Below, in pieces: positions 1 to 64,000 of a stretch of 64,000 nt of DNA. Made by a program: the position numbers and the translations under genes. Source of the DNA: Sulfurospirillum sp. 1612 (GTDB taxonomy: Bacteria > Campylobacterota > Campylobacteria > Campylobacterales > Sulfurospirillaceae); NCBI RefSeq assembly GCF_036556685.1, contig NZ_CP140614.1, forward strand, positions 1 to 64,000, in the 5' to 3' direction. The notes under the pieces were generated by a model. The model was not told the DNA's origin and did not search any database. It saw only the letters and a program-made list of their open reading frames with translations. Position 1 is the stretch's first letter; every line of letters starts with the position of its first letter.

Positions 1-100
1 AAAATAACTATTTTATATCATGAACACGCTTAACATATAACTAATAAAATTTTAGATAAAATAGTAAGTATTTAAATGCAATTATGTATAAGGGGATTTT

Positions 101-1429
101 TTGTTAGCAGATAGTGTTATTAGACTTTTAAAAGATGAAATATCTGAACAAGAATACGAAAGATATATAAAACAACTCACTTTTAATGAAAAAGAATCCC
201 ATTCTGATCAAAAAATTTTTGAAGTACCCAATATTTTGTTACTCAATTGGATTAAGACCAAATATTCTCAAAAAATCGCACACTTATTTGAAGTCAAAAC
301 AGGCAAAAAGCCAGAAATCAAGATTATTGTTAAAAACAAAATTGAGCGTACTCCCAAATCCAAAAGCAAAAACATTTTGATTGAATCCAATAAACTCGTG
401 ACCAATACTATTTTGAACCCATCGTATACATTTGAGAGTTTTGTAGTGGGTAGCTCCAATCAATATGCTTATTCTATAGCAAAATCAGTAGCAAAAAAAC
501 CAGGAGTCATGTACAATCCGGTTTTTATTTATGGGCCGACAGGATTGGGTAAAACCCATCTTATTCACGCCATCGGAAATTATTCACAACTCAATGGCAA
601 AAGTGTGATTTATGCCACCATTGAACAATTTATGAATGATTTTACTTATAATCTCAAAAATCAAACCATGGATCGCTTTCGTGAAAAATATCGAAGTTGT
701 GATATATTGTTGATTGATGATACTCAATTTTTATCCAATAAAATTCAAACACAAGAAGAATTTTTTCATACCTTTAATGAATTGCATGCCTCTGGCAAAC
801 AAATTGTACTCACCTCAGATAAACCTCCTAAGATGATTAATGGCTTAGAAGAGCGCTTGAAAAGTCGATTTGAATGGGGTTCAATCGCTGATATTGGCTT
901 GCCTGAGCTTGAAACAAAAATTGCTATTATTAAGAAAAAATGCGAATTAGACGGTATTGATCTTAATAATGAAATTGCCAATTATATTGCTGTCAATATG
1001 GGTGATAATATTCGAGAAATCGAAGGAGCAATTATCAATCTCAATGCGTATGCCACATTGATGCGCCAAGAGATTACATTAGAGTTTGCAAAAAATGTCA
1101 TGAAAGCACAAATTAAAGAGAAAAAAAATAATATTACATTAGAAGACATTATTACAACCATAGCCAAAGAGCTCAATATCAAGCCTAGTGACATCAAATC
1201 TAAAAAAAGAAATAAAAATATTGTAGAAGCCAGAAGAATTGGAATCTATTTAGCAAGAACATTAACACCAAATTCCATGCCATCGCTGGCATCATACTTT
1301 GGTATGAAAGATCACACGGCTGTATCACATAATATGAAAAAGATTAATGAAATAATAGAAACGAACGAAACATTTAGACTAAGAGTAGAGGAATTAAAAA
1401 ATAAAATTTTAGGAAAAAAAGTAGATTGA
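101..1429 (+). CDS. dnaA: Chromosomal replication initiator DnaA
   Basis: DnaA binds DnaA boxes at oriC and melts the origin. At 442 residues the protein is full length. The Walker A motif GPTGLGKT is at residues 145-152, Walker B DILLIDD at 201-207, and the C-terminal DNA-binding signature DHTAVSHNM lies in the last 60 residues. The N-terminus (LLKDEISEQEYERYIKQL) is the usual DnaB-interacting domain. The start is a TTG at 101, preceded by AGGGG at 91-95; no in-frame ATG gives a better fit. It is followed at 147 bp by dnaN, with DnaA boxes between the two genes. The identification is secure. Confidence 0.98.
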   Translation: MLADSVIRLLKDEISEQEYERYIKQLTFNEKESHSDQKIFEVPNILLLNWIKTKYSQKIAHLFEVKTGKKPEIKIIVKNKIERTPKSKSKNILIESNKLVTNTILNPSYTFESFVVGSSNQYAYSIAKSVAKKPGVMYNPVFIYGPTGLGKTHLIHAIGNYSQLNGKSVIYATIEQFMNDFTYNLKNQTMDRFREKYRSCDILLIDDTQFLSNKIQTQEEFFHTFNELHASGKQIVLTSDKPPKMINGLEERLKSRFEWGSIADIGLPELETKIAIIKKKCELDGIDLNNEIANYIAVNMGDNIREIEGAIINLNAYATLMRQEITLEFAKNVMKAQIKEKKNNITLEDIITTIAKELNIKPSDIKSKKRNKNIVEARRIGIYLARTLTPNSMPSLASYFGMKDHTAVSHNMKKINEIIETNETFRLRVEELKNKILGKKVD

Positions 1430-1448
1430 TGATTTAAATGTGAAAATT

Positions 1449-1476
1449 TGTGAATAATCAAAATAAATTATTCACA
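1449..1476. other. Probable oriC element: inverted pair of DnaA boxes
   Basis: Two perfect copies of the DnaA box TTATTCACA face each other in the dnaA-dnaN gap: one on the minus strand at 1449-1457 and one on the plus strand at 1468-1476, separated by 10 bp. Weaker relatives (for example TGTGAAAAT near 1440 and CTTTTCACA near 1510) flank them, and an AT-rich tract precedes dnaN at 1550-1567. In Helicobacter and relatives the origin is bipartite around dnaA, with a box cluster and unwinding element downstream of dnaA. The boxes are seen directly; origin function is inferred. Confidence 0.65.
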
Positions 1477-1576
1477 GAGTAAATATCGAATTTTCGGTAT
1501 TTGCTTTAACTTTTCACACTTTCAACCGAAGCTACTATTACTTCTATATTTATTTAATATAATAAAAGGAGATTGA

Positions 1577-2644
1577 ATGAAAGTTTCAATAAATAAAGGC
1601 GTATTGGAAACAATACTTATCAATATTCAACCGTATTTAGAGAAAAAAGATTTAAGTCAAATTACATCCCATCTTCTTATTACAAATATAGAAGACGAGC
1701 TCATCATCAAATCAACAGATTTTGATATTGGTTTGAGTTACAATACTAAAAATGTAAAAATCATAGATTATGGTGATGCCACCGCCAATGGTAAAAAACT
1801 TCTTGATATCATTAAAATTTTAAAAGATGATGAAGTGACCTTAGAGACAATCAATGATTATCTCTATATTAAACAACGTAATTCTAAATTTAAACTCCCA
1901 ATGTTTAATCCTAATGAATTTCCTTCATTTCCTGAAATTAGTAATAAACCAAAATTTAATATTGACAGTAGTTCGTTTGTTAGAGGTATTAAAAAAATCT
2001 CAGCAGCCATTGATAATAATAATCCAAAGTTAGAACTCAATGGAGCATTAATCAACATCAAAAATGGTTTTACCAATCTTGTTTCAACAGATACTAAAAG
2101 ATTGGCCGTTGTGAAATTGGAAAATAATATAGAAGATGAATTTTCAATGATTATTCCTAAAAAAGCCATTGTAGAGATGCAAAAAGTCTTTTCAGAAGCC
2201 ATTGAGATTTTTTATGATGAAAATACTTTAATTGCAAAATCATCGCATTTTCAATTTTTTACGAAACTCATCAATGGAAAATTTCCAGATTATGAGCGTA
2301 TTATCCCAAAAGATAAAAAATTCAGACTGCTTTTGAGCCGATCTAAAATTATTGATTCAATCAAACAAGTTTCGATTATTTCTAATGAAGTTAAAATCAC
2401 ATTTAAAAAAGACAAAATTGTATTTGAGAGTTTAAATGATGAAAATATTGAAGCAAAAACAGAAATCGAATATGATACAGGATTGGATGAGGATATCTAT
2501 CTGGCTATCAACAGTCGCTATCTATTAGATTTTTTATCCAATATTGAAAACAATGATTTTACCTTAGGATTTAATGACAGTTCTCTTCCGTTTACATTAG
2601 AAGATGAGAATTTTATAACCATTGTGATGCCTATCATCATTTAA
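1577..2644 (+). CDS. dnaN: DNA polymerase III subunit beta (sliding clamp)
   Basis: The beta clamp is the dimeric ring that tethers DNA polymerase III to DNA. The 355 residues match the family length of about 360-370, and the protein ends in the typical VMPI-type C-terminus (IVMPIII). Internal signatures include LELNGALINI and STDTKRLAV in the middle domain and NGKFPDYERIIP before the third domain. The ATG at 1577 is preceded by AAAGGAG. It lies between dnaA and gyrB in the conserved order dnaA-dnaN-gyrB. Confidence 0.97.
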   Translation: MKVSINKGVLETILINIQPYLEKKDLSQITSHLLITNIEDELIIKSTDFDIGLSYNTKNVKIIDYGDATANGKKLLDIIKILKDDEVTLETINDYLYIKQRNSKFKLPMFNPNEFPSFPEISNKPKFNIDSSSFVRGIKKISAAIDNNNPKLELNGALINIKNGFTNLVSTDTKRLAVVKLENNIEDEFSMIIPKKAIVEMQKVFSEAIEIFYDENTLIAKSSHFQFFTKLINGKFPDYERIIPKDKKFRLLLSRSKIIDSIKQVSIISNEVKITFKKDKIVFESLNDENIEAKTEIEYDTGLDEDIYLAINSRYLLDFLSNIENNDFTLGFNDSSLPFTLEDENFITIVMPIII

Positions 2645-2664
2645 TAAAAAGTGTATCTGTTTAA

Positions 2665-4988
<2,324 letters not shown>

Positions 4989-4989
<1 letters not shown>

Positions 4990-6422
4990 TGTTATATTCT
5001 GAATCAAAAGAGAGAGGAAATCGATTTGCTATTGCTTTAAAAATCACATTTCCTTTCTTGATTTTGATTTTATATATTATCCTTACTTTACAATTTATAA
5101 ATAATATCATGATGCTGGTATTATTGACATTTTTAGTGCCCATTTATACGTATTATATTTTTTATCTGATTTATAATGGATTTAAAACAACGCTTATCGA
5201 TCAGACAACGAAGACCTTTAATCGAAAAGAGATTATCTCACTCATAGAAAAAGAGATTCATCGAAAAAAAAAATCGACGATTATTCTCATTTCTTTAGAA
5301 AATATTTTTGATATCAATGAGCGATACGGTGTGGCCAATACTGATAGTATTCTCTCAAATTTTGCAACACGACTGAACCAATTTTTAGAAAATTATAATT
5401 TTAAAAAGACACCAATCGGTCGATATGGCGGTGGAAATTTTTTATTGATTGTGAGACACAATAAAAAAGAGCTAAAACATTTTTTGATGATGTTTTCAAA
5501 AGAACTGAAGAATGTCGGTATTAAAGATATTGAAGTAAAAATTGTTTTTTCTTTGATTGATTCACATTATGATACAAAAATAGAAAATATTATTAAAAAA
5601 CTTTTTTCTCTCATTGATGAAGAGAAAGAAGAGGATTTAAAAATACCCAATATTAAACCCAATGAGTTTGAAAATATTATATTTAATGCTATTAAAAGTG
5701 AAAAATTCTTTTTAAAATATCAACCGAGTATCAATCTTCAAAATCAAAAAATAGAAATTTATGAAGTTTCTGCCAAAATTTATTCAAAAGATTATGGATT
5801 ATTGTCCACGCAACAAGCAAAGAAAGCAATCAGTTTTGGGGGATTTGAAAAAATATTTGATAAGAAGATTTTACACTATTTTGTTAATGAAATCAAAGAT
5901 TTTCATGTCAAAGATGTCCTTTTTAGTTTAAATATTTCTCCTGTATCATTACGAGATAATGATTTTAGAATCTATCTTAAGGATTTATTATATGATCAAA
6001 AAATAGATCCCAAATCTATCATTTTAAATATTAATGAAAAAAATACTTATGAGGATATCAAACGATTTAATGAAATTTTGTTACAATATAAAAAATCAGG
6101 TTTTTTGATTGCACTTGATCATTTTGGTGGCAACAATTGTTCTATTGAATATCTCAAAAATTTACCGATTGATATCGTGAAGTTTGATATTGAGTATACT
6201 AAATATATAGACAATATAACCTACAAAATGATTTTAAAAAATTTGTTAGAATTGTGCGAACAATTAGATATAAAGACGATGATAAAATTCATAGATCGAG
6301 AAGATTTATATCATAATTTTGCAGCAATGAATCCAACATATATCGAGGGATTTTATGTTTCAAAACCTAAAAACCTGAATCAAATTATAGAAAAAAGAGG
6401 TATCAATGATGAAATACGGTGA
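4989..6422 (+). CDS. Membrane protein with degenerate GGDEF and EAL domains
   Basis: The 477-residue protein has two membrane segments at about residues 13-35 and 38-62, then a GGDEF-like domain and an EAL-like domain. Both active sites are broken. GGDEF reads GGGNF (in RYGGGNFLLIV), the EAL triad is EVS (in IYEVSAKIY), and the usual DDFGTG loop reads DHFGGN. The protein therefore cannot be expected to make or hydrolyse c-di-GMP; a receptor or scaffold role is an inference. Its ATG overlaps the gyrB stop by one base, and its 3' end overlaps queF, so it is co-transcribed with the replication block. Confidence 0.8.
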
Positions 6423-6795
6423 AAAAGAGATTAAAGAGTTTGATGTTGAAAAAGATTTAGAAATATGGCCCAATAAAAACAAAAAAAATTATGTGATTAA
6501 ATTAACATTACCAGAGTTTGTCTGTCTGTGCCCACGAAGTGGTTATCCAGATTTTGCGACGATTTATGTCGAATATATTCCACAAGATTATGTGGTGGAA
6601 CTCAAAGCAATCAAGTTATATATTAACAGCTTCATGACACGAAATATTTCTCATGAAGACAGTGCCAATGAAATTTATGATACTTTGTATTCAAAACTCC
6701 AACCAAAATGGCTTAAAGTCTTTGCTGATTTTAATCCAAGAGGTAATGTCCATACGACGATTGAAATCGATTCGGACACTGTTAAAAAAGGATAG
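6406..6795 (+). CDS. queF: NADPH-dependent preQ0 reductase QueF (type I)
   Basis: QueF reduces 7-cyano-7-deazaguanine (preQ0) to preQ1 in the queuosine tRNA-modification pathway. The 129 residues carry the catalytic-cysteine segment PEFVCLCPRSGYPDFA (C42 aligns with the thioimide cysteine, D49 with the general acid). They also carry the NADPH-binding QueF motif ELKAIKLY at 65-72, and E84 lies in a conserved position downstream. Its length matches the short, unimodular type. The start could be the ATG at 6406 or the next codon, behind AGAGGT; it overlaps the upstream GGDEF/EAL gene by 17 bases. Confidence 0.95.
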   Translation: MMKYGEKEIKEFDVEKDLEIWPNKNKKNYVIKLTLPEFVCLCPRSGYPDFATIYVEYIPQDYVVELKAIKLYINSFMTRNISHEDSANEIYDTLYSKLQPKWLKVFADFNPRGNVHTTIEIDSDTVKKG

Positions 6796-6798
6796 TTT

Positions 6799-8004
6799 AT
6801 GATAAGTCCGGAACTGGTAGAGCACCTTTTCGCCGCCGCTTCAATACAACGATGGAATGATTATCCTAGGATGGTTAATTTAGTTGAGTTGGATAAACAA
6901 GCGCACAAATTTATTATCGCTTACATGATGGCCAATATCGAAGAAGATATTAACAAAGTCCATCTAATAGAAGCAGGAATTTTTGAATTTTTACGGCGTG
7001 TGGTGGTCACAGATATCAGACCGGATGTTTTTAGAAAAGCACTCCAACTCAAAGAAAAAGAGATCAACGCGTGGATCCTTTCAAAACTTTCAAATTCGCT
7101 TATTGATATTGAAAATGGTGAATTTCTCAAAAGATTTGAACGTTATCTTGATGACCCTATGATGTATAAAAAAGAGCGGTTTTTACTCAAGGCAGCGTCA
7201 TATTTATCAACAAAATGGGAATTTTCTATCGTTTATCAAACCAGTCAATTTCTCAGTGGTATCGAAAAAGTCAAAGAAGCGGTGGAAGAAGAGATTGAGG
7301 ATTATTATGAATTGGTAAGTGTGAGAAAAATCTCTTTGAATAAAAAAATTTCCAAAATTATCGATCTTAGCGGTCGACTCAGATTTCAAAAAAGATGGGC
7401 ACAGACGCCTCGTGTTCCCGAAACTTCTGTCTTAGGGCATATGCTGATTGTCGCAACGCTGAGTTATTTTTATTCGTTGCATATTGGGGCCTGTGATAAA
7501 AGAATCGAAAACAATTTTTTCTGCGCACTCTTTCATGATCTCCCCGAAGCACTCACTCGCGATATTATCTCCCCGGTAAAATATTCTGTTAATGGCTTGG
7601 ATGATATTATTAGTGAATACGAAATCAAAGTGATGGAAGATGAAATATTTCCGTATATTCCTTCAAAATTTTTAAAAGAGTTCCAATATGTATTGGGTTT
7701 GTATGATGGCAAAAAAAATGAATTTTTAGATAAAATCATACAAGAAGGAGAGATTCAAGTCGTTGAAGACCTCAAATCCTATAATGAAGATCAATATTCG
7801 CCTATCGATGGCAAAGCGCTTAAAAATTGTGATAGGATTTCTGCTTTTATAGAAGCAACGCTCTCAATATCACATGGGGTCAAGTCAAAAGAGTTGACAC
7901 AAGGTAAAGAGTATATTGCCAAAAAACTACAAGAAAATCTTCGTGAAGGTGATGTTGATTTTTATCATTTAGCAAAAGAGATAGAAATATTTTTGGAGAG
8001 TTAA
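6799..8004 (+). CDS. HD-domain phosphohydrolase
   Basis: The 401-residue protein has an HD-type metal phosphohydrolase domain in its second half. The first His is in VLGHMLIVA, and the HD dyad with acidic neighbours is in ALFHDLPEALTRDI, followed by a distal Asp in KNCDRISAFIEA. This spacing resembles the HD_3/YfbR-like 5'-deoxynucleotidase group, so a nucleotide phosphatase is possible, but the substrate cannot be read from sequence. The N-terminal ~180 residues are not recognised. It starts 3 bases after queF and is probably the last gene of the dnaN-gyrB-queF run. Confidence 0.7.
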   Translation: MISPELVEHLFAAASIQRWNDYPRMVNLVELDKQAHKFIIAYMMANIEEDINKVHLIEAGIFEFLRRVVVTDIRPDVFRKALQLKEKEINAWILSKLSNSLIDIENGEFLKRFERYLDDPMMYKKERFLLKAASYLSTKWEFSIVYQTSQFLSGIEKVKEAVEEEIEDYYELVSVRKISLNKKISKIIDLSGRLRFQKRWAQTPRVPETSVLGHMLIVATLSYFYSLHIGACDKRIENNFFCALFHDLPEALTRDIISPVKYSVNGLDDIISEYEIKVMEDEIFPYIPSKFLKEFQYVLGLYDGKKNEFLDKIIQEGEIQVVEDLKSYNEDQYSPIDGKALKNCDRISAFIEATLSISHGVKSKELTQGKEYIAKKLQENLREGDVDFYHLAKEIEIFLES

Positions 8005-8011
8005 TCAAAAG

Positions 8012-8120
8012 AAAAACCCTCTTTCAGATTACTGCGGCACACATCTAAAAAAAGTGCTCTGCTGCGTTCCCGCCCTGAAGCATTGCTCTTAGTAAATATT
8101 GCACAGGTCTAAAAGAGAGC
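8012..8120 (-). ncRNA. ffs: Signal recognition particle RNA (4.5S type)
   Basis: Read on the minus strand, this segment contains the SRP apical-loop signature TTCAGGGCGGGAACGCAGCA. The 5' end (CTCTCTTTTAGA) can pair with the 3' end (TCTGAAAGAGGG), which gives the expected long hairpin of about 105 nt. The transcript ends in GGGTTTTT, a simple terminator. A minus-strand -10 box TATAAT at 8128-8133 places the start near 8120. The RNA pairs with Ffh to deliver membrane proteins to the translocon. It is convergent with the HD-domain gene. Confidence 0.88.
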
Positions 8121-8127
8121 GGATAGT

Positions 8128-8133
8128 ATTATA
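8128..8133 (-). promoter_or_regulatory. -10 box of the SRP RNA promoter
   Basis: A perfect TATAAT on the minus strand lies 7-8 bases upstream of the predicted 5' end of the SRP RNA. No strong -35 is evident, as is common in Campylobacterota sigma-70 promoters. Confidence 0.6.
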
Positions 8134-8173
8134 TCTAAACATACTTAAAATAATTTTTAAAGGTTTGAGAGTG

Positions 8174-8179
8174 TATAAT
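8174..8179 (+). promoter_or_regulatory. -10 box upstream of the AspT/YidE-type transporter
   Basis: A perfect TATAAT (in GTGTATAATTCGC) lies 23 bases before the ATG at 8203. It is the only obvious promoter element for that isolated gene. Confidence 0.5.
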
Positions 8180-8202
8180 TCGCAAAAAAAGGCAAAAACG
8201 GT

Positions 8203-9789
8203 ATGATTGATAGTGAAATTTTTTATCTTTTTTCCATTATTTCTATCGGTTATATATTGGGAAATATCAAGATAAGAGGGTTTTCGCTTGATATTACCGC
8301 GATGCTCTTAGTTGCCTTGATTGCCGGTCATTTTGGGATGGTGATTTCTGATAATTTTAAATTATTTGGATTGGCTATCTTTATCTATGCCGTGGGACTT
8401 CAATCTGGTCCTGGATTTTTTGAAACCATCAAACAAGATGGTTTAAAATTAAATATTTTAGCGTTTTGTCTTCTTTTGTGTATCTTTTTGACGATTTTTG
8501 CCTTAGGCAACTATTTTCATCTTGACCGTGCGGTGATTGATGGAATTTTTACAGGTTCACTGACCAGTGTGCCATCTCTTGCTGCGGCTATTGAAGTGAA
8601 AAATGATCCGGTTATTTCAGTCATCTTTGGGCTTGTTTATCCTTTTGGGATTGTTGCTACCATACTTTTTATCAGAATTTTGCCTATTATTTTTCGTGTT
8701 AATTTAGCCAAAGAATTAGAAAATTACGAATCTTTACAAAAACAAAAATACCCACAAATCTTAACCAAAAATTTTAAAATCAATAATATCAATCTCAAAG
8801 AAAAACCAATCAAAAAGGCGCAAGTAGAGAGTTTAACGAAAACTTTGATTGAGCGTGTTGAAGCGGTTGATAAGTGTGATTTAGATGAAAAAAATAGCGT
8901 TTTTTTGCATTACAATGATATCATCAGAGTCTCAGGTACCCAAGAACAACTCGAAACGCTTAGTGTTATGTTAGGTACAGAAATGGGTGAGGCGTATAAA
9001 TTTCATGATGATATGAAAGTGTACCGATTGTTACTCACGTCCAAAGATTTGGTTGGTAAAAAAATAGCGAGTATTAAAGAGTTAAAATCGCTGCGTGCGA
9101 TTATCACCAAGGTAAGAAGAGCCGGCATTGATATTGCGCCACATCCGACATTATCGCTGATGTTAGGGGATAAACTCTATGTCGTTGCCCCTCAAAAGTA
9201 TGGTGAGCGTGTGACTAAAATCGTGGGAAATGATCTTTTGACCTATCCTGCTGCTGATTTTTTGCCGATTTCCTTAGGTATCGTATTTGGCATTCTCTTG
9301 GGCAATATTCCTCTATCTTTGCCGATGATTGGCGATGTCAGACTCAGTTTTGTCGGGGGTATTTTAATTACGGCATTAATTTTAGGTAGATTTGGGCGCG
9401 TGGGACCCATTGTGTGGCAACTCTCTCCTCATTCTAATACGCTCATGAAGACGCTGGGACAGCTTATTTTTATGGCCTCAATTGGGACAAATGCAGGGCA
9501 ATTTCTCACAAAATCTTTGTCTGAAAATGGATTATTACCAGTTTATATTGCAATCTTTGCATTAATATTTTCACTTTTTTTGATGGCGTTTATCTGTCGT
9601 ATCTTTTTTAAGATGAATTTTTTAAATATTATGGGATTGCTCTCAGGCGGTATGACATCAACACCGACTTTGACGATGTCTAATAATATTACAAAATCAG
9701 ATTATCCCTCTATCTCTTATGCCGCGGTTTATCCGATGGCTTTGGTTTTATCGATTGTATTGGCGCAACTTTTATTAAAATTCATATAG
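8203..9789 (+). CDS. AspT/YidE-type transporter with TrkA-C (RCK_C) domains
   Basis: The 528-residue inner-membrane protein has two homologous membrane halves (about residues 1-160 and 350-528) around a cytosolic region with TrkA_C-type ligand-binding folds (about 195-340). Each half carries the family's repeat signature: GSLTSVPSLAAA in the first and GGMTSTPTLTMS in the second. This is the layout of the aspartate:alanine exchanger family (AspT, YidE, YbjL). The substrate is unknown; members exchange amino acids or dicarboxylates. It stands alone, with its own -10 box at 8174 and the divergent SRP RNA upstream. Confidence 0.85.
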   Translation: MIDSEIFYLFSIISIGYILGNIKIRGFSLDITAMLLVALIAGHFGMVISDNFKLFGLAIFIYAVGLQSGPGFFETIKQDGLKLNILAFCLLLCIFLTIFALGNYFHLDRAVIDGIFTGSLTSVPSLAAAIEVKNDPVISVIFGLVYPFGIVATILFIRILPIIFRVNLAKELENYESLQKQKYPQILTKNFKINNINLKEKPIKKAQVESLTKTLIERVEAVDKCDLDEKNSVFLHYNDIIRVSGTQEQLETLSVMLGTEMGEAYKFHDDMKVYRLLLTSKDLVGKKIASIKELKSLRAIITKVRRAGIDIAPHPTLSLMLGDKLYVVAPQKYGERVTKIVGNDLLTYPAADFLPISLGIVFGILLGNIPLSLPMIGDVRLSFVGGILITALILGRFGRVGPIVWQLSPHSNTLMKTLGQLIFMASIGTNAGQFLTKSLSENGLLPVYIAIFALIFSLFLMAFICRIFFKMNFLNIMGLLSGGMTSTPTLTMSNNITKSDYPSISYAAVYPMALVLSIVLAQLLLKFI

Positions 9790-9831
9790 ATAGATGGGTA
9801 TCATGATAGACAATGAAAGGTTGTGTTTGAG

Positions 9832-10308
9832 ATGAAAATGAGAAGAATTTCTTACAAGACAACACTTGAAAATTATATCCTCAATCTAGAATTATCAAAG
9901 TTGGCCAATATTTCATCAAATGCTTATCGGTTTTGGAAAAATGTTCGGGTGAGCAAGTATGATTCTTGTCGGATTGTTTTTATTGATAAACGCACCCTAC
10001 CTGAAAAATACCAACCTTTTGTGAAGCAATGTACGAATTTAGATGGCTATGTTCAATCGCAAGCTTTTTGTAAATTTACCGGTCTGGCTCCCTCGCATCT
10101 GATTGAGAGTAATCACTCAAAAATCTATGATATTTTGGAAATCAAACAAATTGGAATCGTCAAATTGGTGAATCTTAGAAAATTTTACGATGATTTTGAC
10201 TTGGATTATGATTATCATCTTTATATTGAAAAGTGTCAATATTTTGGTCCGGAGCCTTTTGAGAAAAAAATCCGATTGAGCGAAGACATTTGTCTGGGAT
10301 ATTATTGA
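9832..10308 (+). CDS. Hypothetical protein, 158 residues
   Basis: I do not recognise this protein. It is basic in its first third, with a short segment LSKLANISSNAYRFWKNV that could be a helix-turn-helix, followed by a mixed region with two Cys (KQCTNL, AFCKF) and an acidic, aromatic stretch (YDDFDLDYDYHLY). No signal peptide or membrane segment is visible. The start is uncertain: a GTG at 9823, or the ATG codons at 9832 or 9838. AAAGG at 9816-9820 best fits 9832. It follows the transporter by about 40 bases and may share its transcript. Confidence 0.6.
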   Translation: MKMRRISYKTTLENYILNLELSKLANISSNAYRFWKNVRVSKYDSCRIVFIDKRTLPEKYQPFVKQCTNLDGYVQSQAFCKFTGLAPSHLIESNHSKIYDILEIKQIGIVKLVNLRKFYDDFDLDYDYHLYIEKCQYFGPEPFEKKIRLSEDICLGYY

Positions 10309-10403
10309 AAAAATGCGTGATAAAGGCTACTGATGAGTAATGCCAATATAAAAGTCAGTCCAATCGCCAAGCGCATATAAAAGGTTCGATATTGTTTTTT
10401 CAT
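10302..10403 (-). CDS. Small single-pass membrane peptide, 33 residues (possible)
   Basis: This minus-strand ORF begins MKKQYRTFYMRL, continues with one hydrophobic helix (AIGLTFILALLISSLYHAFF) and ends in Q: a basic N-terminus followed by one membrane segment. There is no Shine-Dalgarno site, but a TATAAT lies directly upstream (in GGTATAATTATAGC), so a leaderless mRNA is possible. Its 3' end overlaps the convergent hypothetical gene by 7 bases. I know no homologue, so this could be chance. Confidence 0.35.
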   Translation of the reverse strand: MKKQYRTFYMRLAIGLTFILALLISSLYHAFFQ

Positions 10404-10434
10404 GCTATAATTATACCAAAATAATATTAACTAT

Positions 10435-10463
10435 TTGCAAAAAATTAGCAATTGTGATATAGT
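10435..10463 (+). promoter_or_regulatory. Promoter of the Fur/PerR-family gene
   Basis: A -35 element TTGCAA (10435-10440) and a -10 element TATAGT (10458-10463) are separated by 17 bp, upstream of the ATG at 10493. The surrounding bases are rich in AATAATATT-type half-sites (10421-10429 and after 10470), as would suit autoregulation by a Fur-family protein; that part is inference. Confidence 0.5.
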
Positions 10464-10492
10464 TCTAACAATAATATTAAAAAGGCTCTACT

Positions 10493-10906
10493 ATGTCACA
10501 TATAGAACTATTAAAAACACATGAACTAAAAGCAACACCACAGCGGTTATGTATTTTGAATACTTTAGAAGAGTGTGGTCATGCAACTCTTGAAGAAATA
10601 CAGCAAATCATCAACGAAAAATTTCCAACACTATCACTCTCTACGATTTATAGAAATATCAATGATATGATTCAAAAAGAGATTGTGAGTGAAGTGAAAA
10701 TTTCTAATAAAAAAGATTATTTTGAGATTGCAAAAGAAAATCACGTCCATCTTGTCTGTGATGAATGCGGACGGATTGAAGATTTTAAAATTGAAGCTGA
10801 TGATTTAATCGACCAAGTTGAAAAACGCTCTCAAAGTAAAGTATTAAGTGAAATATTGACATTTCATGTCATTTGTAAAGATTGCTTAAAAAAAATGAGA
10901 AAGTAG
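10493..10906 (+). CDS. perR: Fur/PerR-family transcriptional regulator
   Basis: The 137-residue protein has a winged-helix N-terminus (ATPQRLCILNTLEECGHATL, then LSTIYRNINDM as the recognition helix) and a C-terminal metal-binding domain. HVHLVCDECGRIEDF provides two His and a CxxC, and VICKDC a second CxxC; together the Cys form the structural zinc site. The Asp in RIEDF is at the position that distinguishes PerR-type peroxide sensors from Fur, but the other PerR Asp appears to be Glu here (YFEIAK). I favour PerR, with Fur or Zur possible. AAAGG precedes the ATG. Confidence 0.75.
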   Translation: MSHIELLKTHELKATPQRLCILNTLEECGHATLEEIQQIINEKFPTLSLSTIYRNINDMIQKEIVSEVKISNKKDYFEIAKENHVHLVCDECGRIEDFKIEADDLIDQVEKRSQSKVLSEILTFHVICKDCLKKMRK

Positions 10907-10922
10907 TTCATACTTTCTCATT
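10894..10922. terminator. Bidirectional terminator between perR-like gene and dcuA
   Basis: A perfect 12-bp stem (AATGAGAAAGTA / TACTTTCTCATT) with a 5-base loop spans the end of the plus-strand regulator gene and the gap to the minus-strand transporter. An A-run at 10888-10895 gives a U-tail to the minus-strand transcript, so it should mainly stop transcription from the dcu gene. Confidence 0.75.
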
Positions 10923-10933
10923 ATATTCTTCAT

Positions 10934-12277
10934 TTAAATAATACCGACAAGTTTTGCTACGATGTAACTCACAGTGAGTGAGGTACCCACACCGATGAAA
11001 CCAGGGATTATAAAGCTATGATTGATGACAAATTTCCCGATTCTCGTCGTTCCAGATCTATCAAAATTGATAGCCGCAAGGTCACTTGGATAAGTTGGCA
11101 AGATAAAATAACCATAACAAGAGGCTGCAAATGCGACTACGAGTCCTGGTTGGACACCGATACTAAGCGCGATTGGAACCATGGCGGCTAGTGTTGCCCC
11201 TTGTGAATTGATGAGCTTGGAGACAAACATAAAGATGATAGCATAAGCCCAAGGATATATTTGTAAGATTGAACCCAATGTTGATTTGACCTCACCAATA
11301 TGAGCACCAAACATTGTTTTCGTCATCCAAGCGATACCAAATACCGCGACTAATGCAACCATTCCTGATTTAAACACTTCATTGTTAGCGACTGCTTTGG
11401 CTTTAACACCCCCGACGATATAGATAATCGCACCGGCAAAGAGCATAAACATTTGTATCACCAGTACCATAGACAACGGTTTACCTTTGACGATAGGTCT
11501 GAGTTCAGGAATAGCACCTAGTAATGCGACCACTGCGATAGCACCCAAAAATAGCCACATAGATGCCCATTGTTTTGTTGGCAATGTCATACCTTGGAGT
11601 GTTTTGTTTTCGCCATAAACATATTTTTTCATTTCAGGATCTTTAATCATATCTTGAAATTCTGCATCATCTTTTAAATCTTTACCCCGATACATACTCC
11701 AAAGTCCCATAACCAATACCCCTACAAGTGTTCCTGGGATGGTGATAGAAAGCAGTCCAATCAAATCAACTTCTTGACCATTGAGCATGACATGACCTGA
11801 AAGCATCGCTATCAAAGAGACAACAGCAACAGATACCGGCGAGATGATAATCCCCATTTGTGCCGCAACCGTACTTGCCGCCAATGGTCGCTCAGGTCTA
11901 ATTCCTGTTTTAATAGAAATATCATAGATAATAGGAAGCATCGTATAGACCACATGTCCCGTTCCACATAGAAAGGTCAATGTTGTGGTTGAAAGCGGTG
12001 CTAAAATTGTGATGTATTTTGGATGTTTTCTTAATATCTTCTCTGCAACCTGCAACATACAATCTAATCCACCTGAGGCTTGAAGGGTGGCTCCTGCAAT
12101 GATAACAGATAGCATAACCAACATAACAGCAACAGGAGGGCTACCTGGTGTGAGACCAAATCCGAAGACTAACACGACAACGCCAAGGCCACCAAATAGA
12201 CCCAAGGCGATGCCTCCCTTCCTTGCAGCATAAAATAATACTGCCAAAACAACTAAAAGCTGGATAAAAAATTCCAT
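10934..12277 (-). CDS. dcuA: Anaerobic C4-dicarboxylate transporter (DcuA/DcuB family)
   Basis: This inner-membrane carrier exchanges fumarate, malate or aspartate for succinate and feeds fumarate respiration. The 447 residues are full length, with about ten hydrophobic helices and the family segments [29 protein letters not shown] and [19 protein letters not shown]. DcuA and DcuB cannot be separated by eye. GGAGCATCAA precedes the ATG. The gene follows a two-component system on the same strand after a 138-bp gap with its own promoter-like sequence, so that system probably controls it. Confidence 0.92.
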
Positions 12278-12329
12278 TTGATGCTCCTTAAATTTTTAAT
12301 TCTTATGGTGACAGTATAGTATGAGCATC

Positions 12330-12351
12330 GGGATAAAAATGGGACTTTTTT
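12330..12351. promoter_or_regulatory. Direct-repeat site upstream of the dcu gene
   Basis: On the plus strand GGGATAAAAAT is followed immediately by GGGACTTTTT, a direct repeat with an 11-bp period. It lies just upstream of a minus-strand -10-like TATACT (about 12315-12320). Repeats one helical turn apart near a -35 region are typical of OmpR-type regulator sites, and the adjacent response regulator is the obvious candidate. Function is inferred. Confidence 0.3.
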
Positions 12352-12415
12352 TAAAAAGGACAATTATTTTTGTATAAATATGGAAAAAAGGAAAGCAAAG
12401 AGTGGTTTTTTTGTA

Positions 12416-13066
12416 TTATTTTGTATGGACAATCTTATACCCCATGCCTCCTTGTGATAAGATAGTATTAGCAGGAAGTTTCTTTCTGAGTCTTTTGATG
12501 AGCGCTCTTATATTTTCAGTTGTGGTTAAATCACCCTCCCATACATGAAGTTCAATGGCCTCAAAGGTGACAATTTTATCGATATTTTTAGCAAAAAGAT
12601 TCAGCAATAAAATCTCTTTTTTTGACAATTTTATCACGTTATCATGATGGTCTTTTAATTGCTCATGTTTGATATGAAAACAGTACCCCTCTGGTAAGTA
12701 AAGATGACACTCTTGGGCTTTGCAGAGTTTATCCAATTTGATTTCGAGTTCATAGATAAAAAAAGGTTTTTTGAGATATTCATCGCATCCTTTAGAATAG
12801 GCATCTTGTATCGTTTCTAGTTCAACATTGGCACTGATAATGATGGCAGGAGTCTCTTTATCCATGAGGCGGAGTTCTTTTAAAAAGGTCAATCCATTGA
12901 TGCCGGGGACATTGATATCGAGGATAAAACAATCATACCCATTATCAATATTTTCTAAGGCGGTTTTTCCATTTTCAAATAATTCTACATGATAGTTTTT
13001 TTGTTCCAATGCCTCTGATACTAGCATCGAGAGTCTTTTATTGTCTTCCAAAAGTAAAATTTTCAT
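12416..13066 (-). CDS. OmpR-family response regulator
   Basis: The 216-residue protein has a receiver domain (acidic pocket LLEDN at 5-9, phospho-acceptor D50 in CFILDINVPG, Lys in YLKKPF near 110) and a C-terminal winged helix (about 125-214) ending in a GGMGYKI segment as in OmpR/PhoB proteins. It overlaps the upstream sensor kinase by four bases (ATGA), so the two are a cognate pair. The next gene downstream is the dcu transporter, its likely target. Confidence 0.9.
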   Translation of the reverse strand: MKILLLEDNKRLSMLVSEALEQKNYHVELFENGKTALENIDNGYDCFILDINVPGINGLTFLKELRLMDKETPAIIISANVELETIQDAYSKGCDEYLKKPFFIYELEIKLDKLCKAQECHLYLPEGYCFHIKHEQLKDHHDNVIKLSKKEILLLNLFAKNIDKIVTFEAIELHVWEGDLTTTENIRALIKRLRKKLPANTILSQGGMGYKIVHTK

Positions 13067-15246
13067 TTTTTATCTTCCTTTATGGTACTTGGAGCCAATT
13101 GGATTAAAATATGCGCTCCCTCATTGCATGGTATTGCATCAATATGACCATGCATTTTCTCTTCGATGATTAATTTGGCCATGTACAATCCAAAACCATC
13201 ACCATCTTCTTTGCTCGTGAAAAAAGGCTCAAATATGGAAGAGAGTAGCGATGTTTCGATGCCTCCACCGTTATCTTTAATACTGATGAATATCTGCTCT
13301 TTTTTATAAACTTCTATCATGATACGTGCATCAAAATCTTCATGAGTTTTTTTCTTCAAAATACTATCTTTGGCATTATTCAAAATATTTAAGATGGATT
13401 GTTTCAATTCATTGGGGTATCCATACGTGATATAATCATCATCGATAATCGTTTGTACTTCGATATAGTTATGGTCTAAATTGTTCTTGACAATATTAAC
13501 AAGCTCATGGATGGCTTGTTTGATTTTAAAATGACTTTTCGAAGCTGAGGGCTTGATAAAGGCTCTAAAGTCATCAATGGTGCGTGACATATATTGTACT
13601 TGTCTCATGATGTCATCTACAAATTCTTTGGCACCCTCTGGTGTGATGGCTCTCTTTTTCCTGGTATAGAGTAATTCTTGGGCAATGGTTGAGATTTCCA
13701 CAAGTGGGGCTTTCCATTGGTGTGCGATTGAGGTCATCATCTCACCAATTTCTGAGAGTTTTGATCGTTGGATGATGAATTGTTCCTCTTTTTTTCTTTT
13801 GAGTTGATTTTTCTTGATTTCGGTAATATCGCTGATGAGGGTGACCACACCTGCTTCATGATTGTTTTTATCTAGGTATTGCTTGCGTCTTATAACCACA
13901 TCGATGGGTTCTTTTTTGATTTTTTTAAAGACCATTTCCATTTCATTGACAAAGGGGTTTGAATCATGGATTACGGTACACAATTCTGGTAAAATATCTT
14001 CGATTTGTTTGCCTATAATATCGCGCTTTTCCATACCGACTAAATGGCATAATGACTCATTGCATCCTAAAATTTTGTTATTTTTACTTTTCCAAAATAT
14101 CGCACTTTTGATATTGTTTAATAGGACATTATCGAGCTCATTTTGCTCTATCAACTTGGTTTCAAGTTGGATTTTTTTTATGATATTAAACATCAGGATG
14201 ATAATCAATAAAATGAGTAAGGGCATCATGGCAAAGGCACTGTCGATGAGTTTTCTGTGTTTTTCTGAAAATTTTTGGGGACCATTTTCAACCACTGCTG
14301 ATGTCGGTAATTGTGCGACACTAAAGCCGTATTTTTTGAGCATTTTATAATCAAAATAATAGCGCGCCGCAGGAATACTCACAGAGATGGTACCAGGACT
14401 TTTGCCATCAATGATTTCAAATGCCTTGGCTCCAGCCATATAGCCTTGGTCATAGGGATTGATCATAACCCCTCCCACGATGCCTTCTCCAAGATGGATT
14501 TTATTGACTGCAAATATCGGATATTTTGAGGCATAAAAAAAGTTTCTCAAATCATTATAAGGGATATACTCTCCAAATTTATCCTTATACAAACTGGTCA
14601 ATAAAACAGCACTATGTTCGGGCAAAGCATCGATTTTTTGATGGAGTGTTTTTAAGATGATATCATTATCAAAAACGATTTTAAAATCGTGTTCAAAGAG
14701 TTTGACGCTATCTAAAATCTGTTTTTTTATCGCCAAAGATGAAAAGGAGTTGTCGCTGATAATATACAAGGTATTTAAATGCGGCATGAGGGATTGGATG
14801 AGTTCGATATTTTTGATAATTTCTTTGTATTCAACAACGCCAGTGACACTGTTTTGCTGTGCGGGTGGAATATCTTTTTTATTGAAATCCTCAACCCCAC
14901 AAAATACAATGGGAGCATTTTTGAACAATTTTTTTTGATTTGCCAGTACCAATTTAAACGCATAATTATCACTGGCGATGACGACTTTGTATTTTCTGTG
15001 TGCAAATTTGATTTTGTAGAGGTTCATTAAGGCATTAAAATATTGTTTTGAGTCAATTTTCTTGCTGTCCATGTATTCGGTTGTGAGTTCATAAGCTTTA
15101 TGTTTGGCAATCACATCTTCCAAACCTTTTGAGATGCCATCGGTCCATTTTAAGCCTTTGTTATATGAATGAATGAGTAAAATTTCATTATCCTCAATAG
15201 CACAAAGAGGAACATAAAATAATAAAAAGAATAATAACAATTTCAT
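13063..15246 (-). CDS. Sensor histidine kinase with periplasmic ABC-substrate-binding-like domain
   Basis: The 727-residue protein starts with a signal sequence (MKLLLFFLLFYVPLCA). A periplasmic domain of about 290 residues follows that resembles ABC substrate-binding proteins (ILLIHSYNKGLKWTDG, APIVFCGVEDF, VTGVVEY), then a membrane helix near 338-358 and a PAS domain (about 375-480). The kinase core has phospho-acceptor His509 in SIAHQWKAPL, an N-box near 610 (NILNNAKDSI) and glycine boxes (DNGGGIETS, GDGFGLYMAK). It forms an overlapping pair with the regulator downstream. The ligand is unknown; a C4-dicarboxylate is suggested only by the dcu neighbour. Confidence 0.88.
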   Translation of the reverse strand: MKLLLFFLLFYVPLCAIEDNEILLIHSYNKGLKWTDGISKGLEDVIAKHKAYELTTEYMDSKKIDSKQYFNALMNLYKIKFAHRKYKVVIASDNYAFKLVLANQKKLFKNAPIVFCGVEDFNKKDIPPAQQNSVTGVVEYKEIIKNIELIQSLMPHLNTLYIISDNSFSSLAIKKQILDSVKLFEHDFKIVFDNDIILKTLHQKIDALPEHSAVLLTSLYKDKFGEYIPYNDLRNFFYASKYPIFAVNKIHLGEGIVGGVMINPYDQGYMAGAKAFEIIDGKSPGTISVSIPAARYYFDYKMLKKYGFSVAQLPTSAVVENGPQKFSEKHRKLIDSAFAMMPLLILLIIILMFNIIKKIQLETKLIEQNELDNVLLNNIKSAIFWKSKNNKILGCNESLCHLVGMEKRDIIGKQIEDILPELCTVIHDSNPFVNEMEMVFKKIKKEPIDVVIRRKQYLDKNNHEAGVVTLISDITEIKKNQLKRKKEEQFIIQRSKLSEIGEMMTSIAHQWKAPLVEISTIAQELLYTRKKRAITPEGAKEFVDDIMRQVQYMSRTIDDFRAFIKPSASKSHFKIKQAIHELVNIVKNNLDHNYIEVQTIIDDDYITYGYPNELKQSILNILNNAKDSILKKKTHEDFDARIMIEVYKKEQIFISIKDNGGGIETSLLSSIFEPFFTSKEDGDGFGLYMAKLIIEEKMHGHIDAIPCNEGAHILIQLAPSTIKEDKK

Positions 15247-15323
15247 ATAACGACCTTATTAAAAAAACCAAAAATTTATGGCTTTAGTACTTTAGCATAA
15301 TCTCAAGCTAAGTGCAAAAAAGG

Positions 15324-15329
15324 TATAAT
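15324..15329 (+). promoter_or_regulatory. -10 box of tRNA-Ser(GGA)
   Basis: A perfect TATAAT lies 18 bases upstream of the mature tRNA 5' end, in an otherwise gene-free stretch (15247-15347). Confidence 0.5.
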
Positions 15330-15347
15330 TTTTTCTTTTTATTGTGT

Positions 15348-15435
15348 AGAGAGGTGTCCGAGTGGCTTAAGGAGCACGCTTGGAAAGCGTGTGTAGGGTA
15401 ACTTACCGTGGGTTCGAATCCCATCCTCTCTGCCA
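15348..15435 (+). tRNA. tRNA-Ser(GGA)
   Basis: This is an 88-nt class II tRNA. Its acceptor stem AGAGAGG pairs with CCTCTCT, followed by discriminator G and an encoded CCA. The anticodon loop is CTTGGAAAG with GGA at 15382-15384 (reads UCC and UCU). A long variable arm (TGTAGGGTAACTTACC) and the T-loop GGGTTCGAATCCC are present. Confidence 0.96.
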
Positions 15436-15522
15436 TTTCATAAAATAAAACTCACAATCAACCAACATTCGCTATAATATAAATATCAGCATTTCTTTCA
15501 AAAGTGTTTGAAGGAGGAATTT

Positions 15523-17346
15523 ATGATGGCGAGTTTTATAAGACACTGTTTCATCTTTTTATTTGTGTGCATCGCCTTGTATGGTGCTGATACCAATGAC
15601 ACACTCATCAATGCAAATCCACACATCTACAAAAATTTACTCAAAACCCTTCCAAAAGAAGACTCTACCAGTGATGAAATCGCTTTACAAAAAGCGCTCA
15701 TATACAAGCTTATGGGCATTGACCTCAATGCAACTGAGAAGATACCTGCGATAAAGATGCCAAAGGATACCCACGCTTATGGGCTTTTATTTGATACTTA
15801 TATGAAGCATGCCTTGAGGAAAAACACACTGAGCAACAGAATCATACAAATCAAAGAGAAACTTAAAATCTTGAAAAACGATATTGGAAAGATTAAAAAT
15901 ACAAGTCCTTCGTTATTGACATTACAACTGCAAGATGCTTTTTATAGTAAAAGTATGTTGCAATATCAAAAACAAATTAGCGCCATAGTCAGTAAAATGA
16001 AAGCAATCGAAAATAGCTTGGATACGTCAGTGAAAAATCTTGATTTTGATATAGACAATCTCTCTGTGAAAATCGAAACTTCTTCTCATGATAGTGATAA
16101 ATTTAAAAATGAAATCGATAGGCAAGAGATTGAAAAAGAGAGATTTGAGCTGATTAATAAGACGAGTTTTAGAATTAAAAAAATCAATGAGACCATTGAA
16201 CAAGAAAAAAAACATTACAATGCGTCGGTCTTGAAAACGGTCGTCTATCTCTTTTTACAATTTTCAAATGAACTCAAACATAAAGATAAAAAAGTTTTTG
16301 ATACCGCAGATAAAATCACGGCACAAATATCAAAATTAGAATTCTCAGAATCGCTCAAAGTTGATGTCATTCCTTTGATGAGTGCCATGGAAAAACACTA
16401 TCTTGGCACTATCAAAGTGATTACTGGCTCCACGATGCAAGAGTTCAAAAGCCTGGTCTCCTCATTTTGGCGAGTGATGAGGGACCCTATGTTTAAAATC
16501 AACGGTACACCGATAAGCATTTTCAAAATGGTCGTGGCGGTTTTCATTTTTATTATTGGATTTATTATTGGGAGGTTTTATCGGGCCAATATCAAAAATA
16601 TTATGCCAAAGAGTATCTCAATCAATGACTCCACTCAAATGATTTTCTCTAATATCGGGTATTATATCATCCTCATTATCTCATTTTTTGTGGCTCTTAA
16701 TGTCTTAGGTATCAATCTCTCTTCTATCGCATTAGTAGCAGGAGCGCTGTCTGTGGGTATTGGTTTTGGCTTACAAAATATCGTATCGAATTTTATCTCC
16801 GGTATCATTATCATGTTTGAGCGTAGCATCAAAGTGGGGGATTATATCGAACTCTCCGATAGTCTCAAAGGCCATGTTAGCGGTATTCACATGCGCGCGA
16901 CCACAATCAATACAAACTCTAATATTGATGTCATCGTACCCAACCAAAATTTTGTACAAAACAATGTGATTAACTGGACGATGAATGATAATATTCGCTG
17001 TTTTCAAGTCCCCTTTGGCGTGGCCTATGGTACCAAGCCTGAGAAGGTCATCGCAGTCGTAAAAGAGGCGGTAGAAAAATGCCAATTTAAAGATCTCATC
17101 AATACCAAAGATAGAGGCATTAATATTATCATGACAAACATGAACAACAGTAGCGTGGATTATGAACTGTTTGTCTGGATTAAAGGGCGTGAAATTTTAA
17201 GTCCAAAAAGTACCATCTCACGCTTTTTGATTGTGATTTACAACGCCCTTTATGAAAATAACATCGAAATCCCCTTCCCACAACAAGACCTTCACATCCG
17301 AAGCATCGACAAAGATGTGAAATTTCCTTTTGTTTTAGAACAATGA
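15523..17346 (+). CDS. Large mechanosensitive channel of the MscS family (MscK-like)
   Basis: The 607-residue protein opens with a signal peptide (MMASFIRHCFIFLFVCIALYGA). It then has a long coiled, probably periplasmic, region (about 30-310) rich in Lys/Glu heptads, membrane helices near 330-350 and 375-400, and the MscS pore helix and beta domain: VGIGFGLQNIVSNFISGIII, VGDYIELSD, IVPNQNFVQNNVINWT. MscS channels release solutes on hypo-osmotic shock, which fits the osmolyte operon 4 kb away. The ATG at 15523 is chosen because AAGGAGGA at 15511-15518 directly precedes it; an upstream TTG at 15508 would contain that site. Confidence 0.9.
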   Translation: MMASFIRHCFIFLFVCIALYGADTNDTLINANPHIYKNLLKTLPKEDSTSDEIALQKALIYKLMGIDLNATEKIPAIKMPKDTHAYGLLFDTYMKHALRKNTLSNRIIQIKEKLKILKNDIGKIKNTSPSLLTLQLQDAFYSKSMLQYQKQISAIVSKMKAIENSLDTSVKNLDFDIDNLSVKIETSSHDSDKFKNEIDRQEIEKERFELINKTSFRIKKINETIEQEKKHYNASVLKTVVYLFLQFSNELKHKDKKVFDTADKITAQISKLEFSESLKVDVIPLMSAMEKHYLGTIKVITGSTMQEFKSLVSSFWRVMRDPMFKINGTPISIFKMVVAVFIFIIGFIIGRFYRANIKNIMPKSISINDSTQMIFSNIGYYIILIISFFVALNVLGINLSSIALVAGALSVGIGFGLQNIVSNFISGIIIMFERSIKVGDYIELSDSLKGHVSGIHMRATTINTNSNIDVIVPNQNFVQNNVINWTMNDNIRCFQVPFGVAYGTKPEKVIAVVKEAVEKCQFKDLINTKDRGINIIMTNMNNSSVDYELFVWIKGREILSPKSTISRFLIVIYNALYENNIEIPFPQQDLHIRSIDKDVKFPFVLEQ

Positions 17347-17403
17347 CAAGCTACGTCATGGGCTCAATTATGTTAAAATACGAAAAAATTTAGGATAGCT
17401 ACC

Positions 17404-18027
17404 ATGGAATCTACCACTTTGATGCACATGTTTGTCACACTTGTCTCCATACTCAACCCAATAGGAGCGATTCCAATCTTTCTGGCTGTGACGGTGGATG
17501 AAGATAAAGAACAAAAAAAAGCCACCATAAAAAAGACTATTATTGCGATGATTACCATCCTCTTAATCGGCGCTTTTGGTGGTACTTATATGTTGAGCTT
17601 TTTTGCTATTGATATTGATTCTTTTAGAATTGCTGGGGGGATATTGCTGCTTTTGATGTCCATTCACATGTTGCAGGCTAAAGTTTCTAGTGTCAAAACC
17701 AGTGCGGCTGAACGCAATGAAGCGCTGGGCAAGGAGGATGTCGCGGTGGTTCCTCTTGCCATTCCGTTGCTTGCTGGACCGGGTGCAATTAGTACGGTGA
17801 TTTTGTTTTCGACATCGACGCATCATATCGTGGAAAAATTATCTTTAGGATTGATTGTGATTTTTGTCTGCTTGTTAATCTGGCCGGTTTTATTACTCTC
17901 TGAACCACTGGGTAAGCGATTGGGACATTCGGGTTTGAATATTGTGACTCGAATCATGGGATTGATTCTCGCCTCAATTGCGGTACGCTTTATCTTAGAA
18001 GGCCTCAAGCATTTCTTTGCCCAATGA
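17404..18027 (+). CDS. MarC-family integral membrane protein
   Basis: The 207-residue protein has six hydrophobic helices and the MarC/YhcE signatures SILNPIGAIPIFLAVT at the N-terminus, AGGILLLLMSIHML near 70, and VVPLAIPLLAGPGAIST near 120. The function of the family is not established despite its name. It follows the MscS gene by 57 bases with a TTAAAATA -10-like sequence between. A second, diverged MarC protein is at 38078. Confidence 0.9.
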   Translation: MESTTLMHMFVTLVSILNPIGAIPIFLAVTVDEDKEQKKATIKKTIIAMITILLIGAFGGTYMLSFFAIDIDSFRIAGGILLLLMSIHMLQAKVSSVKTSAAERNEALGKEDVAVVPLAIPLLAGPGAISTVILFSTSTHHIVEKLSLGLIVIFVCLLIWPVLLLSEPLGKRLGHSGLNIVTRIMGLILASIAVRFILEGLKHFFAQ

Positions 18028-18133
18028 TGCGCTCCTGGGTGTAAAATTATAATAAAATATTAATATTTATTTAAGCTAATTCCTCTCAAAAGTAGTTTAT
18101 AATATCATAATATATTATTTTTAGAGGACGATC

Positions 18134-18385
18134 ATGACCTATAAAGATGTGGCAAACGAAATGCGTGCAAATGGTGTGAGTGAAGAGGATATCGCAACCC
18201 TTATCGATCAGGCAAAAAAGACAAAGTTCAATCCAAAAGCGATGGATGATGCGCTTGTCACGTTGGGTTATGATAAAATATTTACGATTGATTATGATGA
18301 TATATATGAAGAGGATGATTTCGACGAAGTCGATGATTTTCCTAGTTCGGAGAAGATTTTTCGCAGAACCAATAAAGAATCATGA
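18134..18385 (+). CDS. Small acidic hypothetical protein, 83 residues
   Basis: I do not recognise this protein. The first half is predicted helical (NEMRANGVSEEDIATLIDQAKKT). The second contains an extremely acidic run (YDDIYEEDDFDEVDDF) before a short basic tail (FRRTNKES). There is no signal peptide or membrane helix. The ATG has a good AGAGGA site, and TATAATATC upstream can serve as -10. The charge pattern would suit a protein that binds a basic partner, but that is only a guess. Confidence 0.7.
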   Translation: MTYKDVANEMRANGVSEEDIATLIDQAKKTKFNPKAMDDALVTLGYDKIFTIDYDDIYEEDDFDEVDDFPSSEKIFRRTNKES

Positions 18386-18461
18386 TACGATACAGTAATC
18401 TGTTAATCTAATCGTCGATTATCCATGATAATACACCCAAAAGGGAGGCCAAGATTTTGGC

Positions 18462-19130
18462 CTATAAACTACGAAGGACTCTTTTGAATTCTTCTGATTC
18501 TGGTTTGTTTTTTATTTTATCATGAGTTAAAATATCATTGACATAGATGATGGTATCATAGTAGTTAAAATCTGCTGTGTCATTGACTGTGAGGGTTGAA
18601 CCGCTCAAAGATACACCGATAAACAAACCGCTACTCTTACCAAAAGTTTTGATGTCTGCTGCTAGTTTTTCATCGGTTTTATCACCAGCTTTGACACCTT
18701 TTGCGGCCGCGACAACTCCGGCATCAACACCTAGGGTTAATTTACCAGTAGAGAGGCCATCAATACTGCGTTCGGTTTTGAATATCATGATAATATCTGT
18801 GGATTGCACACCGATTTGAAATCCGACACTTACTCCTTTGAGGCTCACAAAAATAGGCTCACTCCAAGCGCCATCCATGTCTTTGACACTCATGACACCA
18901 TCGCCTACTCTGCCCCCTATTAAAAAGGCACCTTTGACTGTGTTGGGAAAGACAGCAATTGCTTTTGCATTATGTAATAATGCTTTGGTGATTCCTGTTT
19001 TTGGTGCAAATAGAGCTTCTTGTAAAATCTTTGAGGCCGTTAATACGCGCCTTTCTTGTTCCATATTTGCATTCAAAATACTAGCAAAAAATGCACATGA
19101 CAGTAAAAGCAACACTAATAATTTTCTCAT
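18462..19130 (-). CDS. SYLF-domain (YSC84-like) exported lipid-binding protein
   Basis: The 222-residue protein has a signal peptide (MRKLLVLLLLSCAFFASILNA) and then a complete SYLF/Ysc84 domain: AIAVFPNTVKGAFLIGGRVGDGV, SLKGVSVGFQIGVQSTDII and TLGVDAGVVAAAKG are typical. Members bind phosphoinositides in eukaryotes; bacterial periplasmic members are poorly characterised. AAAGGAG precedes the ATG. It is convergent with the small acidic gene, and a short inverted repeat (AGGCCAA / TTGGCCT) overlaps its stop codon. Confidence 0.9.
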   Translation of the reverse strand: MRKLLVLLLLSCAFFASILNANMEQERRVLTASKILQEALFAPKTGITKALLHNAKAIAVFPNTVKGAFLIGGRVGDGVMSVKDMDGAWSEPIFVSLKGVSVGFQIGVQSTDIIMIFKTERSIDGLSTGKLTLGVDAGVVAAAKGVKAGDKTDEKLAADIKTFGKSSGLFIGVSLSGSTLTVNDTADFNYYDTIIYVNDILTHDKIKNKPESEEFKRVLRSL

Positions 19131-19207
19131 AACACGCTCCTTTTATAGAGTTCTTAAAACTCATGTGAATATTATATCTATTTTTTTCGGTTTTTAAAAC
19201 TGTATGA

Positions 19208-20047
19208 CTACAAATCAGAAAATCGTGCGGCTTTTTTTAGCTCTTCTAAGATGTTTTGTTCTAAAGTCCACGCTTTACCATCGACGGTTTTTTCATTTTT
19301 TTTAGTGACGCCATCGATAGAACCCAAAGAAACAATATGTCTAAGATAATCATCCACCGCATCAAATGTGGGTAATAACTCTTTTTGCGTCAGTTTTTCA
19401 AGATGGGCGATGAAACCATACGCACCCCAGTTAGAAACTGATGCAATGATGGGAAAATCTGACTTTACAACGCAAGGGACCAAGGAGAGGGATTCTTGGA
19501 TAAAGGTTTTAAAATTTCCCATGCCGACTTCATTGCCCCCATCTCCTATGGCAAACGTCGGTGCAAAACGGCGTCCCAGCTCAAAGAGTTCATCCACCGG
19601 TGCCGTAAAGGGACTGATATCATCTCCACGCATATTAGCATAGATACCATTGGCATTTTTTCCACAACGTTCAATAGAAATATGGCAAATAGGCTGGTGC
19701 TGATGGATCATCGTGAGATAGTGTTCTTCATCATGACCGTCTAAAGGTATGTGAATGACCTCTATTTCTTTAAAAAATCCATCGCAGTATTCGTCTGTGA
19801 TGATGATGGGCGTATAGCCTAGTGTACGCAGTGCTCGTGCCAAGAAATAGGTGCCAAGCGGACCATCGGTCTCTGCGAAGGAGGATACATAAAATCCGGT
19901 ATACAAAAATACGACACCTTTGGGAAGGGTCACAAAGTGCTCGACGGCTACTTGTGAGTGTAAAACCGGATAGGCTTCTTGTATCAAATCCATTTTTCTT
20001 GTTGAGTGTTGTAAGATGATTTCATCTATCGTTTTAGAGTTTTTCAT
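19208..20047 (-). CDS. DUF4392 protein, equivalent to the C-terminal half of D-glutamate cyclase
   Basis: The 279-residue protein matches the DUF4392 region of mitochondrial DGLUCY, which converts D-glutamate to 5-oxo-D-proline. Visible landmarks are ETDGPLGTYFLARALRTLGY (about 60-79), HISIERCGKNANGIYANMRG (about 123-142) and the glycine-rich IGDGGNEVGMGNF (about 168-180). There is no signal peptide. It is transcribed away from the gene for the other DGLUCY half (20144), so the two share a 96-bp control region. A TATAAA lies about 9 bases before the ATG with no Shine-Dalgarno site. Enzymatic role is inferred from family and pairing. Confidence 0.8.
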   Translation of the reverse strand: MKNSKTIDEIILQHSTRKMDLIQEAYPVLHSQVAVEHFVTLPKGVVFLYTGFYVSSFAETDGPLGTYFLARALRTLGYTPIIITDEYCDGFFKEIEVIHIPLDGHDEEHYLTMIHQHQPICHISIERCGKNANGIYANMRGDDISPFTAPVDELFELGRRFAPTFAIGDGGNEVGMGNFKTFIQESLSLVPCVVKSDFPIIASVSNWGAYGFIAHLEKLTQKELLPTFDAVDDYLRHIVSLGSIDGVTKKNEKTVDGKAWTLEQNILEELKKAARFSDL

Positions 20048-20143
20048 TTGATAATTTTATAATTTGTTAACTTAATTTTAGGACTTCCTAATTAAATAAA
20101 TGTGATAATCCTCACAAAATAATGAAATACAAGGTATGAGAAT

Positions 20144-20911
20144 ATGGAAGCAAAAGAATTTAGAAAACAGATTGCTAGTGGTGAATTTGCCAAACCGACT
20201 GCGGGATATTGCGAGGGATACGTACAAGCTAATATGTTTGTAATCCCAAAAGAGTATGCCGATGATTTTGAAAAATTTGCCAAAGCTAACTCAAAAGCGA
20301 TGCCAGTATTGGAAATCATCAAAGACTCTTATCAATCCAAAATTTTAGCCCCAGGGGCTAATCTTTTAAATGAATTGCCCCTTTATAATATCGTTGAAAA
20401 TGGTGTGGTGACACAAACGCTCACTAATATTGAAGAATTTTATACCCAAGATTTGGTATTTTTTCTGATTGGTTGTAGTTTTACCTTTGAAACATCACTG
20501 GTAAAAAACAATATCCCATTGCGTCATGTCGATATGGGTGTCAATGTCCCGATGTACAGTACCAACATCAAACTAAAACCTGTGGGTATTTTCCATGGTG
20601 ATATGGTGGTTTCCATGCGTCCGATCAAAAAAGAGCGCGTAGCAGATGCGTGTGTGGTCACCAGCCACTATCCTAATATGCATGGTACTCCCATTCAAGT
20701 GGGTTACCCTGAGATGATTGGGATTCGCGATATTCATCATCCCGATTATGGTGATGCCGTGAGGATTGAAGCAGATGAGATTCCGCTTTTTTGGCCTTGT
20801 GGCGTGACCCCTCAAAATGTGCTAAAAGATGTCAAACTTCCTTTTGCCATCACGCATGCACCTGGGCATATGTTTGTCTCTGATAAAAAAGATTCCGATT
20901 ATTATGTGTAA
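20144..20911 (+). CDS. DUF1445 putative hydro-lyase, equivalent to the N-terminal half of D-glutamate cyclase
   Basis: The 255-residue protein belongs to the DUF1445/PF07286 family, annotated as putative hydro-lyases and as D-glutamate cyclase family. Landmarks are PTAGYCEGYVQANMFVIPK (about 18-36), FFLIGCSFTFETSL, VSMRPIKKERVADACVVTS, and the C-terminal IPLFWPCGVTPQNV with THAPGHMFVSD. In animal DGLUCY this domain is fused to DUF4392; here the two are divergent neighbours. No membrane segment is present. The likely pathway is D-glutamate or 5-oxoproline metabolism. Confidence 0.85.
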   Translation: MEAKEFRKQIASGEFAKPTAGYCEGYVQANMFVIPKEYADDFEKFAKANSKAMPVLEIIKDSYQSKILAPGANLLNELPLYNIVENGVVTQTLTNIEEFYTQDLVFFLIGCSFTFETSLVKNNIPLRHVDMGVNVPMYSTNIKLKPVGIFHGDMVVSMRPIKKERVADACVVTSHYPNMHGTPIQVGYPEMIGIRDIHHPDYGDAVRIEADEIPLFWPCGVTPQNVLKDVKLPFAITHAPGHMFVSDKKDSDYYV

Positions 20912-20920
20912 GAAAGTAGC

Positions 20921-20945
20921 AGCTTAGAGAAATAATCTCTAAGCT
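20921..20945. terminator. Bidirectional stem-loop between DUF1445 gene and SOR-like gene
   Basis: A perfect 10-bp inverted repeat (AGCTTAGAGA / TCTCTAAGCT) with loop AATAA lies between the convergent ends of two genes. There is no long T-run on either side, so termination may be weak. Confidence 0.55.
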
Positions 20946-20951
20946 AATGTG

Positions 20952-21377
20952 TTATACTTTATGTGTATTTTCCCACGTACCGTGCAGGTTACAGTAACTC
21001 ACAGCACGAAGTTCTTTGAGGCCTTTATAGAGGACTTTGGCACCGAGATACCCTCGTGAGGTTACCGGTTCAAGATCAAGAGAACCTACTTTTTTGCCAT
21101 CGGCATAGAGTTCAAGTTTATAAATCCAGTGATCTTCAGTACTTGGATGAATGATTCCTTTTTCACCAACAGTAACATCAACGGTGATATATCCCTTTTC
21201 ATCTAGCGCTGAGAGCGTGATTTGAGGGGTGTGTTTGAGTTCAAAGTCGGTTGGATGTGCGGGGTCTTTTATCTTCATTTTCATCGTATTGACGATTTTG
21301 CTATTATCATAAGCAGATGAATAGGTTGTCGCAAGAGCTAAAACAGCGGCAGCTTTTAAAACAGATCTTCTTTCCAT
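20952..21377 (-). CDS. Tat-exported superoxide reductase-like (desulfoferrodoxin family) protein
   Basis: The 141-residue protein starts with a twin-arginine signal (MERRSVLKAAAVLALATT, cleavage near residue 22) followed by one class II SOR domain. All five ligands of the SOR iron centre can be placed: H49 (LKHTP), H77 and H83 (IIHPSTEDHW), C129 and H132 (YCNLHGTW). The Lys beside the first His (K48) is also kept; the usual preceding Glu is Leu. SORs reduce superoxide to peroxide with external electrons. Export is unusual, since most SORs are cytosolic. AAGGAGTTAACC precedes the ATG. Confidence 0.85.
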   Translation of the reverse strand: MERRSVLKAAAVLALATTYSSAYDNSKIVNTMKMKIKDPAHPTDFELKHTPQITLSALDEKGYITVDVTVGEKGIIHPSTEDHWIYKLELYADGKKVGSLDLEPVTSRGYLGAKVLYKGLKELRAVSYCNLHGTWENTHKV

Positions 21378-21484
21378 GGTTAACTCCTTATAAATTTATT
21401 TTCATTATAATTGTATCACAAATATGACATTTTTATATTATCCAAAGTATTTTCATATTTGATTATATTATAAACAAAAAAGAT

Positions 21485-21512
21485 TTGCATTATTTTTATA
21501 TTTCAATATAAT
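21485..21512 (+). promoter_or_regulatory. Promoter of the glucosylglycerate operon, apparently giving a leaderless mRNA
   Basis: A -35-like TTGCAT (21485-21490) and a perfect -10 TATAAT (21507-21512) are 16 bp apart. The predicted start point, about 7 bases on, coincides with the A of the ATG at 21519, and there is no Shine-Dalgarno sequence between them. Confidence 0.55.
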
Positions 21513-21518
21513 GTAAGT

Positions 21519-22307
21519 ATGAAAACAAACAAAGAGACCTATAATACGATAATTTTTACTGATTTAGATGGCACACTTTTAGATCATGATACCTACAGTT
21601 TTGCGCCTGCAAAAGAGATGTTAAATTTTGTGAGAACGCACAATATTCCTTTGATTATTGTGAGCAGTAAAACAAAAAATGAGATTTTAGAACTTCAAAA
21701 ATCACTCAAAATTTTCAATACCTTTGTCTTTGAAAATGGAGCGGGTATCTATATCTGTGATCAAGGCGTGACAAAAACATTAGCATTAGGCTTTGATATT
21801 CACATGATACGTAAATCTTTTGCGAAATACAAAAAAAAGATAGCCATGCAGGGATTTTCAGATATGAGTCTTGAAGAGATTGTGACATTGACAGGATTAA
21901 ATCCTAAAAAAGCACAAGCCGCAAGAGAGCGACTGTTTACCGAACCTTTTGTATTGGAAGATGAAGACCAACTTGAGACGTTACAGCAAATGGCACATAC
22001 GGATGGATTGAATGTGGTAGCAGGAGGGAGATTTTATCACCTCATCACCGAAGGACAGGACAAAGCCAAAGCCATTGAAGTGGTGAAAGACTTTTATGAA
22101 CAAAAGTATCAGCAAAATTTCACGACTATCGCACTCGGAGATAGTCCTAATGATTTGAGCATGCTCCAAAGTGTGGATAATCCTATCTTGATACCGCATC
22201 CAGATGGGAGTTATATGTCCGGTGCTATCAAAAATCTCACCAAAGCAAAATTTCCAGGACCATCGGGTTGGAATCAAGCGTTGAGGGCGCATTTTGATGT
22301 CTTATAA
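21519..22307 (+). CDS. gpgP: Glucosyl/mannosyl-3-phosphoglycerate phosphatase (HAD family)
   Basis: This enzyme would remove phosphate from glucosyl-3-phosphoglycerate to give glucosylglycerate. The 262 residues have the HAD motif I TDLDGTLLD (nucleophile and acid/base Asp), motif II IIVSSKTK, the MPGP-type cap domain with FSDMSLEEI and LTGLNPKKAQAARER, and motif IV ALGDSPNDLSML. This is the mannosyl-3-phosphoglycerate phosphatase (YedP/MpgP) group, and the neighbouring synthase points to the glucosyl substrate. First gene of the operon; it overlaps the kinase gene. Confidence 0.85.
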   Translation: MKTNKETYNTIIFTDLDGTLLDHDTYSFAPAKEMLNFVRTHNIPLIIVSSKTKNEILELQKSLKIFNTFVFENGAGIYICDQGVTKTLALGFDIHMIRKSFAKYKKKIAMQGFSDMSLEEIVTLTGLNPKKAQAARERLFTEPFVLEDEDQLETLQQMAHTDGLNVVAGGRFYHLITEGQDKAKAIEVVKDFYEQKYQQNFTTIALGDSPNDLSMLQSVDNPILIPHPDGSYMSGAIKNLTKAKFPGPSGWNQALRAHFDVL

Positions 22308-23592
22308 AGTGTTATTGAAATCACTTTTTGAGTCGGTGCTTCAAGAGGTGAGACCACAAAAACTGATTTCACAAGCGTGTTTTATAAAAGATGAGCGATT
22401 TTATATTCATGATGCTTGCTATGATTTGAGACACTATCGCAAGATTCATCTGCTAGGTTCCGGCAAGGCGGTATTGCCTATGATGCATGCGATGCAAGCA
22501 CTTTTAGGAACGCGCCTTCACCAATGCGTTATGGTTGGGGCTTATCATGATCAAATACCAACACAAACATGCCGTTATATTCAGAGTTCGCACCCTGTGC
22601 CTACAGAAAAAAGTCTTGAAGCGGCACGCTGTTTTAAATCCCTTTTTGAAAATTTTCATGAAGAAGATTTGTTTATCTATCTCCTCTCAGGCGGTAGTTC
22701 TGCGATGTTGGAATTGCCAGAAGCAGGTATCAGTCTAGAAGCACTTCAGCAAGCAACGACTTTGATGCTAGAAGGGGGTTTGGCGATTGAAGAAATCAAT
22801 AGCGTACGCAAACACCTCTCCGCCATCAAAGGGGGAAAATTGGGCGCTTCTACAAAAGCGACGGGTATTGTTTTGGTGCTCTCTGATGTGGTAGGCGATG
22901 ATCTTCATGCCATTGGTTCTGCCCCGCTTTATTGTGACACGACAACATTTGCCGATGCCATCGCCTCTTTGAAATCTCACAATATTTTCAATCAGATGCC
23001 AGAGTGTATCACACAGTATCTCACTCAGGGGATGCAAGGGCGCCATCATGAGACACCCAAAAACAAACCTCAACATATCGCACATTATATCATCGGGTCC
23101 AATGATGTGGTCTTGCAAAAAACAAAAGCATTATTGATACAACACCAGATTCCTACTACTATTTTAAAAGATAAAATTGAAGGCGATGCTAAGGTAGTCG
23201 CGAAACATTTATATCAATTTGCCCAAGAGCATGTGGGGACATTTCATGCCTACCTCTTTGGAGGTGAGCCTACTGTCATTGTCAAAAAAGGGGGCAAAGG
23301 AGGTCGCAATCAACACCTGTGTTTGCATTTCTTGCAGCTTCTTGATACCCACTCTCAGGTGACATTCCTCAGTGCGGCAACCGATGGTATTGATGGTAAT
23401 TCTGATGCTGCAGGTGCGGTGATTGATACTAATAGTAGCAACATAGCAGCCGAAAAAGAGATAGATATCCAGAGTTATTTGTCACACTTTGATTCGCATA
23501 CGTATTTTACCAAAACCGGTGAGGCGATTGTGACAGGAGCGACGCACAATAATTTATTGGATATCATGATACTATTAATCGAACCAAATTAA
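22297..23592 (+). CDS. Glycerate kinase (GLYCTK/MOFRL type)
   Basis: This enzyme phosphorylates D-glycerate, usually to 2-phosphoglycerate. The ~431-residue protein has the N-terminal DUF4147 part (LLGSGKAVLPMMHAM, SSHPVPTEKS, YLLSGGSSAMLELP, NSVRKHLSAIKGGKLG) and the C-terminal MOFRL domain (FGGEPTV, GGKGGRNQHLCL, AATDGIDGNSDAAGAVID). In this operon it would return glycerate released by the phosphorylase to glycolysis. The start is the ATG at 22297, or a TTG one codon upstream; both overlap the phosphatase gene. Confidence 0.92.
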   Translation: MSYKVLLKSLFESVLQEVRPQKLISQACFIKDERFYIHDACYDLRHYRKIHLLGSGKAVLPMMHAMQALLGTRLHQCVMVGAYHDQIPTQTCRYIQSSHPVPTEKSLEAARCFKSLFENFHEEDLFIYLLSGGSSAMLELPEAGISLEALQQATTLMLEGGLAIEEINSVRKHLSAIKGGKLGASTKATGIVLVLSDVVGDDLHAIGSAPLYCDTTTFADAIASLKSHNIFNQMPECITQYLTQGMQGRHHETPKNKPQHIAHYIIGSNDVVLQKTKALLIQHQIPTTILKDKIEGDAKVVAKHLYQFAQEHVGTFHAYLFGGEPTVIVKKGGKGGRNQHLCLHFLQLLDTHSQVTFLSAATDGIDGNSDAAGAVIDTNSSNIAAEKEIDIQSYLSHFDSHTYFTKTGEAIVTGATHNNLLDIMILLIEPN

Positions 23593-23608
23593 AATACAAG
23601 GAGATAAA

Positions 23609-24820
23609 ATGTCAGATTTTTTTCAAAATGGAGTCATCACAACCCTTCAAAACCACGGGGATCGATCTTTGGAAGATATTGAAAATGAATTGATGTCGTT
23701 TGCAAAAAGACACAATATGGTGTTGCTTTTACCTGCTTTGTATTCTGAATTTGAAACACCGGCGATGAAGAAAATCATCGAAGAGTTAAAACATGTGAAA
23801 TACCTCCATAAAATCATTTTAGGATTAGATCGTGCCAATGAGAGTCAGTTTGAAGAGGTCAAGCAGATTATGTCCGTCTTGCCTTGTGAGGTGGATATCC
23901 TCTGGAATGATGGCCCTCGTATCAAAAAGCTTTATGCTGAATTGACCGATGCAGGCTTTCCTGGGCTCAATACTCCCGGAAAAGGTCGCAATGTTTGGAC
24001 GATGTTAGGCTATGGTTTGACCTTGAGTGATACCTATGCCTTTGCGCTTCATGATTGTGATATTGTCAATTACAACCGTGAAATACCTGCGCGTCTTTTC
24101 TTTCCTATCATGCATCCGGCTTTGGATTTTGAATTTAACAAAGGCTACTATTCCCGCGTGAGCAGCAAACTTCACGGACGTGCGACACGGCTTTTTTATA
24201 CCCCTTTTATCCATTCCCTGCGCAAGATTTATGGCAGTAGCGAGTATTTAGATTATATGAACAGTTTCCGCTATGCCTTATCGGGAGAATTTTCTTTTAT
24301 TCGCACGCTTGGACGTGGTATTGCGATTTCGCCGACTTGGGGATTGGAGGTTTCTACATTGAGTGAAGTTTATAATAACACCTCAAATCGTCGTATCTGT
24401 CAAACAGAAATTATCGAAAATTATGAGCATAAACATCAAAATTTGGGTTCCAGTGATGAAGGAAGTGGCATCTATAAAATGGCCGTCGATATTGCTATTA
24501 CAATTTTTCGCGTGATGGCACAGCAAGGGGTTGTTTTTTCATCAGCGGCATTTAAAACCTTGCAAACCACCTACTTTCAAGAATCACGCTTTGAGATTTC
24601 AAAATACAATGCCCTCTCCAAACTCAGTGCCATTGAATTTAATCGAGAGAAAGAGATTGCTGCTGTGAATCTTTTCGAAGAAGCGATCAAAGAAGCGGCT
24701 GAAAAGTTTTATGAAAATCCTATGGGTACACCCCTACTCTCTCCATGGATTACGGTGCGGTCGGTATTGCCAGATTTTTCTGATAAATTTGCAGCATTTG
24801 TAAAGGAAGATAACCAATGA
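23609..24820 (+). CDS. gpgS: Glucosyl-3-phosphoglycerate synthase (GT81-like glycosyltransferase)
   Basis: This enzyme transfers glucose from a nucleotide sugar to 3-phosphoglycerate, the committed step to glucosylglycerate. The 403-residue, GT-A fold protein shows LLLPALYSEFETPAMKKII at the nucleotide-binding edge, the family's GFPGLNTPGKGRNVWTMLGY, the metal-binding D149-C-D151 (HDCDIVNY), and TRLFYTPFIHSL. It has no signal or membrane helix. The ATG has AAGGAG upstream; the end overlaps the phosphorylase ATG by four bases. A mannosyl donor cannot be excluded by sequence, but adjacent galU and a GH13_18 phosphorylase favour glucose. Confidence 0.85.
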   Translation: MSDFFQNGVITTLQNHGDRSLEDIENELMSFAKRHNMVLLLPALYSEFETPAMKKIIEELKHVKYLHKIILGLDRANESQFEEVKQIMSVLPCEVDILWNDGPRIKKLYAELTDAGFPGLNTPGKGRNVWTMLGYGLTLSDTYAFALHDCDIVNYNREIPARLFFPIMHPALDFEFNKGYYSRVSSKLHGRATRLFYTPFIHSLRKIYGSSEYLDYMNSFRYALSGEFSFIRTLGRGIAISPTWGLEVSTLSEVYNNTSNRRICQTEIIENYEHKHQNLGSSDEGSGIYKMAVDIAITIFRVMAQQGVVFSSAAFKTLQTTYFQESRFEISKYNALSKLSAIEFNREKEIAAVNLFEEAIKEAAEKFYENPMGTPLLSPWITVRSVLPDFSDKFAAFVKEDNQ

Positions 24821-26541
24821 TGCATATTTCAAATCCTGAGCACAGTATCAACAAACGTATTCACCAACTCTATCCCCCTGAGACGGCTGAGAGAGCCTTG
24901 GATGCCATTATTGATTTGATTTTTAAGTACAAAGAGCGCATCATCTCAACCCCGTACCGTCTCAATGAAAAAGATGTCATTTTAATCACCTATGGTGATC
25001 AAATCAGCCGACCTCATGAACCCTCTTTGAGTGTGTTGAAAGAGTTTGTGGATAAACATTTAGATGGCATTATCAACTCGATTCATATCTTACCCTTTTA
25101 CCAATCCTCTTCTGATGATGGGTTTTCTGTTGTTAATTACAGTGCGGTCGATCCCAATATGGGCTCATGGCGGGAGATTTATGCTATTAGTTCAAAGTAT
25201 CGTTTAATGGTCGATGGCGTGATTAATCATGTCTCCCAATTTTCAGATTGGTTCAAAGCCTTCATGAGCGGGGATAGCTATTTCAAAGATTTTTTTATTG
25301 AACTAGACCCTGCGGTAGATTTAACTCAAGTCGTACGCCCTCGTACTAGCCCGCTTTTGAGTGAATATACGGATAATGAAGGTAAAATTCATAATATTTG
25401 GACGACCTTTAGTAAAGACCAAGTGGATTTAAATTACAAAAATTATCGTGTGCTTCGAAGTGTTTTGGATGCGCTTTTTTATTACATCGAAAAAGGTGCC
25501 GTGCTCATCCGTCTGGATGCGATTGCGTTTATTTGGAAAGAGATTGGCACGCCTTGTGTGCATCTGCCACAAACACACGAATTAGTGCAACTCATCAGGG
25601 AAGTTTTACATGAGGTGGCTCCTGAGGTGATTATCATCACCGAAACCAATGTCCCACACAAAGAGAATATCTCTTACTTTGGCTCAAAGGATGATGAAGC
25701 CCAGATGGTTTATAATTTTGCTTTGCCTCCTTTGGTGATGCATGCTATCTTGACATCAAACACCAAAACATTGACATCATGGGCGCAAACATTAAGCCTG
25801 CCTAGCGATAAAGTTTGTTTTTTTAATTTTACAGCCAGTCATGATGGCATTGGCCTGCGTCCGGTTAAAGGAATATTGAGTGATGAAGCGATTGATTTTC
25901 TTGTTCAAAGCGTACAAGAAAATGGCGGTTTGGTCTCTTATCGCCAAGAGAGTGATGGAACCCAGAGTCCTTATGAGCTCAATTGCAGCTATATTGATGC
26001 GCTTACCCCTTTGGATGCCCCTGATAGTGTGCGGATTAAAAGAATGTTGCTCTCTCAAGGTACCGCACTGGTGATGCCGGGGGTTCCGGGGATCTATTTT
26101 CACTCCCTAGTAGGGTCTCGAAATTATTTAGATGGTGTCAAACACAGTGGTAAAAATCGCTCCATTAATCGAGAAAAATACCATTGTGATTGGCTTGAAG
26201 ATGAACTTTTAAAAGTCGGAGGTTTGGGTAAAACCATACTCGATAGCTACAAACGTTTAATCTCAATCCGCACTCATGAAGCGGCATTTAATCCTTTTGG
26301 CGCCTTTACTTTTTATGACCTTGATGAGAGGTTGTTTGTGGTGCGTCTGATGAGTTTGGACCAAACGGAGATGGTTTTGGCGATTCATAATTTTGCTGAT
26401 GAGACCGTGACGTGTTTACTTCCTGATGATATGGGGTATGAATTACATGACTTGCTATCGCCTTTTGTTGTAGATAGTAGTAGAAACGTGACGTTAGCCC
26501 CTTATCAAATGATGTGGTTAAAGCAGAGTTTGCCCAATTAA
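24817..26541 (+). CDS. Glucosylglycerate phosphorylase (GH13_18, sucrose phosphorylase family)
   Basis: This enzyme splits glucosylglycerate with phosphate to alpha-glucose 1-phosphate and glycerate. The 574-residue TIM-barrel enzyme has the GH13 catalytic triad: nucleophile D234 (RLDAIAF), acid/base E276 (IITETNVPH) and stabiliser D343 (TASHDGIGLRP). The Arg-Pro after HDGIGL and the genomic setting favour a glucosylglycerate rather than a sucrose phosphorylase, but that is inference. It has no signal peptide, so it is cytosolic. Its ATG overlaps the gpgS stop (ATGA). Confidence 0.8.
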   Translation: MMHISNPEHSINKRIHQLYPPETAERALDAIIDLIFKYKERIISTPYRLNEKDVILITYGDQISRPHEPSLSVLKEFVDKHLDGIINSIHILPFYQSSSDDGFSVVNYSAVDPNMGSWREIYAISSKYRLMVDGVINHVSQFSDWFKAFMSGDSYFKDFFIELDPAVDLTQVVRPRTSPLLSEYTDNEGKIHNIWTTFSKDQVDLNYKNYRVLRSVLDALFYYIEKGAVLIRLDAIAFIWKEIGTPCVHLPQTHELVQLIREVLHEVAPEVIIITETNVPHKENISYFGSKDDEAQMVYNFALPPLVMHAILTSNTKTLTSWAQTLSLPSDKVCFFNFTASHDGIGLRPVKGILSDEAIDFLVQSVQENGGLVSYRQESDGTQSPYELNCSYIDALTPLDAPDSVRIKRMLLSQGTALVMPGVPGIYFHSLVGSRNYLDGVKHSGKNRSINREKYHCDWLEDELLKVGGLGKTILDSYKRLISIRTHEAAFNPFGAFTFYDLDERLFVVRLMSLDQTEMVLAIHNFADETVTCLLPDDMGYELHDLLSPFVVDSSRNVTLAPYQMMWLKQSLPN

Positions 26542-26575
26542 AATATATAATATCTTATCAAAAAAAGGAGACAAT

Positions 26576-27406
26576 ATGATCAATAGATGTTTATTCCCCG
26601 CTGCTGGTTATGGTACAAGATTTTTGCCTGCGACTAAAGCGATGCCCAAAGAGATGCTCCCCATACTCACAAAGCCCTTGATTCAGTATGGTGTTGAAGA
26701 GGCGATGGAGGCTGGTTGCGATATCATGTCTATCATCACCGGTCGTGGAAAGCGTGCGATTACAGACCATTTTGATATCTCTTATGAACTTGAACACCAA
26801 ATCCAAGGCTCATCCAAAGAAGCACTTTTGGATAAAATTCGTGAAATCATAGAAAAATGCACCTTTACCTATACGAGACAAAATGAGATGAAAGGTCTGG
26901 GTGATGCCATCTATAAGGGAAAAGTGCTGATGGGCGAGAAAGATCCGTTTGCGGTAATCTTGGCGGATGATCTTTGTATCAATCCCAAAGGGGATGGTAT
27001 CTTGACCCAAATGGTCAAACTCTACAATAAATATCGATGTTGTATCGTAGCGATTATGGAAGTACCAAAGGATGAGGTTTACAAGTATGGTGTCATCGAA
27101 GGTAACGCGATTGAAGATGGTGTTTTCATGGTCTCCAATATGGTGGAAAAACCTGAAATTGATAAGGCGCCTTCGAACTTAGCCGTGATTGGTCGCTACA
27201 TCCTCACTCCTGATATCTTTGATATGATTAAAAATACCAAACCGGGTAAAAATGGTGAGATTCAAATCACTGATGCCCTGTGTGAACAAGCCAAAAAAGG
27301 GATGGTGATTGCTTATAAATTCAAAGGGAAACGCTTTGACTGCGGGAGTGTTGAGGGATTTGTTGAAGCCACAAATTATTTCTATAATCTGGAGAAAACG
27401 AAGTAA
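26576..27406 (+). CDS. galU: UTP-glucose-1-phosphate uridylyltransferase
   Basis: GalU makes UDP-glucose from glucose 1-phosphate and UTP. The 276 residues show the signature AAGYGTRFLPATKAMPKEML at the N-terminus, GRGKRAITDHFD near 57-68, VILADDLC near 128, and GEIQITDAL near 222. The ATG is preceded by AAAGGAG. As the last gene of the operon it can recycle the glucose 1-phosphate released by the phosphorylase into the donor used by the synthase. Confidence 0.96.
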   Translation: MINRCLFPAAGYGTRFLPATKAMPKEMLPILTKPLIQYGVEEAMEAGCDIMSIITGRGKRAITDHFDISYELEHQIQGSSKEALLDKIREIIEKCTFTYTRQNEMKGLGDAIYKGKVLMGEKDPFAVILADDLCINPKGDGILTQMVKLYNKYRCCIVAIMEVPKDEVYKYGVIEGNAIEDGVFMVSNMVEKPEIDKAPSNLAVIGRYILTPDIFDMIKNTKPGKNGEIQITDALCEQAKKGMVIAYKFKGKRFDCGSVEGFVEATNYFYNLEKTK

Positions 27407-27434
27407 TCCTTTGACGGTTTATCTGTGTGGATTT

Positions 27435-27440
27435 TATAAT
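27435..27440 (+). promoter_or_regulatory. -10 box upstream of the response regulator operon
   Basis: A perfect TATAAT lies 97 bases before the ATG at 27537, in the 130-bp gap after galU. It suggests that the regulator-SBP-kinase operon has its own promoter and an untranslated leader. Confidence 0.4.
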
Positions 27441-27536
27441 TTCATTGTAAGTTTGATAAAGATATGATGTACCCAAAGAATTATTTGCAAATCAAATACT
27501 TAATGAGGCGCAAAAGACGTTTTTTGGGGAGATAAT

Positions 27537-28229
27537 ATGAATAGGCTTATTGCTCAGAAATTAAAGACCATTACACTTTTATATGCAGAAGATGAGGATA
27601 ATATCCGCGAAAATATCGTCAGTACCCTGCGTTATTATGTTAAAGAAGTGATTGAAGCAAAAGATGGTAAAGAGGCGTGGAGACTCTATACAGAGAAAAA
27701 ACCCGATATTATCATGAGCGATATTTTAATGCCATTGATGAGCGGACTTGAGCTGGTCGAAAAGATTCGAAAAATAGATCATGATACCCCCATTGTCTTG
27801 ATTACCGCACATACAGAGAAGCACTATCTTCTTAGTGCGGTGACACTGCATCTTGAGCAATATCTCGTGAAACCCGTCACTTTGCCTGATATTATGGCCG
27901 CACTTGCGACATGTGTCAAAAAAATCTCATTGCACCATGCGATGCGCTATGATTTACCCAAAGAGTACTCTTATGATATTGATCACAAATTGTTGAGTTA
28001 TAACGGTAAGGCAATCAAAATGAATAAAAAAGAGATTAGCTTTTTTGAATTGCTCCTTTGTAATACCCAGCGTGTTGTGACTTATGAAGAGTTGCAAGAA
28101 TTTGTCTGGGGCGATAGTGTCATGACCGATAATGCCTTGCGTTCGGTTGTGGCAAGTCTGAGAAAAAAACTACCCAAAGATATCATCGTTAATTTATCCG
28201 GAATTGGATATAAGCTTGAAAATATTTAA
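27537..28229 (+). CDS. OmpR-family response regulator
   Basis: The 230-residue protein has a receiver domain with acidic residues in YAEDEDN (16-22), phospho-acceptor D62 in IIMSDILMP, and the Lys in LVKPVTLP. A C-terminal winged helix (about 135-228) ends in SGIGYKL. It is built like the regulator at 12416. It forms an overlapping three-gene operon with a periplasmic binding protein and a histidine kinase. The convergent TorA-like operon downstream is a plausible target. Confidence 0.9.
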   Translation: MNRLIAQKLKTITLLYAEDEDNIRENIVSTLRYYVKEVIEAKDGKEAWRLYTEKKPDIIMSDILMPLMSGLELVEKIRKIDHDTPIVLITAHTEKHYLLSAVTLHLEQYLVKPVTLPDIMAALATCVKKISLHHAMRYDLPKEYSYDIDHKLLSYNGKAIKMNKKEISFFELLLCNTQRVVTYEELQEFVWGDSVMTDNALRSVVASLRKKLPKDIIVNLSGIGYKLENI

Positions 28230-29853
28230 CCTCTTTTTACCCTTTTTTTGTATCTCAATGCTCTTTGCAGATTCCCTCTATCGCAACGATGATGCGCACC
28301 AATTGGCAATGAACAAAAGAGTGCCCAGCTCTCATATTGTCGTCTTTATGCCTACGATGCCTTATTTGTATGTTTCCAAACTGATCAATGGAACACTAGT
28401 ACGCTCCAGCGATAATGCCCAAGGTTGGGAATACATGATGGCGACACACTATAAAAAAATCTCTCCCCTTGTGTATGAATTTCATCTCAGAGAAGGGGTG
28501 AAATTTCAAGATAATACCCCCTTTGATGCAGATTCCGTGGTTGAGAATTTTAAGTACATGATGCAAACGCCTTTTAACTACTCTGATCTCTTCGGGCGAC
28601 TCAAAGGTGTGAAAAAAGTATCCCAATATGTTGTGCGGTTTTATTTTAACAAGCCGTATGAGCTTTTTTTATTTGATTTGACTCTGATCAATCTCTACTC
28701 GCATCGCTACCTCAAACATTTTGGCTGGGGATTTAAAAACGCATCAACAGCCAACAGTATGAAAAGCCCGGGTCCTTATGGCTTGGGCCCTTATATCTTA
28801 GAACAAGGCTATGCCACAGGACGGGCTCAAACGCCAAAGATTGAGCTAATCGCCAATCCAAATTACTATGAAAAACCTCAGCCTTATATCGAAAGAATCA
28901 CAATTTACACCGAGCTCAAGACGCAACAAGCTCTAGATGATATTCTAAAATATGAAGGACGGCTTGATATCAGCCCGATTCCTTTTGACAAAAAAGTCGA
29001 GACCGTACTCTCCTTGTATGCAAAGTTGATGACCCATCCCTCGACTCATAATATCTCAATCTATTTTAATATGCTCAAGCCCAATGGCGTGCTGAAAAAC
29101 AAAGCCATCCGCATCGCGCTCAATGAAGCGATTAATCAAGAAAATCTACTGAAATTTGTCTATAAAGAAGAAGGCATCTTAGCCCCTAGTGCGGTGAGTC
29201 CTAATTATAAGTCGGTCAAAATTGCAACCCAGGGGATGCAGACCTATCATCAAAAAGCAGATAAAAAAGAGATCAAAAAACTGCTCAATGGTTTGGTGCT
29301 GCGGGTGTGTACGATGGAGCGGTTTATGTTTTTATGGAAGGGCATCGAATACCAACTGCAACAATATGGCGTCACCTTAAAATATCAAATTATCACCAGT
29401 GAAAAAGGTATCTATGAACAATTGTTGACAAATCGTCAAAAGCCAAAAGAGTGGGATATTTTAACGTGGGGAAATGATGATTGGTCTAGCAATAATCCCT
29501 GGACGGTATTTTTTAATTACCGTACCAGCGATGTTTGGTCCACTATCGACAAAGATGATGTGATGCAAGGCTACATTCAAAAATATTTTGAATTAAAGTA
29601 TAATAGCCCAGAATTCATTGCGATGGTGAAAAAGATTATTAAAAGAGCCTATGATGAGGCTTATATGCTTTTTGTGCCCTCTCCAAATATTGTTTTGGCA
29701 GTGAATAAAGAGGTGGATTATACCCCCTCTTCTGTGCTCATGATGCCGCTTTGGAAAGCTAAAATCACACCCTATCACTGGTCTGTGAGAAGTGGCCACT
29801 ATCCTGATTATAGAAAAATATCAGTAATACCACGGGATGATACAAAGCAATGA
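28216..29853 (+). CDS. Periplasmic solute-binding protein, family 5 (peptide/nickel type)
   Basis: The ~545-residue protein starts with a signal peptide (MKIFNLFLPFFCISMLFA) and has the SBP_bac_5 layout: YEFHLREGVKFQDNTPFDADSVV, GPYGLGPYIL, IELIANPNYYEKPQPYIERI and ALNEAINQENLLKFVY. No ABC permease or ATPase genes are nearby, and it sits between a response regulator and a histidine kinase, so it may act as the ligand sensor of that kinase. The start is uncertain: a TTG at 28216 (GGATA before it) begins the signal peptide directly; a TTG at 28204 adds four residues. It overlaps both neighbours. Confidence 0.8.
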   Translation: MKIFNLFLPFFCISMLFADSLYRNDDAHQLAMNKRVPSSHIVVFMPTMPYLYVSKLINGTLVRSSDNAQGWEYMMATHYKKISPLVYEFHLREGVKFQDNTPFDADSVVENFKYMMQTPFNYSDLFGRLKGVKKVSQYVVRFYFNKPYELFLFDLTLINLYSHRYLKHFGWGFKNASTANSMKSPGPYGLGPYILEQGYATGRAQTPKIELIANPNYYEKPQPYIERITIYTELKTQQALDDILKYEGRLDISPIPFDKKVETVLSLYAKLMTHPSTHNISIYFNMLKPNGVLKNKAIRIALNEAINQENLLKFVYKEEGILAPSAVSPNYKSVKIATQGMQTYHQKADKKEIKKLLNGLVLRVCTMERFMFLWKGIEYQLQQYGVTLKYQIITSEKGIYEQLLTNRQKPKEWDILTWGNDDWSSNNPWTVFFNYRTSDVWSTIDKDDVMQGYIQKYFELKYNSPEFIAMVKKIIKRAYDEAYMLFVPSPNIVLAVNKEVDYTPSSVLMMPLWKAKITPYHWSVRSGHYPDYRKISVIPRDDTKQ

Positions 29854-31502
29854 AACACTTAAGTATTAAAATAAAATTTATAATATTAGGCACGATTGGT
29901 TTTATCGCGTTGAGTTGTATTGTCTTCTTAGCGTTAAATATGGGTAAATTAGGACAGGGGAGTCTGGATAATGTCTATACCGATTCAAGAAATGTTCAAA
30001 CCTTGCAACAAAATTATATCGCACCAATCTTTCAGCTGCGAGAACTCTCACTCTCGTTGGTTGTCGCGCCAAATAAGAATTTCAGAGAGGGAATTAAGCA
30101 AAAACTTTTCCCGCTCATGAAGACGCTAGATCACAAATTTATGACATTAAACAAAGAGACACAAGCACAGTGGAATCATTACAAAACAAGCCTCGAAAAG
30201 ACGCTATATTTTATCAATCAAGGGTTTGAAGAAGGTGCTTTTATCAACGTCAATCAAAAAGAGAGAGAACGGTTTGATATTTTGGTCACTTCGCTAAAAA
30301 AATTACAAGCAAAAGAGTTAAGCAAATCCCAAACATCCTACGACAATGCGAAAAAAACGATTAATAATTATATCATGCTGATTATCATCGTCTCATTGAT
30401 ATTGGTTCTTTTTAATCTTTTCCTAGGTACTTATATTATCATGAGAATTTCACGAAGCATCCAAGAAGTCCAAGAAGGACTGGGTAGATTTTTCACCTTT
30501 TTACGCAATCGCAAAGATGTCGAGGGTGTCGTGGGCATCACATTGGATACCCATGATGAACTAGGGGCCATGGCCAAAGCAATCAATGCTGAGATTAAAA
30601 AAACGCAAGTGGCGCTAAGAGCGGATATCAAACTGATTGAATCTGCAACTCTCATGGTGCAAGAGATTAAAAATGGCAATCTTTACAAGCGTTTGGATGT
30701 GAGTGCTAAAACCAAAGAATTGAACCTGTTGCGCTCGATGATTAATGATATGATTGATGTTTTAGAGATGCGAATCCAGCAAGAAATCAACAGAAGAGCC
30801 GATCAAGAAAAACTTTTGATTCAACAATCAAAGCTCGCAGCCATGGGAAATATGATTGGAAATATTGCCCACCAATGGCGTCAGCCTCTCAGTGAACTCA
30901 ATGCGATATTGATGAATATCGAGACGAAATATCGATTCAATGATTTTGATATCAATTTTATTGAAGAGAGCGTTGCAAAGTGCAATAAAATTACGGCTTA
31001 TATGTCCAATACTATTAGTGATTTTCAAAATTTCTTCAAACCCTCCAAACAAAAAGAGAAGTTCTTGGTCGTTGAGGCGTGTAAGCGTGCGAGTTCCATC
31101 CTCAAATCTTCACTGGCTAATAACAACATCCGTTTTGAGTGCTCTTTTGATGGTGAAAAAGAGGTGTTTGGCTATCCCAATGAATTCTCCCAGGCGCTTT
31201 TAAATATTCTCTCCAATGCCAAAGATGTTTTGATACAAAGAAAATCCGAAGACCCCTGTATCAAAGTCACGATTAAATCGGGCAAGCAGTTTGTACTGAT
31301 CAGTATCCAAGATAATGGCGGTGGGATTGAAGAGAAAAATATTGATAGAATTTTTGAGCCCTATTTTACAACCAAACACGCCAAACAAGGTACGGGTATC
31401 GGACTGTACATGAGCAAAACAATTATCGAGGGCAATATGGATGGATTTTTAGTAGCTAAAAATATCGATGGAGGCGCGCGTTTTACTATAAAGATAAAGT
31501 AG
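29850..31502 (+). CDS. Sensor histidine kinase with HAMP domain
   Basis: The 550-residue protein has a membrane helix at about 10-30, a periplasmic helical domain, a second helix at about 172-195, and a HAMP region (to about 240). A second linker leads to the kinase core with His341 in NIAHQWRQPLSELNAIL, the N-box NILSNAKDVLIQ, and glycine boxes DNGGGIEEKN and GTGIGLYMSK. It overlaps the binding-protein gene by four bases and should act with it and the response regulator at 27537. A short stem-loop follows its stop. Confidence 0.9.
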   Translation: MKHLSIKIKFIILGTIGFIALSCIVFLALNMGKLGQGSLDNVYTDSRNVQTLQQNYIAPIFQLRELSLSLVVAPNKNFREGIKQKLFPLMKTLDHKFMTLNKETQAQWNHYKTSLEKTLYFINQGFEEGAFINVNQKERERFDILVTSLKKLQAKELSKSQTSYDNAKKTINNYIMLIIIVSLILVLFNLFLGTYIIMRISRSIQEVQEGLGRFFTFLRNRKDVEGVVGITLDTHDELGAMAKAINAEIKKTQVALRADIKLIESATLMVQEIKNGNLYKRLDVSAKTKELNLLRSMINDMIDVLEMRIQQEINRRADQEKLLIQQSKLAAMGNMIGNIAHQWRQPLSELNAILMNIETKYRFNDFDINFIEESVAKCNKITAYMSNTISDFQNFFKPSKQKEKFLVVEACKRASSILKSSLANNNIRFECSFDGEKEVFGYPNEFSQALLNILSNAKDVLIQRKSEDPCIKVTIKSGKQFVLISIQDNGGGIEEKNIDRIFEPYFTTKHAKQGTGIGLYMSKTIIEGNMDGFLVAKNIDGGARFTIKIK

Positions 31503-31524
31503 CAGGAGGATTAAGCCCCCTGCT
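31501..31524. terminator. Stem-loop between the kinase gene and the TorA-like gene
   Basis: AGCAGG (31501-31506) pairs with CCTGCT (31519-31524), with further GG/CC pairs inside. It is followed on the plus strand by TTGAGATTT. The two operons converge here, so it probably terminates both. Confidence 0.5.
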
Positions 31525-31531
31525 TTGAGAT

Positions 31532-33994
31532 TTAAACGATGCTTGGTTTTTCAAAAACCGTTACTTTTGGTGCCGCTTCTGTGTATTTTTCAACATCAGC
31601 TAAGACCGTATTGGAGATATTGCCTTGTGCTAATTTTGAGGTTCCTTTATCGATAGTGAGAAGATTCACATTGCCGTGTTTGCACATCGTATCTTTTTTG
31701 CTCGGATCTAGTGGATCATACCACGCCCCCTCATCAATTTTGATAACATTTGGCATAATCGCATCGGTGACGATAGCCCCCGCAAGTGTGGCGCCACGCT
31801 CATTAAAGACGCGTACGATATCACCGTTTTTGATACCACGTTTTTTGGCATCGATTGGATTCATCCAAACCGGTTCTCTGCCTTGTACTTCATAGAGATC
31901 TCGCAACCACGTGTTGGAGAGTTGTGAATGAAGTCGATATTTTGGGTGTGGGGAGAGCACATGGAGTGGATATTTCTTGGCCTCTTTTGCTCCCAACCAC
32001 TCAGCCGGTTCAATCCATGAAGGATAAGGAAGACAATCATCGTATTTGAATTTGGCGATGGTTCTGGAGTAGATCTCAATTTTTCCTGATGGCGTACCGA
32101 GTGGATTGAGCATCGGATTTTTTCTAAAGGATTCAAATTTCGTGTATTGTTTTGATTTCTCAGGTGTTTCAAACTTGACATAGCCTTGTTCCCAAAATTT
32201 CTCAAAAGAAGGCATTTTGATATTTCTTTGTTCTGCTTGCATTTTTGCATTTTCATAAAACTCTTTGATCCAATCCATCTCAGAGGTTTTGCCCTCGGTA
32301 AACTCTTTTTCATAGCCAAGGCGCTTACTGATTTGGCGACAAATCTCATAATCGTTTTTAGACTCTTTATACGGCTCGATTCCCTTTTTCATCGCGATAA
32401 AATGGCTGGAACTATAATCACCCATAGAGTCAATATCGTTATTTTCTATCTCTGTTGTTACCGGAAGGACAATATCTGCCATACGTGCTGTTGGGGTCCA
32501 AAATGGCTCATGAACGATAAATGTCTCTAGTTTTTTCCATGCTTCAATCATTAAATTTCGATCTTGATGGTGAACAAATGGATTTCCCCCGACCCAATAG
32601 GCCATCTTGATTTCAGGGTAGGTGATTTTTTTGCCATTGAAATCGATGGTTTTACCCGGGTTCATAATCAAATCAGTGACTCTGGCCACCGGGATACTCA
32701 GCTCAGCCCCTGCTGACATCCAGTCGATTTTGTTTTTACCGCCAATCACTGTGGAAATACCGCTGAGTCCTGGTGCTGCAGCTGATGGGGTGCCGCCATT
32801 TGAGTAGTGATAACTAAATCCAAAACCGCATCCTGGCATTCCGATTTGACCCAACATACATGAAAGGGTGACGAGCATCCAGTGAAATTGTTCGCCATGA
32901 TCGGCTCTTTGGACACCCCAACCGGCCATCAGCATGGTTTTTTTGTTTTTAAGTGTTTCTGCAAAACTTTTGATAGTTTTTTCATCAACGCCACAAATTT
33001 CAGAAGCCCAAGCAGGAGTCTTTGGTGTTTTATCTATCTCTCCTAAAAGGTAAGCTTTGAATTTTTTAAATCCGACGGTATATTTTTTGATAAATTTTTC
33101 ATCATACTGTTTGGTCGTATAAAGGTGATACATCATCCCAAGCATCATGGCCGTGTCGGTGTTTGGTTTGGGTCTAATCATGATAGGGTCAAGATACATG
33201 GCCGTATCATCGGTGAGCGGATTCACGGCATAAATTTTCATTTTGCCTGCTTTGGTAGCTTTTTTGAGACCTTCTAGATAAGGATAAGCACCATGTTCTG
33301 ATATCGTCCAGTCGATTTGACAACAACGCATCGGATCTGCTCCCCAAAAGACAACATTCTCTGCCTCTTTGACAACAAGTGGCCAAGACGTTTGTTGTTC
33401 ATAAACCTCAATCCCTCCTAAGACATGAGGCATAATCACTTGTGCTGCTGCTGTGGAATAATCTCCCGTACTCCCTACATAGCCACCCGATAGTTTCATC
33501 ATACGATTCATCAAAACACGGGCATTGTGCAGTTTACCTGGGCTTTTCCAGCCGTAACTTCCCGCGAAGATTCCTTTTGGTCCATACGTTTTTTGAACCC
33601 GTTTGATTTCAGATGCTACCAAATCCAATGCTTCGTCCCAACTGACGCGCACAAATTTTTCTGCACCTCTTTTTGATGTATCACTGTTGTGACCGTGTTT
33701 CAAAAATCCCTCTCGGACCATGGGGTATTCGACACGTGTTTTTGAGTACGTTCTACTGGGCAAGGCGTTAATCATAGGGCTGGGTTGATAGTCATCTTTA
33801 AAAGCAGTGACACCGGTGAATTGTCCGCCTTTGATATGCGCTCTAAAAGCACCAAAGTGTGAACCATTCATCGGGGCAGATTGATCTTCAATCGGGCCAC
33901 TAATCAATGGGTTGGCACTAAGTTTTTGTGTGAGTGCAACTGAGGCTAATGCTCCGGTTCCCTTTAGGAAATTTCTACGGCTTGAATTTTTCAA
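31532..33994 (-). CDS. torA: Periplasmic TorA/DorA-type molybdopterin oxidoreductase (S- or N-oxide reductase)
   Basis: This enzyme reduces TMAO, DMSO or related oxides as a terminal electron acceptor. The 820-residue protein has a Tat signal (SRRNFLKGTGALASVALT). It lacks the N-terminal Cys cluster of Fe-S-containing relatives and keeps the TorA/DMSO reductase segment GSYGWKSPG (S146 is the likely molybdenum ligand). It also has WGADPMRCCQIDWTI and the C-terminal AWYDP segment. The monohaem cytochrome c gene lies 10 bp upstream, the same order as Campylobacter Cj0265c-Cj0264c. The exact substrate is not determined by sequence. Confidence 0.88.
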   Translation of the reverse strand: MKNSSRRNFLKGTGALASVALTQKLSANPLISGPIEDQSAPMNGSHFGAFRAHIKGGQFTGVTAFKDDYQPSPMINALPSRTYSKTRVEYPMVREGFLKHGHNSDTSKRGAEKFVRVSWDEALDLVASEIKRVQKTYGPKGIFAGSYGWKSPGKLHNARVLMNRMMKLSGGYVGSTGDYSTAAAQVIMPHVLGGIEVYEQQTSWPLVVKEAENVVFWGADPMRCCQIDWTISEHGAYPYLEGLKKATKAGKMKIYAVNPLTDDTAMYLDPIMIRPKPNTDTAMMLGMMYHLYTTKQYDEKFIKKYTVGFKKFKAYLLGEIDKTPKTPAWASEICGVDEKTIKSFAETLKNKKTMLMAGWGVQRADHGEQFHWMLVTLSCMLGQIGMPGCGFGFSYHYSNGGTPSAAAPGLSGISTVIGGKNKIDWMSAGAELSIPVARVTDLIMNPGKTIDFNGKKITYPEIKMAYWVGGNPFVHHQDRNLMIEAWKKLETFIVHEPFWTPTARMADIVLPVTTEIENNDIDSMGDYSSSHFIAMKKGIEPYKESKNDYEICRQISKRLGYEKEFTEGKTSEMDWIKEFYENAKMQAEQRNIKMPSFEKFWEQGYVKFETPEKSKQYTKFESFRKNPMLNPLGTPSGKIEIYSRTIAKFKYDDCLPYPSWIEPAEWLGAKEAKKYPLHVLSPHPKYRLHSQLSNTWLRDLYEVQGREPVWMNPIDAKKRGIKNGDIVRVFNERGATLAGAIVTDAIMPNVIKIDEGAWYDPLDPSKKDTMCKHGNVNLLTIDKGTSKLAQGNISNTVLADVEKYTEAAPKVTVFEKPSIV

Positions 33995-34004
33995 AATGTA
34001 CTCC

Positions 34005-34583
34005 TTAGTTTTTATGGTTTTGTAAATATTTTACGATGAGTTGAACTTCATCTGGCATCAATCCGGCACGATCTTTCATCGAGCGAATCATCCCAGGCCA
34101 TTGATTTGCGGTAAATTGGTCAAATTTTGGTGCGGCGTGACACGAATTACATCGGCTTTGAAATAGCTCTGAAGCACTGCTCCAAAGGGTATTGATATCA
34201 GCGGTGACATTGTCTTTTTTGATCCACACGGTGATGGCAGCGTCATTCCATTGTGTCTCATAATCATCCATCGCAGTTTTCACAACTTTGATATGTTTTG
34301 TTGCATCATCATTTAAAACTGCATAAATAATTCTTTGACCTACTTTTTGAAACATCACAGTTGGTGAACCATCAGCGCTCCATCCGGATACTTCGACTAA
34401 AAGAAAGTCTTTGTTTTTTTTGATGACTTTCATCGGTGTTGCCGTTTGTACGATACCAATGGATTGTCCATCTGATGAATTCAAAAAAATGGGTGAAGAT
34501 TTTTTTGCAAAAACCACATCTCCTTTTGCATAGGCTACAACTGACATTAGCAAAATCAATACTAATGTAATTCCTTTTTTCAT
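34005..34583 (-). CDS. Periplasmic monohaem cytochrome c, TorC C-terminal type
   Basis: The 192-residue protein has a signal peptide (MKKGITLVLILLMSVVAYA), then an SH3-like domain (about 22-130), then one haem site CNSCH at 145-149 with a likely axial Met in the following MIRSMKDRAGLMPDE segment. This matches the C-terminal domain of TorC and Cj0265c, which passes electrons to the TorA-like reductase encoded next. AAAAGGAG precedes the ATG. Membrane anchorage must be through other partners, since no helix follows the signal peptide. Confidence 0.88.
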   Translation of the reverse strand: MKKGITLVLILLMSVVAYAKGDVVFAKKSSPIFLNSSDGQSIGIVQTATPMKVIKKNKDFLLVEVSGWSADGSPTVMFQKVGQRIIYAVLNDDATKHIKVVKTAMDDYETQWNDAAITVWIKKDNVTADINTLWSSASELFQSRCNSCHAAPKFDQFTANQWPGMIRSMKDRAGLMPDEVQLIVKYLQNHKN

Positions 34584-34607
34584 AATGACTCCTTTTCGAT
34601 TTGAAAA

Positions 34608-34647
34608 ATTGTAACGGAAAAAAATTGGAAAAAAATTGGAAAAAGTT
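34608..34647 (-). promoter_or_regulatory. Promoter region with three phased 11-bp repeats upstream of the cytochrome/TorA operon
   Basis: On the plus strand GGAAAAAAATT occurs at 34616-34626 and 34627-34637, with a third related copy GGAAAAAGTT at 34638-34647, in exact 11-bp phase. On the minus strand they lie just upstream of a -10-like TACAAT (34608-34613), covering the -35 position. The arrangement would suit tandem binding of an OmpR-type activator (compare the decameric tor boxes of E. coli TorR) or intrinsic curvature. Function is inferred. Confidence 0.45.
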
Positions 34648-34699
34648 ATATTATGAAAGTTTTTTGATAGCGAAAATAGTGATGTGAGGTAGGAGCTTT

Positions 34700-35632
34700 T
34701 TAGGGTTCAATGAGTTTGTTAAAGAGTTTTGCATGAACTGCTACTTTGTTTTTGCCGTTTTGTTTTGCCTTATAAAGAGCATGATCGGCTCGCTTGAGCG
34801 CATCTTCATAGGAATGATCTACCATGAGCATGGTGCTGACGCCGATACTTGCTGTTGCATACAAACCGGTTAATGAGAGTTTTCTTTGCTCATGATAAAA
34901 ACATTCACGCATTCGTGTTGCAAAATGAGTGGCTTCTTCGAGTGTCGTATTGGGGAGGGCTACCACAAATTCATCTCCTCCAAAACGATACGCTGTATCC
35001 GTGGAGCGCAGTTGTTTTCTGCACGTATCTGCAATCGCCAATATGGCTTTATCTCCAGCATGGTGTCCTAGGGTGTCGTTGATTTGTTTTAAATTATCCA
35101 AATCAAAAATCAAAAGGGAGATAGGTGTATCATAGCGCAACATTGTATCATGATGGTGTTTGAGGTCTCGCTCGAGTCTTCGACGATTGAAAAACCCTGT
35201 CAGTTGATCGGTATCACTTTGTTGTCGCAATTGTTCTTCAAGTTCGTGTCGTTTTGATATATTGCTAGCCACCCAAAGGACCACCTCTTCTCCTTCAATC
35301 TGAAAATCAAGGGCTTGGATACGTCCTTCAAACCAAATGGTTGACGTGGGGCCATTTAGAGGTAATCCTTTGATATCCGTTCCTCTTAATGCGTATGTTT
35401 CTATAATCAATTGTTTGGTATCTAAGGCAAGATTGATTTTTTCAAGAAACCAATCAGCTTTTTCTTTTTTAACCACATCAGAAATTTTTGTACCAATGAG
35501 TGCGGCACTATCATGATAGTAGCGATTATCGCGACCACCATAGATTGCGATATATTTTCCACTGCGAGATAAGATAAAGGCAGGGTCTGGGAGCGTTTTT
35601 AAAATGGTGTGCATATGTTCGATACTAATCAT
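34700..35632 (-). CDS. Diguanylate cyclase with PAS domain
   Basis: The 310-residue soluble protein has a PAS-like sensor domain (about 8-130) and an intact GGDEF domain (about 140-305). The active site reads RFGGDEFVVALP, and an RSTD allosteric I-site lies five residues before GGDEF, so the enzyme should make c-di-GMP with product inhibition. Metal-binding FDLDNLKQIND is present. The stimulus of the PAS domain is unknown. It lies alone upstream of the tRNA cluster, on the minus strand. Confidence 0.93.
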   Translation of the reverse strand: MISIEHMHTILKTLPDPAFILSRSGKYIAIYGGRDNRYYHDSAALIGTKISDVVKKEKADWFLEKINLALDTKQLIIETYALRGTDIKGLPLNGPTSTIWFEGRIQALDFQIEGEEVVLWVASNISKRHELEEQLRQQSDTDQLTGFFNRRRLERDLKHHHDTMLRYDTPISLLIFDLDNLKQINDTLGHHAGDKAILAIADTCRKQLRSTDTAYRFGGDEFVVALPNTTLEEATHFATRMRECFYHEQRKLSLTGLYATASIGVSTMLMVDHSYEDALKRADHALYKAKQNGKNKVAVHAKLFNKLIEP

Positions 35633-35785
35633 GTGAGTATTCCAATGGATTAATTTTACTTCGTGTTTGTTGCTTTTTATTATAGCACTAAAATGTTTTT
35701 AATGATATAGAAAGGATTCTTTTTATGTTAAATGGGGGTAAAAAAAAGAAAAAAAGTAATTTTTATCTCGATTTGAAGTAAAAAG

Positions 35786-35875
35786 TGGCCGGGAGAGAGG
35801 GATTCGAACCCCCGGAGGTGTTACCCTCAACGGTTTTCAAGACCGCCGCATTAAACCAAGCTCTGCCATCTCCCG
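35786..35875 (-). tRNA. tRNA-Ser(TGA)
   Basis: A 90-nt class II tRNA with acceptor CGGGAGA / TCTCCCG, discriminator G and encoded CCA. The anticodon loop CTTGAAAAC contains TGA (reads UCA). It has a long variable arm (TTGAGGGTAACACCTC) and T-loop GGGTTCGAATCCC. Last tRNA of the four-gene operon. Confidence 0.96.
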
Positions 35876-35969
35876 ACAATAATAAATGTAAACTAAATCT
35901 CGACAAAGTCGAAGCTTTAGTGACTGAATACTTATGCAGCTTTGCCTTATAAGTATGAGAAATAAGAAT

Positions 35970-36044
35970 TGGAGGCGACACCCGGATTTGAACCGGGGAT
36001 CAGAGCTTTGCAGGCTCCTGCCTTAGCCACTTGGCTATATCGCC
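35970..36044 (-). tRNA. tRNA-Cys(GCA)
   Basis: A 75-nt tRNA with acceptor GGCGATA / TGTCGCC (one G-T pair), CCA encoded. The anticodon loop CTGCAAA contains GCA. T-arm CCGGTTCAAATCCGG. It lies between tRNA-Leu and tRNA-Ser in the operon. Confidence 0.95.
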
Positions 36045-36075
36045 ACCGAACAAAGCAAATCCAAATTACGCAAGG

Positions 36076-36162
36076 TGGTGCCCGGAGCCGGACTTGAACC
36101 GGCACGCTCAAAATGAGCGAGGGATTTTAAGTCCCTTGCGTCTACCATTCCGCCACCCGGGC
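36076..36162 (-). tRNA. tRNA-Leu(TAA)
   Basis: An 87-nt class II tRNA with acceptor GCCCGGG / TCCGGGC, discriminator A and CCA encoded. The anticodon loop ACTTAAAAT contains TAA (reads UUA and UUG). The variable arm is TCGCTCATTTTGAGCG. Confidence 0.95.
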
Positions 36163-36196
36163 AAACGCTTTTCTATTATCAATTCTCTGTTTCTAA

Positions 36197-36271
<75 letters not shown>

Positions 36272-36289
36272 AGTCAAAAATGAGACGAA

Positions 36290-36318
36290 ATTATAGCAAT
36301 TATTTTACAAAATGTAAA
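36290..36318 (-). promoter_or_regulatory. Promoter of the tRNA operon Gly-Leu-Cys-Ser
   Basis: On the minus strand a -35 TTTACA (36313-36318) and a perfect -10 TATAAT (36290-36295) are separated by 17 bp, 18 bases before the mature 5' end of tRNA-Gly. Confidence 0.7.
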
Positions 36319-36368
36319 GGGGTTATGGCTAATAATCTCAACATATTACATAATAGCCTACTTTTTGA

Positions 36369-36374
36369 TATAAT
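36369..36374 (+). promoter_or_regulatory. -10 box of ilvD
   Basis: A perfect TATAAT lies 24 bases before the ilvD ATG, followed by the AAAGGA ribosome binding site. Confidence 0.5.
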
Positions 36375-36398
36375 TATTCAAAAATTTAAAGGAATATC

Positions 36399-38078
36399 AT
36401 GCGCAGTGATCAGGTAAAAAAAGGTTATGATAGAGCACCTCATAGAAGTTTGTTTCGTGCTACGGGAGTGAAAGAAGAAGATTTTGATAAACCCTTTATT
36501 GGAGTAGCCAACTCTTTTATTGAGATTATTCCGGGACATTTTTTCTTAAATAAATATGGTGAGATTATTAAAGACGAAATACGCAAGAACGGATGCATCC
36601 CATTTGAATTTAATACAATCGGTGTCGATGATGGCATTGCGATGGGTCATGATGGAATGTTGTACTCTCTTCCGAGTCGTGAGTTGATTGCCAATTCTAT
36701 TGAAACGGTGATGAATGCCCACAAGTTAGATGCCATGATTTGTATTCCAAATTGTGACAAAATTGTACCTGGGATGATTATGGGGGCACTTAGAGTCAAT
36801 GTGCCGACTGTGTTTGTGAGTGGAGGACCTATGAAAAAGGGTCATACAAAAGAGGGACAGCCCATCGATTTAGCGACAGCTTTTGAAGCCGTCGGTAAAT
36901 TTGAAAATGGCGATATGGATGAGGCAGAACTCAAAGATATCGAATGCAACGCCTGTCCGACGGGAGGAAGTTGTTCGGGTATGTTCACCGCTAACAGCAT
37001 GAATACTCTCATGGAAGCAATGGGGATTGCATTGCCTGGAAATGGTACGATACCAGCCCTCACACCAGAGCGTGAAGTCCTCATAAGAGCAGCGGCAAAG
37101 CGCGTGTGTGAAATAGCGTTGGATACGACATTTAATTTTAGAAATATCCTTAATGAAAAAGCAGTCAGAAATGCTTTTGCTATCGATATGGCGATGGGTG
37201 GTAGCACTAACACCGTGCTTCATATGTTAGCCATTGCTAAAGAAGCCGGCGTGGATTTTAATATCGCCGATATTAATGCTATTAGCAAGAAAGTCTCTCA
37301 CATTGCTAAGATTTCTCCATCATTGCCGAGTGTTCATATGGAAGATATCGATAAAGCCGGTGGCGTGAGTGCGGTGATGCATGAAATTGCCAAGATGAAT
37401 ACAGGCGCTTTGTACTTGGATAATCTTACCGTGACAGGTGAGAGTATTGGTGAACGTGTGGGAAATTCTGAGATTTTAGATAACACGGTGATTCATAATC
37501 TAGATAACTCCTACTCTAAAGTGGGGGGATTGGCAATTCTTTTTGGTAATTTGGCTACTGAAGGGTGTGTGATTAAAACAGCGGGTATCACGGGTGAGCG
37601 AAAATTTAGAGGTAGCGCCGTTTGTTTTAACTCTCAACAAGAAGCGATTGAGGGAATTATCAAGAAAAAAGTTAAAAAAGGTGATGTTGTCGTGATTCGC
37701 TATGAAGGGCCACGTGGCGGTCCGGGCATGCAAGAGATGCTCTCACCAACGAGTTTGATTATGGGGATGGGATTGGGTGCAGATGTCGCACTGATCACAG
37801 ATGGAAGATTTAGTGGAGCAACACGAGGTTTGAGTATCGGTCATGTGAGTCCTGAAGCGGCTGAGGGCGGTATGATTGGTTTATTGAAAGATGGTGATAT
37901 GATTGCGATTGATGTGGATAAATATACCATAGAAGTCGAATTAAGCGATGAAGAGATTGCCACACGTCGTGCGGCCTTTAAGCCCGTACAAAAAGAGATC
38001 AAAGGGAGTTGGTTGAAACAATATCGACTCTTAGTGACCAATGCAACCAATGGTGCTGTATTAAAGACGGAGCTTTGA
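36399..38078 (+). CDS. ilvD: Dihydroxy-acid dehydratase
   Basis: IlvD dehydrates 2,3-dihydroxy-isovalerate and -methylvalerate in valine and isoleucine synthesis. The 559 residues are full length, with the iron-sulfur cysteines in [13 protein letters not shown] and [20 protein letters not shown], and the C-terminal [28 protein letters not shown] precedes the ATG. The stop overlaps the ATG of the following MarC gene (TGATG). Confidence 0.97.
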
Positions 38079-38719
38079 TGCCCCATTTTTTTGATTTACT
38101 CTTACAAAACACCATCACGATGATGGCGATTGTTGATCCTTTGGGCGTGAGTGCGATTATGCTCTCACTCTTGCCTGAGGGGACTACCAAAGAGACCATC
38201 TCCAAGATTGCTTTTAAATCTACCTTGACAATTATTGTGGCATTTTTTATCGTTTTGATTAGTGGAAATTTTTTGCTGCAACTCTTTGGCATCGAGATTG
38301 ATTCTCTCAAAGTGATGGGTGGGATTATCTTACTTTTGATGGCCATTAAGATGGTCAATGGCTCAAGCGAATCCAAAAATCAAACCAAAGAAGAGCGCGT
38401 TGAGACGCTGCGTCATGATGAATTTTCTATCATTCCTTTAGGTATTCCCATTACCTTTGGTCCGGGAATTTTTGCTACGGTTGTGATTATTAGAAATCAA
38501 AGTGAGAGTTTTGCAGCCATTAGTGCTTTTATACTCGCTTATTTATTAGTGGCATTGACGGTTTATCTGGCCTTTAAAAACAGTATTTATATTCGCCAAT
38601 ATCTTGGTATTACGGGGTCAAAAATCATTACACGGTTGATGGGCTTGATTGTTGGCGCGATTGCCATACAATTTATTGTTGCGGGTATTAGTGTGTTGGT
38701 AAAAGAATATTATACGTAA
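38078..38719 (+). CDS. MarC-family integral membrane protein (second copy)
   Basis: The 213-residue protein has six hydrophobic segments and MarC hallmarks: MMAIVDPLGVSAIMLSLL near the N-terminus, MGGIILLLMAIKMV near 75, IIPLGIPITFGPGIFATVV near 115-133. It is clearly diverged from the MarC protein at 17404. The ATG at 38078 is preferred because it overlaps the ilvD stop in a coupling arrangement; an upstream in-frame start at 38009 would lie wholly inside ilvD. A stem-loop follows. Confidence 0.88.
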   Translation: MPHFFDLLLQNTITMMAIVDPLGVSAIMLSLLPEGTTKETISKIAFKSTLTIIVAFFIVLISGNFLLQLFGIEIDSLKVMGGIILLLMAIKMVNGSSESKNQTKEERVETLRHDEFSIIPLGIPITFGPGIFATVVIIRNQSESFAAISAFILAYLLVALTVYLAFKNSIYIRQYLGITGSKIITRLMGLIVGAIAIQFIVAGISVLVKEYYT

Positions 38720-38741
38720 ATAGCAATCAGGAAAGTATAAA

Positions 38742-38771
38742 GAGAGAAGAATATGGACGTATTCTTCTCTC
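38742..38771 (+). terminator. Stem-loop after the ilvD-marC unit
   Basis: A perfect 12-bp inverted repeat (GAGAGAAGAATA / TATTCTTCTCTC) with a 6-base loop lies 22 bases after the MarC stop codon. It lacks a T-run. Confidence 0.5.
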
Positions 38772-38792
38772 AAAGGAGATTAAACTTTTTCA

Positions 38793-38832
38793 AATTCAAC
38801 GAAAATACCAATATAAGGTACCTTCGTTGAAT
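38793..38832 (-). terminator. Stem-loop downstream of the 31-residue peptide gene
   Basis: AATTCAACGAA (38793-38803) and TTCGTTGAATT (38822-38832) form an 11-bp stem, extended inside by a few GGTA/TACC pairs. It lies 11 bases past the stop of the minus-strand small gene and also faces the end of the ilvD-marC transcript. Confidence 0.5.
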
Positions 38833-38843
38833 TGACTTATGTC

Positions 38844-38939
38844 TTACATTAACACTGCGTAAGCAAATGCGACTAAACTAACTACAGCTAGAAAATCAAC
38901 GATCCCTAAAACATTAATAGGGTTTAATTTTGTAAACAT
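38844..38939 (-). CDS. Small membrane peptide, 31 residues
   Basis: The ORF encodes MFTKLNPINVLGIVDF followed by a hydrophobic helix LAVVSLVAFAYAVLM. AAAAGGATAAAAA directly precedes the ATG, and a stem-loop follows the stop, so it looks like an expressed gene. I recognise no family. One membrane helix with a short polar N-terminus would suit a subunit-like or regulatory membrane peptide. The remaining bases of the region 38940-39138 hold no other supported feature. Confidence 0.55.
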   Translation of the reverse strand: MFTKLNPINVLGIVDFLAVVSLVAFAYAVLM

Positions 38940-39138
38940 TTTTTATCCTTTTAAAAGAATTTCGGAATTATACACTCATAAAACTTAAAAACAAATTATA
39001 AAATATGAACAATTGCTCAAAAAAATAAAAAAGTAACAAAATTACACTTAAAAATTATTGATTTTGGAAATAGTCGATATATTTTTAATCTAGAATAAAG
39101 GTTGCTAATGAAGCGTGAAAAAATGTTTTTTGATGAGG

Positions 39139-40428
39139 TTAAAGAGGTTTTTTCTTTTCCATAATCTCCAAGATGATATTGTCGGTCTCTTTCATCCCAT
39201 TTTGCGCGAGAATACCAATGTTACTAATGGTATCTTCTATATCCACACCAATGATGCCATCGCCACTATGCAAAGCTTTTTTGGCCAGTGCGAGCATGGA
39301 TGAATCAAATGCGGTATACACTCCTGTGGCAATTTTCATGGCACAAGATGCTTTTGCTCCATCACAAATGACGCCTGAGATATTGCCCAAAGAGTTGGTG
39401 ATGGCCATGGAAATCGATTCATAATCACCTCCTTGTACAAAGACTAATGCTCCGCTAACGGCACTAGTCGCACAGATAACGCCACAAAATGCCGATAATC
39501 TTCCGATACTAGATTTTAGATGAATGGTAGTCAGATGTGAAAAAAAGAGTGTGCGTATGAGCATCTCTTTGGAGATATTTTGATCTTGACAATATTGGAT
39601 GATAGGCAAAGAGGCCGCCATGCCTTGGTTTCCGCTACCGCTAGTGGTCATCACCGGCAAGGAGCATCCGCTCATCCGCGCATCCCCACCGGCAGATGCA
39701 AAACTAGCACAGCGATTTCTTTGGTCATCACCATAAAGTCCTAGTTCGATATTTTTTTGAATCATACAGCCAATATTGACGCCGTACTCACCATCTAAGC
39801 CCGCTTGCGCAATGGTGCTATTTCTGGTGATAACCAAATCAAAAATATCTTGGATTAGGGACAAATCAATACTCAAAGCCAACTCATAAATCTCTCGAAC
39901 ACTCAATGTCTCACGTTCTTCTTGGGTGGTGTGAAATTGCACATCATGACAGATTTGATTGATGAGTTCTTTGCCGTTTTTTTCTATTTTTGTGATATTG
40001 GTATGAAGGTGTTTGATTTCAACACAGACGGATTCATCTTGTGCATATACCGTCGCTTTGGCGTAGAGGGGGATGTCTGTTTTGGCATGAACGACTTCGA
40101 TAGTGTTTTGGGCAAGAAAGGCTTTGATATTCTTTAAATCTTCAGCGCTTACTTGACTGATGACCATTAACTCTTTTGAGGCAATTCCTGCGATGGCTCC
40201 CATCGCGCAGGCTGCTTCAATCCCGACAAGTCCATTTGAATTGGGAATATTGACCGATTTGACATTTTTAATCATATTGCCTGAAACTTCTATCATGATA
40301 CGCTCAGGTTTGTGCCCTAATAGTTCCGTTGCTTTAGCACAAACATAAGCGAGGGCGATGGGTTCTGTACACCCTTGTGCAGGGACGATTTCTTCTCTTA
40401 AAATTCTTAGTATGTTTTCAGTATTCAT
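39139..40428 (-). CDS. cyuA: L-cysteine desulfidase family protein (UPF0597)
   Basis: The family breaks L-cysteine to pyruvate, ammonia and sulfide with a [4Fe-4S] cluster, and is related to the alpha domain of iron-sulfur serine dehydratase. The 429 residues show PAQGCTEPIALAYVCAKA at the N-terminus and the cluster-binding cysteines in FCGVICATSAVSGALVF and VICDGAKASCAMKIATG. No sulfur or amino acid transporter gene is adjacent. Sulfide release fits the physiology of many Campylobacterota, but the substrate is inferred from family only. Confidence 0.88.
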   Translation of the reverse strand: MNTENILRILREEIVPAQGCTEPIALAYVCAKATELLGHKPERIMIEVSGNMIKNVKSVNIPNSNGLVGIEAACAMGAIAGIASKELMVISQVSAEDLKNIKAFLAQNTIEVVHAKTDIPLYAKATVYAQDESVCVEIKHLHTNITKIEKNGKELINQICHDVQFHTTQEERETLSVREIYELALSIDLSLIQDIFDLVITRNSTIAQAGLDGEYGVNIGCMIQKNIELGLYGDDQRNRCASFASAGGDARMSGCSLPVMTTSGSGNQGMAASLPIIQYCQDQNISKEMLIRTLFFSHLTTIHLKSSIGRLSAFCGVICATSAVSGALVFVQGGDYESISMAITNSLGNISGVICDGAKASCAMKIATGVYTAFDSSMLALAKKALHSGDGIIGVDIEDTISNIGILAQNGMKETDNIILEIMEKKKPL

Positions 40429-40477
40429 GACATCCCTTCAAATCGACTTTTTTGTGAATCAACACAGTGTTTCATAG

Positions 40478-43757
<3,280 letters not shown>

Positions 43758-43762
43758 TACAT

Positions 43763-44410
43763 TTAGTGGCTTTTCCCATCAACGATGGGGACAAAGAGGC
43801 AATCATCAAACTCACGTTTTTCGATACCATGCTCCGTTTTGGTGAATTGTGTGATGATTTGTTTCCCCTCTTTCTCAATAGGGGCTACGGCGATACCACC
43901 GACTTTTAATTGTGCAAATAAAGAGGCAGGAATTTGTTTGATTGAGGCTGAAAAGAGTATGCGATCATACGGGGCATAATTACGCCATCCATTTTGACCA
44001 TCATCATAGCGCACATTGACATTATGGATTCCTAAATGTTTGAATTTTTCTTTGGCTTCCTTTGCCAAACGCTCCACGCGTTCGATACTGAAAACCCTGC
44101 GGGCTAACTTGCTCAAAATGAGAGCTTGATATCCACTTCCACAACCAATTTCTAAGATATTATCAATGCCCTTAGCATACAGCGCTTGTGTCATTTTTGC
44201 GACTGTGAGGGGTGAACTAATCCATTGATCTGCGACCAGTGGTAAAGCATCTAACTTATAGGCATGAGCGCCAAACCCTTTGGGGACAAACATTTCTCGG
44301 TCACAGTGTGCCATCACGTCAAGAATATCTTGATTGATATGGCAAATATTTTTGATTTCCTCCGTCATTCTTTTAGATTTTTGTAATTTAATTCTTGTTT
44401 CTAAGTCCAT
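43763..44410 (-). CDS. pcm: Protein-L-isoaspartate O-methyltransferase
   Basis: Pcm methylates isoaspartyl residues in damaged proteins. The 215 residues have the SAM-binding motif ILEIGCGSGYQALILSKL near 85-102, VFSIERVERLA (motif II), and the family start VMAHCDREMFVP. It is the last gene of a minus-strand run that begins with nrdD and is convergent with recJ five bases away. Confidence 0.95.
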   Translation of the reverse strand: MDLETRIKLQKSKRMTEEIKNICHINQDILDVMAHCDREMFVPKGFGAHAYKLDALPLVADQWISSPLTVAKMTQALYAKGIDNILEIGCGSGYQALILSKLARRVFSIERVERLAKEAKEKFKHLGIHNVNVRYDDGQNGWRNYAPYDRILFSASIKQIPASLFAQLKVGGIAVAPIEKEGKQIITQFTKTEHGIEKREFDDCLFVPIVDGKSH

Positions 44411-44412
44411 TG

Positions 44413-45144
44413 TTAATCTAATCCTATATTAATATATCGTCTCATTTTTTTTATTAATGCCCTATCAAATGATGTCATGATACGCTCTTGTGTGTCATCT
44501 TTGGTAATGTCTCCAAAAGGGTCGATGATGCAAGCATTGGATGCCATATTTTCATCGCTACTATTGGCGACTAATACATAGCATTGGTTCATAATTGCTA
44601 ACCCATTAGCTAATGTTTGTAATTGGTATTTTCTCTTTTTTGACCAATAAGCTGGAACAAATATAATATCCGCGCCCTTGGCACGTTCCCATAGCTCTAA
44701 GAAACGCAGCTCAAAACATAGCAGTATGGCGATTTTAATCCCTGCTACTTCTATGATATGAATCGTCTCATCGGTGCCTTCTGTAAAGTACTTTTCTTCA
44801 TCTCCTAGATGAAATAATCGTGCTTTTGGTCTTGAATAAATCTCTCTTCCATCAAAGAAGATTTTGACATTGTTATAATATTTTCCTTCTTGTTTTTCTG
44901 CTATTGTCAGGGCAAGAAGGCGTGCTTTTGAGAGTTCACAAATCTGAGGAAGAAAGTGTTGTGCTCGTTTTGTGTTAGCATCTAAGTGTTCATAATCGTA
45001 GCCACTCAAACAAAGTTCAGGAGCTAATATAATGGAGCCTTCTTGAGTGTTTTTGACTAAGCGGCTAAGAGTTTCAAAGTTTTCTTCAAAACTCTTAGTG
45101 GCATATTGAAATTGTAATGCAACTAACTGGTGATTAGAAGTCAT
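44413..45144 (-). CDS. Carbon-nitrogen hydrolase (nitrilase superfamily)
   Basis: The ~243-residue protein has the nitrilase-fold triad: Glu in [12 protein letters not shown], Lys in [13 protein letters not shown], and Cys in [11 protein letters not shown]. An amidase role (omega-amidase or carbamoylputrescine-amidase type) is possible, but the substrate is not clear. The start at 45144 overlaps the nrdB stop by 11 bases. A longer in-frame reading to 45255 would overlap nrdB by more than 120 bases and is not needed. Confidence 0.85.
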
Positions 45145-46156
45145 CAAATGATAAACTTCCTTTGCTATAATTTGTGACATTACCTTCGAAAAAGTTTGTT
45201 TTTTGATCGTTGAATTTTGAAAAATCATCAACCCATTTGATAGGGTGATGGGCATTGTAAATTTTCTTAAAGCCTACAGCATTGAGACGATCATCGATGA
45301 GATAATGGATGTATTCTTCAATAATTTCATCGGTGAATCCCATAATTTGATTTTGAGTAATGTATTTGCCCCATTCTATCTCTAGCGCTCCTGCGGCTTT
45401 GAACATTTCAATCACTCTCTCTTCCAAAGCTTGCGTAAATAGGTCAGGTCGCTCTTTTCTTGTTGAGTTTATCATATTTTGAAAGAGTAGCAGGTGGGTG
45501 ATCTCATCACGTTGGATGAATCGTATCATTTGTGCACTTCCTAGCATCTTGCCGGCTCTCGCTAAGGCATAAATGGCGGTAAAGCCTGCATAGAAGTAAA
45601 GTCCCTCTAAAATTTGATTTGCAAACATCGCTAAGAGAATTTTTTCATCAGTCACTTCTCCGGCTAACTCTTCATAAACGCTTGAAATATAGGCATTTTT
45701 ACGTCTGAGTATTTCATCATGTTTTTCCATCTCATAGATGAGATCTGTGTTATCACATATCGCTTCTACCATAACGGCATAAGATTTTGAGTGATTGGCC
45801 TCTTCGTATGCTTGTCGTACTAAAATTGCATTGATTTCAGGGGCCGTAATATAGGGATTAATATTGTCAGCAAGATTGTTGGTTTGAAAACTATCCATAC
45901 TGATAAGCTGAGACCAGACAAGGTCATACATGCGCTTTTCGGGATCGGTTAAATTTCTATTATAATCTACGACATCTTTCGTCGTGTCGACCTCTTTGGG
46001 AAACCAAGTATTGGCCTCCATCATATCCCATAATTTAAGGGCCCATTGATATTTGGCTTGTGTAAAATTCAAAATCCCATGAGGATTTCCACCAAATATT
46101 CTTCTTTCACTCAAGGTCTCGTTAGACCCTGGATTGTATATGTGTTTTCTGTTCAT
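45134..46156 (-). CDS. nrdB: Ribonucleoside-diphosphate reductase, class Ia beta subunit
   Basis: NrdB is the di-iron, tyrosyl-radical subunit of the aerobic ribonucleotide reductase. The 340 residues keep the ligands (E119 and H122 in [10 protein letters not shown]; Glu in [11 protein letters not shown] and H in [12 protein letters not shown]) and the radical Tyr126, four residues after H122 as in E. coli Y122. Its partner nrdA is 3.4 kb upstream, separated by the class III genes, an unusual split. About 40 bp separate it from nrdG. Confidence 0.96.
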
Positions 46157-46196
46157 GCGTTGTTCCTGATTTTTTCTTATTTTATCCTAAAAAATC

Positions 46197-46889
46197 TTAA
46201 AACTCTCGCAGTTGTATGTCAATCTTTTGATTTAGTTTTGTGGTATCAAGCGGAAGGGTTTGTGGCTCAATATCGCCGACTGTGTCGCCGGTATGGAAGT
46301 AGTTTTGTAGAAAATAACTGTTGTGATAGCCTTTGGCTGTCAAATCATCAATAATATGATTTATATCTTGTATTGTTAGCAGTCCTGAGTGTACGGTCGT
46401 CCTGGCTTCAAAAGGAAAATCTTCATCGATTAAGAACTGCAAAGTTTCTTTAAAATCATGAAAATTTTTATGGTGTGTTATGGATTCAAATTTATATGAT
46501 GGTGCTTTATAATCTAATGCAATATAATCTACCAAATTTTTTTGGACCATGGTTTTGATGCGCTTTGGATTGGTGCCATTGGTATCTATTTTGATTTTAA
46601 AGCCCAATGCCTTAATCGCTTGAGCAAAGCGTTCCAGTTGTGAATAGAGTGTGCATTCTCCTCCGCTGAGGACTACTCCGGTTAATTTTCCAACACGAGA
46701 ATTTAAAAAATCCAATGCCTTTTGTACGCTAATGCTCCCCTCTCCTAATACAATATCAGGATTATAACAATAAGGGCAACGCATATTGCATTTTGCAAAC
46801 CAAAAGATAGATGCTAGATTCTTTGGGAAATCTAGCATCGTAAATGGTGTGATGTCAAAGATTGGACTATCTTCGAGGAGATCGCTCAA
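46197..46889 (-). CDS. nrdG: Anaerobic ribonucleotide reductase activating protein (radical SAM)
   Basis: NrdG makes the glycyl radical on NrdD with a [4Fe-4S] cluster and SAM. The radical-SAM motif is CNMRCPYC in WFAKCNMRCPYCYNPD, followed by VLSGGECTL. Members of this type begin close to the FDITPFTMLDFP segment, so I place the start at a TTG at 46889 (or the TTG before it) behind GAGAGAGAA. The in-frame extension to 46997 lies inside the 54-codon gene upstream and looks like its shadow. It is about 230 residues long. Confidence 0.85.
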   Translation of the reverse strand: MSDLLEDSPIFDITPFTMLDFPKNLASIFWFAKCNMRCPYCYNPDIVLGEGSISVQKALDFLNSRVGKLTGVVLSGGECTLYSQLERFAQAIKALGFKIKIDTNGTNPKRIKTMVQKNLVDYIALDYKAPSYKFESITHHKNFHDFKETLQFLIDEDFPFEARTTVHSGLLTIQDINHIIDDLTAKGYHNSYFLQNYFHTGDTVGDIEPQTLPLDTTKLNQKIDIQLREF

Positions 46890-47031
46890 CAAATTGTTCT
46901 CTCTCTTTGTGTTCTCCAATCTTGCCAATATTAAAACTCTCAACGGGTCTGTGATAACCCATAACTCTTGTGTAAACGATACATCGTGTTCGTTCATCTT
47001 GTACTTTGTTCAGTAACTCTTCTCTACTCAT
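46867..47031 (-). CDS. Stand-alone glycyl-radical segment of anaerobic ribonucleotide reductase, 54 residues
   Basis: The short gene encodes MSREELLNKVQDERTR followed by CIVYTRVMGYHRPVESFN and IGKIGEHKERE. This matches the C-terminal glycyl-radical end of class III reductases (pattern RVxGYxRPVxxWNxGKxxE), with the radical Gly at residue 25. The upstream nrdD ends right where this segment should begin. The ATG overlaps the nrdD stop by 8 bases and has its own GGAGA ribosome binding site. C17 sits where many NrdD proteins have their last zinc Cys. So the reductase appears to be made of two polypeptides. Confidence 0.8.
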   Translation of the reverse strand: MSREELLNKVQDERTRCIVYTRVMGYHRPVESFNIGKIGEHKEREQFVERSPRR

Positions 47032-49129
47032 GTAGTTCTCCTTTATATTTTTCTATCAATTCTTTATCGCACATAGGACAAAATTCATGTTCTCCACTGA
47101 TATAGCCATGTTTTTCACATACTGAAAACACTGGAGTAATCGTGATATAAGGCATCCTGTAATTTGAAATAACATTTTTGACCATTTGTCTGCATGCCTC
47201 AATACTGCTGATACGTTCTTTCATATATAGATGCAATACCGTGCCTCCCGTATAAGCACACTGTAAATCATCTTGCAAATCAAGCGCTTCAAATGGATCA
47301 TCTGTATAGCTAGCAGGGAGTTGTGATGAGTTTGTATAATATATATTTTTGCCACTTCCTGCTTGGATGATATCGGGATATCTTTTTTTATCCTCTTTGG
47401 CAAAACGGTACGTCGTGCCTTCTGCTGGGGTTGCCTCTAAATTATAGAGATTACCCGTTTCTTCTTGATATGCTACCATCTTATGACGCATGAATTCTAA
47501 TATTTCTTGAGCAAATTTCGTTCCATATTCATCGGCAATGGTGTGTTTGTTGTCTGTAAAGTTTTCAATCATCTCATTGATGCCATTGACACCGATGGTA
47601 GAAAAATGATTATTGAATCCAGGAAGATAGCGTGCGGTATAAGGGTATAATCCGCGTTCAAACATCTCTTGCACAAACACACGTTTTTTCTCTAATGTTG
47701 ATTTTGCCAAATCCATTAAATACGCAATTTGCTCATAAAGCGCCTCTTTATCCCCTTTTTTGAGGTATCCAATTCGTGCCATATTGAGGGTGACGACACC
47801 GATACTTCCGGTCATCTCCGCACTGCCAAATAATCCACCTCCACGCTTTAGGAGTTCTCTTAAATCCAATTGCAATCTGCAACACATGCTACGCACATTA
47901 CCCGGTTTATAGGCTTTTGGATTTTCTACCAAGTTGCCATTTTCATCACGAATGTATTGGCTACCGATAAAGTTTTGAAAATAAGAAGAACCGATTTTTG
48001 CCGTATTTTCAAAAAGTACATCGGTATTTTCACCATACCAATCAAAATCTTCTGTGATATTGACCGTAGGAATCGGAAAGGTAAAAGGCTGTTCTGTTCT
48101 ATCCCCCTCTGTCATGACTTCATAATAGGCTTTATTGATGAGATTCATCTCTTTTTGAAAGTTTTTGTATGTCAGTTCTTCAAGCTTATTGACCCCGCGT
48201 TTTTTGGCTTCTGTGAGCAATTGCTCATCTTGAAGTCCTTTAAAAAGGTGCAAATCTTGACATGTTGGGGTTTGATCAGCTAAATCGGTAGGCACGGTCC
48301 AATCTATCGTGATATTGGTAAATGGACTCTGCCCCCAACGAGCAGGGACATTGAGATTGTATACAAAACTCAAAATGGCTTTTTTAATCTCGCTAAAGGG
48401 GAGTTGATCCTTAAAAACATAAGGAGCAAGGTAGGTATCAAAAGAGCTAAAAGCTTGTGCTCCTGCCCATTCACTTTGCAAGATTCCCAAGAAGTTTGCC
48501 ATCTGTCCTAATGCTTCTCTAAAGTGTTTGGGTGGGCGTGATTCTACTCTGCCTCTTACGCCATTAAACCCTTCATTTAACAGCGCCCTTAAACTCCATC
48601 CGGCACAATATGCAGTCAGACAATCAAGATCATGAATATGATAGTCTCCATTTCTGTGAGCAAACCCCTCTTCTTTTGAATAAATTTTATCGAGCCAATA
48701 ATTTGCAATGACTTTTCCGGCTGTGTTATTGACCAATCCGGCATTGGAATATCCGGTATTTGAATTGGCTTTGATGCGCCAATCGCTTTTATTGATATAC
48801 TCTTCTATGGTTTGTGTGGAGTTGACAAAGGTGGTATCTTCGTTCAATCCATCAACATGCTCTCTTTGCATTTTGTGCGTGTGACGGTAGATCATAAACG
48901 ATCTCATGACATCAAAATATCTGGCTTTGTATAATTCCTGTTCGATTAAGTCTTGTATGTCCTCAACCGCAGCGACTCTTTTTTTCTCAAGTGTCGCTAT
49001 GAGTCGATTGTACACACTCTGATCGTAGGTGACGCCTTCACTTTTAAATGCTTTTTTTATTGCATCTTGAATTTTGAATGTTTTAAACTCTTCTGTGGTA
49101 CCATCGCGTTTTAAGACTTTTTCTAACAT
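47024..49129 (-). CDS. nrdD: Anaerobic ribonucleoside-triphosphate reductase, large chain lacking the glycyl-radical end
   Basis: NrdD is the class III ribonucleotide reductase. The 701-residue protein begins with an ATP-cone domain (KVLKRDGTTEEFKTFKIQDA, to about residue 90) and has the barrel segments GDYHIHDLD, GQSPFTNITIDW and GSIGVVTLNMARI. It ends after a zinc-type motif (SVCEKHGYISGEHEFCPMC) with KELIEKYKGELHE. The usual RVxGY glycyl-radical tail is absent and is encoded by the overlapping next gene. A minus-strand -10 box lies 32 bases upstream of the ATG. Confidence 0.93.
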   Translation of the reverse strand: MLEKVLKRDGTTEEFKTFKIQDAIKKAFKSEGVTYDQSVYNRLIATLEKKRVAAVEDIQDLIEQELYKARYFDVMRSFMIYRHTHKMQREHVDGLNEDTTFVNSTQTIEEYINKSDWRIKANSNTGYSNAGLVNNTAGKVIANYWLDKIYSKEEGFAHRNGDYHIHDLDCLTAYCAGWSLRALLNEGFNGVRGRVESRPPKHFREALGQMANFLGILQSEWAGAQAFSSFDTYLAPYVFKDQLPFSEIKKAILSFVYNLNVPARWGQSPFTNITIDWTVPTDLADQTPTCQDLHLFKGLQDEQLLTEAKKRGVNKLEELTYKNFQKEMNLINKAYYEVMTEGDRTEQPFTFPIPTVNITEDFDWYGENTDVLFENTAKIGSSYFQNFIGSQYIRDENGNLVENPKAYKPGNVRSMCCRLQLDLRELLKRGGGLFGSAEMTGSIGVVTLNMARIGYLKKGDKEALYEQIAYLMDLAKSTLEKKRVFVQEMFERGLYPYTARYLPGFNNHFSTIGVNGINEMIENFTDNKHTIADEYGTKFAQEILEFMRHKMVAYQEETGNLYNLEATPAEGTTYRFAKEDKKRYPDIIQAGSGKNIYYTNSSQLPASYTDDPFEALDLQDDLQCAYTGGTVLHLYMKERISSIEACRQMVKNVISNYRMPYITITPVFSVCEKHGYISGEHEFCPMCDKELIEKYKGELHE

Positions 49130-49160
49130 GTTTTATCCATAGTGTTTTATTTATATCGCG

Positions 49161-49166
49161 ATTATA
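49161..49166 (-). promoter_or_regulatory. -10 box of the nrdD operon
   Basis: A TATAAT on the minus strand lies 32 bases upstream of the nrdD ATG, with no good -35. The rest of the 382-bp gap (49130-49511) is very AT-rich; apart from this box and the stem-loop at 49458-49490 I see nothing coding in it. Confidence 0.45.
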
Positions 49167-49457
49167 TAATATGAATATTGAACTGAAACTTAAAAACTAA
49201 AGTGTTTCTCTTTTGTCACTCTCTAAAAATGTACATAAAAACTGATTTTTACTTAACTTATAATATGTCTATATTAAGGGAATTTATGAAATTATATTGG
49301 TTATAAACTTAATTATATAAATTAAATAATATATTAAGATTATTACCTTCTGAGGTCTTATTTCTCCGTCAATTTTTCGTCAGTATTGCTATGGGTATTT
49401 TTGCTTAATTTTGTGAGTGAAGATGAGAAATTTGTATCATGATAATACAAAAAAGGG

Positions 49458-49490
49458 ATGATATAAGTGAGTATATCTCACTTATATCAT
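49458..49490 (-). terminator. Terminator of nrdA
   Basis: A perfect 14-bp stem (ATGATATAAGTGAG / CTCACTTATATCAT) with loop TATAT lies 21 bases after the nrdA stop. On the minus strand it is followed by CCCTTTTTTG, giving a U-tract. Confidence 0.7.
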
Positions 49491-49511
49491 GATAAAAACG
49501 GTGGGAAATGG

Positions 49512-51878
49512 TTATTGGCACCCTTCGCATTCGATACTTCTATCGGCAACATCAAGTTGACTTTCTGGAGATTGACTTCTGAGATAATATGTCGATTTTA
49601 TACCCAGTTCCCATCCTAGCATATAGATGTCGTTTAGGTATTTTCCGCTCGCTTTATCTAAAGTAATAAAGATATTGAGACTTTGTCCTTGATCAATCCA
49701 CTTTTGACGAATGGCTCCGGCTTTGATGAGTAGCCGTTGGTCCAACTCATATGCTGGAGTATAGTAATTCCACGTTTCTGGATTGAGTTTCGGCACGACG
49801 ACGGGAATCATACCGGAGAGATTTTCTTCAAACCATTTTCTTTTGTACACGGGTTCGATGGTTTGTGTGGTACCCACAAGAATCGAAATAGAGCTGGTTG
49901 GCGCAATTGCCATGAGGTATCCATTTCTCATACCCGATTTCATGACTTGTGCGCGTAAACTTTCCCAATCACAGCTGTAGCCAAACAATCCTCCCCGATC
50001 TACTAATTTTTTAGCTTTTTCGTTGGCGGTATCTATAGGGAAAATTCCTCTGCTCCATTTTGAGCCTTCAAAATCTGGATACGCTCCTTTTTCGATAGCA
50101 AGATTGGATGAGGCTTTGATGACATTGTAGCTGATGAGCTCCATCACTTCATCAATCTTGGCAAAGTGGTCGTAACTTCCCCATTCTATTTGTTGTTCTG
50201 CTAACATTTGTGCTTCTCCCATGACGCCAAGACCGATGGAGCGGGATTGAAGGTTGGTGTGTTTTACCTTAGCATGAGGATAGAAATTGAGGTCTATCAC
50301 GTTATCTAACATTCTGGTCGCAATTGGGATGACACGTTCAATATCTTCTTGGGTATTAATTTTGGAGAGATTGACGCTCGCAAGATTACATACGGCGGTC
50401 TTGCCTTCATTCATCTCTTTTTCTACAATAAAGACATTTTTCCCATCGATATTATCGAGGGCGGTGATTTTTTTGGCTTTCTTTTCAATATTGCCATTGA
50501 TGATGACGGTATCCTCTTCTTCAAACGTCTCAAAGCTTCCATCATCAAAAACTACTTTGATTTTATAATGATTGGGCTCTGTATTTTGAAATATTTCCGT
50601 ACATAGGTTTGAACTTCTGATAATTCCGGCGTGGTCATTTGGATTTGCTTTGTTTGCGTTATCTTTAAAGCATAAAAATGGACTACCACTTTCAAAATAG
50701 TTTAGAATGATTTTTTTCCATAACTCTTTGGCTCGAATGTGCTCTTTTGGGATGCTGTCATCCTGTTCGTACTCTAAATATTTTTTTTCAAATTCAGCGC
50801 CATAAAGTGATGGCAGGTCGCTAACGTTTGCGGGATCAAAAAGAGTCCATATCTCATCATTTTGGGCACGTTTCATAAACAAGTCATTGATCCAGAGTGC
50901 TGGAAAGAGATCATGAGCACGTCGTCGCTCTTCTCCTGAATTCTTTTTGAGATCCAAAAAGTCAGATATATCCATATGCCACGGTTCAATATATACAGCA
51001 ATAGCTCCTTTTCTCGTTCCTAGCTGATCGACGGCAATAGCAATATCATTGGTGATTTTCAAAAATGGGATAATCCCTCCGGCTGCATTTTTATGCCCAT
51101 CAATCATACCTCCCATAGAGCGTACAATATTCCAATCCCAGCCGATTCCACCACCAAATTTACTCAAAAGTGCCATCTCTTTATAGGAATCAAAAATACC
51201 TTCGATATTATCAGGGGTACTTCCGATATAGCAAGAGCTTAGTTGGTGTCTTGGTGTCCGTGCATTTGAAAGTGTTGGTGTGGCTAACATAACTTCGAAT
51301 TTAGATATTAAGTCGTAGAATTTTTTAGCCCAATCTTGACAGTTTAGTTCATTTTGTGCCAAGAACATTGCGATAGCCATGAACATATGCTGTGGCAATT
51401 CTATTGGAGCACCTTTGGAATTTTTGATAAGATAACGATCATAAAGTGTTTTGATTCCCAGATAAGTAAATTGAAAATCGCGCTCTGGTTTAATATATTG
51501 GTCTAAATCATCTAAATCATATTTCTCTTTGAGGCCCAATAAAATACGCCCCTCTTTTTCGCCTCTTGCAAAGTAGTCTGCCAATTTACCATATCCTGTA
51601 AATTGATTGACCTTGTGATACAAGTCGTACAAAAACAGACGCGCGGCTACAAACGTCCAATTGGGTCTATCGATGTCAATTTTATCGACGGCCGTTTTGA
51701 TGAGTGTTTTTTGTATCTCTTCGGTTGTAATCTTATCTCTAAATTGTATTTTTGCATCGACTTCTAGCTCACTTTGGCTCACGTTTTCTAAGCCTTCTAT
51801 TGCGGAGAATGTGTATTTTTGTATTTTAGATATATCAAGGGGTTCAATTCTACCATTTCTTTTTTGTACTGTTAACAT
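49512..51878 (-). CDS. nrdA: Ribonucleoside-diphosphate reductase, class Ia alpha subunit
   Basis: NrdA is the catalytic subunit of aerobic ribonucleotide reductase. The 788 residues include an N-terminal ATP-cone (VQKRNGRIEPLDISKIQKY), an active-site Cys in HQLSSCYIGSTPDN, SNLCTEIFQ, the loop-2 region NLASVNLSK, and the C-terminal redox Cys pair CEGC in the last five residues. It lies 17 bases after purB and ends at a strong terminator. Its partner nrdB is beyond the class III genes. Confidence 0.97.
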   Translation of the reverse strand: MLTVQKRNGRIEPLDISKIQKYTFSAIEGLENVSQSELEVDAKIQFRDKITTEEIQKTLIKTAVDKIDIDRPNWTFVAARLFLYDLYHKVNQFTGYGKLADYFARGEKEGRILLGLKEKYDLDDLDQYIKPERDFQFTYLGIKTLYDRYLIKNSKGAPIELPQHMFMAIAMFLAQNELNCQDWAKKFYDLISKFEVMLATPTLSNARTPRHQLSSCYIGSTPDNIEGIFDSYKEMALLSKFGGGIGWDWNIVRSMGGMIDGHKNAAGGIIPFLKITNDIAIAVDQLGTRKGAIAVYIEPWHMDISDFLDLKKNSGEERRRAHDLFPALWINDLFMKRAQNDEIWTLFDPANVSDLPSLYGAEFEKKYLEYEQDDSIPKEHIRAKELWKKIILNYFESGSPFLCFKDNANKANPNDHAGIIRSSNLCTEIFQNTEPNHYKIKVVFDDGSFETFEEEDTVIINGNIEKKAKKITALDNIDGKNVFIVEKEMNEGKTAVCNLASVNLSKINTQEDIERVIPIATRMLDNVIDLNFYPHAKVKHTNLQSRSIGLGVMGEAQMLAEQQIEWGSYDHFAKIDEVMELISYNVIKASSNLAIEKGAYPDFEGSKWSRGIFPIDTANEKAKKLVDRGGLFGYSCDWESLRAQVMKSGMRNGYLMAIAPTSSISILVGTTQTIEPVYKRKWFEENLSGMIPVVVPKLNPETWNYYTPAYELDQRLLIKAGAIRQKWIDQGQSLNIFITLDKASGKYLNDIYMLGWELGIKSTYYLRSQSPESQLDVADRSIECEGCQ

Positions 51879-51895
51879 AAAGATTTCCTAATTTT

Positions 51896-53224
51896 TTATT
51901 TGAAAACTCGATCAAAAATTTTATCAACATTTTTGATGTAGTATGTGTAGTCAAAGCAGTCTCTAATCTCTGCTGGACTTAGTTTTTTCCTCAAATCCTC
52001 ATCTGCCAAGAGATTTTGCATAAAGAGACTTTCGTCATGCTCATTGATGGCAGGTTTTCCTACTTGAAGATCTGCCCAAACCTTCATGGCGTTACGTTGT
52101 ACAATTTTGTAAGCATCTTCGCGGCTGACGCCTTTTGCGGGAAGTTCTAATAAAACGCGTTGTGAAAACACCAATCCTCCGGTTAAATTTAGATTTTTCA
52201 TCATATTTTGAGGATAAACGAGTAGTTTTTCAATCAAACCACTAAGGCGGTTGAGCATGAAATCAGTCGTAATAAATGCATCAGGAAGGGTAAATCTCTC
52301 AACAGAACTGTGGCTGATATCACGCTCATGCCAAAGGGCTACGTTTTCCATCGATGGCATGGCAAAGCTTCGGATTACCCTACACAATCCAGTGACATTT
52401 TCACTCAAGACTGGATTTCTTTTGTGCGGCATCGCGGAGCTTCCTTTTTGACCGGCACTAAAAAATTCTTCTGCTTCATAAACTTCTGTTCTTTGATAGT
52501 GTCGTATCGCTACGGCAATTTTTTCGCAGCTTGATGCTAAAAGAGCTAACGCATTCATGAGGTTTGCATAGCGGTCTCTTTGTATGACTTGATTGGATAC
52601 CGGTGCGGGAGTTAGTCCAAGTTCTTTGCATACTATTTCTTCAAGCTCTATTGGAGAGTGTGCCATATTGCCCATCGCACCACTGATTTGCCCAACACTG
52701 ATGACTTTGAGGCTATGTTGTAAGTTTTCCAAATTACGTTTGATCTCATCATGCCAAATCGCTAACACTAACCCAAAAGTAATAGGTTCTCCATGAATCC
52801 CATGACTTCGCCCTACCATGAGGGTTGTTTTGTGTTCTAACGCTCTTTTTTTAATGTTTGTCATGAGGACTTTAACATCTTCTATGATGAGTTCTAGTGA
52901 ATCTTTCATCTGAAGTGCTACGGCAGTATCAATACAATCTGAACTGGTCATGCCATAATGCACCCACCTACTCTCTTCGCCCAGGCTGTTAGCGACACTA
53001 GTTAGAAAGGCAATGACATCATGCTTGGTTTTCTTTTCAATCTCATCAATTTCTTCCACTTTAAACTGTGCGTTATCAAGGATTTTCTTGCAATCTTCAT
53101 CGTTGATTAGGCCCAGTTGATTCCAGCCTTTTACCGCTGCTTTTTCTACTCTCAGCCAAGCATCGTATTTTGCTTGAACTGTCCATTTTGTTTTCATCAC
53201 GTCTCTGGAGTAACGCTCTACCAT
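51896..53224 (-). CDS. purB: Adenylosuccinate lyase
   Basis: PurB cleaves SAICAR and adenylosuccinate in purine synthesis. The 442 residues carry the superfamily signature GSSAMPHKRNPV, the catalytic HYGMTSSDCIDTA, and VGRSHGIHGEP. It is the promoter-proximal gene of a purB-nrdA unit, which couples purine supply to deoxynucleotide supply. About 158 bp separate it from the divergent pseudouridine synthase gene. Confidence 0.97.
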   Translation of the reverse strand: MVERYSRDVMKTKWTVQAKYDAWLRVEKAAVKGWNQLGLINDEDCKKILDNAQFKVEEIDEIEKKTKHDVIAFLTSVANSLGEESRWVHYGMTSSDCIDTAVALQMKDSLELIIEDVKVLMTNIKKRALEHKTTLMVGRSHGIHGEPITFGLVLAIWHDEIKRNLENLQHSLKVISVGQISGAMGNMAHSPIELEEIVCKELGLTPAPVSNQVIQRDRYANLMNALALLASSCEKIAVAIRHYQRTEVYEAEEFFSAGQKGSSAMPHKRNPVLSENVTGLCRVIRSFAMPSMENVALWHERDISHSSVERFTLPDAFITTDFMLNRLSGLIEKLLVYPQNMMKNLNLTGGLVFSQRVLLELPAKGVSREDAYKIVQRNAMKVWADLQVGKPAINEHDESLFMQNLLADEDLRKKLSPAEIRDCFDYTYYIKNVDKIFDRVFK

Positions 53225-53382
53225 TGTGGCAATCCTTAATATAAATTTTGCTATTGTTTCATCTTTGATATGGCGTAATACGGTAGATACAGTTACTTTA
53301 CAAGAAAGTAAAAATCTATCATAATTGCTTAATATTTATATATCTATTCTAACTAAAAGTTAGTTAAAAAAGGATAAATTTA

Positions 53383-54279
53383 GTGGGATTTGTCAGAAAG
53401 AAATTTTTTGTAGACGAAAAGATAAAGGCGTATCAGTTTTTGATTAATACGTTTCATTGTACAATGCGACAAGCTCAAAAGTGGATTGATAAAAAGAGAG
53501 TTTTTCTAAACAATGAGATCATGATGACAAAAAGCGCTGAAATTGCTGGCATGGTTGAAGTGATTGTCTTCGTGCCTAAGCCTAGAGGGTTGTTGCCAGT
53601 TTTTGAAACAGAAGATTTCGCCATTTTTGAAAAACCTAGTGGCGTGTTAATCCACCCCAATGGTTTTTCAGATGAATATAGTTTGAATGATGAGATTAAA
53701 TATCTCTATGGTGAGAATGCCAATGTCGCACATCGGATTGATAAAGAGACAAGCGGATTAGTGTTGGTTTCAAAGCACAAAGAAGCCGAAGTCATTTTAA
53801 AGATGATGTTTGAGGCGCGGGAAATACAAAAAGAGTATGTCGCGATTGTTGAGGGGAAATTAGAACAAAATCTCATCATAGATGCGGATTTAAAGTCAAA
53901 TCTTGATAGCTCCCCCATACGATTGAAATCTTTTGTTGTTTCATCAGGTCATCGCGCGATTACTCACGTATTCCCCTACTCTTATGATGCAAAGACAAAT
54001 AGGACCTTAGTCAAGGTGAGACCTCTGACTGGTAGAACCCATCAAATCCGCGTGCATATGTTTCATGTGAAACACAGAATTGTTGGCGATCCGATATATG
54101 GTGTCGATGATGAGTTCGTGGAAGAGTATTTGTGTGGGACGCTAGACAAAAATGAGCGCAGAATACACAGTGGGGCTGAGAGATTGATGCTACATGCGCA
54201 TCGATTAAGTTTTTACTATAAAGAGATTGAATACAATGTTAGTAGTAAAATAAAATTAGGAGGTTTTTTATATGAATAG
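53383..54279 (+). CDS. RluA-family pseudouridine synthase
   Basis: The protein isomerises uridine to pseudouridine in rRNA or tRNA. The 298 residues comprise an N-terminal S4-like RNA-binding part (about 17-70) and the synthase domain with the catalytic Asp in VAHRIDKETSGLVLV and the RluA segments FEKPSGVLIHP and PLTGRTHQIRVH. The exact target (RluC/RluD/TruC type) cannot be assigned. The start is a GTG at 53383 behind AAAAGGA. It overlaps the next gene by eight bases. Confidence 0.92.
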   Translation: MGFVRKKFFVDEKIKAYQFLINTFHCTMRQAQKWIDKKRVFLNNEIMMTKSAEIAGMVEVIVFVPKPRGLLPVFETEDFAIFEKPSGVLIHPNGFSDEYSLNDEIKYLYGENANVAHRIDKETSGLVLVSKHKEAEVILKMMFEAREIQKEYVAIVEGKLEQNLIIDADLKSNLDSSPIRLKSFVVSSGHRAITHVFPYSYDAKTNRTLVKVRPLTGRTHQIRVHMFHVKHRIVGDPIYGVDDEFVEEYLCGTLDKNERRIHSGAERLMLHAHRLSFYYKEIEYNVSSKIKLGGFLYE

Positions 54280-54883
54280 TGTCATGTTGGAAGGCGTTTC
54301 TGTCTCCCCAAGTAAGGTTGTCTGTGTGGGTAGAAATTATGTTGCACATATTAAAGAATTAAACAATGAAATGCCAACATCTATGGTCTTGTTCATGAAG
54401 CCAAATAGCGCGATAAGCCATGAGTTGAATACTTTTGGTCGAGTTTTACATTATGAAGGAGAAATCTCATTTTTGATGGAATCTTCCAAAGTAAAAGCTG
54501 TTGGTTTTGGGTTGGATTTGACAGATAGAAAATTGCAAGGGGAATTAAAAAGCAAAGGACTTCCTTGGGAGCGTGCGAAAGCTTTTGATGGCGCTGGAGT
54601 TTTTAGTGATTTTGTGCCGATTCATGAAGAAGATATTGATAAATTGAGCTTAAAATTATATATAAATGATGGTTTAGTGCAAGAAGGAGGTGTGCCATTG
54701 ATGATTTATCCACCTAAGGTTATCATTGAAGAGATTCGTTCTTTCTCCTCACTTGAAGATGGGGATATTGTGATGAGTGGGACGCCTAAAGGAGTCGGTG
54801 TAATCGGACAAGGAGATACATTTGTGGGTGAAATTTATCTTGGAGATGAGAAGATACTACGCAGTGCGTGGATTGCTAAATAA
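54272..54883 (+). CDS. Fumarylacetoacetate hydrolase family protein
   Basis: The 203-residue protein is a short member of the FAH superfamily (YcgM type), metal-dependent hydrolases or decarboxylases of beta-diketo acids. VCVGRNYVAHIKE opens the domain, metal ligands are in LHYEGEISFLME and the Asp in GLDLTDRKLQ, and GDIVMSGTPKGVG is the typical C-terminal loop. AGGAGG precedes the ATG inside the pseudouridine synthase gene. The substrate is unknown. Confidence 0.9.
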   Translation: MNSVMLEGVSVSPSKVVCVGRNYVAHIKELNNEMPTSMVLFMKPNSAISHELNTFGRVLHYEGEISFLMESSKVKAVGFGLDLTDRKLQGELKSKGLPWERAKAFDGAGVFSDFVPIHEEDIDKLSLKLYINDGLVQEGGVPLMIYPPKVIIEEIRSFSSLEDGDIVMSGTPKGVGVIGQGDTFVGEIYLGDEKILRSAWIAK

Positions 54884-54893
54884 AATCTTGAAT

Positions 54894-54919
54894 GACAACA
54901 AGTGAAGTCACTTGTTGTC
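54894..54919. terminator. Bidirectional stem-loop between FAH and the 31-residue peptide gene
   Basis: GACAACAAGTGA and TCACTTGTTGTC form a perfect 12-bp inverted repeat with two bases between (10-11 bp can pair around a loop). It sits between convergent genes. T-runs are weak on both sides. Confidence 0.6.
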
Positions 54920-54926
54920 CCATCGT

Positions 54927-55022
54927 CTAGTCGCTTAAAAATACTACTTTTATGATGCCAAATATAGCAGCAGCTACAAATACTAATAAAAATATTGCTT
55001 CACCTTTATCAACAATGCTCAT
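54927..55022 (-). CDS. Small membrane peptide, 31 residues, coupled to rlmN
   Basis: The ORF encodes [18 protein letters not shown] and then [13 protein letters not shown]: a short polar N-terminus and one long hydrophobic helix. Its ATG overlaps the rlmN end by 14 bases, with AAAGGA inside the rlmN coding region as ribosome binding site, and a stem-loop follows the stop. These features support expression. I know no family. It is the same length as, but not evidently homologous to, the peptide at 38844. Confidence 0.55.
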
Positions 55023-56085
55023 TTTTTTCCTTTCTATCTTTTAATTGACCGCATGCCGCACTAATATCGAGTCCTTTTGACTCTCTAATGGTACAGAGTA
55101 AATTGTGTGCCAAGAGATACTCTTGGAAACGTTTTACTTTTTGAGGTTCAGGTCTTTGAAATTCACTGCCCTCATGGGGATTAAAAAATATGAGATTTAC
55201 CTTTGATTTGATACCATTGAGTAATTTGACCAGTTTTTTGGCACTTTGAATATCATCATTGAGGTCTTTTATGACGAGGTATTCAAACATCACTCTTTTT
55301 CTTGCATCAATCGGAAAATTTTTAACCGCATTGATGATGGATTCGATGTTATAAGCTTTGTTGATTGGCATGAGCTGCTCTCGCAGGACATCATCTACCG
55401 CATGCAAAGAGATAGCCAGTAGGATGCCAAGGTCCATTTCTCCTAGTTTTTTTATTTGAGAACTGAGTCCACTTGTGGAGATGGTTTGTCTTCTAGGTGA
55501 AATAGAGAGTCCATCAGGGTCTGCAAATATAGTAACAGCTTTTTTAACATTAGTGAGGTTATCAAGGGGCTCACCCATGCCCATAAAGACAATGTTAACC
55601 CGTCTATTTTCTGCTATATTGTTATCTTTTTTTATCATGAGGACTTGTGATGTTATCTCTCCTGGTGTTAGATTTCTCAAAAATCCACTCTTCCCTGTCA
55701 GACAAAACGCACACCCTATTTTGCATCCTACTTGCGATGAGATACAGATGGTATATCGTGTATGTTGGGCTAAGGTACCATCTTCATGATGTTGTTCTTT
55801 TTTCATTGGTAACAAAACAGCTTCGACGGTTTTCCCATCTTTTAACGAAAACAGATATTTTTTGCTACCATCGGCACTCTCTTCTATTGCTGCTATTTGC
55901 AAAGGATGAAAATCATACGCTTCTGCTAGGTCTGCTCGCAAACTTTTGGGTATATTTTGCATCTCTTCAAAGCTATTGACATATTTTTTGTATATCCATT
56001 CATAGATTTGTTTGGCTCTAAAAGCGGGTTTTATCAACTCGCTGAGCTCACTCTTGGTGTAATCAAGTATATTGGTTTTATTCAT
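55009..56085 (-). CDS. rlmN: 23S rRNA (A2503-C2)/tRNA (A37-C2) methyltransferase RlmN
   Basis: RlmN is a radical-SAM methyltransferase acting on A2503 of 23S rRNA and A37 of some tRNAs. The 358 residues show the radical-SAM cluster [19 protein letters not shown], and the C-terminal catalytic Cys in DISAACGQL. It overlaps the upstream phosphorylase gene by eight bases and ends within the small peptide gene. Confidence 0.95.
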
Positions 56086-56638
56086 ATTGGCTCACTATTT
56101 TTTTGGTGTTTTCAATCAGTATTGATTTGGCTTTTTCGTGGTTTTTGATAAAATCTGTATGGGCATTGTTATCACAATAGTTTGTCACAACAAAAATACC
56201 CATCGCGGGAATATTGAACTTTTTTGCTACTGTTAGTATGGCATAAAACTCCATATTTTCAGCTTTTATGCCTAAATTTTCATATTTTATTCCTAATGGT
56301 TTGTTAGTGGTAATGTAGTTGCTCGAATTTATGATACAAGAAACACTGTTAGTTGTTTCACATGAAACATTTAAAGGAATTGATGCTATTTTATTTTGTA
56401 TTGGTGTATAACAAGTGTTAGAAAAAAAACCGGTTTCGATATTGGTGGCCGTGTGAGATATGAGCAAATCAAAGGGTTTGCATGAGCCATAACTGCCGGC
56501 CGTACCAATAAAAATTAGGGATTTGGGTTTTTGTTCTAAAATGAGCTGAGTTAATGTGATACTGCTTTGTATGAGACCAATTCCTACAGGAGTAGCAATA
56601 TCAAATAATTCATTGTGTCCCGCACTTAATATTTTCAT
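56078..56638 (-). CDS. Purine nucleoside phosphorylase superfamily protein
   Basis: The 186-residue protein belongs to the PNP/MTAN fold. [20 protein letters not shown] is the phosphate/nucleoside-binding strand, and [30 protein letters not shown] contains the Met-Glu contact to the ribose and the Asp region near the base. It is shorter than typical members (about 230). It could be a nucleosidase or phosphorylase, including a role in the futalosine pathway; sequence does not decide. It overlaps hisF by four bases. Confidence 0.8.
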
Positions 56639-57429
56639 ATTCTAACAGGAATCTTTTCATGTTGAAGATAATTTTTGAGATCCATAATCTCAATTTCTTT
56701 GTAGTGAAAAATCGAAGCCGCTAAAGCGGCATCAGCACCATTTAAAAAGGCATCTTTAATGTGTTGCATCGTCCCTGCCCCTCCGCTTGCAATAATCGGA
56801 ATATCGACCAAGTCATTCATTTTCTTTGTGAGTTCAAGATCATATCCATCTTTGGAACCATCGCAATCCATTGAGGTTAAGAGAATCTCTCCGGCCCCTC
56901 TTCTCTCTACTTCTTTAGCCCATTGCAGTGCATCAATACCTGTATTGATACGACCCCCATTGATATAAACATTCCATGAATCTTTGTCTCTTTTAGCATC
57001 TATGGCGACAACAATGCATTGAGAACCAAATCGCTTGGATGCTGCATCAATAAAATCAGGGTTGTGAATAGCATGAGAATTGACACTGACTTTATCACAT
57101 CCTACTTTTAGTAATTTGTAGATATCATTGAGTGTTCGGATACCCCCACCTACGGTGAGTGGAATAAAAACTTCTTTGGCAACCTTTTCTACGATATCAA
57201 CGATAGTATCGCGCTCTTCATGACTGGCTGTAATATCTAAAAAGGTGATTTCATCAGCCCCTTCTTCATTGTAGCGTTTGGCGACTTCCACAGGGTCTCC
57301 AGCATCTTGTAGTCCGACAAAATTGACCCCTTTTACCACTCTACCATCTTTGACATCGAGACAAGGGATAATACGCTTTGCAAATGTTGAAAGGGGAGCT
57401 TCTATATTATTTTCCTGAAAATTTTCCAT
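56635..57429 (-). CDS. hisF: Imidazole glycerol phosphate synthase, cyclase subunit
   Basis: HisF makes IGP and AICAR from PRFAR using ammonia from HisH. The 264 residues include the (beta-alpha)8 signature [18 protein letters not shown] with catalytic Asp, FLDITAS, SVNSHA, and [13 protein letters not shown]. An N-terminal extension of about 17 residues ([17 protein letters not shown]) precedes the usual start, and AGGAGAA supports it. No other his gene is in the window. Confidence 0.96.
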
Positions 57430-57468
57430 TCTTTTCTCCTGGACAAATTTTATCTAAAAGTAGAAAAA

Positions 57469-57960
57469 TTATCGCTGAATTGTTTGATTTTCTAAATCTA
57501 AGAGATATTTTTTTATTTCTAAACCACTGGCATAGCCTGTGAGTTTACCCCCCGTCCCAATGACACGATGGCATGGAATGATAATGGGAATCGGATTGGC
57601 GCCATTTGCCCCACCAATAGCTCTGATAGCTTTAGGCTTACCGATGGATAAGGCTTGCGTCTTATAGCTGATTGTGTTCCCGTAGGGTATCTTTATGAGG
57701 GCATCCCAAGCAGCTTTTTGAAATGGCGTGCCCTGTGGCAAGAGTGGAATATCAAATGTGGTGCGCTTGCCCTCAAAATATTCATGGAGTTGATGTTGTG
57801 TTTGCACTAAAATAGTATTGTCTTCTTGGAGGGGATTATCAAATTGTAGATTCATCTCCTCCTTGGTGCTTTTGATCAACAAGGCTAAGAGATGTGTTGC
57901 ATTGGCAATAGCATAAATAGTCCCAATAGGTGATTGAATTGCTTTATAATACTTTTTCAT
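57469..57960 (-). CDS. ogt: Methylated-DNA-[protein]-cysteine S-methyltransferase
   Basis: The enzyme removes the methyl group from O6-methylguanine onto its own Cys. The 163 residues contain the acceptor motif IIIPCHRVIGTGGKLTGYASG near 125-145 and the DNA-binding helix KAIRAIGGANGANP before it. Ogt and Ada C-terminal types look alike here. About 39 bp separate it from hisF on the same strand. Confidence 0.95.
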   Translation of the reverse strand: MKKYYKAIQSPIGTIYAIANATHLLALLIKSTKEEMNLQFDNPLQEDNTILVQTQHQLHEYFEGKRTTFDIPLLPQGTPFQKAAWDALIKIPYGNTISYKTQALSIGKPKAIRAIGGANGANPIPIIIPCHRVIGTGGKLTGYASGLEIKKYLLDLENQTIQR

Positions 57961-58021
57961 GTTATTTTCTTTATATTATTTATTTGTGATTATACACAAA
58001 AAATATAAATATCTGAAGCAT

Positions 58022-58042
58022 TAATGATACTAGGTATCATTA
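58022..58042. promoter_or_regulatory. Perfect palindrome in the ogt-FAD oxidoreductase divergent region
   Basis: TAATGATAC and GTATCATTA form a perfect 9-bp inverted repeat around TAG. It lies 62 bp from the ogt start and 73 bp upstream of the oxidoreductase ATG, followed by an isolated AAGGAG. It looks like an operator for a dimeric regulator; it also resembles a Fur-type box. No regulator gene is adjacent. Confidence 0.45.
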
Positions 58043-58101
58043 TTAAAAAAAGAAGGAGATGATTGATGTCGATATTTTAAAAATTAGAAGGAAATTTTGG
58101 T

Positions 58102-58107
58102 TATAAT
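58102..58107 (+). promoter_or_regulatory. -10 box of the FAD oxidoreductase gene (leaderless arrangement)
   Basis: A perfect TATAAT lies 8 bases before the ATG at 58115 with no Shine-Dalgarno site between, so the mRNA probably starts at or next to the start codon. Confidence 0.45.
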
Positions 58108-58114
58108 TTGCATT

Positions 58115-59407
58115 ATGAAAACAGTAACATTAAAATCAAATTATGATGTGATTATTGTAGGTTCTGGACCAGCAGGTTTGGGGGCGGCTTTTAAGATAGC
58201 AGAAAATTCCGAGCAATCGGTGTTACTGCTAGAAAAGAAAAAAATAAGCTCCGGTGGACTTCGTAATGATTGCAAACAAAATTATACTTATCCCGTAGGA
58301 TTCCCTCTGGAGCACTGGAAAAAAGAAGATGCCGATGCCTTGATGGAGGAAGTGAAAGAACACTTAAATCCTACGATTGAAAGACGAGAAAATATCGACA
58401 AATACGTCAAAAGAGCGCAAAAGATTGATGTGGAAATATTGATGATTGACCAAGCACATGTCGGCACTGATAAATCTTCGAAACTCATCAGTGACTTACT
58501 TCAAAAACTCCGAACACTTCAAGTAGATGTCGTTTTGGAAACAGAAGTACAAGCATTGTCAAAAACGTCCAAAAAAATCATTCTTAGCGATGGTAGGCAC
58601 ATTGGATTTAATAATATTATCTTAGCACCCGGACGGGCTGATTATGATTGGATGCAAGAACAGATGGACCATATTGGTGTTGCATACAACGATAATATCG
58701 TAGATATCGGCATTAGAATTGAGATGAAAGAAGAAAATTATCCGATTGTCAAAGAGTATTATGATCCTAAAATCCTATTTCCCAATAAAGTGCGGACGTT
58801 TTGCACTAATTCCGGATGCGCTCATGTTGTCCGTGAAAAGTATAAAGGATACTATTCGGTCAATGGACACTCTTTATCAAAAGAAAATGAGAGAAATAAC
58901 CTTGTAAATTTTGCAGTCCTAAAGACCATTCGTCTCACAGAACCCGTAGTCAGCGGACAGCAATTTGGTAAAATCTTGGGGGAAATGGTGATGCAACTCA
59001 GTGGCGGTTCTGTGATTATGCAGCGCGTGGGTGATTTTAGATTGGGCTCTCGTAGTAAGGTTGAAACGTTTAATAATGATTTATATGACTTTAAACCAAC
59101 GCTTAAAAGTGCCGTAGCCGCAGACTTATCTCTGAGTATGCCTGCAAAGATATTGCGTGATATATGGAAATCACTCAAGATGCTAGATACTATTGTCCCA
59201 GGTGTTTTACATCCCTCAAATATCATCTATTATCCAGAGATTAAAACCTACTCAAATAAGCCACATTTTTTAGATGAAAATTTTAAAGTAAAAGAGGGGT
59301 ATTATATCATCGGAGATGGGGCTGGGACGAGTCGTGGTATTACAGCAGCGTGGGCCTCAGGTATCCGAGCGGCTCAGGGTATCTTAGCAGTCAAGCCCAA
59401 GAAGTAA
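58115..59407 (+). CDS. FAD-dependent oxidoreductase (COG2509 type)
   Basis: The ~430-residue protein begins with the Rossmann FAD-binding motif DVIIVGSGPAGLGAA. It continues with RNDCKQNYTYPVGFPLEHW, the IGFNNIILAPGRADYDW segment, a Cys-containing FCTNSGCAHVV, and the C-terminal FAD loop IIGDGAGTSRGITAAWASG. This is the uncharacterised FAD-dependent dehydrogenase group COG2509. No substrate is known. An alternative TTG start at 58097 has AAGGA before it and would lie across the -10 box. Confidence 0.8.
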   Translation: MKTVTLKSNYDVIIVGSGPAGLGAAFKIAENSEQSVLLLEKKKISSGGLRNDCKQNYTYPVGFPLEHWKKEDADALMEEVKEHLNPTIERRENIDKYVKRAQKIDVEILMIDQAHVGTDKSSKLISDLLQKLRTLQVDVVLETEVQALSKTSKKIILSDGRHIGFNNIILAPGRADYDWMQEQMDHIGVAYNDNIVDIGIRIEMKEENYPIVKEYYDPKILFPNKVRTFCTNSGCAHVVREKYKGYYSVNGHSLSKENERNNLVNFAVLKTIRLTEPVVSGQQFGKILGEMVMQLSGGSVIMQRVGDFRLGSRSKVETFNNDLYDFKPTLKSAVAADLSLSMPAKILRDIWKSLKMLDTIVPGVLHPSNIIYYPEIKTYSNKPHFLDENFKVKEGYYIIGDGAGTSRGITAAWASGIRAAQGILAVKPKK

Positions 59408-59424
59408 GCAATGTTTTGATGCCC

Positions 59425-60816
59425 TCAGCGTGTTGTGCCCCGTCCAAATTTGTACAACACGCCGATATTGAGATACGTGTCATTTAGGTTGCCGTTGAGG
59501 GCTTTGATTTGTCCGGCTCCCAAAAAGAAATTTTTGAATTCTACCCCGGCTTCTGCCTTGGCAATCAATCCCCCTCCTACATCGACACTTCCTCCTCCTG
59601 CGGCACCAACAGAAAGCTTGATAAAGGGTGAAATAGTACTATTATAAATGTATCCTGCGTTGAGCATCCCCGTGGCATATCCACCAGAATTACCGCTATA
59701 AGCACTTGATGCGGTAATTCCGACAAAGATGTTGTGACTGAGGAGATAATCAAGATCAAAAGCCAGATTATCTAAAGGTGTGGTATCAGAATTTTTGCGT
59801 ATAGTAGCACTGCTGAGGTAGCGCTCGTTGTAAATTTTAAGTTTAAAATGAGAGATATCGATATTTCCGCCAGTATAATGATTTCCTGCTGTGACGAGAT
59901 TAAATCTTTTTTCATATCCAAAAGAGAGATAATAGGCCTTGAAAGTATCTTGAAACGTACCGTAATAACCACCTTGGAGTTTAAAATTATGAAATTGTGT
60001 GGCAAGCCCTATTTTATAAGCCATGCCACCAGCAGTATTGACACTTCCCCCGCCTGCCGCACCCAGTGATGCTTTTAGTTGTAGGGGTCCCATTTGCTTC
60101 CCCATACCGAAAAAATACTCCGCATACCCATCACTACTGCCGTTGATTGCGCCACCGGCTTCCATAAAATAAAGATATGAGTTGTCAATCTGCCCAATCT
60201 CTGCGCCGATAAGATTGAATGATTCTTGTTTGGTTTGATGCGTGTTGTTAGAAGAGCGTGGGAAATATCTCAACACAAAAGGTGCAAAATAGACATGTTT
60301 CAAATCATAGCTCAGGTTTTCTGGTTTTTTAAAGAGGTAAATATCTTTGAAATTATAAGCCAATTGTAGTGCGACTTGGTTAGATTTTATTTTGCCATCT
60401 GGAAACTCAATATGGTTAACATTGAGCCCCAAATCAAAAGCTCCCATCCTATAAGAGATGCCCGTGTGTGCTTTTATCATGAAGCCACTTCCCTGAGGAG
60501 CTGCTCCGCCCCCTCCTCCGCCTAAGAAGAAACCACTATCCCAGATGAATTTATGAAATTTGTATTGATATCCCCCAGATAAACCACTGACAAAAAATCC
60601 TCCCCGTTTCCCTGATACTGCAGAATATACACTTGCGCCTGTGTAGATACAATTGCCATAATAGTTGCAAAAATTAAATAAATAACTTGTTTCAAAAAGT
60701 CCTAAATCTTCGTTATCTAGATGGAGGTTTTGATAACTTGTCCTAAAGCTATTTTGGGTTGTTTGGGCATATGTCACACTAAGAAGACCCATCATGATAA
60801 CTAAAAATTTTTTCAA
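59425..60816 (-). CDS. Glycine-rich outer-membrane beta-barrel protein of unknown function
   Basis: The 463-residue protein has a signal peptide (MKKFLVIMMGLLSVTYA) and then alternating hydrophobic/polar segments rich in aromatic residues, as in porin-like barrels (DIYLFKKPENLSYDLKHVYF, YLSFGYEKRF, LNIGVLYKFG). A glycine-rich module occurs three times: FFLGGGGGGAAPQGSGF (about 95), LGAAGGGSVNTAGGMAYKIG (about 253), VGAAGGGSVDVGGGLIAKAE (about 403). I know no family for it. Convergent with the FAD oxidoreductase gene. Confidence 0.65.
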   Translation of the reverse strand: MKKFLVIMMGLLSVTYAQTTQNSFRTSYQNLHLDNEDLGLFETSYLFNFCNYYGNCIYTGASVYSAVSGKRGGFFVSGLSGGYQYKFHKFIWDSGFFLGGGGGGAAPQGSGFMIKAHTGISYRMGAFDLGLNVNHIEFPDGKIKSNQVALQLAYNFKDIYLFKKPENLSYDLKHVYFAPFVLRYFPRSSNNTHQTKQESFNLIGAEIGQIDNSYLYFMEAGGAINGSSDGYAEYFFGMGKQMGPLQLKASLGAAGGGSVNTAGGMAYKIGLATQFHNFKLQGGYYGTFQDTFKAYYLSFGYEKRFNLVTAGNHYTGGNIDISHFKLKIYNERYLSSATIRKNSDTTPLDNLAFDLDYLLSHNIFVGITASSAYSGNSGGYATGMLNAGYIYNSTISPFIKLSVGAAGGGSVDVGGGLIAKAEAGVEFKNFFLGAGQIKALNGNLNDTYLNIGVLYKFGRGTTR

Positions 60817-60898
60817 AAAAGCTCCTACTCGCTTAAAATTATAGAGGGAAAGATTTTAACATAAAAAATTAAAATTAACGTTACGAGAAGGAGGTATC

Positions 60899-60928
60899 AT
60901 GAGGGGAATGTTTGTAAATATCTATTAA
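60899..60928 (+). CDS. Possible 9-codon leader peptide upstream of rsmA
   Basis: ATG at 60899 opens a 9-residue reading frame, MRGMFVNIY, with a near-perfect ribosome binding site AAGGAGGTATC. It ends 58 bases before rsmA. So strong a site before so short a frame could be chance or a regulatory leader. The rest of the gap 60817-60986 holds no other supported feature. Confidence 0.25.
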   Translation: MRGMFVNIY

Positions 60929-60986
60929 TAATACTAATATAAGCAAAATAAAGATAAAATGAAGTAAATTTAAAGGTGGTTTAATA

Positions 60987-61835
60987 TTGATAGAGGCTAA
61001 AAAAAGGTTTGGTCAAAATTTTTTGAAAGATAGCACCGTATTAAACAAGATCATCCAATCGATGTCCAACACTAACCGAAACGTGGTTGAAATTGGACCT
61101 GGCTTAGGTGATTTGACGCAAGAGTTATTAAGAGAAAAATCCTTGATAGCATATGAGGTCGATAAAGACTTATGCGTTCATTTGAGAAAAAAATTTCACA
61201 AAGAGATAGAAGAAAATAGGCTAAAATTAGTAGAGGCTGATGTCTTAGAGTGCTTTGAAAAAGGCTCATTAGAAGACCAGCCGTATGACTTGGTTGCAAA
61301 TTTACCATATTATATTGCAACCAAGATAATACTAGAAGCATTAGAAGATCCCATGTGCCAATCTTTGCTTGTCATGATACAAAAAGAGGTCGCACTAAAA
61401 TTTTCAGCTAAGCCCAATACGAAGGAATTCAGCTCTTTATCGATACTTTCTCAAAGTATAGCAAAAGTAACAATATTATTTGATGTGGATCAGAGCTCAT
61501 TTGAGCCTCCTCCCAAAGTAATCTCGTCTATTATAAGCATAAAAAAGAATAAAGAATTTTATCAAAAACAAGACTCTTTATTTGACAGTATTTCAGATTT
61601 TAAGCAATTTAAAAGATATCTAAGAGTGGCCTTTGCAAGTCCTCGGAAAACTTGGATTAAGAATATATCTGCTGTTTATGATAAAACGAAAGCTTTAGAT
61701 TTGTTGGAAGAGTATAATATTCCGGCAAATTTTAGACCTCATCAACTCTGTGTTAACGATCATCTTAATTTATTTAGGGAACTCCTAAAAATTAAGGTAA
61801 ATAATGGAAAAGAAGACAACAAACACGCCCAATGA
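60987..61835 (+). CDS. rsmA: 16S rRNA (A1518/A1519) dimethyltransferase
   Basis: RsmA (KsgA) dimethylates two adenines in helix 45 of 16S rRNA. The 282 residues have KKRFGQNFLKD at the start, the SAM motif VVEIGPGLGDLTQELL, the catalytic NLPYYIATKII, and the C-terminal SSFEPPPKVISSII. The start is a TTG at 60987 behind AAAGGTGG. Its end overlaps the RNase J gene by 32 bases. Confidence 0.96.
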   Translation: MIEAKKRFGQNFLKDSTVLNKIIQSMSNTNRNVVEIGPGLGDLTQELLREKSLIAYEVDKDLCVHLRKKFHKEIEENRLKLVEADVLECFEKGSLEDQPYDLVANLPYYIATKIILEALEDPMCQSLLVMIQKEVALKFSAKPNTKEFSSLSILSQSIAKVTILFDVDQSSFEPPPKVISSIISIKKNKEFYQKQDSLFDSISDFKQFKRYLRVAFASPRKTWIKNISAVYDKTKALDLLEEYNIPANFRPHQLCVNDHLNLFRELLKIKVNNGKEDNKHAQ

Positions 61836-63768
61836 AGTAAGCGAAAAACAACAGGCTCCTGCAAAAAAACACAATGCAGGGCAAACCCAACCTGCCGCAA
61901 AACGCAATACGACAGGTCAAACACAACAAAATCACAAAAAAAGATCCAACCCCAATCGCAATGCACGATCTTCAAAAAGTGCCAAAAATCAGCCTAGTGT
62001 GATAGGTGGCAATGACAAATGGCAACTTGATATCAAAAAATCAATAGATCTCAATCATAAAATGCACAAAGAGCGACTTGAGCGATTTCATCATTTTGAT
62101 TTGAATACAAAGGCGAAAGTCAAAATCACACCATTAGGTGGATTGGGTGAGATTGGTGGAAATATCACGGTGATTGAGACAGATATGAGTGCTATTATCG
62201 TGGATGTAGGGATGAGTTTCCCAAGCGAAGATATGCATGGTGTAGATATTTTAATACCCGATTTTACCTATTTGCGACAAATTCGTAAAAAGATCAAAGG
62301 GGTAGTGATTACTCATGCTCATGAAGATCATATTGGTGCTGTGCCGTATCTTTTTAAAGAGATGCAATTTCCAATCTATGCCACACCTCTGCCACTGGGT
62401 ATGATATCCAATAAATTTGAAGAGCATGGACTGAAAGAGTACCGAAAATATTTCAGACCAATTCAAAAAAGACAAAAGATCAAAATCGGAGATATTCAAG
62501 TCGAATGGATGCATATTACCCACTCTATTATCGATGCCTCTTCTTTGGCGATTACTACAGAAGCAGGTACCATCATCCATACCGGAGATTTCAAGATTGA
62601 TCATACGCCAATTGATGGGTATCCTACGGATCTTCATCGTTTTGCTGCCTATGGTGAAAAAGGCGTGCTTTGCTTGCTCAGTGATAGTACTAATTCCCAT
62701 AAAGAAGGGATTACTAGAAGTGAAAATACCGTCGGCAAAACGTTTGATTATATATTCTCAAAAGCCAAGGGACGGGTGATTATGTCCACGTTCTCTTCAA
62801 ATATCCATAGAGTGTATCAAGCGATTGAATATGGTATCAAACATGGAAGAAAAGTGTGTGTCATCGGAAGATCAATGGAACGCAACCTCTTTACGGCGAT
62901 TGATTTTGGCTATATTAACTTAGAAAAAAGTATTTTTATTGATCCTCATGAAGTCAATAAACACCCAGATAAGAGTGTTTTGATTGTCACAACAGGGAGT
63001 CAAGGTGAGACAATGGCCGCGCTTTATAGAATGGCGACAGATGAACATCGCCATATCAAGATTAAGCCAAGTGACCAGATTATCATCTCAGCTAAAGCCA
63101 TTCCTGGCAATGAGGCCAGCGTCTCAAAAGTGCTAAACTTTTTGATTAAAAGTGGGGCAAGTGTTGCTTATCAGGATTTTAGTGAGATTCATGTCAGTGG
63201 TCACGCCGCACAAGAAGAACAAAAACTGATGTTGCGTTTGGTGAAACCAAAATTTTTCTTACCGGTTCATGGTGAATATAATCATATTGCCAAACATCGT
63301 GATACCGCAATAAGCTGTGGCGTTTCATCTAAAAATATATTATTAATGAGCGATGGCGATCAAATCGAAGTGTGTCCAAAATACATGAAAAAGGTCAAGA
63401 CGGTCAAAACGGGTAAAGTCTTTGTTGATAATCAATTAAACGAAAAAATAGCCAATGATGTCGTGATGGATCGACAAAAGATGGCCGATTCTGGTTTGGT
63501 GATGATTATCGCACAGGTGGATGGAAAAGAGTTTAAATTGAGCAGTAGACCAAAAGTAGCCAGTTATGGATTGGTTTCGGATAAAGATGATAGAAAATTT
63601 TCACTCGAGATGGAAGGGGTGATTGACCAGTTTACTATCAATGCTAAAAAAGAACTTTTTGAAAATAAAAGAGCACTTGAGAATGAGTTACGACAAGTAG
63701 TGAGAAAACATATTTATAGAAAAATGAAAAAATATCCTACAATCGTTCCGACCATATTTGTAATGTAA
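61804..63768 (+). CDS. rnj: Ribonuclease J with basic N-terminal extension
   Basis: RNase J is the main mRNA-decay and rRNA-maturation nuclease in organisms lacking RNase E. The 654-residue protein has the metallo-beta-lactamase motif VITHAHEDHIGAVPYL, the beta-CASP part with LLSDSTNS and TFSSNIHRVYQAIEYG, and the C-terminal HVSGHAAQEEQ and FLPVHGEYNHI. About 100 residues at the N-terminus are Gln/Asn/Lys-rich and low-complexity (repeats AGQTQ, TGQTQ), as in Helicobacter RNase J, where the extension matters for RNA or partner binding. It overlaps rsmA. Confidence 0.95.
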   Translation: MEKKTTNTPNEVSEKQQAPAKKHNAGQTQPAAKRNTTGQTQQNHKKRSNPNRNARSSKSAKNQPSVIGGNDKWQLDIKKSIDLNHKMHKERLERFHHFDLNTKAKVKITPLGGLGEIGGNITVIETDMSAIIVDVGMSFPSEDMHGVDILIPDFTYLRQIRKKIKGVVITHAHEDHIGAVPYLFKEMQFPIYATPLPLGMISNKFEEHGLKEYRKYFRPIQKRQKIKIGDIQVEWMHITHSIIDASSLAITTEAGTIIHTGDFKIDHTPIDGYPTDLHRFAAYGEKGVLCLLSDSTNSHKEGITRSENTVGKTFDYIFSKAKGRVIMSTFSSNIHRVYQAIEYGIKHGRKVCVIGRSMERNLFTAIDFGYINLEKSIFIDPHEVNKHPDKSVLIVTTGSQGETMAALYRMATDEHRHIKIKPSDQIIISAKAIPGNEASVSKVLNFLIKSGASVAYQDFSEIHVSGHAAQEEQKLMLRLVKPKFFLPVHGEYNHIAKHRDTAISCGVSSKNILLMSDGDQIEVCPKYMKKVKTVKTGKVFVDNQLNEKIANDVVMDRQKMADSGLVMIIAQVDGKEFKLSSRPKVASYGLVSDKDDRKFSLEMEGVIDQFTINAKKELFENKRALENELRQVVRKHIYRKMKKYPTIVPTIFVM

Positions 63769-63779
63769 GGCAGAGTATC

Positions 63780-64000
63780 ATGAACTTTATAGAGATTGCA
63801 CAAGATGTCTTGAAATTGGAAGCAAAAGAGTTGTTAGATGCCGCCGTCAAAATTGATGCGGAGATGGAAAAAGCGGTCGAGCTAATTAGTCATATTAAAG
63901 GCAAACTCATCGTAACCGGTGTGGGTAAAAGTGGGTTGATTGGCGCGAAAATCGCTGCAACATTTGCCAGTACTGGAACCAGCAGCTTTTTTATTCATCC
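63780..64000 (+). CDS. kdsD: Arabinose-5-phosphate isomerase, N-terminal part (runs off the window)
   Basis: The enzyme converts ribulose 5-phosphate to arabinose 5-phosphate for KDO synthesis. The 73 visible residues include the SIS-domain segment KLIVTGVGKSGLIGAKIAAT with the sugar-phosphate loop, and the start MNFIEIAQDVLKLEAKELL, typical of KdsD/KpsF/GutQ. The rest lies beyond position 64000. It begins 11 bases after the RNase J stop. Confidence 0.88.
   Translation, partial: MNFIEIAQDVLKLEAKELLDAAVKIDAEMEKAVELISHIKGKLIVTGVGKSGLIGAKIAATFASTGTSSFFIH

Follow-up and report, generated by a model that had tools for sequence, protein, structure and literature searches.

The nrdD, tail and nrdG genes

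In the window, by which we mean the whole 64,000-nucleotide stretch of Sulfurospirillum sp. 1612 DNA analysed here (NZ_CP140614.1, positions 1 to 64,000), an anaerobic ribonucleotide reductase (RNR) cluster comprises nrdD, a short gene carrying a glycyl radical motif, and nrdG. Its features are as follows:

47024..49129, minus strand: nrdD, catalytic subunit of 701 aa with ATP-cone (aa 4-86), RNR barrel, SMCCR motif and zinc domain CxxHGY...CPMC; without radical glycine
46867..47031, minus strand: glycyl-radical tail gene of 54 aa, with the putative radical Gly25 in TRVMGY and an invariant Cys17
47037..47041, minus strand: GGAGA ribosome-binding site of the tail gene, within the 3' end of nrdD, as seen in the sequence itself
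47024..47031, minus strand: 8-nt overlap of the nrdD stop and the tail start (ATGAGTAG)
46197..46997, minus strand: nrdG, radical SAM activase (NrdG2, TIGR02495, 179 bits), directly downstream of the tail gene

Both frames were found as claimed in the first-pass annotation, which had described the radical segment as a 54-codon gene of its own, overlapping nrdD and possessing its own GGAGA site; the latter lies five bases upstream of the ATG. The same annotation had the 701-residue NrdD stopping directly after CPMC without a radical tail, which is correct as to the missing tail and incorrect as to 'directly': the protein ends ...FSVCEKHGYISGEHEFCPMC followed by 14 more residues (DKELIEKYKGELHE), its C-terminus reading ...FSVCEKHGYISGEHEFCPMCDKELIEKYKGELHE. 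No mobile element or remnant was identified at the window junction, the 8-nt overlap being without inserted sequence. As listed, the nrdG frame opens at an ATG inside the tail gene; the TIGR02495 profile match begins at aa 47, and the true start probably lies further in, near where the tail gene ends. Class I RNR genes flank the cluster, with nrdB (45134-46156, minus strand) downstream of nrdG and nrdA (49512-51878, minus strand) upstream of nrdD, aerobic and anaerobic RNR genes being interleaved on one strand.

The Pfam NRDD profile (PF13597, 562 positions) aligns to the window NrdD over positions 2-536 (548 bits) and to the 54-residue product (MSREELLNKVQDERTRCIVYTRVMGYHRPVESFNIGKIGEHKEREQFVERSPRR) over positions 532-562 (E 8.9e-6), and NF006126 (684 positions) is divided between them at 2-659 and 650-682. 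Against NF006126 the window NrdD scores 1093.8 bits (cut-off 548), and the 54-mer alone falls just below the Pfam cut-off (25.1 vs 26.2 bits). Low-E-value matches of the 54-mer in Pfam and NCBIfam are to NrdD-type families only, with no homology to the C-terminus of pyruvate formate-lyase (PFL) found in either, and a search of solved structures with the 54-mer alone returned chance matches only. The radical glycine loop is absent from the NrdD chain and present on the 54-residue frame. NrdD retains its ATP-cone, the YCAGW cysteines, the zinc cysteines and RSMCCRL, in which the SMCCR cysteines are invariant across 28 aligned homologues; the zinc domain (CxxHGY...CxxC) was recognised as a sequence motif, from which metal binding is inferred. 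The MCCR motif, together with a Phe at the position of Thermotoga maritima Ile359 in a pairwise alignment, fits the NrdDh4 subgroup as defined previously (PMC4493059). Tails keep TRVMGY, RP, FN, GK, E, R and F throughout, and the radical motif is invariant in 18 diverse tails.

Recurrence of the split and independence of the tail gene

A survey of 397 genomes of the class Campylobacteria, in which PF13597 matches were compared with matches to a tail alignment, returned the former in 207 genomes and the latter in 185, all of which also match NRDD. Split NrdD with a separate tail occurs in about 181 of the 397, the break falling at the same protein position; this figure derives from comparing the two match lists, with 68 split loci read individually. 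Also among the 185 are three genomes with fused genes (L020, L021, L024) and a draft with a tail only (G354). The 22 NRDD genomes that lack this tail carry a different, fused NrdD of the RITGY type (17 genomes, L003-L019), another NrdD type (G225, G260), an nrdD fragment (G123) or an nrdD cut by a contig end (G331, G355). No intact split-type nrdD in a complete context was found without a tail among the 397 class genomes (contig ends excepted); the strict company that a separate, conserved tail gene keeps with split nrdD is directly observed, and the recurrence of the split at the same junction is far beyond chance. The first-pass annotation had suggested searching Campylobacterota for the same split at the same point, which is indeed recovered, and had held that a continuous NrdD in close relatives would refute it; those relatives are themselves split, and fused homologues are few and nested within split clades. 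In one fused protein, L020 (G245), the zinc site reads CxxC...CxxC and the tail cysteine is missing, though its genus is usually split. At L256 (G329) and L251 (G224) nrdD is broken into two further frames, and another copy of the cluster in G224 is intact.

The same split was also found in plasmid records of Sulfuricurvum kujiense, Cupriavidus necator H16 (pHG1), Sulfuricystis, Bradyrhizobium and Paracoccus; where PLSDB gives genes, it labels the small one 'nrdD anaerobic ribonucleoside-triphosphate reductase'. In C. necator H16 the small gene (H16_RS32675) has 66 codons and is located on pHG1 between nrdD and nrdG. Two Allochromatium plasmids (NC_013852.1 and NZ_AP024564.1) carry tail genes. 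A scan of GTDB genome contigs yielded 80 named loci, and the scorable loci among L093-L182 comprise 64 that are split, 21 that are fused and 2 with no tail nearby. Split loci include those of Pseudomonas, Stutzerimonas, Acidovorax and Hydrogenophaga, as well as metagenome-assembled genomes labelled Acidobacteria, Elusimicrobia and Omnitrophota, and the fused loci of the GTDB scan belong mostly to Actinomycetota. Within the phylum Pseudomonadota, NrdD of this type occurs in 12 of 299 genomes, about nine of them split as read from the match table. The split is not peculiar to one genome or phylum, and is the usual state of the whole NrdD subtype.

A sequencing error or decaying pseudogene in this genome, which has no specific support beyond the extra nrdD breaks in G329 and one G224 copy, can be given practically no credence: it is rejected on account of the recurrence of the split, at the same position in about 181 class genomes and many Pseudomonadota, and is further opposed by the conserved reading frame of the tail core (pN/pS 0.32, a rough value with synonymous sites near saturation) and by the ATP-cone, catalytic cysteine motifs and zinc site retained in NrdD.

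Programmed frameshifting or stop readthrough, joining both frames into a full-length NrdD, would suit the many loci at which the frames overlap or nearly abut, and those (L022, L023, L025-L028, L034) at which nrdD and tail are in frame across the stop. Against this, tail starts are spread evenly over the three phases relative to the nrdD end (24/20/24 in Campylobacterota, 24/20/20 elsewhere), at spacings that extend from -41 to +1160 nt (in most relatives the junction measures between a few and about 200 nt), and TAA, TAG and TGA all occur between the two genes across loci. Most tails are equipped with an ATG and a ribosome site of their own, the chosen start being ATG in 131 of 132, with the caveat that the count of ribosome sites is biased by picking the start with the best site from few candidates. 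In five genomes (G193, G078, G169, G200 and G368) the tail gene immediately precedes nrdG and is separated from nrdD by tens of kb or more, and in four of these it is on the opposite strand to nrdD; tail and nrdD are located at 10.2 kb and 69 kb in G193, and at 10.6 kb and 135 kb in G169, and no tail remnant remains beside nrdD in the three genomes checked (G193, G078, G169). At such loci the tail cannot simply extend nrdD, and because tail genes occur far from nrdD and in phages, recoding is impossible for them. Given the even frames, variable spacing, mixture of stops, and distant and phage copies, frameshifting and readthrough fail as general explanations and are rejected as the general mechanism, with hardly any likelihood remaining to them; assembly in trans, itself an inference, is therefore the only simple reading left.

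On trees of the NrdD body, changes between the split and fused states number 6 (161 rows, FastTree) or 7 (73 rows, IQ-TREE). Fused rows are nested among split ones in these trees, which therefore favour an old split with several re-fusions, subject to uncertainty in the root and long branches. The chain is continuous in a few relatives (L020, L021, L024 and members of the Actinomycetota), so function does not require separation.

A further possibility is that NrdD has its own radical glycine in the HGY of the zinc domain, the 54-mer being merely a repair part or regulator. Siedow et al. reportedly found in 1999 that the G650A substitution in C. necator NrdD abolishes function, and reportedly took residue 650 as the radical site; in the C. 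necator protein encoded on pHG1 (L094) this residue is the Gly of HGY, and the reported result favours such an arrangement. Fused relatives nevertheless have both HGY and RVMGY in one chain, so HGY is the zinc knuckle, and the absence of any intact split-type nrdD without a tail in a complete context likewise weighs against a dispensable 54-mer. In T. maritima NrdD the zinc site is at the HGY region and the radical glycine, Gly621, in the C-terminal loop (PMC4493059). We regard a radical on HGY as very unlikely.

Lone tail genes in prophages and viruses

Three host genomes with split nrdD possess additional lone tails in phage surroundings: beside Rz-like spanins and DUF5675 in G078, beside Mu Gam and GemA in G174, and near a reverse transcriptase in G349. 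The host-genome loci with a lone tail gene outside the nrdD locus are L241, L242, L243, L245, L250 and L253, several beside clear phage genes of these kinds. In IMG/VR we identified 178 tail relatives; for 79 of the best 80 of these loci the retrieved flanks contain no NrdD, so that phage copies without nrdD nearby are a matter of direct observation. Searches of 35 whole viral records (21-212 kb) returned nothing but the tail stretch in 34, and NrdG2 exceeded its cut-off in 1 of 35, the one with a complete, interrupted nrdD. At L285 (viral record G416) a complete nrdD with long insertions, probably inteins, occurs with a separate tail and nrdG. Since virus records may be fragments, they do not prove that each complete virus is without nrdD. 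Named phage records contained no lone tail, their sole match being the end of a nearly contiguous NrdD.

The 78 analysable viral loci fall into 40 gene contexts without common neighbours; several tails adjoin endolysin, amidase, portal or tape-measure genes, and lysis genes are often among them. Viral tails are of both host types, resembling either those of Campylobacterota (VYTRVMGYHRPVESFN) or those of Pseudomonadota (EVWTRVMGYHRPVSSFN). In four phage tails (L300, L334, L335, L336) the N-terminus is extended by a Cys-rich stretch (C..L...C..GR..P.DC..C..Y), which may be a second metal site. All six tested tails (window and phages) match positions 110-162 of the 179 in phrog_4132, with E from 4e-9 to 4e-12.

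The lone copies suggest that the tail is an interchangeable, cheaply replaced component. Most likely, we infer, phage and prophage 54-mers keep or restore host dNTP synthesis during infection, and we think it fairly probable that the lone tails serve phages as such spare parts. They could instead act as inhibitors or decoys in competition with the 54-mer of the host, in keeping with their occurrence without nrdD or nrdG and with the Cys-rich extension on some of them. An inhibitor would not require a radical glycine, however, and all 79 viral copies examined have TRVMGY unchanged, with 75 of them retaining the tail cysteine; inhibition therefore appears improbable.

A proposed two-polypeptide reductase and its relation to known systems

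Glycyl radical enzymes are textbook one-chain enzymes, with the radical glycine in the active-site polypeptide. Here the radical is apparently on a separate protein of roughly 50-67 residues throughout a whole branch of this essential enzyme that includes Campylobacterota, Pseudomonas, Cupriavidus and Paracoccus. We consider it very probable that the class III RNR described here obligatorily comprises two polypeptides, one of them a separate glycyl-radical subunit, a proposal for which we found no biochemical or proteomic evidence.

According to this proposal, the operon would encode a class III (anaerobic) RNR in which NrdD provides the catalytic barrel, ATP-cone and zinc domain, and in which the 54-residue subunit, translated from its own start codon, would dock at the zinc end of NrdD and insert its radical loop (RVMG25Y) into the barrel. 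NrdG would place the glycyl radical on Gly25, a site that we infer, and from there the radical would move to the active-site cysteines and start reduction, catalysis being presumed to follow other class III RNRs. Glycyl radical enzymes are destroyed by oxygen, which cuts their chain at the radical glycine. In class III RNRs oxygen cleaves the chain at the radical (PMC3019208), and damage would therefore be restricted to a cheap separate peptide; confined to a 54-mer whose replaceability is likewise inferred, it would spare the 700-residue subunit. This could suit microaerophiles and facultative denitrifiers, and might give phages a reason to carry the tail.

NrdD and tail of L026 were modelled as one joined chain, with the junction stop TAA read as Gln, using an alignment of 28 rows without rows from plasmid or phage records. 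The AlphaFold model has a mean pLDDT of 83 and a pTM of 0.80, with a pLDDT of about 85-91 over the tail core (residues 711-750), and the PDB entries that it matches best are solved class III RNRs (9d3x, 8p23, 4coj). As a joined chain rather than two, the model indicates that the segments are compatible and is not evidence of binding in trans. Cys17, a candidate zinc ligand, is invariant in all 132 split tails, and all 132 split pairs combine CxxH with the tail cysteine, with one CxxC protein lacking that cysteine; the CxxH...CxxC set of NrdD could suffice alone for zinc. Because the fused relatives L098-L100 have CxxH without a tail cysteine, a role for Cys17 as a zinc ligand is undecided on sequence grounds.

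If the proposal is true, radical formation, oxygen damage and repair would become studiable on a peptide that can be made synthetically, and NrdD preparations from split organisms without the small gene should be inactive. The reported assignment of C. necator G650 as a radical site may need re-examination. The phage copies provide a testable function for part of a PHROG of unknown function, and suggest a new route for securing dNTPs in low-oxygen hosts. With the same reservation as for the spare-part role, it is reasonably likely that a widespread class III RNR lineage has an exchangeable radical subunit, and that phages and prophages regularly provide just this subunit so that the host RNR can be run or repaired, which would represent a general economy of the 'replaceable radical' and a previously unassigned phage auxiliary gene.

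Databases already annotate both NrdD pieces. A literature search found no description of split NrdD or of phage tails; most subscription papers were outside its scope, and prior description is not excluded. The tails match the C-terminal part of phrog_4132 (function unknown), which has about 110 positions before the tail. Among the closest systems is the NrdDh-type class III RNR (T. maritima NrdD, PDB 4coi/4u3e; NCBIfam PRK08270/NF006126), with which the window system shares the fold of barrel and zinc domain and an NrdG2 partner; most NrdDh members carry an ATP-cone, and the MCCR motif and finger-loop Phe of the window protein fit NrdDh4 (PMC4493059). T. maritima NrdD and fused PRK08270 proteins carry the radical glycine at their own C-terminus, whereas here it belongs to a separate 54-residue protein, and the window system is thus an NrdD system that fails one defining NrdD feature, a radical loop on the same chain. 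The split class II RNR NrdJa/NrdJb of Pseudomonas aeruginosa similarly consists of two cooperating chains from normal genes (PMC4860495, PMC9669993), but is of another RNR class, and what its small piece supplies is a folded zinc-finger domain rather than the radical site. Inteins, introns or homing endonucleases interrupt other RNR genes, such as Aeh1 nrdA and Lactococcus phage 949 nrdD, which also encode one enzyme in several coding pieces (PMC3653736); no such element is present in the 8-nt overlap, and the break, between zinc domain and radical loop, is conserved over phyla.

The remaining parallel is with YfiD/GrcA and phage T4 Y06I, the spare part of PFL, which are likewise small free-standing proteins with a glycyl radical segment, a phage version existing in both systems. 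In the case of YfiD, the partner enzyme possesses a radical site, and the small protein substitutes for that segment once it is damaged; YfiD also duplicates a PFL strand, and its N-terminus is a disordered stretch of 60 residues (PMC8683613). Researchers on YfiD have noted that further glycyl radical enzymes may have spare parts too, though none has been validated (PMC8683613). The likeness to GrcA/YfiD drawn in the first-pass annotation extends to a small free-standing radical-loop protein, and stops short of PFL homology and of a partner with its own radical site. Unlike YfiD, the tail belongs by sequence to NrdD and not to PFL, and since the large NrdD chain never carries the segment, the small protein would be obligatory.
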